IMG/VR virus record: IMGVR_UViG_3300025617_001009
Span: 1 to 37,469 of that record
Strand: one strand, 5' to 3'
From: a virus
Length of the DNA: 37,469 nucleotides
Shown piece after piece: positions 1 through 37,469 of the stretch. Both the position numbers and the translations under genes were made by a program. The stretch's first letter is position 1, and every line of letters starts with the position of its first letter. Under the pieces are notes generated by a model. It was given only the letters and a program-made list of their open reading frames with translations. It ran no database searches and had not been told where the DNA came from.

Positions 1-511
1 CGATATCACCCTGTGTAAGTGTAATACTTAAACTACGAATAACTTCGTCCATTGGCATCCATTCTACTGTTGCGCTACAACCAGATGTTCCTTGCGGACA
101 CAAGGTGCTCTCGGCGTCTTGTAATGGAATATAAACAAATGTGTAATCACCTGGTGCTAGTGTAAATGTAGCACCTTGCCAAGTGTATGACTCGCCGCCT
201 TGGTTACTATCGGTAGGATCATATGGTTTTAATTGTGTGCCATCACTACCAAAGTAGTTTACTCCTGAGATAAGTCCTGCTGGGCTATCTTGCGACAGTA
301 AGTTAAACTGTGTTTGTGTAATTTTAGCATCTTTAGAATCTAATACTTTTAGTTCTGCTTCGTTGAACTGTGTGTTGTCGTGCCACGCACCGTACCATAC
401 AGTAATCTTTCCAGTACCATCTCCAACATAACCAACTGAGTTGGTGTGTGCCAATGCCGTAGTCGACATTAGCGAAGCCGCAACGGCGGCCGCTATAATC
501 TTTATTCTCAT
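1..511 (-). CDS. Secreted protein, C-terminus cut by window edge
   Basis: Reading from ATG at 511 there is an open frame to the left edge of the window (about 170 codons). Residues 1-21 form a clear signal peptide (MRIKIIAAAVAAS then LMSTTALA, cleavage before HTNS). The mature part starts with VGYVGDGTGKITVWYGAWHD and is rich in Gly, Asp and Thr, with a Cys pair (TLCPQGTSGC) that could form a disulfide. I do not recognise a named family. It lies downstream of other secreted genes of the curli-like cluster on the same strand, so an extracellular or surface role is likely. No stop codon is visible, so its full size is unknown. Confidence 0.8.
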   Translation of the reverse strand, partial: MRIKIIAAAVAASLMSTTALAHTNSVGYVGDGTGKITVWYGAWHDNTQFNEAELKVLDSKDAKITQTQFNLLSQDSPAGLISGVNYFGSDGTQLKPYDPTDSNQGGESYTWQGATFTLAPGDYTFVYIPLQDAESTLCPQGTSGCSATVEWMPMDEVIRSLSITLTQGDI

Positions 512-591
512 TTTAATTGCCCTCACTAAGCATGACAGAATTTTTCCGTCACTATTATTTAAAGATTTTTAGTGTGTAATTAAGTTACACT

Positions 592-738
592 TTATTGACA
601 TTCTTTGTAGTCACAAGGATTAAGCATACGATCCCATTGTGGTCCTATTGACTCCCAGTAGGTGTTGCTGGCTGGAACCATTACCGCATAGAGCAAACAT
701 ACCAATCCTGCTATTGCTATAAGACTAATTTTCCACAT
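592..738 (-). CDS. Small membrane-anchored or secreted 48-aa protein
   Basis: Short frame from ATG at 738 to TAA at 592. Residues 1-23 form a hydrophobic segment (MWKISLIAIAGLVCLLYAVM), then a short polar tail with two cysteines (NPCDYKEC) near the C-terminus. The start overlaps the 3' end of the 147-aa gene by 14 nt, which suggests translational coupling. It is probably a small periplasmic or inner-membrane-anchored peptide. No family is recognised. Support is the overlap, the coherent signal/TM segment, and the position in a run of secreted genes. Confidence 0.6.
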   Translation of the reverse strand: MWKISLIAIAGLVCLLYAVMVPASNTYWESIGPQWDRMLNPCDYKECQ

Positions 739-1168
739 TGCGATTATCCCACGGTGCTGACTCAAAGCAATTTGCTGGCATCTTATCTTTGTATGTTACA
801 CCTGCTTTAAATCCGTCTCCACTGCGCTCTATGTACGCAGTCTTGAATGGCATCTCACGCTCCTTACCAAAGCACTTGTTATTGCTTTGTCCTGGATATC
901 TATAGCGTGGGTTGTGTTTTAGAAAATCTCTTAGCTCAGCAAGCTCTTGTTTATTTTGCTCTGCTTTCCAGTTGTGAAAACATGCTGATGCTTTATTGAA
1001 ATTAAAGTTATCAAACTTATCCGGTGTATAGCCCTGTAGTGCTAGACATCCTTTTATTACTGTGTTTGTTGTTAATTGTTCTGCTTCTGCTTTTTGTGAA
1101 TCAAGCAAAAGTATAACACTTCCAAATGCTATGATAACCATAATACTTGCTATTAATTTTTCCTTCAT
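725..1168 (-). CDS. Secreted protein of unknown function, 147 aa
   Basis: It begins with a signal peptide or anchor (MKEKLIASIMVIIAFGSVIL, then LLDSQKAEA), followed by a polar mature domain with four cysteines (GCLALQ, ACFHNW, KCFGKE, NCFESA) that could form two disulfides in the periplasm or outside the cell. The ATG at 1168 has an AGGAGCGAA ribosome binding site a few bases upstream. It sits 10 nt after the curlin-repeat gene and overlaps the next small gene, so it belongs to the same transcript. Function is unknown; a role tied to the curli-like genes is inferred from context only. Confidence 0.75.
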   Translation of the reverse strand: MKEKLIASIMVIIAFGSVILLLDSQKAEAEQLTTNTVIKGCLALQGYTPDKFDNFNFNKASACFHNWKAEQNKQELAELRDFLKHNPRYRYPGQSNNKCFGKEREMPFKTAYIERSGDGFKAGVTYKDKMPANCFESAPWDNRNVEN

Positions 1169-1178
1169 TGTTTCGCTC

Positions 1179-2375
1179 CTAGTCTTGTTGTATAACTGTT
1201 AGTGAACAGCCTGCGGCTACATAACACGTGCCGCTTGTGGTGCTACCATCACTCATCGAATGTGGTAGACTGTATTCTTTTGAAGTTGTTCCGTTCTGTG
1301 TTAAATCAAAGTTCCAAGCACCTCCTCCATTTGTAAGTTCTATAGTTCCCGCATGACTTCCTCCGCCTTCTTGTAGGATAGTAGCATTGTGACTGTCGCC
1401 TATTAGATCTAACTGTAAGTAGTGTTGTCCTGTACCTCTTTGTATTACATTTGCTGTATTGTAATCGCCTTCTATATCTATAATTGCTGTCTTGCTTGTA
1501 TTTTCTTGTAATACATCTAAATTATTATTGGCGCCTATTATGTTTGCTTCTAGGTAGTGCGTGCCGCCAATGGTACTTGCTTGTTCAATATCTACTATGT
1601 TTGAGTTACCTACAATACCAAGTTCTAAATAGTGCGAGTCGCCTGCCTGTACAATATCAACAACATTGCTATTACCGTCGATGCTCACGTGTGCTTCCAT
1701 ACCGTGACTTGCTGTATCACTAAGTTTGCTTGTACGCTTTGTGCTTTGTGCACCTGTTATGCCTGAACTATACACAGGAGTTGGTGAACTACTTGTACTC
1801 GGACCGACATCATTTAGTGTAATAGTTCCAGCACCAATAACAGCACCATAGTTACCTGCCCAGGAGCCACCATCACGTCCAGATATTGTAATATACACTT
1901 GTATAGTACTACGATGTTTTGTAACCGTATAGTCATATGTGTCCATTGTGGTGTTGGTTATATTTTCAGTAATACTGTTTGTTTGAAGTATTTGTCCAGA
2001 ACCATTCTTTTGCTGTATGGTAATGACAACATATTCAGTCTTATTTCCTTGCTCACCGTTTCTTGGACCTGTCATCATATCTAAACTTAGATACATAGTG
2101 CTACCACTAAAGCCTAGCGGTATATTAAATGTGTTATAGATGTAATAACTTGACGAATAGGCAAACACAACGTCACCACTACCTATACCATCGTTTGAGA
2201 AATAGGTGCCATTACTTACACAGGCCCTGGCTCCACTGTATCCGTAACAGGTTTGAAATCCTCCATAAGCACCCCAGGATCCAACATCACTGTTGATTAT
2301 TTCTGTAGCACATACGCTATTTGCGTATATCAAAAACAATAAACTACTGAGTCTGCGTAATATTGATTTGAACAC
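1179..2375 (-). CDS. Curlin-repeat extracellular protein (CsgA/B-like)
   Basis: Signal peptide at the N-terminus (FKSILRRLSSLLFLIYANS). Residues about 25-190 are a Gly/Ser/Thr/Tyr-rich beta domain. About residues 230-360 carry curlin-type repeats of the form N-x-x-x-I-x-Q-x-G (SNVVDIVQAGDS, SNIVDIEQAS, NNLDVLQENT, NTANVIQRGTG, HNATILQEGGG). Such repeats build the amyloid beta-solenoid of CsgA/CsgB. The gene follows the FecR-like gene with a 32-nt overlap. The likely start is GTG at 2375, about 5 nt after GGAGG; another GTG at 2381 overlaps that ribosome binding site. Probably exported via the nearby CsgG/CsgF pore. Whether it polymerises cannot be judged from sequence. Confidence 0.75.
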   Translation of the reverse strand: MFKSILRRLSSLLFLIYANSVCATEIINSDVGSWGAYGGFQTCYGYSGARACVSNGTYFSNDGIGSGDVVFAYSSSYYIYNTFNIPLGFSGSTMYLSLDMMTGPRNGEQGNKTEYVVITIQQKNGSGQILQTNSITENITNTTMDTYDYTVTKHRSTIQVYITISGRDGGSWAGNYGAVIGAGTITLNDVGPSTSSSPTPVYSSGITGAQSTKRTSKLSDTASHGMEAHVSIDGNSNVVDIVQAGDSHYLELGIVGNSNIVDIEQASTIGGTHYLEANIIGANNNLDVLQENTSKTAIIDIEGDYNTANVIQRGTGQHYLQLDLIGDSHNATILQEGGGSHAGTIELTNGGGAWNFDLTQNGTTSKEYSLPHSMSDGSTTSGTCYVAAGCSLTVIQQD

Positions 2376-3501
2376 TGGCACCTCCGTTTATTAATATCTC
2401 TGCTTGTACACCATCTTGTATAATTGTGAGATCAGTATTAGATTCTCTTTCTGTTACTACATCAGCGACATGAGGAATACGTTCAGAACGTATACCTATT
2501 TCTTCCTCGTTATAGTATGATTGATTTTTAATCCACGGATATTTGTGTATTGTAGGAAGTACACCATCATATTCTTCCATAGCATCGCCAAGATCTCCTG
2601 CTGTTAAATCTAATAAGTTATCAAGAAAATCTCCCCCGTATTCGTCTCTGTCAAGCCTGTTAGTGTTTAATTCTGCACTTTCTGCTAAAAGTTCTTTCAT
2701 TAGTTCATCAAACTCTAGAAAGTCTTCATCTAAAAAACTAACTTGCGATGGTTCGTTTTCACTATCAAACCCATCCGGAAATTGTTTTGGAGGAACAATA
2801 ATAAGAAGATTATTAATTAAAGGTCTGTCTGTAAGTACCTTAGGTTCCGTAGGAACACTAAATCTACTCGATACCACTGTTGTTTGATAGGCTTGATTCA
2901 TAATCACCATACCAGCATCTGTTGAAACTTCAATTTCTCCTGATGTACACTTCTCTTCGAGTTCCCCTTCGCTTAAACTAGGCTCTATAAGCCCAAACGG
3001 TAAGCCAGGACAGGTAGGTAATAGAGTAATCATCGATTGCCCTATTTCGTTTACAACCATTGTGAAGTCAGTACCGCGTACACTAACAGTTGCGGTAGGT
3101 GTTCTGAGTCTTACATTTTCTGGATTATTTTTTGCTACGCCACCACTAGCATAGCGAACAGTTCCCATAGTAACCCTACCGCTAAGTTTGCCGCTTTTAG
3201 CATCAGGATTATACGCAAATTCGTCTATAATAAACTGAGATTGTTCAGTAACTGCTACTTTTGTATTGTCATTAAAACCTAATACTAGTTTAGTATTTTT
3301 AGTTTCAATAGCATCGTTCATTTCTAATGGAGTATCTTTCTTCGCTGTAATTTCGTCTTTGTCTCTATACAACGTAGCATCTGGTCCTTGCTGATCTTGT
3401 ACAGTTCCAATAGCCGCAATTACAGGAGTAGTGAAAACTACTAAAAGAAAGATAAGTGGATATTTACTGTTGTGTAATATTGACAGCATTTGTACTACCA
3501 T
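2344..3501 (-). CDS. FecR-domain secreted protein
   Basis: About 385 aa with an N-terminal signal segment (KYPLIFLLVVFTTPVIA). A FecR-type domain follows at about residues 60-170, recognisable by LGFNDNTKVAVTEQSQFIID, LSGRVTMGTVRYASGG and the diagnostic VRLRTPTATVSVRGTDF. In bacteria FecR domains sense signals in the periplasm or form repeated extracellular domains. There is no cytoplasmic anti-sigma part here, so signalling by the classic route is unlikely. The C-terminal part is acidic. The start is uncertain (ATG at 3501 or 3489), both inside the 3' end of the upstream curlin gene, and the 3' end overlaps the second curlin gene. It sits between two curlin-repeat genes, so an extracellular matrix role is inferred. 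Confidence 0.8.
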   Translation of the reverse strand: MVVQMLSILHNSKYPLIFLLVVFTTPVIAAIGTVQDQQGPDATLYRDKDEITAKKDTPLEMNDAIETKNTKLVLGFNDNTKVAVTEQSQFIIDEFAYNPDAKSGKLSGRVTMGTVRYASGGVAKNNPENVRLRTPTATVSVRGTDFTMVVNEIGQSMITLLPTCPGLPFGLIEPSLSEGELEEKCTSGEIEVSTDAGMVIMNQAYQTTVVSSRFSVPTEPKVLTDRPLINNLLIIVPPKQFPDGFDSENEPSQVSFLDEDFLEFDELMKELLAESAELNTNRLDRDEYGGDFLDNLLDLTAGDLGDAMEEYDGVLPTIHKYPWIKNQSYYNEEEIGIRSERIPHVADVVTERESNTDLTIIQDGVQAEILINGGASVQINITQTQ

Positions 3502-4135
3502 CTATTGTTAAATTAACAATACCGGATTCAGTAGCACTAGACTGATCAATGTTTACAATGTTATTACTACTTGCTGTTCCGGCACCGCCAATATTAACTG
3601 TAACATCTGCTGTACTAGAAGAACCAGCAACTCCGCTTCTAGAAATTGCTACTTTATTGCTGTCTCCGTTTATATCGAGATCAACTTCAAAGTCATTAAC
3701 GCCAACAGATGTATTACAAACAGCACTAGTACCACTTGCAGCTGCAGTTGTAACTGTACCACATAATGTTGTTTCATTATAACTGCCGCTAATCTGAGCA
3801 TCATAAGTTGTTGAGTCAGCAGACCCTATATTAATATCACCAACGTTATAATCTCCATCTTGATCAATATTAATAACAGTTGATGCAGCTCCGGTTGTAG
3901 TTTCAATATCTAGTTCGTTGCTAGAACCGTTTTGAACAACGTCTACATCGGTTCCTGTGCCATACAATGATGCGGCATCGCTCGAACTACCAACTCTGTT
4001 ACCATCACCTGTTTGAGTAATATCAATAGTTGAACTAGATCCTACTTGTTCAATATAGACATCAGCTGCATTAACTGGTATAATACCAGCTAAAAATAGT
4101 AACATAGCCACTTTTATAGTTTTTATACGTGACAT
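3464..4135 (-). CDS. Curlin-repeat protein (CsgA/CsgB-like)
   Basis: A 223-aa secreted protein with signal peptide MSRIKTIKVAMLLFLAGIIP ending VNAA. The mature chain repeats short strands with the curlin signature: VYIEQVGSSSTIDITQTGDG, VDVVQNGSSNELDIE, VINIDQDGDYNVGDI, NNIVNIDQSS, NAVNITQQ. It resembles minor curlin CsgB in that it ends on a repeat. Ribosome binding site GGGAGCGAA lies just before the ATG, and a late promoter (AATAAATA, 4168-4175) lies 33 nt further upstream. It follows csgG by 76 nt on the same strand. Two cysteines (TLCGTV, AVCNTS) are unusual for curlins. Confidence 0.8.
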   Translation of the reverse strand: MSRIKTIKVAMLLFLAGIIPVNAADVYIEQVGSSSTIDITQTGDGNRVGSSSDAASLYGTGTDVDVVQNGSSNELDIETTTGAASTVINIDQDGDYNVGDINIGSADSTTYDAQISGSYNETTLCGTVTTAAASGTSAVCNTSVGVNDFEVDLDINGDSNKVAISRSGVAGSSSTADVTVNIGGAGTASSNNIVNIDQSSATESGIVNLTIDGSTNAVNITQQ

Positions 4136-4167
4136 TTTTTCGCTCCCGGGACTTTATGTTCCCATAA

Positions 4168-4175
4168 TATTTATT
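4168..4175 (-). promoter_or_regulatory. T4-type late promoter (AATAAATA)
   Basis: Minus-strand AATAAATA, one mismatch from the T4 late consensus TATAAATA, 33 nt upstream of the curlin gene start at 4135. It would allow the curlin-FecR-curlin block to be transcribed late, separately from csgF-csgG. Confidence 0.5.
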
Positions 4176-4211
4176 GAGTGTTGTTTAAATTTTTAACACT
4201 ATAGTTTTAGT

Positions 4212-5009
4212 TTACTCGTTGCTGACATCCTCTCCAGATGTAAAACTCCAAAGACCTTGTTTCTCTCCGTCTTTGATTATCTCTACCACTGCTTGTTGTA
4301 TTGCTACTCTAACAGCGTAGTTTACAGGTTCATTAACTGTATGACCAGCTTCTGCTTCAGCGGCTTGTGTCCCCATATCAAAGAAACGGAAAAACGTAAA
4401 CTTATCTCCCGCACTTAATATAGTTTTGGTCACAAGTACATTTAACAGTATTTCACCTGTTTGAACACTAACTACTCTCATACCGATTGTTACTACATCT
4501 TGTCTGTACTCTGAGCTAGGTCCAATTCCTAAATATCTTGCTCCTATTCCTCCAGTCTTAGTATTACTATCATAACCTACTATAGATCCTTCTATTAGTA
4601 TACCCGCATATAGTAATGGCTGTAGTGACGTTTCGTCACCAGCACCTTGACGTTGCTGTCTAATAATTTGTCTTTCTTTTGTTAGATTTTCTAACGCACC
4701 TCTTTCTACTATTTTAAACCAATTACCAGGTCCGACCTGCTTTAATGCTTCGATTACATAAGCATCCGCACCTTGTGTAACAGCGTAACTAATATTACTA
4801 AGTTTATCACTAGGCTTTCGTTGACCTGTTTTGTCTTGAAAACTATATACAGCAACATATATAGGGCCACCGGATGGTCCTGGCAAAGACTTAAACTCGT
4901 CTTGAGGTTTAACTCTGTTGGCACCTTCCCATTCTTTTTCAGTCATGTTCATGGTTGCGCAACCAGTTAAGAATAATCCTATTAGTAATAATGAAATAGT
5001 TTTTTTCAT
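4212..5009 (-). CDS. csgG: CsgG-like outer-membrane curli secretion channel lipoprotein
   Basis: About 265 aa from ATG at 5009 (MKKTISLLLIG). The lipobox LFLTGC marks an outer-membrane lipoprotein, as in CsgG. The body matches the CsgG family: IYVAVYSFQDKTGQRKPS near the N-terminus, the conserved GADAYVIEALKQVG and WFKIVERGALENLTKERQII, then YAGILIEGSIVGYDSNTKTG and GARYLGIG, where CsgG forms its beta-barrel strands. CsgG makes a nonameric outer-membrane pore that exports curlins. A TTG in frame at 5021 was rejected as start because the ATG leaves 1 nt after csgF. No csgE or csgC is visible nearby. Confidence 0.93.
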   Translation of the reverse strand: MKKTISLLLIGLFLTGCATMNMTEKEWEGANRVKPQDEFKSLPGPSGGPIYVAVYSFQDKTGQRKPSDKLSNISYAVTQGADAYVIEALKQVGPGNWFKIVERGALENLTKERQIIRQQRQGAGDETSLQPLLYAGILIEGSIVGYDSNTKTGGIGARYLGIGPSSEYRQDVVTIGMRVVSVQTGEILLNVLVTKTILSAGDKFTFFRFFDMGTQAAEAEAGHTVNEPVNYAVRVAIQQAVVEIIKDGEKQGLWSFTSGEDVSNE

Positions 5010-5010
5010 A

Positions 5011-5469
5011 TTAAAACGCAAAGTCCCCTACTGGTGTTTCAAACTCACTAGCTAAGTCACCGTTGCTATCGTATATTTCGACATAGATAACACCGCTTTC
5101 TCTTTTCCATTTTATAGTGTCACCGAATGGCGTTTCACTTTCCGCCCACTCCCCATCTATTATATCGCCGCCTTCGCCGAATAGACTGTCAGCAATATTT
5201 TTAGACAGTTGAGCATATATTCTCGATTCTAGATTGTTTTTGAACTTGTACATATTAGTACTTTTTGCTTCACGCTCCGCTTTGTCGATAGCGGCTTGAG
5301 CATCTTCTTCATTCTTGTCCTTGCGTTGCTGTTCAAGTTGGTGTATTGTAAGCACATGACTGCTATACCCTTGACCACTAAATGCTGGAGAATGAAATTG
5401 ATGTACTAGTTCGTTTGCGTGTGAATACGCAGGCACGAGTAATAGTGCTATTACTAAAAAGTTCTTCAA
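5011..5469 (-). CDS. csgF: CsgF-like curli assembly factor
   Basis: A 152-aa exported protein with signal peptide MKNFLVIALLLVPAYSHA. The mature N-terminus ELVHQFHSPAFSGQGYSS matches CsgF (consensus ELVYxPxNPxFGG...), the part that inserts into the CsgG channel. A coiled, charged middle (QLEQQRKDKNEEDAQAAIDK) and a beta-rich C-terminus follow. The start is TTG at 5469, supported by GGGAGCGAATC just before it. csgF is directly followed by csgG, so the two are co-translated. CsgF caps CsgG and tethers the curlin nucleator to the surface; in this phage it may also serve pore formation or surface display. Confidence 0.9.
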   Translation of the reverse strand: MKNFLVIALLLVPAYSHANELVHQFHSPAFSGQGYSSHVLTIHQLEQQRKDKNEEDAQAAIDKAEREAKSTNMYKFKNNLESRIYAQLSKNIADSLFGEGGDIIDGEWAESETPFGDTIKWKRESGVIYVEIYDSNGDLASEFETPVGDFAF

Positions 5470-5572
5470 GATTCGCTCCCTTGATTAATTAGATTTTCTC
5501 TAACGTATTTACCAAGATTTAAGCGATGTATGAAACCGATTCGCTCCCGGTGTCTTTCTCATTACGTAATGT

Positions 5573-5580
5573 TATTTATC
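5573..5580 (-). promoter_or_regulatory. T4-type late promoter (GATAAATA) for csgF-csgG
   Basis: Minus-strand GATAAATA about 104 nt upstream of csgF. Between it and csgF are a palindrome (CATTACGTAATG, 5560-5571) and two copies of GGAGCGAA (5540-5547 and 5472-5479); only the second is followed by a start codon. The promoter call is by motif alone. Confidence 0.45.
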
Positions 5581-5606
5581 GGTAATGTAGAAAAATTAAC
5601 AGGCAG

Positions 5607-6710
5607 TTAAATGGTCGATAGGCTCATTTGAGGATATGTAGAACGTGCTCCGAATCCTAAAATATAGATAGTACTAGCATGGAATCTCATACCTAATTTT
5701 GTAAGATCTTCTACATTTTTAAAGACAGTATAGCTAGGTTTGTCTCCAGCAAAGTTAATATACAATACAACATCATCATTTTTAATATTCATATAACGTT
5801 CGTATGTTTTATTAGAATATAGACCTTTTGCTGTACCAGTTTTACCGTTGGCTATTGCCTGAGCTAACTCTGTGTTATCTTGTCCTGGAAAGATTTTCTC
5901 TAGCAATTCGAATGTATGAGTATTAAATTGATTCTTATCAACATCTGTACGTTGTCCTAGAGCAATCCAGTTGTCGATATTAAGTCCTGTTTTTTTCTTT
6001 CCGCCAAGTTGTTCAATTTGAGTAGCGTAGATATCGAAAAGTTCATCTCTAACTTGTTCGTACCCAGGAGCAACAGTAACTTCTTGATCAGCAAATCTCG
6101 GTGATCCACCATCGGTTGCTTTAACTTCAACCTTAAGTGTTCCTTCTCCCGACTTAACTTCTAAGTCTCCTTTAATTGCTTTAGTAATACGCTTTGAAAG
6201 GACAGCAAATACAACTTCACCTTTACCCATACCATAATCAGAAACTTTACTTAATGCGTCAACAATAAATGTAATTGCTGGACTCTTTCCGTAATAGTTG
6301 AACATTTGATCTATAGTAAATGAGTTACCTGGTTCTAATAATCTTTCAACTTTAACAATATTATCTGCTTCTAACTTCTTAAAGAAAAAGTCTCTATCTC
6401 TCGGAGATGTTTGCGCGGCAGCCGCGGCTAGTAGATTAACCAGTTGATTCATTGCTTTATCAACATCTACATCTGCTTGGGCAAGAGGTTCAAGCCTAGC
6501 CTTAAATGATTCGAGATTGTTCATAGCATTAACGCTATTCAACAGATCTTTTACTTTTGCTAGTATTCTCTTTGACTCTTTGTCGTCTGGAAGTGTTTTA
6601 ATTTTAGAAAGTATTTCTCCCTTTAAACCCAAGGGATTATCTGCGATCCCTGCTGTGTCTGCTGGATCGTTTACTGGTTCTGCTTCTAATAAAAATTCAA
6701 ATGCTCTCAT
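5607..6710 (-). CDS. MRAFEF-tagged protein with putative PD-(D/E)XK nuclease core
   Basis: 367 aa, probably virion-associated. The N-terminus MRAFEFLLEAE is almost the same as that of the 378-aa protein at 31983-33119 and resembles the capsid-targeting peptide of T4 internal proteins (MKTYQEFIAEA), including an L-x-E site fitting the T4 gp21 protease rule. Residues 161-205 look like a restriction-endonuclease-fold core: GKGE (E165), KGDLEV (D182) and VEVKAT (E195, K197), i.e. E...D...ExK. The rest is helical with an Ala-rich stretch (LLAAAAAQ). It follows pcyX, with a late promoter (AATAAATA, 6718-6725) directly upstream. Nuclease activity is inferred from motif spacing only; an uncharacterised structural protein is the alternative. 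Confidence 0.6.
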   Translation of the reverse strand: MRAFEFLLEAEPVNDPADTAGIADNPLGLKGEILSKIKTLPDDKESKRILAKVKDLLNSVNAMNNLESFKARLEPLAQADVDVDKAMNQLVNLLAAAAAQTSPRDRDFFFKKLEADNIVKVERLLEPGNSFTIDQMFNYYGKSPAITFIVDALSKVSDYGMGKGEVVFAVLSKRITKAIKGDLEVKSGEGTLKVEVKATDGGSPRFADQEVTVAPGYEQVRDELFDIYATQIEQLGGKKKTGLNIDNWIALGQRTDVDKNQFNTHTFELLEKIFPGQDNTELAQAIANGKTGTAKGLYSNKTYERYMNIKNDDVVLYINFAGDKPSYTVFKNVEDLTKLGMRFHASTIYILGFGARSTYPQMSLSTI

Positions 6711-6717
6711 AACGTAG

Positions 6718-6725
6718 TATTTATT
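6718..6725 (-). promoter_or_regulatory. T4-type late promoter (AATAAATA)
   Basis: Minus-strand AATAAATA ends 8 nt before the ATG at 6710 and overlaps the stop codon of pcyX. The spacing is very short for a late transcript with a normal leader, so it may be weak or yield an almost leaderless mRNA. Confidence 0.4.
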
Positions 6726-7413
6726 TCAGTTTAGGAAATAACATGTCACGACAGAAAACTTCAACATCTTCTTCAGGCAGACCTAAACTTTTCATTACAT
6801 TAGGAGTATGTGGATTTTGTTGCTGATTGTGACAATAATAATTTTGTGAGGCAGAAACTAAATCAGCTTGTCCGTACCCATCAAACTGGGGTACTTCTTC
6901 GAACCATGCTTTTAAGTTATTAAGTGCTATGTTAATAATTTGTTCTGCTTCTTCTTCAGTGTTTACATTACCTGCGGCAAGCATCTTACCTGTGAATATG
7001 TTACGAGCCCATTCAGGTAATTCACGTTGCTTCTTGGGAATAAAATCTTCTACGCTTTCATAGTAACCTTGTATCATAGGATGATCAGGATCGCTACTAG
7101 GTGAAAAGTCATGAAATGCGCCGGTCATCTTATTCTTGCCAGCGATTACATCAAAGCCGTAAATAGGCGAATCGTTAGTTAAGTTTGGAAAACAACATAC
7201 ATGCATCATCCAAAGACCTTTTGTGTCTCTGGCGTCTACAACATCGATATGAGCCCTACGAACAGACTTATTAGCCCACACACGATTAATCCAACCAGAA
7301 TCAGGACGGTTGAATCTGTCGAGTCCTTCTTCTTGAATTTCAGTAGCGTACTCATCAAATGTGTGTATAATTTCATCTTTACAATTAATTAGTTTGTTCC
7401 AGATTCCACTCAT
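6721..7413 (-). CDS. pcyX: Ferredoxin-dependent bilin reductase, PcyX/PebS type
   Basis: 230 aa, the normal length of a phage bilin reductase. The family signature is clear: HIDVVDARDTKGLWMMHVCC, FPNLTNDSPIYGFDVIAGKN and KMTGAFHDFSP, plus a C-terminal block NYYCHNQQQNPHTPNVMKSL and FCRDMLFPKL. D88 in YGFDVIAG aligns with the catalytic aspartate of PebS/PcyA. These enzymes reduce biliverdin IX-alpha with electrons from ferredoxin; phage PebS and PcyX make phycoerythrobilin. The gene overlaps the heme oxygenase gene by 29 nt, so substrate and enzyme are made together. PcyX is favoured over PebS by the non-cyanophage setting; the exact product is inference. Confidence 0.85.
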   Translation of the reverse strand: MSGIWNKLINCKDEIIHTFDEYATEIQEEGLDRFNRPDSGWINRVWANKSVRRAHIDVVDARDTKGLWMMHVCCFPNLTNDSPIYGFDVIAGKNKMTGAFHDFSPSSDPDHPMIQGYYESVEDFIPKKQRELPEWARNIFTGKMLAAGNVNTEEEAEQIINIALNNLKAWFEEVPQFDGYGQADLVSASQNYYCHNQQQNPHTPNVMKSLGLPEEDVEVFCRDMLFPKLK

Positions 7414-7942
7414 TTAATTCCCTCATGATATTGATAGCATGTTCAAATGCTACATTCGCTTCATCTGACAAGTCGTCTGTTAATTTTTCTCTGATGCGAG
7501 TAATTAAAAGATCTTTGTTTTGAAAATCATAAAACTTACCGCTTCCTGGAACACGTTTAGCAATCATTTGACCTCCGTAGAGATCGCCCATATGCCTTAC
7601 ATAAAGGTGAGCTAAAATTAAATGCTTTCTTTCTTGATCTTCAACAAGCTCTAGGAGATATTTTATATAGTTTCTTGTTGAATCAAAAGCAGTCATTGAC
7701 ATTGCTCTATATCCTAGTTCTTGGAGATCAGCTTTGATTCCAGTTACACGAGATAGTCCTGGCAAGTCTTTAAGAAAGCCTTCCTTTGCCGCAAGATGCT
7801 CTAGTACAATGTACACCTCTAGCATTTGATAAAGGTATGTTGCGTACTGTTTTTCGTTAATGTTACCGCTCATTAATAGTTTAGCAAACTCAGAGCGTTC
7901 AGCATCACTGTGTGCTTGTTTAGTAAGTTCTTTTAGACTCAT
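7385..7942 (-). CDS. hemO: Heme oxygenase
   Basis: 185 aa, short but within the range of bacterial and phage heme oxygenases. H11 in KQAHSDAE is the expected proximal heme ligand. The distal helix is visible as RHMGDLYGGQMIAKRVPG (about residues 116-133), with the glycines that let heme bind. The enzyme opens heme to biliverdin, CO and iron. The overlap with the bilin reductase gene indicates a two-step heme-to-bilin pathway. Ribosome binding site AAGGAG precedes the ATG and a late promoter (AATAAATA, 7968-7975) lies upstream. No bilin lyase or phycobiliprotein gene is visible in the window. Confidence 0.93.
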   Translation of the reverse strand: MSLKELTKQAHSDAERSEFAKLLMSGNINEKQYATYLYQMLEVYIVLEHLAAKEGFLKDLPGLSRVTGIKADLQELGYRAMSMTAFDSTRNYIKYLLELVEDQERKHLILAHLYVRHMGDLYGGQMIAKRVPGSGKFYDFQNKDLLITRIREKLTDDLSDEANVAFEHAINIMRELNEWNLEQTN

Positions 7943-7967
7943 TTTATCTCCTTATTATGTACGCATA

Positions 7968-7975
7968 TATTTATT
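7968..7975 (-). promoter_or_regulatory. T4-type late promoter (AATAAATA) for hemO-pcyX
   Basis: Minus-strand AATAAATA located 26 nt upstream of the hemO ATG, in the short gap after clpS. It suggests late expression of the bilin genes. Motif-based call. Confidence 0.5.
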
Positions 7976-7999
7976 GGCGATTTAACGAGCCTAAAAATT

Positions 8000-8305
8000 T
8001 TATTCTTCTTCAAGTTTGACCTGTAATGGAAACCCGTTTTCTTTGGCCATTGCTGTGGCTTCGACACCTTTGTGTTCAGCAATTTCGTATGAATACACAC
8101 CAGCGATTCCTGCGCCTGTATTGTGTACTTCTAATGTAATTTCTTTGGCTTTTAGTTCATCATGTCTAAAAATATTTTTTAACAGATCAATAACAAAATC
8201 CATAGGGGTTTTGTCGTCATTCATTAATAAGACTTTCCACATACGTGGCTCGTCTAAGTTGACTGTTACTTTGCTATCAATAGCAATATCTGTTGACGTT
8301 GACAT
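8000..8305 (-). CDS. clpS: ClpS adaptor (N-degron recognition for ClpA)
   Basis: 101 aa, typical ClpS size. After a flexible N-terminal arm (about 20 residues) the folded domain shows the hallmarks: WKVLLMNDDKTPMDFVIDLL (the NDD-TPM-F motif that forms the N-degron pocket), EVHNTGAGIAGVYSYEIAEH (with the pocket histidine) and a C-terminal NGFPLQVKLEEE. ClpS delivers proteins with bulky N-terminal residues to ClpAP and slows ClpAP on ssrA-tagged proteins. The ribosome binding site is AAGGAG. It follows hsp20 after a 55-nt gap that holds a perfect hairpin. No ClpA or ClpP gene is in the window, so it must work with the host protease. Confidence 0.93.
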   Translation of the reverse strand: MSTSTDIAIDSKVTVNLDEPRMWKVLLMNDDKTPMDFVIDLLKNIFRHDELKAKEITLEVHNTGAGIAGVYSYEIAEHKGVEATAMAKENGFPLQVKLEEE

Positions 8306-8324
8306 GTTTTCTCCTTGTACAGAA

Positions 8325-8350
8325 TGTGTAGGGGATTTCTCCCCTACACA
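8325..8350 (-). promoter_or_regulatory. Perfect 10-bp hairpin in the hsp20-clpS gap
   Basis: TGTGTAGGGG pairs perfectly with CCCCTACACA around a 6-nt loop. It lies just after hsp20 and 20 nt before clpS. It lacks a U-run, so it is not a standard terminator. It could protect the hsp20 mRNA end, be a processing site, or shape clpS translation. A weak late-promoter-like GATAAGTA (8353-8360) lies immediately upstream. Confidence 0.5.
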
Positions 8351-8360
8351 AATACTTATC

Positions 8361-8807
8361 TTACTTTACTTCGACTACATCGATAATCTTAGGCTTTAGT
8401 TCCTCAGGAACTTCACGCTCAAGTTTAACTGTAAGAATGCCGTCTTTAATTTCAGCACCCTTAACTTTGATGTGCTCTGCTAGATTAAATGATCTAGTGA
8501 ACGCTCTCGAAGCAAGGCCTCTATGAAGATATGTAGGTCCATTAGTATCATCAACAACATCATCTTTAGTTGCTTCAATTACCAATGTACCATCTTCAGT
8601 AGTAACTTTAATTTCATCTTTCTTGAAACCAGCTACTGCTACTTCAATTGTATAGTGATTATCACCATCACGAATTACATTGTATGGTGGATAGTTGTTA
8701 CTCATCTGATTAATAAAACGTCCTTCCATTTCGTCAAACATTCTATCAAATCCGATTAGTGCTCTATTAAGAGCAGTTGTATCAAAACGTGCTAGATTAT
8801 TAGTCAT
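8361..8807 (-). CDS. hsp20: Small heat shock protein Hsp20 (IbpA-like)
   Basis: 148 aa with an N-terminal arm (FDTTALNRALIGFDRMFDEM), an alpha-crystallin domain from about residue 40 to 130 (YPPYNVIRDGDNHYTIEVAV, AGFKKDEIKVTTEDGTLVIE, RAFTRSFNLAEHIKVKGAEI, KDGILTVKLEREVPEE) and a C-terminal tail with a degenerate I-x-I-like motif (PKIIDVVEV). It binds unfolding proteins without ATP and hands them to DnaK. It lies just after dnaK, and its 30-nt leader is nearly the same as that of dnaK. Phage Hsp20 is known in T4-like cyanophages. Confidence 0.93.
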   Translation of the reverse strand: MTNNLARFDTTALNRALIGFDRMFDEMEGRFINQMSNNYPPYNVIRDGDNHYTIEVAVAGFKKDEIKVTTEDGTLVIEATKDDVVDDTNGPTYLHRGLASRAFTRSFNLAEHIKVKGAEIKDGILTVKLEREVPEELKPKIIDVVEVK

Positions 8808-8857
8808 TTTATTTCTCCTTTATTAAGCAAGTTTATCGGAACCCTATTAGGCGTTCC
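8805..8857 (-). promoter_or_regulatory. hsp20 leader: hairpin plus element shared with dnaK
   Basis: On the minus strand, an imperfect hairpin (GGAACGCC, loop TAATA, GGGTTCC; 8838-8857) is followed by ATAAACTTGCTTAATAAAGG and then AGAAATAAA and the ATG. The same block, with only a few changes, precedes dnaK. The hairpin has no U-run right after it, so it is more likely a leader structure than a terminator. Confidence 0.55.
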
Positions 8858-10741
8858 TTATGCTTTATCCGTTTCTTCGAACTCAGCATCTATAATATCA
8901 TCCTCTTTGCTTTCACTTGATTCAGTAGCAGATTCTGCTTCCTGTTTCTTTGCTCTAGCATCGTGGATGGGTTTGGTAGCGGCAAATACATTACTAACTT
9001 TTTCGCTAATAACATCTTTATCGTCACCATCAAGCGCAGTCTTTAATTCACTAATAGCATCTTCAATTGTCTTAATTTCATCCTCTGATAAATCATCCTT
9101 GACTTCCTTAAGATCTTTTTCAATGCCATGAATTGCAGCTTCTGCTTGATTCTTAGTTTCAATAAGTTCACGTGCTTTCTTATCTTCTTCGGCATGAGCT
9201 TCAGCATCTTTAATCATTGCTTCGATCTCTGCGTCACTTAGTCCGCCGTCTGACTTAATTGAAATCTTTTGTTCTTTACCAGTTGCTTTATCTTTTGCTG
9301 ATACATTAACAATACCGTTAGCATCAATATCAAAAGTAACTTCAATCTGTGGAACTCCTCTTGGTGCTGGAGTAATACCTTCTAGATTGAATTCACCTAG
9401 CAACTTGTTACGTGTCACAAGTTCGCCTTCGCCTTGGTATACTTTAATAGTTACTGCTGGTTGATTGTCGTCTGCTGTTGAAAAGATTTGCTGTCCTTTA
9501 GTAGGAATAGTTGTATTCTTTTCAATCAACTTGGCCATTACACCGCCCATTGTTTCAATACCTAATGATAGCGGAGTAACATCAAGTAGCAATACGTCTG
9601 TTACATCTCCACTTAGTACACCTGCTTGAATTGCGGCACCTAATGCTACAACTTCATCTGGGTTAACGCCTTTGTTTGGTTCTTTTCCAAAGAAGTTTTT
9701 AACAGTTTCTTGTACCTTAGGCATACGTGTCATACCACCTACAAGAACAACATCAGTAATTTCCTCTTTACTAATACCAGCATCTTTAAGTGCTACTTCA
9801 CAAGGCTTAATTGAACGTGTAATTAAATCATCTACTAGTGATTCAAACTTTGCTCTTGTAATTTTAATGTTAAGATGTTTAGGTCCCGAAGCATCTGCTG
9901 TAATGAACGGTAAACTAATATCAGTTTGCGCTGTGTTTGACAACTCAATCTTTGTTTTCTCAGCCGCTTCACGTACACGCTGAAGAGCCATTTTGTCTTG
10001 TGCGATGTCAATACCGTCTGACTTCTTAAACTCATCAACAATATACTGAGTAAGAACAGCGTCAAAGTCTTCACCACCTAGTGCTGTATCACCGTTGGTT
10101 GAAAGAACTTCAAATACACCGTCACCTAGCTCTAGTACTGAAACGTCAAAAGTACCTCCGCCTAAGTCATATACAATAATCTTGCCTGCTTCTTTTTTAT
10201 CAAGACCGTACGCAAGTGCGGCCGCAGTAGGCTCGTTTACAATACGCAATACTTCAAGCCCGGCAATTTTGCCTGCGTCTTTGGTTGCTTGACGCTGTGC
10301 GTCATCAAAATATGCCGGCACTGTAATAACTGCTTGTGTTACAGTTTCACCTGTGTACTTTTCAGCAGTCTCTTTCATCTTGGTTAAGATCTGTGCTGAA
10401 ATCTGTTGCGGCGAAAGCTCTTTACCGTTCGCTTCTACCCACGCATCTCCGCTTTTTGCTTCGACTACTTTGTATGGTAGTGTCTTAGCGTCACGTTGAA
10501 TTTCTTTTGATTTAAATTTGCGTCCGATCAAACGCTTGGCCGCATAGATAGTGTTAGTGGCATTTGTAATTGCTTGACGCTTTGCTGAAACACCTACAAG
10601 TGTATCTTCATCAGTGTACGCAACAATACTAGGAGTAGTGCGATTACCTTCTACGTTTTCAATTACTTGGGGATCGTTGCCGTTTAGAATAGCGACACAT
10701 GAATTTGTTGTACCGAGATCGATACCGATTACTTTACTCAT
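8858..10741 (-). CDS. dnaK: Hsp70 chaperone DnaK, full length
   Basis: 627 aa, close to bacterial DnaK length. The ATPase domain carries [13 protein letters not shown] (residues 6-18), [17 protein letters not shown], and the phosphate-2 loop DLGGGTFD (192-199). The interdomain linker [12 protein letters not shown] is intact. The substrate domain and C-terminal lid ([20 protein letters not shown]) are present, and the tail ends [14 protein letters not shown], close to the proteobacterial tail. DnaK refolds proteins with DnaJ and GrpE, which are absent here and would come from the host. Phage genomes rarely carry a complete dnaK. Ribosome binding site GGAG; late promoter TATAAATA at 10816-10823. 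Confidence 0.97.
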
Positions 10742-10785
10742 TTTTTTCTCCTTTAATAAGCGAGTTTATTTTTGGGCAAACGCCC
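10739..10785 (-). promoter_or_regulatory. dnaK leader: hairpin plus element shared with hsp20
   Basis: A small hairpin (GGGC, loop GTTT, GCCC; 10774-10785) is followed by AAAA and then ATAAACTCGCTTATTAAAGG, AGAAAAAA and the ATG. Apart from a few substitutions and one length difference, this is the hsp20 leader. It may be a shared translational or RNA-stability control site. Confidence 0.55.
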
Positions 10786-10815
10786 GTGTGTAGAACCCGA
10801 AGCATCCTACAACAT

Positions 10816-10823
10816 TATTTATA
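10816..10823 (-). promoter_or_regulatory. T4-type late promoter (TATAAATA) for dnaK
   Basis: Perfect TATAAATA on the minus strand, 75 nt upstream of dnaK, in the otherwise gene-free gap 10742-10868. In T4 this box is read by the gp55 sigma factor with gp33 and the sliding clamp. Confidence 0.65.
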
Positions 10824-10868
10824 TTGTATATATATATGTACGATTTAAAAAAAATCAAGTATTTTCGG

Positions 10869-12032
10869 TTAATTTTTTTCAAAAATGGCATTATACTGCT
10901 TGTGAGCAAGTATAAATGTAGTACATTTTGATAGTTGTTTTAGTGTTACTGCGCCTGCGTAAGTACAAGTAGAACGCAAACCCCCCAAGATATCTTGAAT
11001 AGTATTACCCACTGCGCCTCTGTAAGGCACAAGAACTTCTCTTCCTTCACTGCTTCTATACTCCTTAAGTCCGCCAAAGTGTTTGTCGTTTGCGGCTTCT
11101 GAACTCATACCGTAAAACTGTACAAACTGTTTTGTTTCTACTTTTGGAAACTCGCGATTCATGTCAATGCCACTCAACCGTTGAATAGGCTCTAGCTCGT
11201 TGGTCAAGTAGTATTTTGTAATAACATCGCCGCCGCCTTCATCGTGTCCAGCAAGCATACCACCTAGCATCACAAAGTCTGCTCCTGCGGCAAACGCTTT
11301 AGCAACATCGCCAGGACAAGTGCAGCCGCCATCAGCAATAATGTGACCGCCAAGACCGTGGGCCGCATCGGCACACTCAATGACAGCTGATAGCTGAGGA
11401 TAACCAACCCCAGTTTGAATCCGTGTAGTACATACACTCCCAGGGCCAATGCCCACTTTAACAATATCTGCTCCAGCAAGAATAAGTTCCTCTGTCATTT
11501 CGCCTGTTACTACATTTCCGGCGATGATTACAATATTTGGATATGTTTTACGCATCTCATACACAAAGTCACGGAAGCGATTTGAATATCCGTTGGCTAC
11601 GTCGATACAAACGTATTTTAATCTATCTTCAACACGTTCGTATACATTTTCAAACTTATACCAGTCACTACCATTGATACCAATACTCATAGCAACATAA
11701 TTTGTTCTTTCCATGTAGTCGCCGTTAAAGTATTCAACAAGTTCATCTACGGTATAGGTTTTAACAAGACAGGTAAACAAACCAGCCTCAGCGAGTTTGT
11801 CGCCCATTTCCATAGTACCAACACCATCCATGTTGGCAGCCATAATAGGAATACCGTTATAATGGCCGCGAGTATCTTCTTTAATTGATTCTATACTAAG
11901 AGGAGGCGGAGTGTAGTTGCGAAAAGTATATTTTCTTTCTAGACTTACTTCCTTGCGACTACCTAGTGTACTACGCTTTGGTCTGATCAACACGTCAGAG
12001 TAGTCAAGTTTCTGTTCTTGTTCGATGCGCAT
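10869..12032 (-). CDS. guaC: GMP reductase
   Basis: 387 aa TIM barrel of the IMPDH/GMP reductase family. It lacks CBS domains and matches GuaC throughout: [40 protein letters not shown] (catalytic C201), [54 protein letters not shown] and [18 protein letters not shown]. It converts GMP to IMP using NADPH. In a phage this would recycle host guanine nucleotides to IMP and then adenine nucleotides, which suits an AT-rich genome and feeds the ribonucleotide reductase in this window. It follows the DEDDh exonuclease by 7 nt and is probably co-transcribed from the promoter at 12625-12652. Confidence 0.95.
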
Positions 12033-12039
12033 TTTAACC

Positions 12040-12618
12040 TCATGCTTTTGCTAGTGGATTGATAAACTGACCGTTTATCTTAGTGCTACCTCGCAGTGTC
12101 TTATATACATTTTGAACACCGACTGCTTGGTTCCACGCATCTTCTAGGGCGTGGTGTTTTAGAACTGGAGGACGTTGAGGATCAATACCTATATCAAATA
12201 ACGTCCTTGTATCACGAACTTGCCAAAAGTTCCAAGGGCAAGTCTTTTGTAATTTAGCAAATATGTTTTCGCAAATAATAACATCAAAGCCTGCGCCATG
12301 GCTCCATACACGCTTTGCTCCCCAACAGAATTTATATAACTTATCCATTGCTTCTTTAATATCAATTCTTCCGTCGGGGCTAAATGCTTCTTCTTGTGCT
12401 TTGGGATCTTGTTGTGACCACCAATTGATAGTATCTTCGCTAGTTGTTAATCCTAGCCTATCACAACTATCAATGTCAACTTTGATGTATAACTTTTCAC
12501 AGGTTTTCTCACGTACATCGTCGCCAAACGGATCAAATTTAACAGCACCAATTGTAAGTACTGTCGCCGTGGGTAAGACATCAAGTGTCTCTAAATCAAT
12601 CATTATATCTGTATTCAT
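12040..12618 (-). CDS. DEDDh 3'-5' exonuclease (DexA/DnaQ-like)
   Basis: 192 aa. Exonuclease motif I is [20 protein letters not shown] (D8, E10), motif II is [14 protein letters not shown] (D112) and motif III is [12 protein letters not shown] (H155, D160), giving the complete DEDDh set. The N-terminal pattern with AVKFDP is that of the phage/RNase T-like exonuclease family that includes T4 DexA. Such enzymes degrade single-stranded DNA or RNA ends. It has its own strong sigma70-like promoter and precedes guaC, an arrangement that fits early nucleotide salvage from host nucleic acid. Whether the substrate is DNA or RNA cannot be decided here. Confidence 0.88.
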
Positions 12619-12624
12619 AATACT

Positions 12625-12652
12625 AGTATAGCATCTTTCTGTTGATTGTCAA
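12625..12652 (-). promoter_or_regulatory. Sigma70-like promoter for exonuclease-guaC
   Basis: Minus-strand TTGACA (12647-12652), 16-nt spacer, TATACT (12625-12630). The start of the exonuclease is 7 nt past the -10 box, so the mRNA would have almost no leader. Typical of host-RNA-polymerase early promoters. Confidence 0.65.
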
Positions 12653-12659
12653 CGGTTAA

Positions 12660-12923
12660 TTAGTATTTGTCTTCGTTTTTCTTTTGTTGTTTTTTCCAAC
12701 GAGCAACGGCAGCCGCTTTGGCTTTCTTACGCTTTTCGCTGGGCTTTGTATAGAACTGTTTTTCTCGCAAAGTTTCTAAAACTTTGTTATTGATCATTTT
12801 CTTCTTTAGCCTTCTTAGAGCTTTTTCTACAGGCTCACCATCTCTAACATGTACCATAAGTCCTTCTTCTTTAGGTCTTGGCTTTCTGTCTCTGTCGTGA
12901 TGTCTTTTTTCATATCTACTCAT
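12660..12923 (-). CDS. rpsU: Ribosomal protein bS21 homolog
   Basis: 87 aa, very basic. The bS21 core is clear: VHVRDGEPVEKALRRLKKKM, then a helix and EKQFYTKPSEKRKKAKAAAV. The N-terminus has an extra basic arm (SRYEKRHHDRDRKPRPKEEG) compared with usual bacterial S21. bS21 helps the 30S subunit bind mRNA start regions, and viral copies are thought to replace the host copy and favour viral mRNAs. Such genes are known from pelagiphages and other marine phages. It overlaps the previous gene by 8 nt and is the last gene of the 15.1-12.7 kb transcript. Confidence 0.92.
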   Translation of the reverse strand: MSRYEKRHHDRDRKPRPKEEGLMVHVRDGEPVEKALRRLKKKMINNKVLETLREKQFYTKPSEKRKKAKAAAVARWKKQQKKNEDKY

Positions 12924-13296
12924 GTATGCTTACTATCTCCTTTATTAGTTCATGACACTGATCAGTATCATGAATGATTCGATTAGTAACTTGAGAATAT
13001 ATCCCTATTTCACCAAAGTAGTATGCGTTCTTATGTGCGGCAAAATATCCAACTACTGACTTATCATTATTCTCGGCGTTAAACAATATCAAATCACATT
13101 TTTGTTTTTTATCAAATAACCACTCGTGGCTATCACCATTGTTCCAAACATAAACAACCGTAGTTGGTATTTCATTAAAACGTTGAAGTGTTTGGCTAAC
13201 AATTTCTCTTTGTGCTTCAGAAAGTCCTACACAAATAATTTTTATAGAATCGTAAGTAACATCGTCAGGTGCGGTTACAAGGAATACTTTATTCAC
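12916..13296 (-). CDS. Conserved phage-type protein, unknown function
   Basis: 126 aa, mixed alpha/beta pattern: MNKVFLVTAP, then DSIKIICVGLSEAQREIVSQ, TVVYVWNNGDSHEWLFDKKQ and KCDLILFNAENNDKSVVGYF. The alternating hydrophobic strands and the DLILFNAE segment suggest a Rossmann-like or receiver-like fold, but no catalytic motif is visible. It overlaps both neighbours by 8 nt, between the coiled-coil membrane protein and bS21, and is surely co-translated with them. I recall similar sequences only from T4-like marine phages, without function. Confidence 0.8.
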   Translation of the reverse strand: MNKVFLVTAPDDVTYDSIKIICVGLSEAQREIVSQTLQRFNEIPTTVVYVWNNGDSHEWLFDKKQKCDLILFNAENNDKSVVGYFAAHKNAYYFGEIGIYSQVTNRIIHDTDQCHELIKEIVSIHE

Positions 13297-15076
13297 TATC
13301 GGACCGTTTTACTCTACTCCATAGAGTACCTTCCGTTTGCTCCTCATTTTGACGATAGCCTGTTTTCTTAACTTGATCAAAACCTTCTTTATCGTAATAT
13401 TCAGTTTCCACAAGTTCAGGCATGATTTGATATGTTGAATTTAGTTTTTGATATTCTTCATTTTCCCAAGGTAGTTGGTCTATTTCACCTCTTTTAAATA
13501 ATCGTCTTTGACGCTTTAATGTGTCATCTGGATTATCTTTCTTCCATGTTGTTTTTGCTTCGTCCCATGTTTCATACAAATCTTCAGTTGCTTCTTCTTC
13601 AGCGGCTTCAACCCATTCATTCCATGAATCAATGTCGCTTTTATTATCTGCTTCAGGTTGCCAAGGGGCTAAAAATAATGAATCAATATAAGACTGTGCT
13701 ATTTCTTGTTTTTCTTCTTCGGTTGTTTCATAATCAGCTACTTCCTCAACGTTCGTAGACGACTCATTATTATCTGTTTGTTCCTCTGAAATTGATTCCG
13801 GATCGACTGTATCTGATCCATCAGTAGGTCCGTCTCCGTCAGGATCCTCTGGCCCGTCATCGCTGTCGGACTCATCTTCTTCCTTGGGGGTAATTTCATT
13901 TTCTCGCTCCTGTCTAGTATATTCAAAAGTATACTGACTAGCAATCAGAAGTAATACTGCTAATGGATCAAACACAAAGATAATGATTATAATAACCCAG
14001 CGTACTGCTTCTTCGAGCATGTTCTTATCTGCTTGTTCGCCATACACAAATTCAGCAATGTATTTGATTGGGCCGACTTCTGCTTCTAGTTTACGATACT
14101 CTGCTTCTAGCTCATACTTTTGTTCTATTAGAGTGTCGATTTCATTATTGGCTTCGCGGATCTTTGTATTTTGTTCATCGATCAGTTTACCAACATCGTT
14201 TTCACTTTGATTAGATGTTAACTTGTCACGGAGTGAGTTAATAAGTTTATTAGACTGAGCAACCTGTTCTTCAACGCTTGCTCTAATTTCTTCTATCTTC
14301 TTACGTGCCGCAACAACTTGTGCGTTATTGTTTAGGCTTTCAATTTGTTTAATCAATTCTTGACGCTTGGCCCTATTTTCAGAACGCCAGTTATCTACAG
14401 CATTTGAGGTCATAGAGCCCCAACTGCCATCTGGACTAGTTCCTACCATGCCTTGAACTTTTTTAATGTTCTCTCGGCCGCCTTCATTAATCCATGTTTG
14501 AATTTGATCAAAGTCTTTGTCTAATAATTCTATTTGAGTTTGGTACAATCCCACTACATTATCAATAATCTCGTTTTGTTCGTCAATTAAAGGTTGCGCT
14601 CTTTTATAAGAATCGTCAATACGTCTTTGCTCAATATCAATTTGTGATTGTATATTTGCTTGACCACCTGTACCTGTAGTTTCTAGGTCATTGATTTTTT
14701 GTTCTGCTCTATCAATAATAGATTGTAGTCTGCCTACTTCTTTTTCTATTTGTTCTACACGAGCAACACTTTCTTCACTGGCGCTTGTTTGCTCAATGTG
14801 TGCTTTGGATAAGAAACCAAAGATGCCCATGCTTGTAATAAACATGAGTACAATTACTGCTGTGCTTAGATAAGTTTTAAGCCACCAAGTAGCACGATGC
14901 CAATATCTGTGAAGCCAAACTGCTGTTACTAGTTTGCCAATCTCTAGTACACCGCCCATGACAATGATGGGAATAGTTGCCGCGGCAAAAATAGCAACAA
15001 GGCCAAGTACTGAGTAGTAAATGGCCACTGCTGATATTGACAATCCAATTATTAATGTAAGTAATCCTAACGCCAT
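13289..15076 (-). CDS. Large coiled-coil membrane protein with acidic tail
   Basis: About 595 aa from ATG at 15076 (MALGLLTLIIG); an upstream in-frame TTG at 15109 was judged less likely. Two or three membrane segments lie at the N-terminus (LLTLIIGLSISAVAIYY, VAIFAAATIPIIVMGG, STAVIVLMFITSMGIFG), then long coiled coils (about residues 90-330), another membrane segment (VRWVIIIIIFVFDPLAVLLL) and a very acidic tail (EDESDSDDGPEDPDGDGP). Inside the coiled coil, VQGMVGTSPDGSWGSMTSNA resembles a peptidoglycan-binding repeat (G-x-x-x-D-G-x-W-G). Similar proteins occur in marine T4-like phages. Possible roles are envelope spanning or host membrane takeover; the function is unknown. Confidence 0.75.
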   Translation of the reverse strand: MALGLLTLIIGLSISAVAIYYSVLGLVAIFAAATIPIIVMGGVLEIGKLVTAVWLHRYWHRATWWLKTYLSTAVIVLMFITSMGIFGFLSKAHIEQTSASEESVARVEQIEKEVGRLQSIIDRAEQKINDLETTGTGGQANIQSQIDIEQRRIDDSYKRAQPLIDEQNEIIDNVVGLYQTQIELLDKDFDQIQTWINEGGRENIKKVQGMVGTSPDGSWGSMTSNAVDNWRSENRAKRQELIKQIESLNNNAQVVAARKKIEEIRASVEEQVAQSNKLINSLRDKLTSNQSENDVGKLIDEQNTKIREANNEIDTLIEQKYELEAEYRKLEAEVGPIKYIAEFVYGEQADKNMLEEAVRWVIIIIIFVFDPLAVLLLIASQYTFEYTRQERENEITPKEEDESDSDDGPEDPDGDGPTDGSDTVDPESISEEQTDNNESSTNVEEVADYETTEEEKQEIAQSYIDSLFLAPWQPEADNKSDIDSWNEWVEAAEEEATEDLYETWDEAKTTWKKDNPDDTLKRQRRLFKRGEIDQLPWENEEYQKLNSTYQIMPELVETEYYDKEGFDQVKKTGYRQNEEQTEGTLWSRVKRSDSE

Positions 15077-15081
15077 GTGTA

Positions 15082-15089
15082 TATTTATC
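15082..15089 (-). promoter_or_regulatory. T4-type late promoter motif (GATAAATA)
   Basis: Minus-strand GATAAATA just before the ATG at 15076, overlapping the stop region of the upstream gene. The start site would fall at or inside the first codon, so it is either a chance match or gives a leaderless mRNA. Confidence 0.3.
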
Positions 15090-15480
15090 GCCTTTTTAAT
15101 AGACTCCAAGTGTTGTCACTGCCTCTATAACAGTAGATGCTAACACCGGACTTCTGCTCTCCGAACGCATTAATTTCTGAATACAATGTACGACAGTAAC
15201 CATTATACTTGGGTTCTGTATAAATTACTTTACTAAACCCCCAAGCATTGTTTTTACTCCATCGTACAGCAACATTGTTGTCAGCATTAAAAAGAGCTTG
15301 TGAAATAGCAGAAGTGTAGCCGTTCATTTGTGCTTCGTCTAGTTTTTTAAACCATCCAAAACTAACAGGCTTGGCAATAATAACAAACTCACTTGAATGT
15401 GCTTTAGTTGTGAATGTCATCATCAACAATAACATGATCGCCATTAGGTAGTGTACACCATATGCCTGTCTTGCTAACAT
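15085..15480 (-). CDS. 17-kDa surface antigen-like secreted protein
   Basis: About 131 aa. ATG at 15480 is chosen because GGAGG lies 6 nt before it. The signal peptide runs through YLMAIMLLLMMTFTTKAHS. The mature part resembles the C-terminal domain of rickettsial/alphaproteobacterial 17-kDa surface antigens: NNVAVRWSKNNAWGFSKVIY, YNGYCRTLYSEI (paired Cys) and SGVSIYCYRGSDNTWSLL. These domains occur in outer-membrane lipoproteins and peptidoglycan-linked proteins; no lipobox is seen here. The first 77 nt lie inside the preceding lipoprotein gene in another frame. The family call is from pattern memory and is moderate. Confidence 0.6.
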   Translation of the reverse strand: MLARQAYGVHYLMAIMLLLMMTFTTKAHSSEFVIIAKPVSFGWFKKLDEAQMNGYTSAISQALFNADNNVAVRWSKNNAWGFSKVIYTEPKYNGYCRTLYSEINAFGEQKSGVSIYCYRGSDNTWSLLKRR

Positions 15481-15748
15481 TTCTGCCTCCAATAATAAAA
15501 TTGTTTCTAAAAAAGTTACAGTACCTGCCGTCGATTGTTGTTTTATTCATAACAACTTTATCAAGTAGGTTATCAGAACAGTTAAGTTTAGTTACACTGT
15601 CAACTGTTTCGCCGTTCTTTACAGTAATTTCTTGTTTAGTATTACAGTAGGTATCGTATGTCGGATCTTTATATAGGGCCGATTCATTAGGGGTTGAAGC
15701 ACAACCCCCAAGTACAGATACTGCTAATATCAAAGCAAGGTATCTCAT
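15404..15748 (-). CDS. Small lipoprotein
   Basis: 114 aa with a classic lipoprotein signal (MRYLALILAVSVLGGCAST; lipobox LGGC). The mature part has four more cysteines (TYCNTK, LNCSDN, RYCNFF, IWCTLP), so two disulfides are likely in the periplasm. ISKTGIWCTLPNGDHVIV-like C-terminal strands resemble 17-kDa-antigen tails, like the next gene. It lies 1 nt after the LPP20-like lipoprotein gene and overlaps the next gene by 77 nt. Function unknown; probably an outer-membrane or periplasmic envelope modifier. Confidence 0.7.
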   Translation of the reverse strand: MRYLALILAVSVLGGCASTPNESALYKDPTYDTYCNTKQEITVKNGETVDSVTKLNCSDNLLDKVVMNKTTIDGRYCNFFRNNFIIGGRNVSKTGIWCTLPNGDHVIVDDDIHN

Positions 15749-15749
15749 T

Positions 15750-16229
15750 TTACTGAGCCTTGTTCTGTGCTACTAGCTCGTCAAATACTGTTTTTGGCAT
15801 CTTGAGTTTAACAAAGGTATACTGCTTACCTGAGTAAACAAATGTAGAACGCTCTTCTTCAAGATGCTGTGTGATTGCTGTATCAGATACTTTGTAACTA
15901 ATCATAGTTGATGTATTACGCACATCATTCTTAATATCAATAGTGGTTTCTGAATTGACTTTGCCGTTGATACGTTTCGCAAAGTTATTCATAGCGATTG
16001 CGTACATCTGTTCTTCAGCACCTTGCTGATAACGACTTTCGCCAGCACCACATGCGTATGCGTAATCTTCTTTCCACCAGAACAAACCTTCTGTACCAGA
16101 TTGGGCACAATCTTGATACCAACTTGGTTGTGCGTAGGTTTCACGCTCTGGGATTGCTTTCATAGAACTACATGCTCCTAAAGTAAGAAATGTAGCGCCT
16201 AGTACTGTTGCCTTAAACATGCCTTTCAT
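15750..16229 (-). CDS. LPP20-like outer membrane lipoprotein
   Basis: 159 aa with lipoprotein signal MKGMFKATVLGATFLTLGAC (lipobox LGAC). The mature part shows the LPP20/LpoB-like pattern: PSWYQDCAQSG near the N-terminus, then YACGAGESRYQQGAEEQMYA and IAMNNFAKRINGKVNSETTI, a conserved helix found in proteins that modulate envelope synthesis or motility, and a C-terminal strand-helix TFVKLKMPKTVFDELVAQ. It has its own sigma70-like promoter (16268-16296) and leads the lipoprotein set. Phage-encoded lipoproteins often block superinfection; that role is inference. Confidence 0.7.
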   Translation of the reverse strand: MKGMFKATVLGATFLTLGACSSMKAIPERETYAQPSWYQDCAQSGTEGLFWWKEDYAYACGAGESRYQQGAEEQMYAIAMNNFAKRINGKVNSETTIDIKNDVRNTSTMISYKVSDTAITQHLEEERSTFVYSGKQYTFVKLKMPKTVFDELVAQNKAQ

Positions 16230-16267
16230 AATATACCTCTTTCTGTGTATGTGTATAATGTTCTATT

Positions 16268-16296
16268 ATAATAATACAAGTTGACTAACTTGTCAA
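16268..16296 (-). promoter_or_regulatory. Sigma70-like promoter for the lipoprotein genes
   Basis: Minus-strand TTGACA (16291-16296), 17-nt spacer, TATTAT (16268-16273), 39 nt before the start of the LPP20-like gene. The -35 box is part of an inverted repeat (GTTGAC...GTCAAC), a possible operator. Confidence 0.7.
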
Positions 16297-16306
16297 CCTA
16301 TATTGG

Positions 16307-16885
16307 TTATTTTGGTAAACTTTTATAAAAAATGTGTTCGCCGATCCTACCAATTTCAATCATACTTCGATTCCAACTAGGATCGACGTATGTCGCATGG
16401 TAATGGGTAGCACCTTCCGTGATGCCTCTAAATTGATTGTTGACAACAAGGTGATAGGCAATTTCTTGTGCTTGTCGCCATGATTGAGGAGATTTTGGTT
16501 CATCACTCTTCCCGTCACAATACCAACTAAACTGGCAACGATTTCGAACTGGAACTTCTTTTCCTTTTTCTTCTTTCCACCATTTGGAAATAGGACCCTG
16601 TTTTACTACTTCGCATATGGTTTTTGGATATCTTGTATCCTGTACACGATTCAGCACAACATCTGCCACAGCAAAACGCCCTGCGAGATTATCGCTTCGG
16701 CTTTCGTGATATATGTTTAGTGCTAGACAGTATAGTTCTGGATTGGAAGACTCAGTGTAAAGCTCGCCAGTGCTATCTGTTGAAAGTTTGTAAGTGGAAT
16801 TGACATAAGTGTCCGTATGTGCTGTGTTGGCAAATGCTATTGTTGCTCCAAGCACTACCATCGCCATGGTTGAAGTTAGTTTCAT
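16307..16885 (-). CDS. SleB-type cell wall hydrolase (candidate endolysin)
   Basis: About 192 aa from ATG at 16885 (MKLTSTMAMV); the ATG at 16897 touches the AAAGG ribosome binding site and is less likely. Signal peptide MKLTSTMAMVVLGATIAFA. The Hydrolase_2 (SleB) domain spans about residues 45-190: LALNIYHESRSDNLAGRFAV (with the catalytic Glu in HES), VADVVLNRVQDTRYPKTICE, CQFSWYCDGKSDEP, WRQAQEIAYHLV and a C-terminal GATHYHATYVDPSW. It cleaves peptidoglycan glycan strands. Export by the signal peptide would make a holin optional. It has its own TTGACT-N17-TATTAT promoter. It may act in lysis or in making room for the envelope proteins encoded nearby. Confidence 0.9.
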   Translation of the reverse strand: MKLTSTMAMVVLGATIAFANTAHTDTYVNSTYKLSTDSTGELYTESSNPELYCLALNIYHESRSDNLAGRFAVADVVLNRVQDTRYPKTICEVVKQGPISKWWKEEKGKEVPVRNRCQFSWYCDGKSDEPKSPQSWRQAQEIAYHLVVNNQFRGITEGATHYHATYVDPSWNRSMIEIGRIGEHIFYKSLPK

Positions 16886-16928
16886 TATTACGCTCATCCT
16901 TTATTTAAAGTTGTTAGTAACATTCAAT

Positions 16929-16957
16929 ATAATAGCACATTACCAGCACGGAGTCAA
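16929..16957 (-). promoter_or_regulatory. Sigma70-like promoter for the SleB gene
   Basis: Minus-strand TTGACT (16952-16957), 17-nt spacer, TATTAT (16929-16934), about 44 nt before the chosen start. It has the same -10 hexamer as the lipoprotein promoter. Confidence 0.7.
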
Positions 16958-16971
16958 ATAAAATTTATCCA

Positions 16972-16994
16972 AAAAAATAGGGGCATAAGCCCCC
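16972..16994 (-). terminator. Rho-independent terminator after the OMP gene
   Basis: On the minus strand GGGGC, loop TTAT, GCCCC, then TATTTTTTT. It ends the transcript of the outer-membrane protein gene, 27 nt after its stop codon, and separates it from the SleB promoter. Confidence 0.85.
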
Positions 16995-17020
16995 ATTTAT
17001 AAGTGTGCTAATTGTTATAA

Positions 17021-17626
17021 TTAGAACTTAACAGTAAACTTAACAGCTACTTCTTTATCAGTATTGTTGAAATCTTTGTCCATCTTATGGTTCAAAGCTA
17101 CTGTAAGATCAGCTTTATCATTTACAGCAAAAACACTTCCGATTGTTGCCATGCTATCCGATGCTGAAAAGTCTGTGTAGTCGCCTTCGGTTGATTTCCA
17201 ATCATAACTCATTTGAGCAAAAGGTGTTACTCCTGACATACTCTTGTATTTTGCTCCAAGTACTGGAGAAATTCTTAGTTCGTCTTTGGTGTATGAATCA
17301 CCTTTGGTTAAATTAATCGACGGTACAGCGTATACACCGACACCGGTTGTCAAATCCGATTCAAACTTCTTGAAAGCATAGAATCTCCAATCTTGATTGG
17401 TATTGTCATCAATCATTTTTACACCAACATTAACTGGTAATGAATTTGTGTGTAGATCAATAACGTTAGCATCTGCGGCAAAATCTTTGCTGTCGCCAGT
17501 TCCGACTGACAGTCCAAATTTTTCACCTTCTGCCGCAATCGTGTAGTTGGTGTTATCATAGTTGTCGGCAAAAGCCGAACCACTAAAAAAGGCCATGATG
17601 GCCACTACGGTTAATAGTTTATTCAT
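17021..17626 (-). CDS. Outer membrane beta-barrel protein
   Basis: 201 aa. Signal peptide MNKLLTVVAIMAFFSGSAFA. The mature chain alternates hydrophobic and polar residues in about eight strands and ends AVKFTVKF, with the C-terminal Phe recognised by the BAM machinery. The size fits an 8-stranded barrel (about 180 residues). It has its own late promoter (TATAAATA, 17681-17688) and strong terminator, so it is a single-gene unit. It would be inserted in the host outer membrane late in infection. It might block receptor binding by other phages, weaken the membrane, or replace a host porin; none of this is proven by sequence. Confidence 0.82.
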   Translation of the reverse strand: MNKLLTVVAIMAFFSGSAFADNYDNTNYTIAAEGEKFGLSVGTGDSKDFAADANVIDLHTNSLPVNVGVKMIDDNTNQDWRFYAFKKFESDLTTGVGVYAVPSINLTKGDSYTKDELRISPVLGAKYKSMSGVTPFAQMSYDWKSTEGDYTDFSASDSMATIGSVFAVNDKADLTVALNHKMDKDFNNTDKEVAVKFTVKF

Positions 17627-17680
17627 TTCTTTTCTTTTCCTTTGTATGTGTGTCTCTAGATGTCTATCTAATGACGAGTT

Positions 17681-17688
17681 TATTTATA
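17681..17688 (-). promoter_or_regulatory. T4-type late promoter (TATAAATA) for the OMP gene
   Basis: Perfect TATAAATA on the minus strand, 55 nt before the OMP start, between the tmRNA terminator and the gene. Confidence 0.7.
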
Positions 17689-17722
17689 GTACCCCTTGTT
17701 TGTCGTAAACAAAAGTGAGTGT

Positions 17723-17748
17723 AAAAGAAAGCACCCGAAGGTGCTTTC
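17723..17748 (-). terminator. Rho-independent terminator of the tmRNA gene
   Basis: Minus strand: GAAAGCACC, UUCG tetraloop closed by C-G, GGTGCTTTC, then TTTT. A textbook terminator that ends the tmRNA transcript. Confidence 0.9.
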
Positions 17749-18021
17749 CTGCTATTTTTGGTAACAAGGTATAACTACCCCGTAGCGATCAAGCCGCTAG
17801 TGCAAAGTTTCCTTCTGCAATTATTAAAGTCGGTCTATTCGCGACCATCCGGTTAACTCCACTTTCACTTTCACACCTGTCGATCCTATTTCGACCCCAT
17901 CAAAAGCATACTACCCGCTTTATCAGATACGTTCCAGACTTAACTGGAGTAGTATGCTTTTGGTGGAGTCGTCGGGTACCGCCCCCGAGTCCAGTATGTG
18001 TCCACGTTGCTTCAACGCTAA
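17727..18021 (-). ncRNA. ssrA: Circularly permuted two-piece tmRNA
   Basis: The gene order is acceptor piece, spacer, coding piece, as in alphaproteobacterial tmRNA. The acceptor piece ends CGACTCC-A-CCA (17971-17961) after a T-arm (TCGGG, loop GGCGGTA, CCCGA; 17988-17972). The coding piece starts GGGGTCG at 17898, which pairs with CGACTCC to give a 7-bp acceptor stem with a G3-U70 wobble, the identity mark for alanyl-tRNA synthetase. AGGATCGACAGG follows, as in other tmRNAs. A 13-bp stem (17902-17914 with 17949-17961) joins the pieces and must be processed out. A small hairpin GGTC...GACC precedes the tag frame. The tag is AEGNFALAA then TGA (17818-17789), ending in the LAA degron read by ClpX. 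Mature ends are estimates. Confidence 0.93.
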
Positions 18022-18027
18022 CAATAC

Positions 18028-18057
18028 TATTTAAGCATCTATTTTAAATTTTGTCAA
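18028..18057 (-). promoter_or_regulatory. Sigma70-like promoter of the tmRNA gene
   Basis: Minus-strand TTGACA (18052-18057), 18-nt spacer, TAAATA (18028-18033). The -35 box contains the TGA stop codon of the upstream 57-aa gene. The transcript would start near 18021. Confidence 0.7.
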
Positions 18058-18227
18058 CCTAAAAGTATTAGGTTCCAGCCATGATTGGCTATCGCATTTA
18101 GAATAATAGCAAGACAAGTAACGACATGGAGTATAACCCACACGCTACGGATAATCGCAACTCTATCTGCTTTTCGATCATCATTGTATGCTTTTTGTCC
18201 AATGGCTTTACACCAAAGTTCCCACAT
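18054..18227 (-). CDS. Small membrane protein MWELW, 57 aa
   Basis: ATG at 18227 to TGA at 18054, overlapping the previous gene by 20 nt in another frame. It starts MWELWCKAIGQKAYNDDRKA, then a membrane helix (SVWVILHVVTCLAIILNAIA) and a short tail NHGWNLILLG. I recall similar small MWELWCKA proteins in marine T4-like phages, with no known function. The coherent TM segment, overlap with the previous gene and conserved-looking ends support it as real. It is the last gene before the tmRNA, whose promoter overlaps its stop codon. Confidence 0.75.
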   Translation of the reverse strand: MWELWCKAIGQKAYNDDRKADRVAIIRSVWVILHVVTCLAIILNAIANHGWNLILLG

Positions 18228-18513
18228 CTATTTGTTCTTTCTTTGAAATTTTTTGTTTTGGAGGTTCTATCTTACGTAGCCAACTGTCGGCGATATATGC
18301 TCTTGGTGACGGCCCTAAGCCAATTGACAAATCATCTGCTTCAATCCACCAAAAATGATCATGAACTGCGGCTTGGCAGGTCATTCCACGGAAATCAAAC
18401 TGTTCGCCTTCTTTGAACTTGCCAATGTATTCTGCTACTTGTACATACCGCCCTACATTTTCTGGACGAATTGAAAATACAATTACTGCTTTGTCGCCTT
18501 GATTAACATTCAT
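18208..18513 (-). CDS. Phage protein of unknown function, 101 aa
   Basis: A small beta-rich protein: VNQGDKAVIVFSIRPENVGR, YVQVAEYIGKFKEGEQFDFR, HDHFWWIEADDLSIGLG and AYIADSWLRKIEPPKQK. The ending ADSWLRKI is like a family of small phage/prophage proteins (xxPDxWLRPI), which have an SH3-like fold by guess; no function is known for them. It begins directly after the 72-aa gene and overlaps the MWELW gene. Confidence 0.7.
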   Translation of the reverse strand: MNVNQGDKAVIVFSIRPENVGRYVQVAEYIGKFKEGEQFDFRGMTCQAAVHDHFWWIEADDLSIGLGPSPRAYIADSWLRKIEPPKQKISKKEQIDVGTLV

Positions 18514-18732
18514 TTATTTTTTCGTTTCGTATTTGATCATCAAGGAAGTTAAGTCCTCGACCTTTTTTAGTATTCCGTTTTCTTGTACAACGAATACATC
18601 TCCAGGCCTATATAGTGCGTAGCCCTTGTCGCCGCCGTCCTCTTTCTTGCCCATGACTTCCCCTGGCCAGTCACCCTTGACATGGAAACTTCCATCGGCA
18701 AAACTTTCTACTACAAAATCTATCCAAATCAT
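18514..18732 (-). CDS. Hypothetical protein, 72 aa
   Basis: A small acidic/basic protein beginning MIWIDFVVESFADGSFHVKG and with LYRPGDVFVVQENGILKKVE in its middle. The strand pattern suggests a compact beta fold. Its ATG overlaps the stop of the 2OG oxygenase gene (ATGA), so they are coupled. No family recognised. Confidence 0.7.
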   Translation of the reverse strand: MIWIDFVVESFADGSFHVKGDWPGEVMGKKEDGGDKGYALYRPGDVFVVQENGILKKVEDLTSLMIKYETKK

Positions 18733-19358
18733 AATTTTAATTCACTGTTACCATTTTCACCAAATACTCCTCTTGGAAATACATTAAAAGCAAGACTAAA
18801 TCTATCCTGAGTCGAATGGTTTGTCATAACAGAATGATTTAATATACTTGGAAATAACAATACTTCGTTAGTCTTAGGAAGTATACCTACTGCTGAAGTA
18901 TTATAATCTGTTTCTTTATCAAACTCTAGTCTTAAAGTGTCACTCCATAAATTAGAATAACTTCTATCTTTATGAAAAATAATAGCACCTGTGTTGGGAT
19001 CAGTGTTTATATATAAAACTCCACTGACCATACTGTTGCTGTGCCAATGTTCTGTATGATAGTTACCAGGTTTTGATCTATTAACCCAACTTGTGGTAAT
19101 TTCCCACTTATGATCTTTTTGTACACCAATTACTTCATAAACATATTGATCAATATGTTTTTGTAATTCTTTTTTAAGACCTTTATATTCTGGAAGATGT
19201 AACAAGTGTCTCTGTGCTGTTTCAGTGTGTGTTACATATCCATCCTCTACTTCCCACTCATGTGCTTCGAGCTTCTTTATGGTGATAGTATCCAATGGAG
19301 GTATACTTGATTTATATACAGGCATTGGAAAAAGATCTACTACCTGATAGTTTTTCAT
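18729..19358 (-). CDS. 2OG-Fe(II) oxygenase-like protein (TIGR02466 type)
   Basis: About 209 aa from ATG at 19358 (MKNYQVVDLF); the ATG overlaps the DUF454 stop as ATGA. It shows the TIGR02466 pattern common in marine phages: N-terminal LFPMPVYKS, then SWVNRSKPGNYHTEHWHSNS followed by MVSGVLYINT (H104/H106), IIFHKDR, and VLLFPSILNHSV with the distal His and QDRFSLAFNVFP with the 2OG-binding Arg. The family probably hydroxylates a protein or nucleic acid; the substrate is unknown. Together with the next such gene (20051-20605) it makes two oxygenases in 2 kb. Confidence 0.82.
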   Translation of the reverse strand: MKNYQVVDLFPMPVYKSSIPPLDTITIKKLEAHEWEVEDGYVTHTETAQRHLLHLPEYKGLKKELQKHIDQYVYEVIGVQKDHKWEITTSWVNRSKPGNYHTEHWHSNSMVSGVLYINTDPNTGAIIFHKDRSYSNLWSDTLRLEFDKETDYNTSAVGILPKTNEVLLFPSILNHSVMTNHSTQDRFSLAFNVFPRGVFGENGNSELKL

Positions 19359-19774
19359 TTTAACCAACCGATCTTTTTACCTGATTTAATTCTTCGTTCG
19401 TGTTCTTCAACAGATCCTGGATATCTCCAAGCCCAAATCGCTACTAGTAACATAAAGAGTCCTGAGTAAAGAACAGCCTTTAGGTTGCCTGTCGCATAAA
19501 ATGTAAACGCAAGTGTTGATGACATTACAAGTATCATAGCATACTTGCCTTTGGTTGGGAACACTTTCTTTTGTGTCCAATTAGTTAAGAATTTACCAAA
19601 CCATGGATGATTGTATAACCATGCTTCCATCTTTGGAGAACTCTTTGCGAATGCCCATGCCGCAATTACTAAGAAAATTGAAAAAGGAATGCCAGGAGTT
19701 ACAAAGCCAATATAAGCAAGACCGACACAAATAAAACCTAATGCTAGGTAAAGATATTTTTTAATACTATTCAA
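19355..19774 (-). CDS. DUF454 (YbaN-like) inner membrane protein
   Basis: 139 aa with three to four membrane helices. The YbaN/DUF454 features are present: LGFICVGLAYIGFVTPGIPF, IFLVIAAWAFAKSSPKMEAW, LYNHPWFGKFLTNWTQKKVF and P-T-KGKYAMILVM. The family is widespread in bacteria with unknown biochemical role, and is rarely noted in phages. It ends WRYPGSVEEHERRIKSGKKI. It is coupled by ATGA to the oxygenase gene. Confidence 0.85.
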   Translation of the reverse strand: MNSIKKYLYLALGFICVGLAYIGFVTPGIPFSIFLVIAAWAFAKSSPKMEAWLYNHPWFGKFLTNWTQKKVFPTKGKYAMILVMSSTLAFTFYATGNLKAVLYSGLFMLLVAIWAWRYPGSVEEHERRIKSGKKIGWLK

Positions 19775-19775
19775 T

Positions 19776-20039
19776 TCAGTCTCCTACGCAAATGCCAGTA
19801 TCGTCGGAACCATTTTGAATAGTTGCTCCTGTGTTTGTGGTGTCTGTTGTTCTTGCTAATCTCATGTATTCGATAGAAACACTACCGCTTCCTGTGACTA
19901 CTGTTGATCCTGATGCTGTTGTAGCACCAACTGTTGCTACATCATCTTTGGCTGGTCCAACCTTTACTGACGTTTGAGGTGATGCTACTATTGTTCCGTC
20001 AGCAACACTTCTATTAATACTTGCTAAATTTTTAGCCAT
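19776..20039 (-). CDS. Small Gly/Thr/Ser-rich protein, 87 aa
   Basis: It begins MAKNLASINRSVADGTIVAS and continues with short polar strands (TVGATTASGSTVVTGSGSVS, TNTGATIQNGSDDTGICVGD). The composition (Thr, Ser, Gly, Val, Asp) is like small virion or tail-decoration proteins, but no family is recognised. It has an AGGAG ribosome binding site and lies between the oxygenase and DUF454 genes. Confidence 0.65.
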   Translation of the reverse strand: MAKNLASINRSVADGTIVASPQTSVKVGPAKDDVATVGATTASGSTVVTGSGSVSIEYMRLARTTDTTNTGATIQNGSDDTGICVGD

Positions 20040-20050
20040 AAGTCGTTCTC

Positions 20051-20605
20051 CTAAGCGAAGTGAGGACCTCTACACCAACCAACTAGACTTTTTCGTGTGC
20101 CTTGTAGTACTGGTGTTACTCTGTGCCAAGTGTAACTTGGAAACACAACAAGATCACCCTTCTTCATATTAATAGTAGTTATTCTCTCACCGTCACCTGG
20201 ACTTCCTAATTCGAACTGGAAGTCACCTCCTTGGTCTGACGATTCTAACATCAATGTAAAACTCAACTTGCGAGTATCTTCCTCACCGAACGAATTATCA
20301 ATATGCCAATCATATCTTTGATTTGCCATATACTCAGTATATTGGAAAGGTTCGCAAGTTGTTATATTAAAATTCCACTCTGCTTGTAGATTTGAATCAA
20401 CAACAAATCCCCAAATTTTATTGAAGATTTGTTGTCCTAGATCTTGTTGTGCTGTGATAAATCCAACTGTGCTATGCCGTTGATTAAGACTGTCTTTAGC
20501 ATCAGTGTTGGCATGCGAAGTTTCTGGAGCATTGTTTAAGATAACATCTGCTAGTTCAACCAGTGGCGAATTGTCATATAGCCAGTATGGACACTTGCGA
20601 ATCAT
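20051..20605 (-). CDS. 2OG-Fe(II) oxygenase (P4Hc-type)
   Basis: 184 aa double-stranded beta-helix. The iron site is complete: YDWHIDNSFG (H101, D103), SYTWHRVTPV (H161), and the 2-oxoglutarate-binding R171 in QGTRKSLVGW. DLVVFPSYTWHRVTPV is typical of prolyl-4-hydroxylase-like PiuC/P4Hc proteins. Such enzymes are frequent in marine T4-like phages and may modify proteins or nucleic acids. Its start overlaps the stop of the 263-aa gene (TAATG), so it is translationally coupled to it. Confidence 0.88.
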   Translation of the reverse strand: MIRKCPYWLYDNSPLVELADVILNNAPETSHANTDAKDSLNQRHSTVGFITAQQDLGQQIFNKIWGFVVDSNLQAEWNFNITTCEPFQYTEYMANQRYDWHIDNSFGEEDTRKLSFTLMLESSDQGGDFQFELGSPGDGERITTINMKKGDLVVFPSYTWHRVTPVLQGTRKSLVGWCRGPHFA

Positions 20606-21396
20606 TAAGCAACTCTTGTGCTTGAGTTAGTATCAGCGGTAACTTCTTCACCTGCCGCGGCCTGTGCTTCAGCTTCTTGACCTGTGAGTGTATTTCTTAA
20701 ACTTGTAAGTTTTGCTGAAACTGTTTGTACAAGACCGATAGATCCAATATAGTTAGTAGCCACATCGCCGGCAAATGTCGTAGCATTTGTAATCTGTTCA
20801 TTAACAAACCCGCCTACTTTTGCCTGTGTTGAAACTGTAACAGCATCAGTTACTGCTGTACTCATCGTTTCGTTTACACTTGCTTGTGTTGGTTCAACTT
20901 CTGGCAACCCAGATCTAGTAAGAGCCGCATTAGTAGCCGCAACTTCAAATGCTTGCTTACGTGCCATTTGGGCAATAAAGATTTGTGCTGAAGCATTAAA
21001 GATAGAAAATTGACTAGCTAGTTGAGCGAAGTCTGCTGACTTGTCAACAACAGCGCCGGCAATAGCAAGTAAGTTATTAGCCATCACTCTCATAAAGTTT
21101 GTTTGTGCTTGTAATTGGCCGTGTTGAGCATTTAAAATAGCAGGTACTGTATTCGGAATACTGGCGGCCGTTGGCCCAAATAAATTCTGTAGAACACCTG
21201 TACCTGCTGCCGCAGGGCTGTTACCATGTAAATTTAAATTAAGATTTTGAAGGTTAGTGTTAATCGACGAAAGATTACCATTCAACGTATCTAATTTAGC
21301 TTTAACATCGTTAAGTTCAGCTGTGTAATCTGGAATCGAAAGGGTGGAAGAACCTCCCGACGTTATAATGGTACTGTCTACAGTATTAGTGGCCAT
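20605..21396 (-). CDS. Possible virion protein, 263 aa
   Basis: Ala/Thr/Asn-rich protein with a coiled-coil region (DYTAELNDVKAKLDTLNGNL, SSINTNLQNLNLNL) near the N-terminus and a long helical, Ala-rich middle (QIFIAQMARKQAFEVAATNA). It lacks a signal peptide and has no cysteines. The composition suggests a phage structural or tail-associated protein. It is coupled by TAATG to the 2OG oxygenase. No family recognised. Confidence 0.65.
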   Translation of the reverse strand: MATNTVDSTIITSGGSSTLSIPDYTAELNDVKAKLDTLNGNLSSINTNLQNLNLNLHGNSPAAAGTGVLQNLFGPTAASIPNTVPAILNAQHGQLQAQTNFMRVMANNLLAIAGAVVDKSADFAQLASQFSIFNASAQIFIAQMARKQAFEVAATNAALTRSGLPEVEPTQASVNETMSTAVTDAVTVSTQAKVGGFVNEQITNATTFAGDVATNYIGSIGLVQTVSAKLTSLRNTLTGQEAEAQAAAGEEVTADTNSSTRVA

Positions 21397-21405
21397 TTAA
21401 TTCTC

Positions 21406-21702
21406 CTATTTTGTTACCATGGTCAATCCGGTAGTTTGTTCAATGTATTGTTTACTGATTTCTTCTTCAGTTTTAGATACACATGAAACACTGCTGGTAC
21501 GCAAATTAAATTTGCTGTCCGGACTTACACTGAACATGAACGGTGCTAGCCCTAGTCCTTGTTGTTGTGCGATTAATACCATTGGTTTCTTTAGTGTGTA
21601 GTAAGTATCTGTTTCTTGTTCAAGACGAGCTACAATTTCTTCACCTGACGCAAGTTTAAAACTTACAGTATCGCCATCTTTGTATGGGGCTTCAATTAAC
21701 AT
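21406..21702 (-). CDS. Small phage protein, Sm-like beta pattern
   Basis: 98 aa. It begins MLIEAPYKDGDTVSFKLASG, followed by EEIVARLEQETDTYYTLKKP and MVLIAQQQGLGLAPFMF. The KDGDxVxxKLxSGEEIVxRL opening resembles Sm/Hfq-like or SH3-like beta barrels, and is seen in small proteins of T4-like marine phages. Whether it binds RNA is unknown. Its ATG overlaps the glutaredoxin stop (TAATG), so it is coupled to the RNR-Grx operon. Confidence 0.75.
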   Translation of the reverse strand: MLIEAPYKDGDTVSFKLASGEEIVARLEQETDTYYTLKKPMVLIAQQQGLGLAPFMFSVSPDSKFNLRTSSVSCVSKTEEEISKQYIEQTTGLTMVTK

Positions 21703-21953
21703 TATAGTGTCTCTCCAGTTCCGTTGTAACCTGTTTCTTCAATATATTTTGTTAGTTCATTATAGCCGCCGATCTTTGTACCATTCACAACAATCTGTGG
21801 AACAGTACGAGCGCCTGGAAATGTTTCTAACAATTCTTCTTTTGTATAGTCAGTGCCAAGTGACTTGTATGTGTACTTAAATTGTCGAGTCTCACAAAGT
21901 TGTTTTGCTTGATCACAAAATGGACACATAGGCTTTCCGTAAATTTCTATCAT
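21702..21953 (-). CDS. grx: Glutaredoxin
   Basis: 83 aa with the redox site CPFC (C10, C13) in YGKPMCPFCDQAKQLC and the cis-Pro/GSH-binding segment RTVPQIVVNGTKIGGYNEL. It reduces ribonucleotide reductase after each turnover, as T4 NrdC does. It overlaps nrdB by 4 nt (ATGA), so the reductase and its electron donor are made together. Confidence 0.95.
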   Translation of the reverse strand: MIEIYGKPMCPFCDQAKQLCETRQFKYTYKSLGTDYTKEELLETFPGARTVPQIVVNGTKIGGYNELTKYIEETGYNGTGETL

Positions 21954-23053
21954 AGTTCAAAGTCCTTAAATGTTTCTTTTGAAATGTCCTGCTTAACACC
22001 GCCAACAATATAACTTTCTACTTCAGTTTCTTGTGGTGCTACCTGTAGGCCTGAACTACTTAACCAATGTTGTGTCCAAGGCAAAGGATTAGTGTTTAGC
22101 GGACGGTCATATAATGTTTTCATACCAAGTGCTTTCAATCGCTTGTTGGCAATGAATTCAACATACGCATGGAGTAGATTTGTATTCAAACCAATCATTG
22201 ATCCGTCTTTAAACAAATAGTCCGCCCATGCTTTTTCTTCTTGTACACATTCTTCCCAAAGAGCATACATCTCCGGCTCAAGTTCTTTTGCTACTTTTGC
22301 CATTTCAGGATCGTCATCACCTTTCGCCCAGTGCTTGAGAATGTGTGTTGAAAGATTTAGGTGTGTTGCTTCGTCGCGAGCAATAAGCGAAATAATCTTT
22401 GCTGAACCTTCCATAAGTTTAAGTTCACCAAACGCAAATGTACAAGCAAATGATACATAGAAACGTAAACCTTCTAAAATGTTTACAGTCATCATTGCTT
22501 TGTATAGTGCTTTCTTAACATCATACAAGTTGCCTTTGCCTTTGTTAAAATAATCATTAGCAATATCAGCAAACGCATCGTAATTCTTGGTAACACTAAT
22601 AGCACGTTCAATAATCTTTTCATCATCAAGAATAGTATCAAACACTTCACTTGGATCCGGATACACGTTTTTCATAATGTGTGTATACGAACGTGAATGG
22701 ATAGTTTCAAAGAAGTCCCAAGTAATAATACATCCTTCTAGTTCTGGATTAGAACAGTAAGGAAGAAATGCTAGACAGGGTCCACGTCCTTGTACACTAT
22801 CAAGAAGTGTTTGGTATTTTAGATTAGAGGTAAAGATATGTTTTTGTTCTGGACGTAGTTCTTGGTAGTCACCTCGATCCTTCTGAAGAGATACCTCTTC
22901 TGGTCGCCAGAAGTATCCAAGCATAGTTTGATTTAACTTGTCGTACTCAGGATATCGAAATACATCATATCGTTGCGTATTCTGATCTTCTCCGAAGAAC
23001 ATGTGCTCTTTTGTAAAATCAACCTTTTTGCGATTAAAAACTGTCTTTGCCAT
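21950..23053 (-). CDS. nrdB: Ribonucleotide reductase class I small subunit
   Basis: 367 aa. All the key residues of a class Ia/b radical-carrying small subunit are present: D85 (TLLDSVQGRG), E116 and H119 (WDFFETIHSRSYTHI), and the tyrosyl radical Y123. Further ligands lie in FAFGELKLMEGSAKIISLIA and RDEATHLNLSTHILKHW. The C-terminal tail (SKETFKDFEL) is the peptide that docks with NrdA. It makes the stable radical needed for NrdA to turn NDPs into dNDPs. It lies 24 nt after nrdA and overlaps the glutaredoxin gene. Confidence 0.97.
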   Translation of the reverse strand: MAKTVFNRKKVDFTKEHMFFGEDQNTQRYDVFRYPEYDKLNQTMLGYFWRPEEVSLQKDRGDYQELRPEQKHIFTSNLKYQTLLDSVQGRGPCLAFLPYCSNPELEGCIITWDFFETIHSRSYTHIMKNVYPDPSEVFDTILDDEKIIERAISVTKNYDAFADIANDYFNKGKGNLYDVKKALYKAMMTVNILEGLRFYVSFACTFAFGELKLMEGSAKIISLIARDEATHLNLSTHILKHWAKGDDDPEMAKVAKELEPEMYALWEECVQEEKAWADYLFKDGSMIGLNTNLLHAYVEFIANKRLKALGMKTLYDRPLNTNPLPWTQHWLSSSGLQVAPQETEVESYIVGGVKQDISKETFKDFEL

Positions 23054-23077
23054 TTAAGTCTATTACCTCTTTCCTAA

Positions 23078-25468
23078 TTAGATAGCACACGCATCACACA
23101 TCTCATCTGAGTCTGGATCCGCAAGTGTCTCTGTTCCGTTTACATGGCCATTCACACCATTGACGTGACCATTCATACCATTCATTTTAACATCATTTAC
23201 ACTGTTGTCAACAGCATTCTTTTCCATATCATCATCATGACCTTTGAAGTCATATGTGTTTTGATAATATGATGTTTTCCAACCCAACTTATAGGTTGTA
23301 AGCATATCTCTCATCATAACACTCAATGGAACTTCATTGTTTTCATACTGTAAAGGATTGTAACTCCAGTTGCCACTAATAGCTTGATCAAAGAACTTTT
23401 GCATTACAGCAACAACGTTGATGTAACCTTCGTTACCTTCCATATCCCACAACAGGGTATAGAAATTCTTTAATTGATTATAGCCTGGAACAATCTGTTT
23501 AAGAGGCCCTTTCTTTGACTTCTTAACGGACAAGTAGCCTCTAGGTGGTTCAATTCCGTTTGTTGCGTTCGACACAACGGAACTGCTCTCCGATGGCATT
23601 TGTGCGGACAAAGTTGAGTGCCTGAGGCCGTGTTGTTTAATATCGTGTCGTAAACTGTCCCAATCATGATTTAATTTCCCGCCGCCGGCAACAGTGTCTA
23701 CATCCTTTTTATAAGTGTCAATAGGAAGGATACCGTCTGCGTATTTAGTACGTCCAAAGTACTTACAGGCGCCTTTTTCTTTTGCTAGGCCGTTACTTGC
23801 TTTCAATAGATAATACTGGAAACTTTCAGTTAGATCGTGGACAAGTTTCCAGGCTTCTGGGTCACTGTACTTAACGTGATGTTTAGCTAGGTAATGTGCT
23901 AACCCAATGTAGCCAATACCTAATGAGCGTCGGGCTTTGGTAGAAATTTCTGCCGCCTTGACTGGATAACCCTGATAATCAATGATCTCCTCAAGAGCCC
24001 TAACGGCCAAGTCACAAAGTTCTTCTAGTTCAGTGTGTTCTTTATTAAGTGTTAGTCCACCTACGTTGATAGCACTTAAAATACACAAAGCAATTTCACC
24101 GTTTTCATCATCGATATGCTGAATAGGTTTTGTTGGCAATGTGATTTCTTGGCACAAGTTACTCATGTAAACAGGATCTTTAAATGAACTGTGGCTGTTA
24201 CAATGATCCACATTCATAATATAGATACGTCCTGTCTCTGCTCTTTCTTTAAGTAGGGCAGAAAACAATTCCTGTGCTCCAATTTTCTTTTTTCTAATAG
24301 ATGTTTTACGTTCAGCCGCTTCATAAACTTCTTTGAACTTATCGTTGTCGCCTGAGTAAAACGCATCATAAACCTCTGGAACTTCATGTGGCGAGAATAA
24401 AGTAATATCGCCTCCAGAAAGTAAACGTTCGTACATTAATTTGTTAAGCTGAATTGAGTAGTCTAGTTTACGTACACGATTGTCTTCTGTACCCTTGTTG
24501 TTTTTCAACACAAGAATGTCTTCAATTTCAAAATGCCATAATGGGAAATGTGTAGTAGCACTGCCGCCACGTACACCATTTTGTGTACAACTTCTTACAG
24601 TTGCTTCGTAAACTTTTAGGAACGGAACTACACCTGTGTGTGCTACTTCTCCGCCTCTGATTTTAGAATTGATCGCTCGTACTCGTCCCGCATTGATTCC
24701 AATTCCTGCCCTTTGAGCAATGTAATAACCGATTGCGCTATTAGAGCTAAAGATACTAGGAAGAGTGTCATCCACATCAACAAGAACACAACTGGCAAAC
24801 TGACGAATAGGAGTACGCACTCCAGCCATGACAGGTGTTGGAATGTTGACTTTAAAAAGTGAGGTCGCGTCATAATATTTTTTCACGTATGTTAAACGTG
24901 TCTCCTTTGGATATTCGGCAAACAATGTTGCCGCAATCATCATATACATGAACTGAGGAGTTTCATACATGGCGCCGTTTGAGCGATCCTGACACAAATA
25001 TTTGTCTACAACTTGACGTAGACCAGCGTAGGTAAAATCTTCATTTCGATCATGCTTGATGTAAGTGTTTAGTTTTTTAAGTTCAGTCTCTGTATACTTT
25101 TCTTTGATCGCAGGATCGTACACACCACGACTGATATTAGTGTCAATAATCTCAGAAAGAGTTAGATGGTCATAACGTCCATAAACTTGTTTATGTAATC
25201 CGTACAACAACAAACGTGCCGCGGCATATTGGTAGTTAGGATTCTCCAGTGAAATCAAATCGTTGGCAGAACGAATGAGAACATTCTGAATTTCGTCTGT
25301 ACTCATGCCGTCATAAAATTGTAAGTCCGCATTCATTTCGATTTGTGAAGCACTAACGCCTGCGAGTCCATCGCAAGCCTGTTCAACCACAAAATGAATT
25401 TTGTCTAGGTCTAGTTTTTCTTTCCTGCCATCACGCTTTGTGATTAGGATTTCGCTGGCTTTATTCAT
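23078..25468 (-). CDS. nrdA: Ribonucleotide reductase class I large subunit
   Basis: 796 aa. An N-terminal ATP-cone (ITKRDGRKEKLDLDKIHFVV, residues 8-27) suggests allosteric control by dATP. Active-site features: RQFASCVLVDVDDTLPSIFS (redox Cys), MSNLCQEITLPT (radical Cys and catalytic Glu), GYIGLAHYLAKHHV and MPSESSSVVSNATNGIEP. The C-terminal Cys pair is present as DEMCDACAI. Just before it lies an odd repeat rich in N, G, H and V (NGMNGHVNGVNGHVNG), an extra flexible linker not usual in bacterial NrdA. It makes dNDPs for phage DNA synthesis together with NrdB and Grx. An AAGGAAGAGG ribosome binding region precedes the ATG. Confidence 0.97.
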   Translation of the reverse strand: MNKASEILITKRDGRKEKLDLDKIHFVVEQACDGLAGVSASQIEMNADLQFYDGMSTDEIQNVLIRSANDLISLENPNYQYAAARLLLYGLHKQVYGRYDHLTLSEIIDTNISRGVYDPAIKEKYTETELKKLNTYIKHDRNEDFTYAGLRQVVDKYLCQDRSNGAMYETPQFMYMMIAATLFAEYPKETRLTYVKKYYDATSLFKVNIPTPVMAGVRTPIRQFASCVLVDVDDTLPSIFSSNSAIGYYIAQRAGIGINAGRVRAINSKIRGGEVAHTGVVPFLKVYEATVRSCTQNGVRGGSATTHFPLWHFEIEDILVLKNNKGTEDNRVRKLDYSIQLNKLMYERLLSGGDITLFSPHEVPEVYDAFYSGDNDKFKEVYEAAERKTSIRKKKIGAQELFSALLKERAETGRIYIMNVDHCNSHSSFKDPVYMSNLCQEITLPTKPIQHIDDENGEIALCILSAINVGGLTLNKEHTELEELCDLAVRALEEIIDYQGYPVKAAEISTKARRSLGIGYIGLAHYLAKHHVKYSDPEAWKLVHDLTESFQYYLLKASNGLAKEKGACKYFGRTKYADGILPIDTYKKDVDTVAGGGKLNHDWDSLRHDIKQHGLRHSTLSAQMPSESSSVVSNATNGIEPPRGYLSVKKSKKGPLKQIVPGYNQLKNFYTLLWDMEGNEGYINVVAVMQKFFDQAISGNWSYNPLQYENNEVPLSVMMRDMLTTYKLGWKTSYYQNTYDFKGHDDDMEKNAVDNSVNDVKMNGMNGHVNGVNGHVNGTETLADPDSDEMCDACAI

Positions 25469-25528
25469 CTTACCTCTTCCTTTAAAATATGTGTGTTCAG
25501 TGAAGTATTTAAATTTTTAGAAAAAAAA

Positions 25529-26014
25529 TTATGCTACTTCTGACTTCGTTTCGTTTGTCCAAAGCAACACTGCTGTAGACGGCATTTTTTCTATATCAAC
25601 AACTTCGCCGTGATAGTAATTTAGTACATGTTTCTTGTCAATAACACTCATGAACCTCGGTTCTTCTTTTGGTGCTATAGACGTATATATTTCAGTTGTC
25701 ACTCCATTAAAGCGAGCTGTTAATTGAAAAGTATAACATATTCCTAAACAAATAGCAAGAAGATCATACCGGTTATTGATTACCAATTCCCAAGGGTCAG
25801 GCCAACTGCCTGGATTATAAGTATCAAGCACCTTTGTATTGTAGGGGGTCTTAGACCAGAATCTTGCTACATCCTGGTATGGTTTCGTTGATGTTTCAAG
25901 ACTTTCACGAAAGTCTCGCCACGCTTGTAATCTATCTTCGTTTCTTAAATCAAACACCGTAACTAACAAAATAAGAAATGGTATCAGGATTAACGCCCGC
26001 ATCAGGGTTAACAT
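25529..26014 (-). CDS. Conserved T4-like phage protein, unknown function
   Basis: About 150-160 aa. The core starts at DLRNEDRLQAWRDFRESLET and runs through FWSKTPYNTKVLDTYNPGSW and DPWELVINNRYDLLAICLG to FTYQLTARF-like strands. I recall this protein from marine T4-like phages, always without function. The start is uncertain: ATG at 26014 or 26002 gives a hydrophobic N-terminus (LILIPFLILLVTVF) that overlaps the tail protein by 50-65 nt, while GTG at 25957 would overlap by only 8 nt but has no good ribosome binding site. It is not an obvious membrane protein if the GTG is used. Confidence 0.75.
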   Translation of the reverse strand: MLTLMRALILIPFLILLVTVFDLRNEDRLQAWRDFRESLETSTKPYQDVARFWSKTPYNTKVLDTYNPGSWPDPWELVINNRYDLLAICLGICYTFQLTARFNGVTTEIYTSIAPKEEPRFMSVIDKKHVLNYYHGEVVDIEKMPSTAVLLWTNETKSEVA

Positions 26015-27521
26015 AATCTAATACCATTGTTTCACTTCCTGCTGTTGAGTCGCTCCTATCAACCAATCTTACAGTAAACTCTAATGATTCAACATTAGCA
26101 TCACCGTTGTTAGTTGTTGTATATCTATCTGTAATTGTTGGATTTTGTAGATTATCACCGATAGTAATAGTAATCTGTCCGTGTCTTGTGCTTCCGTTGT
26201 AAAAATCAACAATGTAATCTATTACAGTTTTTCTATTCAATGCTGAAAACATTGCTAATGGTGTTGCGGCAAAGTTAACAAAAAGATTTTGTTTAATCTG
26301 ATCGTCTGTTGTTACTAACGCACCGTTTAGAACTTCTGGATAGTGTACTCTTTCATCATCAGTTAAGATTTGTGTATAGGCTATTCTTTGTCTATCAAAA
26401 CTGCTTTCTTTTACTACGTTATTACCATACTCTCCAAAGATAATAATGCTTCTCTCAGGTGAGTCAACTTCGTTAACATCATTACCGCACTTAATGAATG
26501 TGTTCTTGTGGAATTGGAAACCTGTTCCAAAGTCTGCTTGTAGAACTGCTCCAACTACTTCTTGGAAAGTATTGTGGTCAATCCTCCAACTACATGTTTG
26601 ACCTTGTACACCATTAACTTCTATAGCATAATAAAGATTATGGAATTCACTGTCCTTGATTTCAATGTCACATTCTAGTGGATCTGTTTGTGTGAAGTTA
26701 AATGCTCTATATGATTTTTGGAAGCGGCAATCTGTAAACTGTACACGTTTGATAACTGCTCCGATATTGTTTGTATTGCTCATGAAAACCATAGCATCAG
26801 TTACAGGAGCATTTGCTACATCTGTTGTTGTGCTGTGCGGGCCTTCAAATGTTACACGGTTAAACTTGCTGTCTCTTAAACCTGATAGATTAAAATGTCC
26901 ATTTGTAAATCTAAATGTCATTCTATCTACAATAATATTCTGTGGCATTGTTTCATACTGCCAAGTTGCTTCTGTTAAACTAGCATCGCTAGATCCAACT
27001 TTAATACTAGAGCTACCAACAATAAGAACTGTACCTACCTGTGACTCTCCTTCGAGCAAAGAAAAACTAGGAATAGTAAGTGTGCTGGCGATTAGGTAGT
27101 GTCCTGTTGGAATATATAACTGCTTTCTAAATTCTGCGTTTGAGTTACGAAACAATTGATCAAGAGCATCTTGAAATGCTTGTGTATCGTCGGCAATACC
27201 ATCACCAACAGCACCAAAGTCTTTAACATTTACGCGGTCGTCTAGTTTAGATTGTAGTGTTCTAAATACAGATTTAGTAATACTCGAATCGTTTCTAGCA
27301 AAACGATAACTTTCAATAAGGTCTAGTAGGTTATCGTGTTCGGTTAATACCTTACTGTTTCCTACAGCAGGTGCGCCTTCGGCAACACTGCCATTACCTA
27401 TGTAAAGTTCTTGTGAGTCTACTGCCCAGGCTAGTTCGCCACTTGACAGTTGTGGTACGCCGGCTTCGCCTTGTTTGCGACCCCTACGGACCTGTATTTT
27501 TGAGATTTGCACTACCGCCAC
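25950..27521 (-). CDS. Tail fiber/tailspike-type protein with pectate-lyase fold
   Basis: 523 aa, start GTG at 27521 with AGGAG in the leader. The N-terminus VVQISKIQVRRGRKQGEAGV plus LSSGELAWAVDSQELYIGNG is the virion-anchoring module found in many phage tail and receptor-binding proteins. Residues about 100-400 form a right-handed beta-helix of the Pectate_lyase_3 family, beginning NVKDFGAVGDGIADDTQAFQ. The C-terminus is a beta domain. It likely binds or degrades host surface glycan. Catalytic residues cannot be assigned by eye. Confidence 0.87.
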   Translation of the reverse strand: MAVVQISKIQVRRGRKQGEAGVPQLSSGELAWAVDSQELYIGNGSVAEGAPAVGNSKVLTEHDNLLDLIESYRFARNDSSITKSVFRTLQSKLDDRVNVKDFGAVGDGIADDTQAFQDALDQLFRNSNAEFRKQLYIPTGHYLIASTLTIPSFSLLEGESQVGTVLIVGSSSIKVGSSDASLTEATWQYETMPQNIIVDRMTFRFTNGHFNLSGLRDSKFNRVTFEGPHSTTTDVANAPVTDAMVFMSNTNNIGAVIKRVQFTDCRFQKSYRAFNFTQTDPLECDIEIKDSEFHNLYYAIEVNGVQGQTCSWRIDHNTFQEVVGAVLQADFGTGFQFHKNTFIKCGNDVNEVDSPERSIIIFGEYGNNVVKESSFDRQRIAYTQILTDDERVHYPEVLNGALVTTDDQIKQNLFVNFAATPLAMFSALNRKTVIDYIVDFYNGSTRHGQITITIGDNLQNPTITDRYTTTNNGDANVESLEFTVRLVDRSDSTAGSETMVLDYVNPDAGVNPDTISYFVSYGV

Positions 27522-27566
27522 GTTATTACTCCTAATCGATTATATTACTATTTAGCTGGAGCAATG

Positions 27567-28265
27567 TTATAACTTATAGTATTCTTCAAGTTTAGACAGC
27601 CACATATCTTCATATTTGTTCCAGTTATCTGGAGTAAGATCGAACTGCTGATATTCACACGCTCTACTACACATAAAAATATGTCCTTCGCGGATTTCGG
27701 TACCATATACTTCGTTATGAGCCAACGCATAAGCCATAAGTTGTAGATAATAATCTTCAACCCATTCCTCTTTCTTAGGCTTGTTTGTTTGCTTGTAATC
27801 CATAATTGACGGCTTACCTTTGTATGTACCTACAAGATCTGTTGTTCCTGAATACAAGCCTGGGTAGTATAAACTTTGTTCCATACTCCAGATCTCATCA
27901 ACATCGCACAGAGCGTTTTCGATAATCACTGTTGCCATTTTGTTTGCTTGAACATGTACAGGATTGTTACCAGGCTGTCTTTGTTCGCCTACAACAAAAC
28001 GTTCTAGGTTAGCGTGCATTGCTGTACCGATGCCTGCGGCTTCTGTAGTAATGCGTTTGGCATTTTCTTCGCCTACACGTTTCTTCCACTCGTTCAAATG
28101 TGTCATATCTTTTGTTGAGCTAAGAATAGTTGTAACTGATGGAGTTTTCTCTCCGTCTGGTGTTAAGTAAACCCGCTTACGAGTAACAGGATCATTGATT
28201 TGTTTACATTCGTGATATTTGATTTTTTCCACAAACGGTGGTGGAGTTAATAGTATTTCATTCAT
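27567..28265 (-). CDS. PD-(D/E)XK exonuclease
   Basis: About 232 aa from ATG at 28265 (MNEILLTPPP); an upstream GTG at 28298 is too near the promoter start to be used. It has the Cas4/RecB-like exonuclease pattern: TPSVTTILSSTKDMTHLNEW, GIGTAMHANLERFV (helix with the conserved His), LYSGTTDLVGTYKGKPSIMD and YKQTNKPKKEEWVEDYYLQL (D-x-D/DYK core and QxxxY-like helix MAYALAHNEVYG). It would degrade or process DNA ends during replication or recombination. A strong TTGACA-N17-TATACT promoter lies just upstream. Confidence 0.9.
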   Translation of the reverse strand: MNEILLTPPPFVEKIKYHECKQINDPVTRKRVYLTPDGEKTPSVTTILSSTKDMTHLNEWKKRVGEENAKRITTEAAGIGTAMHANLERFVVGEQRQPGNNPVHVQANKMATVIIENALCDVDEIWSMEQSLYYPGLYSGTTDLVGTYKGKPSIMDYKQTNKPKKEEWVEDYYLQLMAYALAHNEVYGTEIREGHIFMCSRACEYQQFDLTPDNWNKYEDMWLSKLEEYYKL

Positions 28266-28309
28266 TATAATTTTCCAAACGACTGTGCGTAAATTCACAG
28301 CATCTTAAT

Positions 28310-28338
28310 AGTATATACTAATTTATTGGAAGTGTCAA
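28310..28338 (-). promoter_or_regulatory. Sigma70-like promoter for the exonuclease
   Basis: Minus-strand TTGACA (28333-28338), 17-nt spacer, TATACT (28310-28315). The TGA stop codon of the upstream gene is inside the -35 box. Confidence 0.75.
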
Positions 28339-28682
28339 GAAGAAATATTGTTCATGGCTGCCGAAGAGGCAGTTTTATTAACATTGTCTTGGCTGTCTGG
28401 TGCTTCTTTACCGTCCTTTCTAGACTGTGAAACACCCGGAACATCTAAATTGATTCCGTCGCCATTATAATCGTGTACAAGAGGAGCAAATAGTTTTTCA
28501 TGCTTTTGATAGATCATGTCAAAAACATCGTAATCTATTTTCATATCAGGAATAAGCTCGTCAATTGCTCCCCAATTAAATTTTGCTGGCTGGCCTTTGC
28601 TTTCAGCTCTTCCTTTTAATGTGAGAAGTTCTTGGTGTAAATTCATTGCTATCATTGATGTGTCGAATTCGTATAATCTCAT
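28335..28682 (-). CDS. MRLYEF-tagged protein, 115 aa
   Basis: Starts MRLYEFDTSMIAMNLHQELL, sharing the MRLYEF opening with its upstream neighbour. The body contains VHDYNGDGINLDVPG, which looks like a calcium-binding loop (D-x-N-x-D-G), and ends in a polar Ser/Asn-rich tail. The short N-terminal tag resembles head-targeting peptides of T4 internal proteins, so packaging in the virion is possible. It overlaps the next gene upstream by 4 nt (ATGA). No family recognised. Confidence 0.7.
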   Translation of the reverse strand: MRLYEFDTSMIAMNLHQELLTLKGRAESKGQPAKFNWGAIDELIPDMKIDYDVFDMIYQKHEKLFAPLVHDYNGDGINLDVPGVSQSRKDGKEAPDSQDNVNKTASSAAMNNISS

Positions 28683-29170
28683 TTTACACCTAATTGTTTT
28701 TTCATGTTTTGTACTTGAGATTCAAGATCTTTAACCATTTGTGCGTAAGTCGCATCTTTTACTTGATTCTCAGCATCTTGTTGTGCTAATGCTTGTTGTG
28801 CTACATCGGCAGTACTTGGTTCAGTTCTACCACCTAAATTTAATTTGCCCGAAACTCTCTTTTTAACAGCTTGTTTAGCCATTTGTCCAAGTTTAGATGA
28901 AGCCTGTTGTCCTACTTGCTTTGTGGCACCGCCAATAGTCTTTGCGGCTGTGCCAACTGCCTGTCCCACTTTGCTTGCCACATTACCTACAGCACGGCCT
29001 GCGGCCATTGCTCCACGTCCAAGCATTGCGCCTGCTCTGGCGGCTCCCATAGCAATAGCGGGTAAAATCTCATCCAACTGTTCTTCAGTTAAGTTTGGGT
29101 GTTGTCTTCTTAACTCTTCTCTAAGTTGGTTGAGTTCTTCTTTTGAGTAATGGAACTCGTATAAACGCAT
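28679..29170 (-). CDS. MRLYEF-tagged basic Ala/Gly-rich protein
   Basis: 163 aa. Opens MRLYEFHYSKEELNQLREEL. The middle (about residues 45-105) is a long run of Ala/Gly/Val with evenly spaced Lys/Arg (AIAMGAARAGAMLGRGAMAA, VGQAVGTAAKTIGGATKQVG), then a basic stretch KQAVKKRVSGKLNLGG and a coiled-coil end (MVKDLESQVQNMKKQLG). The pattern is that of an amphipathic, possibly DNA- or membrane-binding helix, as in phage internal or ejection proteins. It is coupled to the 115-aa gene and lies next to the Cys-rich gene. Confidence 0.7.
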   Translation of the reverse strand: MRLYEFHYSKEELNQLREELRRQHPNLTEEQLDEILPAIAMGAARAGAMLGRGAMAAGRAVGNVASKVGQAVGTAAKTIGGATKQVGQQASSKLGQMAKQAVKKRVSGKLNLGGRTEPSTADVAQQALAQQDAENQVKDATYAQMVKDLESQVQNMKKQLGVK

Positions 29171-30121
29171 TTAGCCTGCCAATGTTCTTAATAGTTGATT
29201 AGAACGATCAATGCTTTCGCGTTGTGCTCTACCTGCTTCTTCTGGACCACCAGTTGCTGGTTCAGCAGTTGCGAAATCATCTTCATCTGGCTCTTCTGTA
29301 TCAAGCTCAGGGTCAGCATTCATAGCGTCATCGCCTGCTGGTTCTGGCATGTCTGGAGTTTCGCCTTCTGGCTCAGCACCAAGCATGTCGGTCGGTGACT
29401 CTTCACCTGTTAGTGTTCTTACACCACTTGCTAGTGTTTCACGTGCTTGCTTTAGATTTTCCAATGCGCTTTGAATTGCTGGAGCAACAGTTTCAACAAA
29501 TTGCTTGCTCTGCTCTAAGCCCATTTCATCTCTAATACTATCACTTAGGTCTAGTAGTTGGTCATTTTCCATTGATGCTAGATCTTCAATCCAACGGCTA
29601 ACTTTGTCAACCATTGTTTTTGCGGCAACAATCGCACTAGCTTGATCCGTTGCGCTTTCGTTTACTTGGGGTTCCATTTCTTCTCCTTGGGTGTTTGATT
29701 CCATAACGTCTGGAATGCCGTTGCCGTTCTTGTCAACCCACCATGACCCTTTTTCGTCATGTGAATCATGCGGGCAATCGCATCCAGGTTTACAGTTGTG
29801 CATTTGGCATCCACAATCTTTACAATGATACTGTTCGTATCCTGCCATGTGTCCTTCTTGGATGGACGTTTCTCTTGAAGTAAGTTCAGCATTTACAGCA
29901 TCGAGAATAAATTTTGCTTTTGAATATGCTTCGTTTTCGATAGTTTCATTAAAACTAGCACTTTGCTTAAAATTAAAAATTTGTGTTCTAATCTTATTGC
30001 GCATATCTTCCAGCGCAACACTATCGTATTGTTCTAAATTCAACTTTGTGCCGAATACTTTTTCGACAGTTTCGTTCAATTTCTTCGAATCCGGTCTAGT
30101 AAAAATATCTGTTGTTTTCAT
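29171..30121 (-). CDS. Acidic protein with Cys cluster and Ca-like loop
   Basis: 316 aa. N-terminus MKTTDIFTRPDSKKLNETVE and VFGTKLNLEQYDSVALEDMR is of a type seen in T4-like marine phages, perhaps head or scaffold linked. Residues 100-116 hold six cysteines (C100, C103, C105, C110, C114, C116) followed by HDSHD, a likely zinc site. DKNGNGIPD (130-138) is a calcium-type loop. The C-terminal half is very acidic (TEEPDEDDFATAEPATGG). Zinc and calcium binding are inferred from residue spacing only. It sits 1 nt from the MRLYEF gene. Confidence 0.7.
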   Translation of the reverse strand: MKTTDIFTRPDSKKLNETVEKVFGTKLNLEQYDSVALEDMRNKIRTQIFNFKQSASFNETIENEAYSKAKFILDAVNAELTSRETSIQEGHMAGYEQYHCKDCGCQMHNCKPGCDCPHDSHDEKGSWWVDKNGNGIPDVMESNTQGEEMEPQVNESATDQASAIVAAKTMVDKVSRWIEDLASMENDQLLDLSDSIRDEMGLEQSKQFVETVAPAIQSALENLKQARETLASGVRTLTGEESPTDMLGAEPEGETPDMPEPAGDDAMNADPELDTEEPDEDDFATAEPATGGPEEAGRAQRESIDRSNQLLRTLAG

Positions 30122-30158
30122 GACTCTCCACCCAAGTAATTTATATTGTATTTAGTAC

Positions 30159-30596
30159 TTATACTGTCAAACGTAATGCTCGAAATTTAAGATTTTCATG
30201 CCTGTCCTTAGCAAAAAGCAATCTAGCCATGTATAAGTCTATCTTAAACTGATCGTTTTGATCTTTGGCTCTTTTTACTTTGTCCTTAAAAATTTGGTAA
30301 TCTGCTAGAGCCATTCCAAATCTTTGATCTGCGCTATAAATTTGTTGTATTCTAGTATGCGATTTATATAGTGCTAATAAGTTAGCCATTTTGATAGCAC
30401 ACTTGTTTAGATAAACACCTTGGTAAAGAAGCAGTTCTTTCCTATACAAATCTTTTTGGGTTCCGTTTGGAACTATAAGAATATCACCTACAAGGATACC
30501 TTTTTCGGTTTTGCTTGGAGCAACGAATTCTTGTTTAGCAAGATCACGATTAACCTTACTAATTACACCATCTAATTTATGTTGAATATCAGTCAT
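30159..30596 (-). CDS. Conserved phage protein, 145 aa
   Basis: A mostly helical protein after a short beta part: MTDIQHKLDGVISKVNRDLA, EKGILVGDILIVPNGTQKDL and YRKELLLYQGVYLNKCAIKM; the second half is basic and helical (DYQIFKDKVKRAKDQNDQFK). It contains no signal peptide or membrane segment. I recall comparable proteins in T4-like marine phages with no function. It lies downstream of the holin-like gene, past a terminator. Confidence 0.72.
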   Translation of the reverse strand: MTDIQHKLDGVISKVNRDLAKQEFVAPSKTEKGILVGDILIVPNGTQKDLYRKELLLYQGVYLNKCAIKMANLLALYKSHTRIQQIYSADQRFGMALADYQIFKDKVKRAKDQNDQFKIDLYMARLLFAKDRHENLKFRALRLTV

Positions 30597-30597
30597 T

Positions 30598-30615
30598 AAA
30601 AAAGGCCCTTAGGCC
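30598..30615 (-). terminator. Short terminator after the holin-like gene
   Basis: Minus strand GGCC, loop TAAG, GGCC, then TTTTTT. Only a 4-bp stem, but GC-only with a clean U-run, 30 nt after the stop of the holin-like gene. Confidence 0.55.
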
Positions 30616-30644
30616 AGTATTTAATGTAATAGTTTTCTGGGGGG

Positions 30645-30884
30645 CTACATCTTGAGTAAAATTGTAACTACTACGGTAAGAACTGATGCGATGATAGTAC
30701 CAGTGGTACCAATGATAACTTTGGTTAAGCCCTTTTGACCGTGAACAATATCTTTATGAACGTCTTCTACTTTTTCTTCTAGTAAAGTCATGCGACGATC
30801 TAACTGCTCATAGCGCAATGCGCACAAGTCAACGTGTGCTTCTAAACTTTCTTTTTCTAAATTTGTTGTTGGGCTAGTAGCCAT
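30645..30884 (-). CDS. Holin-like / XhlA-type membrane protein
   Basis: 79 aa. An N-terminal coiled coil (RYEQLDRRMTLLEEKVEDVH) is followed by a basic hinge (HGQKGLTKV) and one C-terminal membrane helix (IIGTTGTIIASVLTVVVTIL) ending LKM. This layout matches the XhlA/hemolysin-type accessory holins and small predicted holins of marine phages. It would act in the inner membrane at lysis, perhaps with the SleB hydrolase. Two late promoter motifs (30968-30991) lie upstream and a terminator follows, so it is a single-gene late unit. Confidence 0.6.
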   Translation of the reverse strand: MATSPTTNLEKESLEAHVDLCALRYEQLDRRMTLLEEKVEDVHKDIVHGQKGLTKVIIGTTGTIIASVLTVVVTILLKM

Positions 30885-30967
30885 TTAATATCTCCGTTAA
30901 TCTCGCTCCGAGATAGCGTTAAAGTAAACTCTTAGTTGGCCTTTATGAAGTTGTTAAATGGTGCCTT

Positions 30968-30991
30968 TATTTATTATTGCTTGTATTTATC
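30968..30991 (-). promoter_or_regulatory. Tandem T4-type late promoters
   Basis: Two motifs on the minus strand: GATAAATA (30984-30991), which overlaps the stop of the upstream gene, and AATAAATA (30968-30975). They are 84-107 nt before the holin-like gene. The rest of the gap 30885-30967 shows nothing else. Confidence 0.5.
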
Positions 30992-31355
30992 ATCGGGCCC
31001 CATCAAACAGTACTTTAGTATTAATTTTTGAGCCTGTTGTTTTAAACACTGCTGGATCTTTCTCAGCACTAGTATTTAGTCCAGACACGTATGGAACGCC
31101 GTCTATATCATCAACTAACAGTCCTACTGGATCGTTGTTCTTTAAGAACTGATCTTCTCTATCTGTATTAAATTCATATACCCACCAGTTGTTGTCAACA
31201 TAAGGATCACGGTCATCAATAATGATGGCACGTAATTCAATAGCCTGACGAAGGCTATTAAAATTAGCTTGTTGCCCTTGTTTGACTACATCTGGGTCGT
31301 CTCTCAAAGGTCTGCTTCTGGTAATATCAACTTGAGTAAGAATCTTGTATTTCAT
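30990..31355 (-). CDS. Conserved phage protein, 121 aa
   Basis: Begins MKYKILTQVDITRSRPLRDD and continues VVKQGQQANFNSLRQAIELR, AIIIDDRDPYVDNNWWVYEF and LVDDIDGVPYVSGLNT. The MKYKILTQxDITR opening is known to me from marine T4-like phage proteins of unknown function. The fold is beta-rich. It starts 2 nt after a hairpin that contains a TAAATA motif. Confidence 0.75.
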   Translation of the reverse strand: MKYKILTQVDITRSRPLRDDPDVVKQGQQANFNSLRQAIELRAIIIDDRDPYVDNNWWVYEFNTDREDQFLKNNDPVGLLVDDIDGVPYVSGLNTSAEKDPAVFKTTGSKINTKVLFDGAR

Positions 31356-31356
31356 A

Positions 31357-31378
31357 ATCTGCTATTATTTAAGCAGAT
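31357..31378 (-). promoter_or_regulatory. Inverted repeat enclosing TAAATA
   Basis: ATCTGCT and AGCAGAT (7-bp stem) surround the loop TAAATAAT on the minus strand. It lies between the terminator at 31379 and the start at 31355. The loop carries the core of a late promoter (CTTAAATA). A second case is at 35240-35273. Confidence 0.45.
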
Positions 31379-31412
31379 AAAAAAAGAGCGGAAAATTTCT
31401 TCTCCGCTCTTT
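31379..31412 (-). terminator. Strong rho-independent terminator
   Basis: Minus strand AAAGAGCGGA, 10-nt loop, TCCGCTCTTT, continuing TTTT. Perfect 10-bp stem. It ends the transcript of the 131-aa gene at 31461-31856. Confidence 0.9.
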
Positions 31413-31460
31413 AGTGTGACGCCTTCCGTTGTCACGGTCCCTAAGGTAGTTGGGATTCTA

Positions 31461-31856
31461 TTATGCTAAGTCGTCACCAGTTAGTGTCAACTCAGTAACA
31501 GTTGCTGAAGTATCAGCGGCAATTGCATCTTTGATTGCAGCTTCCATTGAGCTGTAGTCAGATGCTGTGCCGTCGTTAGCTGTGTCTGAAGCAATAACTA
31601 GTGTAACTTCAGTTGCTGAAGGAACACCTACAATGTAAACTTCTGCGAAGCCTTGAACTGCGTTAACTGCTTTAGCCAAAAGTGACTGTGAGTCAGTGTA
31701 AGCGCCAGTACCTGCTAGTACGCCTTTAGTGAAGTCTACTGGGTTTGAGCTGTGAACAGCTGCAACTTCAATGAACTGAAGTGAACGTGTACCAAGTTGT
31801 GAACCTGCTACGATTTTTTGATAGTTTGGTGAAACTACTCCGAAAGTATTAGCCAT
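31461..31856 (-). CDS. Probable highly expressed virion protein, 131 aa
   Basis: Compact Ala/Val/Thr-rich protein: MANTFGVVSPNYQKIVAGSQ, LGTRSLQFIEVAAVHSSNPV, VNAVQGFAEVYIVGVPSATE and YSSMEAAIKDAIAADTSATV. It has no signal peptide, Cys or Trp. A late promoter with a hairpin-capped leader, AAGGAG ribosome binding site and a strong terminator make it a high-output single-gene unit, as expected for an abundant structural protein such as a head decoration or tail protein. No family is recognised; the call rests on expression signals and composition. Confidence 0.7.
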   Translation of the reverse strand: MANTFGVVSPNYQKIVAGSQLGTRSLQFIEVAAVHSSNPVDFTKGVLAGTGAYTDSQSLLAKAVNAVQGFAEVYIVGVPSATEVTLVIASDTANDGTASDYSSMEAAIKDAIAADTSATVTELTLTGDDLA

Positions 31857-31903
31857 GATATTTTCTCCTTAATCATTTACCCCTCTCCAGGGCTGGTTAA
31901 ATT

Positions 31904-31939
31904 CTAAGATCACCATGATTCTTAGTACATGTATTTATC
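31904..31939 (-). promoter_or_regulatory. Late promoter and hairpin leader
   Basis: GATAAATA (31932-31939, minus strand) is followed by a hairpin at the expected 5' end of the mRNA (CTAAGA, bulged A, TCA, loop TGG, TGATCTTAG; 31904-31925). A second small hairpin CCCTGGAGAGGG follows. Such 5' hairpins stabilise T4-type late mRNAs. Confidence 0.6.
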
Positions 31940-31982
31940 ATTTTGGAGAAAAACTAGGTGTAACCGACGGTTTTTAATGAAT

Positions 31983-33119
31983 TTAGTTGGGAGTCCAACG
32001 GTCTCTTGGTACTAGTTTAACTTTATCACCAGTCTTAACATAACCTTCGCCGCCTGGAACATCACCTGTAGATGCTGTAATATCTCCTTCGGCTTGATCA
32101 AGTTCTCTAATGATTTCGTCTTTGGCTTTCATAATTTCTCGTACTAGGAAAAACATACTTGCCATAGCACCTTCGTATTGATTACTAAGATCTTTAATAC
32201 GCTGTTGTTGTCCTGCTGACACTGTGCTAGTTGCTAACCAATCAAAGAAGTTTTTAGGATCTAGTTGATCTAACTGTTTTGCTTTGCTTTTTGTGTTAAC
32301 AAATTTATATACGATTTCTGCCAGCCCAGACAAGCCTTTAACAGGTGTGAGTAGATTTGATATTTGTTTACTTGATTTGTTTGCTTCACTTTCGATAGCA
32401 CTTAAATTTTCTGCTCCTACTGCTGGTTTATGCGTAACGTATGTTTGTCCCACAACAACTAAATCGGAGTTTCCTGAAAGTGATTCTACATCTTTAATCG
32501 GCTGTCCTACTGTACTGCCTAGCCCGTCGTAGACTGCGTGTACTGCTACACCAACTTTACTTGCCGCTATACGGTTTCCAATGTCACTATTTTTTTTAAC
32601 AGAATATGTAACTTTGTTAGGTGTAAATTTAATTACATTCTCATCTGCGGTGAATGGCTTATCGGAATAGTACAACAGATCTCCAAAAACAAATCCTTTA
32701 AAATTTTCTGGTGTTGCTTTTTCTAATATGGGCCAAAGACCTGACATACCATCGGCAAAGTTTTGTCGTTCTTGTTCTTTGCCAGGTTCTATCTTACCAG
32801 TGTTCATAATAAATGTGTCAACATCTTGTGGATTAGATAGCACTGTAGGAACACCAGGAGATACTTCAGACTTGCCACGCTTGATATATTCCCAAGCATT
32901 CTTAGGAAACATACGAAATTGGCCGTTGTCATCTCTACCCCAGTAAACTGTAGGACTGCCATCCCATTTAACAGCAACATCTTTAGCACCCGATGCTAGA
33001 CTTCTAAGAACATCAATGGCTTTGAATACCCCACCATCCTCAGTGAACACTAGGTCTTCTAGGTGATTAAATTCTCTGCCAACTTTTTTGGCTTCTGTTA
33101 AAAATTCAAATGCTCTCAT
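31983..33119 (-). CDS. MRAFEF-tagged KxDG ligase/nucleotidyltransferase-like protein
   Basis: 378 aa. N-terminus MRAFEFLTEAKK shares its first 6-7 residues and about 20 nt of DNA with the gene at 5607-6710, and has an L-T-E site fitting T4 head-protease cleavage. VAVKWDGSPTVYWGRD (K51, D53, G54, R62) matches motif I KxDG of ATP-dependent DNA/RNA ligases, and FKGFVFGDLLYYSDKP (about 140-155) resembles their motif III (F-G-E-L). VIKFTPNK and later Lys-rich strands could be motifs IV/V. It directly follows a Pol-beta-like nucleotidyltransferase gene (ATGA-type overlap), which suggests end repair or capping of nucleic acid. Enzyme activity is inference; it could also be an uncharacterised structural phage protein. 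Confidence 0.65.
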   Translation of the reverse strand: MRAFEFLTEAKKVGREFNHLEDLVFTEDGGVFKAIDVLRSLASGAKDVAVKWDGSPTVYWGRDDNGQFRMFPKNAWEYIKRGKSEVSPGVPTVLSNPQDVDTFIMNTGKIEPGKEQERQNFADGMSGLWPILEKATPENFKGFVFGDLLYYSDKPFTADENVIKFTPNKVTYSVKKNSDIGNRIAASKVGVAVHAVYDGLGSTVGQPIKDVESLSGNSDLVVVGQTYVTHKPAVGAENLSAIESEANKSSKQISNLLTPVKGLSGLAEIVYKFVNTKSKAKQLDQLDPKNFFDWLATSTVSAGQQQRIKDLSNQYEGAMASMFFLVREIMKAKDEIIRELDQAEGDITASTGDVPGGEGYVKTGDKVKLVPRDRWTPN

Positions 33120-33919
33120 TTTACAATATCTATAATTGATCTCATCCAGCCAATACTTCCTGGTTTGTAACTTTCAAATGCTTCCTTCTGTGGAAGTTCA
33201 ATATCATATTTACTTAAGGTTTCTCTTGCCGCGGAAATTAGCTCTTCGTAGTTAGGAAGTTTCTTGATGTATTCGAGAATACTGTCAACACTTCTAATAT
33301 CTTTTTCTGTAGCAGTTTGACCTAATAATTCTTTAGCAATAGTATTCCAATCGTCTGAAATAACTTCATTGCTATCAGGATCTAACAAACCGCTTTTTGG
33401 TGAATACTTTAAGTTCTTTGCTCGAGCAATGCTTGAAAGAACAATATGTCTATGCTCTCCTCTGTACTTGCCAGACCCGCCTATCATTGATCCTTGTTGA
33501 AATTTAGGATTAGTAGTAAACATGAAGTCTGATTGTACAAAACCGTTTGACTCATCGCCGTTGATAGGAGTTTTTAAATGTACGTTGTCGCCTGACTTTC
33601 TAACATTCTCTTTACCAAACTGTGATACCATTTTTTGAAAGAACTCTTCTTTGTCCATCTCATTAGCATCAACTGAAAGATCTAAATCCCCTGAGCTGTT
33701 TAATTCAAATGTACCGTCTGGATCTTCTTTACGTCCAGTAGTACCTAACCATTTAACAGGTTTATTATCTTCACCCTTTTCTGCTGTAAAGTCTAATCCT
33801 GTAATTTTTTCAATATAAGCAATAGTAGGTTCAACATCAGCAGTAGCAATACGCTGTGTGAGAGGTTTCTTATCTTTATCTTTAAAGACGTTTCCGCCTT
33901 CGCTTAAATTAGTTTTCAT
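33116..33919 (-). CDS. Pol-beta-type nucleotidyltransferase
   Basis: About 267 aa from ATG at 33919 (MKTNLSEGGN), which overlaps the end of the previous gene by 11 nt; an in-frame start at 34000 lies well inside that gene and was rejected. The nucleotidyltransferase signature is visible: WLGTTGRK (residues 57-64), SGDLDLSVD (D78, D80) and the third acid in FVQSDFMFT (D131). KYRGEHRHIVLSSIARAKNL is the helix seen in this phage family. Such proteins add nucleotides to tRNA, RNA ends, proteins or antibiotics. The gene is directly upstream of the KxDG protein and co-translated with it. Substrate unknown. Confidence 0.72.
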   Translation of the reverse strand: MKTNLSEGGNVFKDKDKKPLTQRIATADVEPTIAYIEKITGLDFTAEKGEDNKPVKWLGTTGRKEDPDGTFELNSSGDLDLSVDANEMDKEEFFQKMVSQFGKENVRKSGDNVHLKTPINGDESNGFVQSDFMFTTNPKFQQGSMIGGSGKYRGEHRHIVLSSIARAKNLKYSPKSGLLDPDSNEVISDDWNTIAKELLGQTATEKDIRSVDSILEYIKKLPNYEELISAARETLSKYDIELPQKEAFESYKPGSIGWMRSIIDIVK

Positions 33920-34181
33920 TCTTTTTAGCCTTGCGCTTTGATTCTGTAATTTTTCTAATGCCTCTTTCAAATTTAGCAGGGTCTTTACCCTTGATGGCAT
34001 TAATCAATCTACGTTCTAATTCATCTGCTGTTTCAGCATCGTAATGTTTGGCCATTGATTCGATAAGATTGATAGCACTATTAATGACATTGGTTGCTCT
34101 ACTCTCAATAAGAGCTTCGGCATTTCTATGCTCAGCAATAGCATTAAGTTCTTGTAATATCGATCTTGTTTTTATCTTCAT
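33909..34181 (-). CDS. Small helical conserved phage protein, 90 aa
   Basis: Charged helical protein: MKIKTRSILQELNAIAEHRN, AEALIESRATNVINSAINLI and ADELERRLINAIKGKDPAKF, basic C-terminus ITESKRKAKKN. The start is ATG at 34181; ATG at 34193 is also possible. The pattern (SAINLIExx...ELERRLxxxIKxxD) recalls small proteins of T4-like marine phages. It leads a three-gene coupled unit with the nucleotidyltransferase and KxDG protein. No function assigned. Confidence 0.72.
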   Translation of the reverse strand: MKIKTRSILQELNAIAEHRNAEALIESRATNVINSAINLIESMAKHYDAETADELERRLINAIKGKDPAKFERGIRKITESKRKAKKNEN

Positions 34182-34315
34182 GGTTCTAAACACCTTTTTT
34201 GTATTTAACCTTTTGCACAGATTACATTATATTACATTTAAATGAAAAACACAATAGTTTTCTTTTCATTTTACAGTCATGCTAAAAAAGCATAACAGTT
34301 TTGCGTAAAAAGTGG

Positions 34316-34344
34316 TTGAAAAAATGTAAGCATGGCTGTACTAT
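34316..34344 (+). promoter_or_regulatory. Sigma70-like promoter for the plus-strand block
   Basis: TTGAAA (34316-34321), 17-nt spacer, TACTAT (34339-34344); a TATAAT at 34342-34347 overlaps but would need a 20-nt spacer. It is in the gene-free stretch 34194-34410, which holds no other feature I can support, and faces the micro-ORF cascade. Confidence 0.55.
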
Positions 34345-34410
34345 AATGGTAAATACTGAGGCAATAAGAGCAATTCTTGTTGTCACACACTTAGACACAT
34401 AGGACAGACT

Positions 34411-34488
34411 ATGCGCATTATCCATGCGTTACAAGCGATTGCACCGCCGGGGAAGTTCCGGGGTATTGCTTTCCTCAAGCATCCATAA
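34411..34488 (+). CDS. Possible leader peptide, 25 aa
   Basis: ATG at 34411 to TAA at 34488, coding MRIIHALQAIAPPGKFRGIA then FLKHP. AGGA lies 6 nt before the ATG. It is the first frame after the plus-strand promoter and ends 16 nt before the 57-aa gene. The local DNA is GC-richer. It could be a real micropeptide, a leader, or chance. Confidence 0.3.
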   Translation: MRIIHALQAIAPPGKFRGIAFLKHP

Positions 34489-34503
34489 CATTCAAGGAGA
34501 AAA

Positions 34504-34677
34504 ATGATGAAAAGCATCATCGACGGCCTTGTGAGTATGTTTGGACGCAACTCCTCACGTTGGGAAAAAGACATGCTTACTTGGGCAAAAACTGAGTATA
34601 AGAATGATTGGCAGTTTGCCTATCATTATATGCTCAAGCACAAGGGCAGAGCCCCAACAATAGGAGTAAAACTGTAA
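34504..34677 (+). CDS. Small protein, 57 aa
   Basis: ATG at 34504 after a perfect AAGGAG (34492-34497). Begins MMKSIIDGLVSMFGRNSSRW and ends in a basic stretch (HYMLKHKGRAPTIGVKL) with aromatic residues between (WAKTEYKNDWQFAY). No membrane segment. Its stop overlaps the DUF1127 start (TAATG), so it is the first member of a coupled five-gene cascade. No family recognised. Confidence 0.7.
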   Translation: MMKSIIDGLVSMFGRNSSRWEKDMLTWAKTEYKNDWQFAYHYMLKHKGRAPTIGVKL

Positions 34678-34886
34678 TGACACAAGCGATCTTGACAGCC
34701 GCACAATGGCTAAATTTCGATGGACTAGCGGACCTAATCCGCGATTGGAAACGCACAAGAGCCCGCAAGGCACTAGAGCGTCAAACAATCAGAGAACTTT
34801 CAGCACTAACTGATCATGAACTACGTGATCTTGGTATTGGCCGTTCTGACATCACATCTATCGCAAAGGGAGACTTCTACAGATGA
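34677..34886 (+). CDS. DUF1127 (YjiS-like) small protein
   Basis: 69 aa: MTQAILTAAQWLNFDGLADL then IRDWKRTRARKALERQTIRE and LSALTDHELRDLGIGRSDIT. The ending L-S-x-L-T-D-x-E-L-R-D-L-G-I-x-R-S-D-I is diagnostic of DUF1127. These Arg-rich small proteins occur almost only in alpha- and some gammaproteobacteria; in Rhodobacter and Agrobacterium they bind RNA and affect small-RNA maturation, phosphate and carbon handling. The codon use and GC are higher than in neighbouring phage genes, suggesting recent gain from an alphaproteobacterium. It is coupled by TAATG upstream and ATGA downstream. Confidence 0.9.
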   Translation: MTQAILTAAQWLNFDGLADLIRDWKRTRARKALERQTIRELSALTDHELRDLGIGRSDITSIAKGDFYR

Positions 34887-35083
34887 ACACACTAACACAC
34901 ACTAGCTTTTATAATATTACATGTAAAATTTGTTCTGTTATTCGCAAAGCACTTGTTACTGCTTTTGTTACCATTATTGCTTTTGGTGAGAGCGCAGGTA
35001 GGGCTAGAGCCGCTGCCGAACTATCACGCCAAGGCTATCATGATGAAGCAAACGCTCTAATGTTGGAGAAGTGGAATGACTAA
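34883..35083 (+). CDS. Small membrane protein next to DUF1127
   Basis: 66 aa. N-terminal membrane helix (IRKALVTAFVTIIAFGES) then an Arg/Ala-rich helix GRARAAAELSRQGYHDEANA ending LMLEKWND. The R-A-A-A-E-L-x-R-Q-G-Y-x-x-E-A motif is of a type found beside or fused to DUF1127 in alphaproteobacteria. ATGA overlap with the DUF1127 gene. Function unknown; host-derived origin is likely. Confidence 0.75.
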   Translation: MNTLTHTSFYNITCKICSVIRKALVTAFVTIIAFGESAGRARAAAELSRQGYHDEANALMLEKWND

Positions 35084-35177
35084 TTTTATTCGCGGAGCAC
35101 TTGTTTTTACGGCAATGTTTGCTGTACTTGCTGGAGTAATGACACTTCATGCTATGAGTATTGCGGGGTTACTATAA
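35076..35177 (+). CDS. Transmembrane micropeptide, 33 aa
   Basis: ATG at 35076, overlapping the previous gene by 8 nt. It encodes a single membrane helix: MTNFIRGALVFTAMFAVLAG then VMTLHAMSIAGLL. Its stop overlaps the next ATG (TAATG). Tiny, but the TM pattern and overlaps at both ends argue for a real gene. Confidence 0.55.
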   Translation: MTNFIRGALVFTAMFAVLAGVMTLHAMSIAGLL

Positions 35178-35224
35178 TGTGGCCATATACTGATGAAGAG
35201 TATGAAGAGTTCTTTGGAAAATAA
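35177..35224 (+). CDS. Acidic micropeptide, 15 aa
   Basis: ATG at 35177 encodes MWPYTDEEYEEFFGK and stops at 35224. It is coupled to the TM micropeptide by TAATG. Its length is too short to judge by sequence alone; it is listed because it continues the overlap pattern. Confidence 0.35.
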   Translation: MWPYTDEEYEEFFGK

Positions 35225-35239
35225 AGTTCATTAATGGCA

Positions 35240-35273
35240 AACACTCTTATTGACCTTTATAAATAAGAGTGTT
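35240..35273 (+). promoter_or_regulatory. Late promoter TATAAATA inside an inverted repeat
   Basis: AACACTCTTATT (35240-35251) and AATAAGAGTGTT (35262-35273) form a perfect 12-bp stem around GACCTTTATA. TATAAATA (35258-35265), a perfect T4 late promoter, spans the loop and the right arm. It faces the gene at 35336. The hairpin could also end the micro-ORF transcript, though no U-run follows. Confidence 0.65.
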
Positions 35274-35306
35274 ACATTAGTAACAGTTGTTAGAAACTCT
35301 AACAAC
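35271..35306 (+). promoter_or_regulatory. Two-hairpin 5' leader of the late gene
   Basis: GTTAC-ATTA-GTAAC (35271-35284), then GTTGTTAG-AAACT-CTAACAAC (35286-35306), right where the late transcript should start. They likely protect the mRNA 5' end. The gene starts 29 nt later after AAGGAG. Confidence 0.55.
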
Positions 35307-35335
35307 AATGACACAGACACACAAGGAGAAACACT

Positions 35336-35611
35336 ATGTCAAATAAAATTGAAATGCCTAAGGCACCTGAAGTAAAATTCAATAAAAATGGATATGAGAT
35401 CCGCACTGACATCTTAGCAATGGCTAAAGATGTATCAATCGAAGACTTTCATGTAAAGTTCCAAGGTTGGGAAATGACTGCTACTCGCGATGAGAAGACT
35501 GGTCAAATTGTTTCTAAAGTAGATATGCCTGAATTTCCAGGACTAGAAAAGATCTTAGAAACTGCGGAAAAAATGTATGATTTCGTCAATCAAACTGGCG
35601 TGAAGAAGTAA
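35336..35611 (+). CDS. Conserved small T4-like phage protein, 91 aa
   Basis: MSNKIEMPKAPEVKFNKNGY then EIRTDILAMAKDVSIEDFHV and KFQGWEMTATRDEKTGQIVS. The NKNGYEIRTDILAxAK block is known to me from small proteins of marine T4-like phages. Soluble, mixed alpha/beta, no Cys. It stands alone on the plus strand with a perfect late promoter, structured leader, AAGGAG, and a bidirectional terminator, which implies high late expression and perhaps a virion or assembly role. No function known. Confidence 0.82.
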   Translation: MSNKIEMPKAPEVKFNKNGYEIRTDILAMAKDVSIEDFHVKFQGWEMTATRDEKTGQIVSKVDMPEFPGLEKILETAEKMYDFVNQTGVKK

Positions 35612-35641
35612 AAGAGCCCGTAGGGAAACTATTAACAGTAA

Positions 35642-35677
35642 AAGGGTCGTTAGTTCTACTAGCGGCCCTTATTTTTT
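35642..35677. terminator. Bidirectional terminator between convergent genes
   Basis: A 13-bp stem with two G-U pairs (35642-35654 with 35658-35670) and a 3-nt loop, followed by ATTTTTTC on the plus strand and TTTTAC on the minus strand. It serves both the gene at 35336 (plus) and the one ending at 35659 (minus); the stop codon of the latter is inside the stem. Confidence 0.8.
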
Positions 35678-36339
35678 CTAATCATTTTCTTGAGGCGATA
35701 ATCTCTTAAAGAAACATTTGACGGTCTGGCAATCATTCCACTGACACCGTCGTCTGTGTAAGTATCCTTAAACCATTTCTTTAGATTGTAATCGGATCTT
35801 TCTTGGAAGGGATTTTTGTGTACAAAATTAAATCTTCTAGTATGTTCGCTATAGCTATATTCAAATTCAGTATCATCTGTAAACTCTTTGCTTAGCCTAG
35901 GACCAAAGTCCTCACTAAATTCTATATTTTCTAGATACAAACAATTATACGACTTAACTTTTAGACTGCGCATCACATGAAGTCTGTCTACTCCCGGGTG
36001 GACTAGGAACTTTTCATATCTGATACTTTTCCTAATCACTAAAGGATTAGTCCATCTTTGATGCTGTAAAAACTCTCTGTGAAGGAAGATTATCTTTTTT
36101 AATTTATAAAAAAATAATTCTGCGTGATCTCTAATTATAGAACTATCAAAGTTGTTGTACTTTACAAACACTTCTCTGATATGATCTTTGTTCTCATCAA
36201 ATATTACAGGATTATTGGTTCTTATGTATTCGAATACGTAGAAACCTAAATCTTCTCCGTATTTTTGTAAAATTTCTGTGCCCTCTAGGCCTTTTTCATA
36301 TGCTACCAAATCGTCTGTGTTAACGTTAATATATTTCAT
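35659..36339 (-). CDS. Unknown protein, paralog of the next gene (LVHPG-DR motif)
   Basis: About 226 aa from ATG at 36339 (MKYINVNTDD), which overlaps the upstream stop as ATGA with AGGA 7 nt before; the ATG at 36345 fits worse. The middle RWTNPLVIRKSIRYEKFLVH then PGVDRLHVMRSLKVKSYNCL lines up with NPLVATPYKDNKYLVHPGRD in the neighbouring gene. The C-terminus is basic (RDYRLKKMIRKNKGR). No known domain; the tandem copies and shared motif suggest duplication and divergence. Confidence 0.7.
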   Translation of the reverse strand: MKYINVNTDDLVAYEKGLEGTEILQKYGEDLGFYVFEYIRTNNPVIFDENKDHIREVFVKYNNFDSSIIRDHAELFFYKLKKIIFLHREFLQHQRWTNPLVIRKSIRYEKFLVHPGVDRLHVMRSLKVKSYNCLYLENIEFSEDFGPRLSKEFTDDTEFEYSYSEHTRRFNFVHKNPFQERSDYNLKKWFKDTYTDDGVSGMIARPSNVSLRDYRLKKMIRKNKGR

Positions 36340-36857
36340 ATCCATTTCCTAAAGGCAGTATCATCTACGTTAGTTACAGTACTAAAGTTTCGTTGATTGA
36401 ATCTTATAATAGTATCTTGTACATGATGCGATTGAATCTCTTCGAGATTACTTCTCTCCATTTCTTTATCCGAACACACTAGAAATTCATATTCATTGTA
36501 ACCAAATGCTTTTAGTATTACAAATCTATCTCTTCCAGGATGTACCAAATACTTATTATCTTTGTATGGAGTTGCTACCAAAGGATTGTAAAACTTTTTG
36601 TTTTTAGCAAAATCATTTTTAAGCCAAAGTTGTTTTTTTATTTTACTTAGGCCGACTTGTTCTTTTTGAGTAAGGTGCTTTTTATTTTGTATACTACGTA
36701 TAATTTCTTTGTACTCGTCGAAAACATCAAAGTCGACTTTTGTAAAAAAGAGATAAATTATTTCCCCAATAACAGGACTGAACTGTTTATGACACCAATC
36801 TAAACTTGGAGCACGGTCATCACTTATGTTATCAAAGGAAATAATTTCATATCTCAT
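36336..36857 (-). CDS. Unknown protein with LVHPGRDR motif
   Basis: 173 aa. MRYEIISFDNISDDRAPSLD, a helical segment, then FYNPLVATPYKDNKYLVHPG and RDRFVILKAFGYNEYEFLVC. The shared NPLV...LVHPG-DR block with the 226-aa gene marks them as paralogs; this copy lacks the long C-terminal part of its partner. Coupled by TAATG to the thermonuclease gene and by ATGA to its paralog. No family recognised; the HPG-x-x-R motif might bind a nucleotide or sugar, but that is a guess. Confidence 0.7.
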   Translation of the reverse strand: MRYEIISFDNISDDRAPSLDWCHKQFSPVIGEIIYLFFTKVDFDVFDEYKEIIRSIQNKKHLTQKEQVGLSKIKKQLWLKNDFAKNKKFYNPLVATPYKDNKYLVHPGRDRFVILKAFGYNEYEFLVCSDKEMERSNLEEIQSHHVQDTIIRFNQRNFSTVTNVDDTAFRKWI

Positions 36858-37336
36858 TAATTGTTTTCTTTTTGTTCCTTAAGCACTGCTTTGTCATATT
36901 CAGCACGATCAACAATGCCTTCGTTTAGAAGACGCTCACGGTTAATCATGTGCTGTGCTTGTACATCATCTTTGCTACCGCCAAAGTAAGGAACGCAATG
37001 TCCTTCTTCAATTAGGATTTGTGTAACCATACGTCCATCTGCGGCACGGAAGTCTCCTAGAATACGTCCAAACTTGCCTTTCATGTCTTCGCCATTCTTG
37101 TCTTCTGTGGTGATAAGTTTAGCGTCTTTTTCTAACAATTCGTATAGTCTGTTCTTTGCCGCAAGTCCAAATAGTTTTTCTACATCATCTGATGTACGGC
37201 TTTCCGGTGTGTCAATGCCCATAACACGTACACGCTCATCTTTTAGTTGGATTCCAAATCCTAGATCGATGTCAACGTCGACAGTATCGCCGTCAACTAC
37301 TTTTACGACGTGAACGTCGTATTCGTTAGTATTCAT
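36857..37336 (-). CDS. Thermonuclease (SNase-like)
   Basis: 159 aa, a complete SNase fold: VVKVVDGDTVDVDIDLGFGI (calcium-binding Asp), RVRVMGIDTPESR (catalytic Arg), LLEKDAKLITTEDKNGED and GKFGRILGDFR (second Arg), then MVTQILIEEGHCVPYFGG. There is no signal peptide, so it works in the host cytoplasm, degrading DNA or RNA. It has an AGGAGCGAA ribosome binding site and a late promoter motif (37361-37368) upstream, and leads the unit with the two LVHPG paralogs. Confidence 0.93.
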   Translation of the reverse strand: MNTNEYDVHVVKVVDGDTVDVDIDLGFGIQLKDERVRVMGIDTPESRTSDDVEKLFGLAAKNRLYELLEKDAKLITTEDKNGEDMKGKFGRILGDFRAADGRMVTQILIEEGHCVPYFGGSKDDVQAQHMINRERLLNEGIVDRAEYDKAVLKEQKENN

Positions 37337-37360
37337 AGTTCGCTCCTATTTTAATATGTG

Positions 37361-37368
37361 TATTTATT
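37361..37368 (-). promoter_or_regulatory. T4-type late promoter (AATAAATA)
   Basis: Minus-strand AATAAATA 25 nt before the thermonuclease start, overlapping the stop codon of the gene upstream. Confidence 0.5.
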
Positions 37369-37469
37369 ACCTAACTTCAATCCAGCCTAGGCTTGCCCAA
37401 CCGTCTTTGTTAGAACCAGTTGCGGCAATAGCAATCAAGAATGTACCTGATGTATCACCCAGTGTGGTT
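37367..37469 (-). CDS. C-terminal end of a probable structural protein (truncated)
   Basis: The open frame enters from the right edge and stops with TAA at 37369-37367. The 33 visible residues include TTLGDTSGTFLIAIAATGSN and KDGWASLGWIEVR. The small, Gly/Thr-rich beta pattern fits the end of a tail or fiber protein, but the N-terminal part is outside the window, so no family can be named. Confidence 0.6.
   Translation of the reverse strand, partial: TTLGDTSGTFLIAIAATGSNKDGWASLGWIEVR

Follow-up and report, generated by a model that had tools for sequence, protein, structure and literature searches.

The question raised by this locus is whether a T4-like phage carries a working tmRNA of the circularly permuted, two-piece kind and, if so, from where its parts came and how it might serve the phage.

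A complete permuted tmRNA gene

The stretch of DNA that was analysed, called the window here, is a virus record of 37,469 bases in which the sole RNA gene found was a minus-strand permuted tmRNA with the tag AEGNFALAA, called by ARAGORN at 18054-17698. The gene is complete and circularly permuted and runs from 18022 to 17727 (minus strand). It scored 94.1 bits against the Rfam model RF04321 (tmRNA_permuted; gathering threshold 47), with the acceptor half preceding the coding half, and 83.8 bits against RF01849 (alpha_tmRNA; gathering threshold 50), and its fold was better than that of 200 out of 200 shuffled versions (z = -5.7). Thus, the original prediction of a circularly permuted tmRNA is confirmed, with the correction that the gene is on the minus strand. 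The 7-bp acceptor stem with G3-U70, the CCA, the T-arm, and the tag frame ending in LAA and a stop, all of which had been predicted, were found in the window along with a P2 helix, and the tag frame is open and ends in the Clp degron.

The acceptor piece (17961-18022, minus strand) consists of the P2 3' strand, the T-arm, the acceptor 3' strand, and an encoded CCA, as defined by RF01849 and by covariation in 96 viral tmRNAs, and it is alpha-type, given its RF01849 score. It is followed by an intervening segment of 62 nt (17899-17960, minus strand) that is absent from both Rfam consensus pieces and is expected to be removed; in the predicted fold it makes up a long hairpin by which the two pieces are brought close to each other, and it contains no ORF. 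The long stem that had been taken to join the acceptor and coding pieces is located in this segment and, since the segment is to be cut out, it does not join the mature pieces. The coding piece (17749-17898, minus strand, the 3' end at 17749 being approximate) begins with G1 at 17898 and holds the D-loop, the P2 5' strand, a PK1-type hairpin, the tag, and the post-tag domain. The tag frame (17789-17818, minus strand; ARAGORN) reads GCA GAA GGA AAC TTT GCA CTA GCG GCT TGA, which is AEGNFALAA followed by a stop. The post-tag domain, CGGGGUAGUUAUACCUUGUUACCAAAAAUAGCAGGAAAG (17744-17788, minus strand), is of the beta type by RF01850 and by comparison of consensus scores with shuffles, and it is likely to form a pseudoknot. 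At the 3' end is the hairpin GAAAGCACC-UUCG-GGUGCUUUC followed by UUUU (17727-17748, minus strand), the stem of which was also listed on the plus strand in a sequence scan. The UUCG terminator of the original prediction is likely to be one, and the hairpin is also the counterpart of the one at the 3' end of the beta_tmRNA model. It had also been thought that most pseudoknots were lost. PK1 stem 1 appears weak in the window; the PK1-type hairpin and the likely post-tag pseudoknot are nevertheless kept and, since few pseudoknots are the rule in two-piece tmRNAs (PMC3968760), the RNA has not been stripped down to an unusual degree and its reading as a strongly reduced RNA is unsupported.

Upstream of the gene there is a putative promoter (18029-18057, minus strand) with a -35 of TTGACA (18057-18052), a 17-nt spacer, and a -10 of TTAAAT (18034-18029). 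A strict promoter scan of the window did not pick up TTGACA-17-TTAAAT. However, TTGAC was found at an equal distance from the RNA start in 13 of the 18 distinct regions compared upstream of related tmRNAs, and this conserved position supports a dedicated promoter, as had been predicted, despite the negative scan. In nine other contigs (L086, L133, L146, L159, L179, L184, L198, L210, and L227) the -10 upstream of the tmRNA is TATAAATA, which is like a T4 late promoter and is paired with a -35 of TTGAC, so that expression could be early or late.

Small ORFs were observed in the intervening segments of other viral permuted tmRNAs. In 31 of 144 the segment held an ORF of 25 codons or more, and many of these ORFs have a Shine-Dalgarno-like motif. 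One family of 38-44 aa is nested in L108, L126, L131, L135, L145, L148, L194, and L205, and another of 62 aa is nested in L007, L015, L047, and L252 and is a separate gene directly upstream of the tmRNA in Melnitz; L100 with L186 and L217 with L218 make up other groups. The pN/pS values were 0.16-0.40 in four groups, two of which had only two sequences each. In some phages a small protein gene thus appears to be kept within the segment of a split RNA gene that is cut out.

The phage and its known relatives

The window carries a curli module (725-5469, minus strand) of CsgF, CsgG, curlin-repeat, and FecR-like genes, and phages Melnitz and HTVC008M share this gene order; CsgG and CsgF were identified by Pfam and CsgG is 44-50% identical to that of these two phages. 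This block, together with T4-like nrd genes (NrdB), makes the window, a 37-kb fragment, Melnitz/pelagimyophage-like (Kyanoviridae-like), which agrees with its earlier description as T4-like. A host-like run of genes at 7385-12032 (minus strand) codes for heme oxygenase, ClpS, Hsp20, a full-length DnaK, and an enzyme like IMPDH or GMP reductase; DnaK was seen in only 2 of 20 related records.

It had been left open whether this type of phage had been described with a tmRNA. It has been: two-piece tmRNAs were reported in the OM43 phage Melnitz and the Pelagibacter phage Mosig, and phage tmRNA structures were counted to include 53 of the two-piece kind, of which 50 were marine or aquatic (PMC9004378). 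That report and the Mosig and Melnitz records rule out a claim to the first such phage with a tmRNA, and a permuted tmRNA in a phage of this kind is already known. HTVC008M, Melnitz, Mosig, DSS3P8, vB_RpoS-V10, and RcXuper all scored over the RF04321 cut-off. In HTVC008M (KC465899, 145161-145370) and in the three Roseobacter/Rhodobacter phages DSS3P8 (KT870145, 9093-9391), vB_RpoS-V10 (MH015255, 9203-9506), and RcXuper (OP186293, 3259-3561) the permuted tmRNA is unannotated, the records having no tmRNA feature at the locus. A literature search for 'phage-encoded tmRNA' returned nothing relevant, and querying phages with the L069 tmRNA at the nucleotide level gave no match. Two contigs have unusual contents. 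L055 has two different full-length alpha-type permuted tmRNA genes on the plus strand (8151-8446 and 9078-9439), with the tags ANDNFASEDYALAA and ANENFALAA and two tRNA genes between them. In L228 (3455-3643, plus strand) there is a tmRNA-like gene with a beta 3' end that scored 48.7 bits, barely above the RF04321 cut-off, and is almost empty from the acceptor strand to the tag; it is possibly a degenerate or an extremely reduced tmRNA.

An alpha-type body with a beta-type 3' end

The RNA had been assigned to the alphaproteobacterial two-piece layout, and this holds for its front half but not for its post-tag domain. Over the tRNA-like half (17869-17998) the alpha_tmRNA model was the best of its Rfam clan, and this domain is alpha-type. 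The match to RF01849 ends, however, at model position 177 of 355 and the alpha-type post-tag domain, ACCUGGCAACAGAA, is missing. When 17822-17724 was searched alone it matched positions 223-331 of beta_tmRNA (RF01850) with 34 bits and an E-value of 1e-9, a partial match that is below the RF01850 gathering threshold of 84 and takes in neither the full length of the model nor a beta tRNA-like domain. The core of the beta consensus, CCUUGUUACC, is present in the post-tag stretch of the window at the place where the alpha Rfam consensus has ACCUGGCAACAGAA. The post-tag segment scored 34 on the beta consensus, which was reached by 0 of 500 shuffles, and only at the shuffle level on the alpha consensus, whereas in three sister phages (L013, L016, and L159) the pattern was the reverse.

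Three scans, each with another part of the domain, found the same post-tag domain in 28 other viral contigs. Such pattern scans condition on the stretch that they match and, therefore, the near-identity of the domain is partly imposed, but positions outside each scan pattern are also conserved. In the domain variants of L106, L249, and L250, inspection by eye indicated that both sides of a putative GUUAU/AUAGC stem are altered. Among the contigs that could be parsed, an alpha T-arm was combined with a beta 3' end in 22 viral contigs, including the window, that have 17 distinct bodies. The nearest alpha-ended bodies were 83-97% identical to the chimeric ones while the post-tag parts were at most 62% identical, where shuffled sequences gave a mean of 34% and a maximum of 69%. 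For example, between the window and the alpha-ended L103 the identity is 96% in the acceptor, 94% in the coding part, and 62% in the post-tag part, and between L184 and L210 it is 97%, 95%, and 53%, respectively. The order nrdA, nrdB, small genes, and tmRNA is common to most contigs with the post-tag domain, and the NrdB proteins of the contigs with the nrd locus are 77-81% identical to that of the window, except in L225 and L249 where the identity is 51-53%.

The alpha and beta lineages are reported to have undergone permutation independently of each other (Sharkady and Williams 2004, cited in PMC9004378). From the sequence comparisons, the phage tmRNAs with an alpha body and a beta 3' end look like recombinant chimeras of these two lineages, and the mismatch between body and 3' end is read most simply as recombination at a single syntenic locus. 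The other explanation is that the combination is native to a bacterial host lineage and was captured whole, with no recombination in phages; phage tmRNAs catalogued so far have been treated as captured whole. From the phage, plasmid, and Rfam sequences compared, we consider a host origin of the combination unlikely, as there are sister genes in phages, identical by as much as 97% in the body, that have the alpha domain at the end, and the alpha Rfam consensus itself has a different post-tag sequence. Moreover, in L231 the beta model matched over its full length, so that the same 3' domain is found on a wholly beta-type tmRNA at the same phage locus. The post-tag block had no match in INPHARED phages or plasmids, which also speaks against whole capture, and on this ground the idea that the block is a cassette occurring elsewhere was rejected. 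Returning to recombination between phages, it is fairly probable that marine phages are mixing vessels for tmRNA, in which recombination within the gene joins halves from two bacterial lineages and the chimeras are kept clade-wide with varied tags.

The tag, ClpS, and the possible fate of tagged proteins

The tag had been described as short, but nine coded residues are not unusually few: the commonest tmRNA tag length is 10 aa (PMC11915505), and the 9-aa ANENFALAA occurs commonly in sister phages. The tags of these phages have lengths between 9 and about 24 residues; AA is the ending of nearly all of them and LAA that of most. AEGNFALAA itself is rare: a scan of viral contigs found it in one other contig, L086, and a genome scan found it among cellular sequences in six Planctomycetota contigs only. 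Four of these (L087, L088, L089, and L091) are clear tmRNAs that ARAGORN calls as standard, unpermuted one-piece genes, unlike the permuted gene of the window, and two (L090 and L092) are less clear. Because the clear cases are unpermuted the shared tag looks convergent, and as a clue to the host it is uninformative.

The adaptor SspB binds the AND(E)N stretch that is typical of host-type tags. AEGNFALAA is without this stretch and is unlike the ANDN-type tags that most sister phages have, but it has kept the LAA degron, as had been noted earlier. This raises the possibility that the phage tmRNA mainly re-routes the proteins it tags, such that their degradation is unlike that of proteins tagged by host tmRNA. 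A gene for the adaptor ClpS (8000-8305, minus strand; Pfam PF02617, E=4e-29) lies outside the RNA gene in the same contig, and ClpS was found in 10 of 32 records, namely the window and nine other virus records with a tmRNA, where it usually lies on the same strand 9-19 kb downstream. In E. coli, ClpS shifts ClpAP away from SsrA-tagged proteins (PMC12493166). By its co-occurrence with the tmRNA, phage ClpS is a possible partner in the handling of tagged proteins and could shift ClpAP off them; a literature search on ClpS together with phage tmRNA gave nothing relevant among the papers matched. Re-routing as the main role is nevertheless quite unlikely, since the isolates HTVC008M, Melnitz, and Mosig have the tmRNA but not ClpS, many sister phages retain ANDN or ANEN tags, and the co-occurrence, which was scored in tmRNA-bearing records only, may merely reflect shared gene order.

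Constraint on the RNA

The T-stem pairs were formed in every one of 96 viral permuted tmRNAs, with several compensatory pair types, and the P2 pairs were formed in 89-96, also with several pair types; acceptor pair 5 occurred as all six standard pair types and G3-U70 was invariant. This set was retrieved partly by a D-loop pattern and only sequences with the seven acceptor pairs formed were kept, and hence full acceptor pairing is by construction, but the changes of pair type in the acceptor and the T-stem and P2 results were not imposed by the selection. Relative to the window, L086 has compensatory changes at acceptor pairs 5 and 6. Judged by this comparison, the tRNA-like domain of the window tmRNA is under strong constraint. 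The PK1-type hairpin before the tag also covaries in 14 hand-chosen sequences: 84% of the cells were paired, and none of 500 shuffles and none of the slid versions attained the covariation score. It is thus very improbable that the gene is a decayed host remnant or integration scar, a functionless passenger copy of a bacterial tmRNA, and although integration often takes place at tmRNA genes (PMC11915505) and prophages are known to carry ssrA fragments (PMC9004378), this was rejected because of the compensatory changes in the acceptor stem, T-stem, P2, and PK1-type hairpin, the open tag frame, and the conserved promoter position of a complete gene that is at the same locus in many phages.

A proposed course of events

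Alanyl-tRNA synthetase reads the G3-U70 pair of tmRNA, and an LAA end is a Clp degron. Given the anatomy of the gene, the covariation, the conserved promoter position, and the alpha body with a beta 3' domain, we infer the following course of processing, charging, tagging, and benefit to the phage. The tmRNA gene would be a working one, transcribed from its own promoter, with a tRNA-like half from an alphaproteobacterial-type tmRNA and a post-tag half from a betaproteobacterial-type tmRNA that were joined by recombination between phages at the conserved nrdA-nrdB locus. Host tRNA enzymes would excise the 62-nt spacer, and the pieces would remain held together by pairing in the acceptor and P2 stems. 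The tmRNA would then be charged by host alanyl-tRNA synthetase through G3-U70, and with host SmpB and EF-Tu it would enter ribosomes stalled on broken mRNAs, which are expected to be plentiful during phage takeover. It would add (A)AEGNFALAA and free the ribosome, and the LAA end would direct the tagged product to host ClpXP/ClpAP. Release of two pieces by host tRNA-processing enzymes and delivery of the RNA to stalled ribosomes by SmpB are established features of tmRNA (PMC3968760). No SmpB gene was found in the 32 phage records searched; as the window is a fragment, its genome may have one elsewhere. Since stalling on broken host mRNAs is expected to be common during infection, a capacity for rescue that is independent of host ssrA transcription would help the phage. 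Ribosome rescue is the simpler role; that the phage deliberately tags host proteins is speculation. We give this explanation as a whole, from a working chimeric two-piece tmRNA made by phage recombination to ribosome rescue and Clp targeting, a probability of about 0.78.

Comparison with known two-piece tmRNAs

What is new here is the internal alpha/beta make-up of the tmRNA and not the presence of the gene in such phages; no chimeric phage tmRNA was found among the literature matches listed. If these are true natural chimeras, the tRNA-like and post-tag halves of two-piece tmRNA are interchangeable modules that phages swap. The 22 contigs are a ready set with which to ask where the RNA has to fit the SmpB and Clp system of the host. 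They are relevant, too, to the move between SAR11 (alpha) and OM43 (beta-type) hosts that has been proposed for this phage group (PMC9004378).

Among the related T4-like marine phages, the Pelagibacter phage Mosig (MT647606, 111467-111805) has an annotated permuted tmRNA like that of the window, and so does the Methylophilales phage Melnitz (MZ577097, 45984-46436), the curli block of which is like that of the window. The Melnitz tmRNA, however, has the tag ANDNYVPVDYALAA and an alpha-type 3' end where the window has AEGNFALAA and a beta-type 3' end, and it adjoins the late-transcription coactivator, whereas the tmRNA of the window lies behind nrdA-nrdB. A glutamine riboswitch has been reported at the Melnitz locus (PMC9004378); in the window no riboswitch was found at the Rfam gathering level. 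The alphaproteobacterial two-piece tmRNA (RF01849) has the tRNA-like half, D-loop, T-arm, and permuted order of the window RNA but differs from it in the post-tag domain, which in the window is not alpha-type. The betaproteobacterial two-piece tmRNA (RF01850) is, conversely, like the window RNA from the tag to the 3' hairpin (positions 223-331) and differs from it in the tRNA-like half, which in the window is alpha-type.
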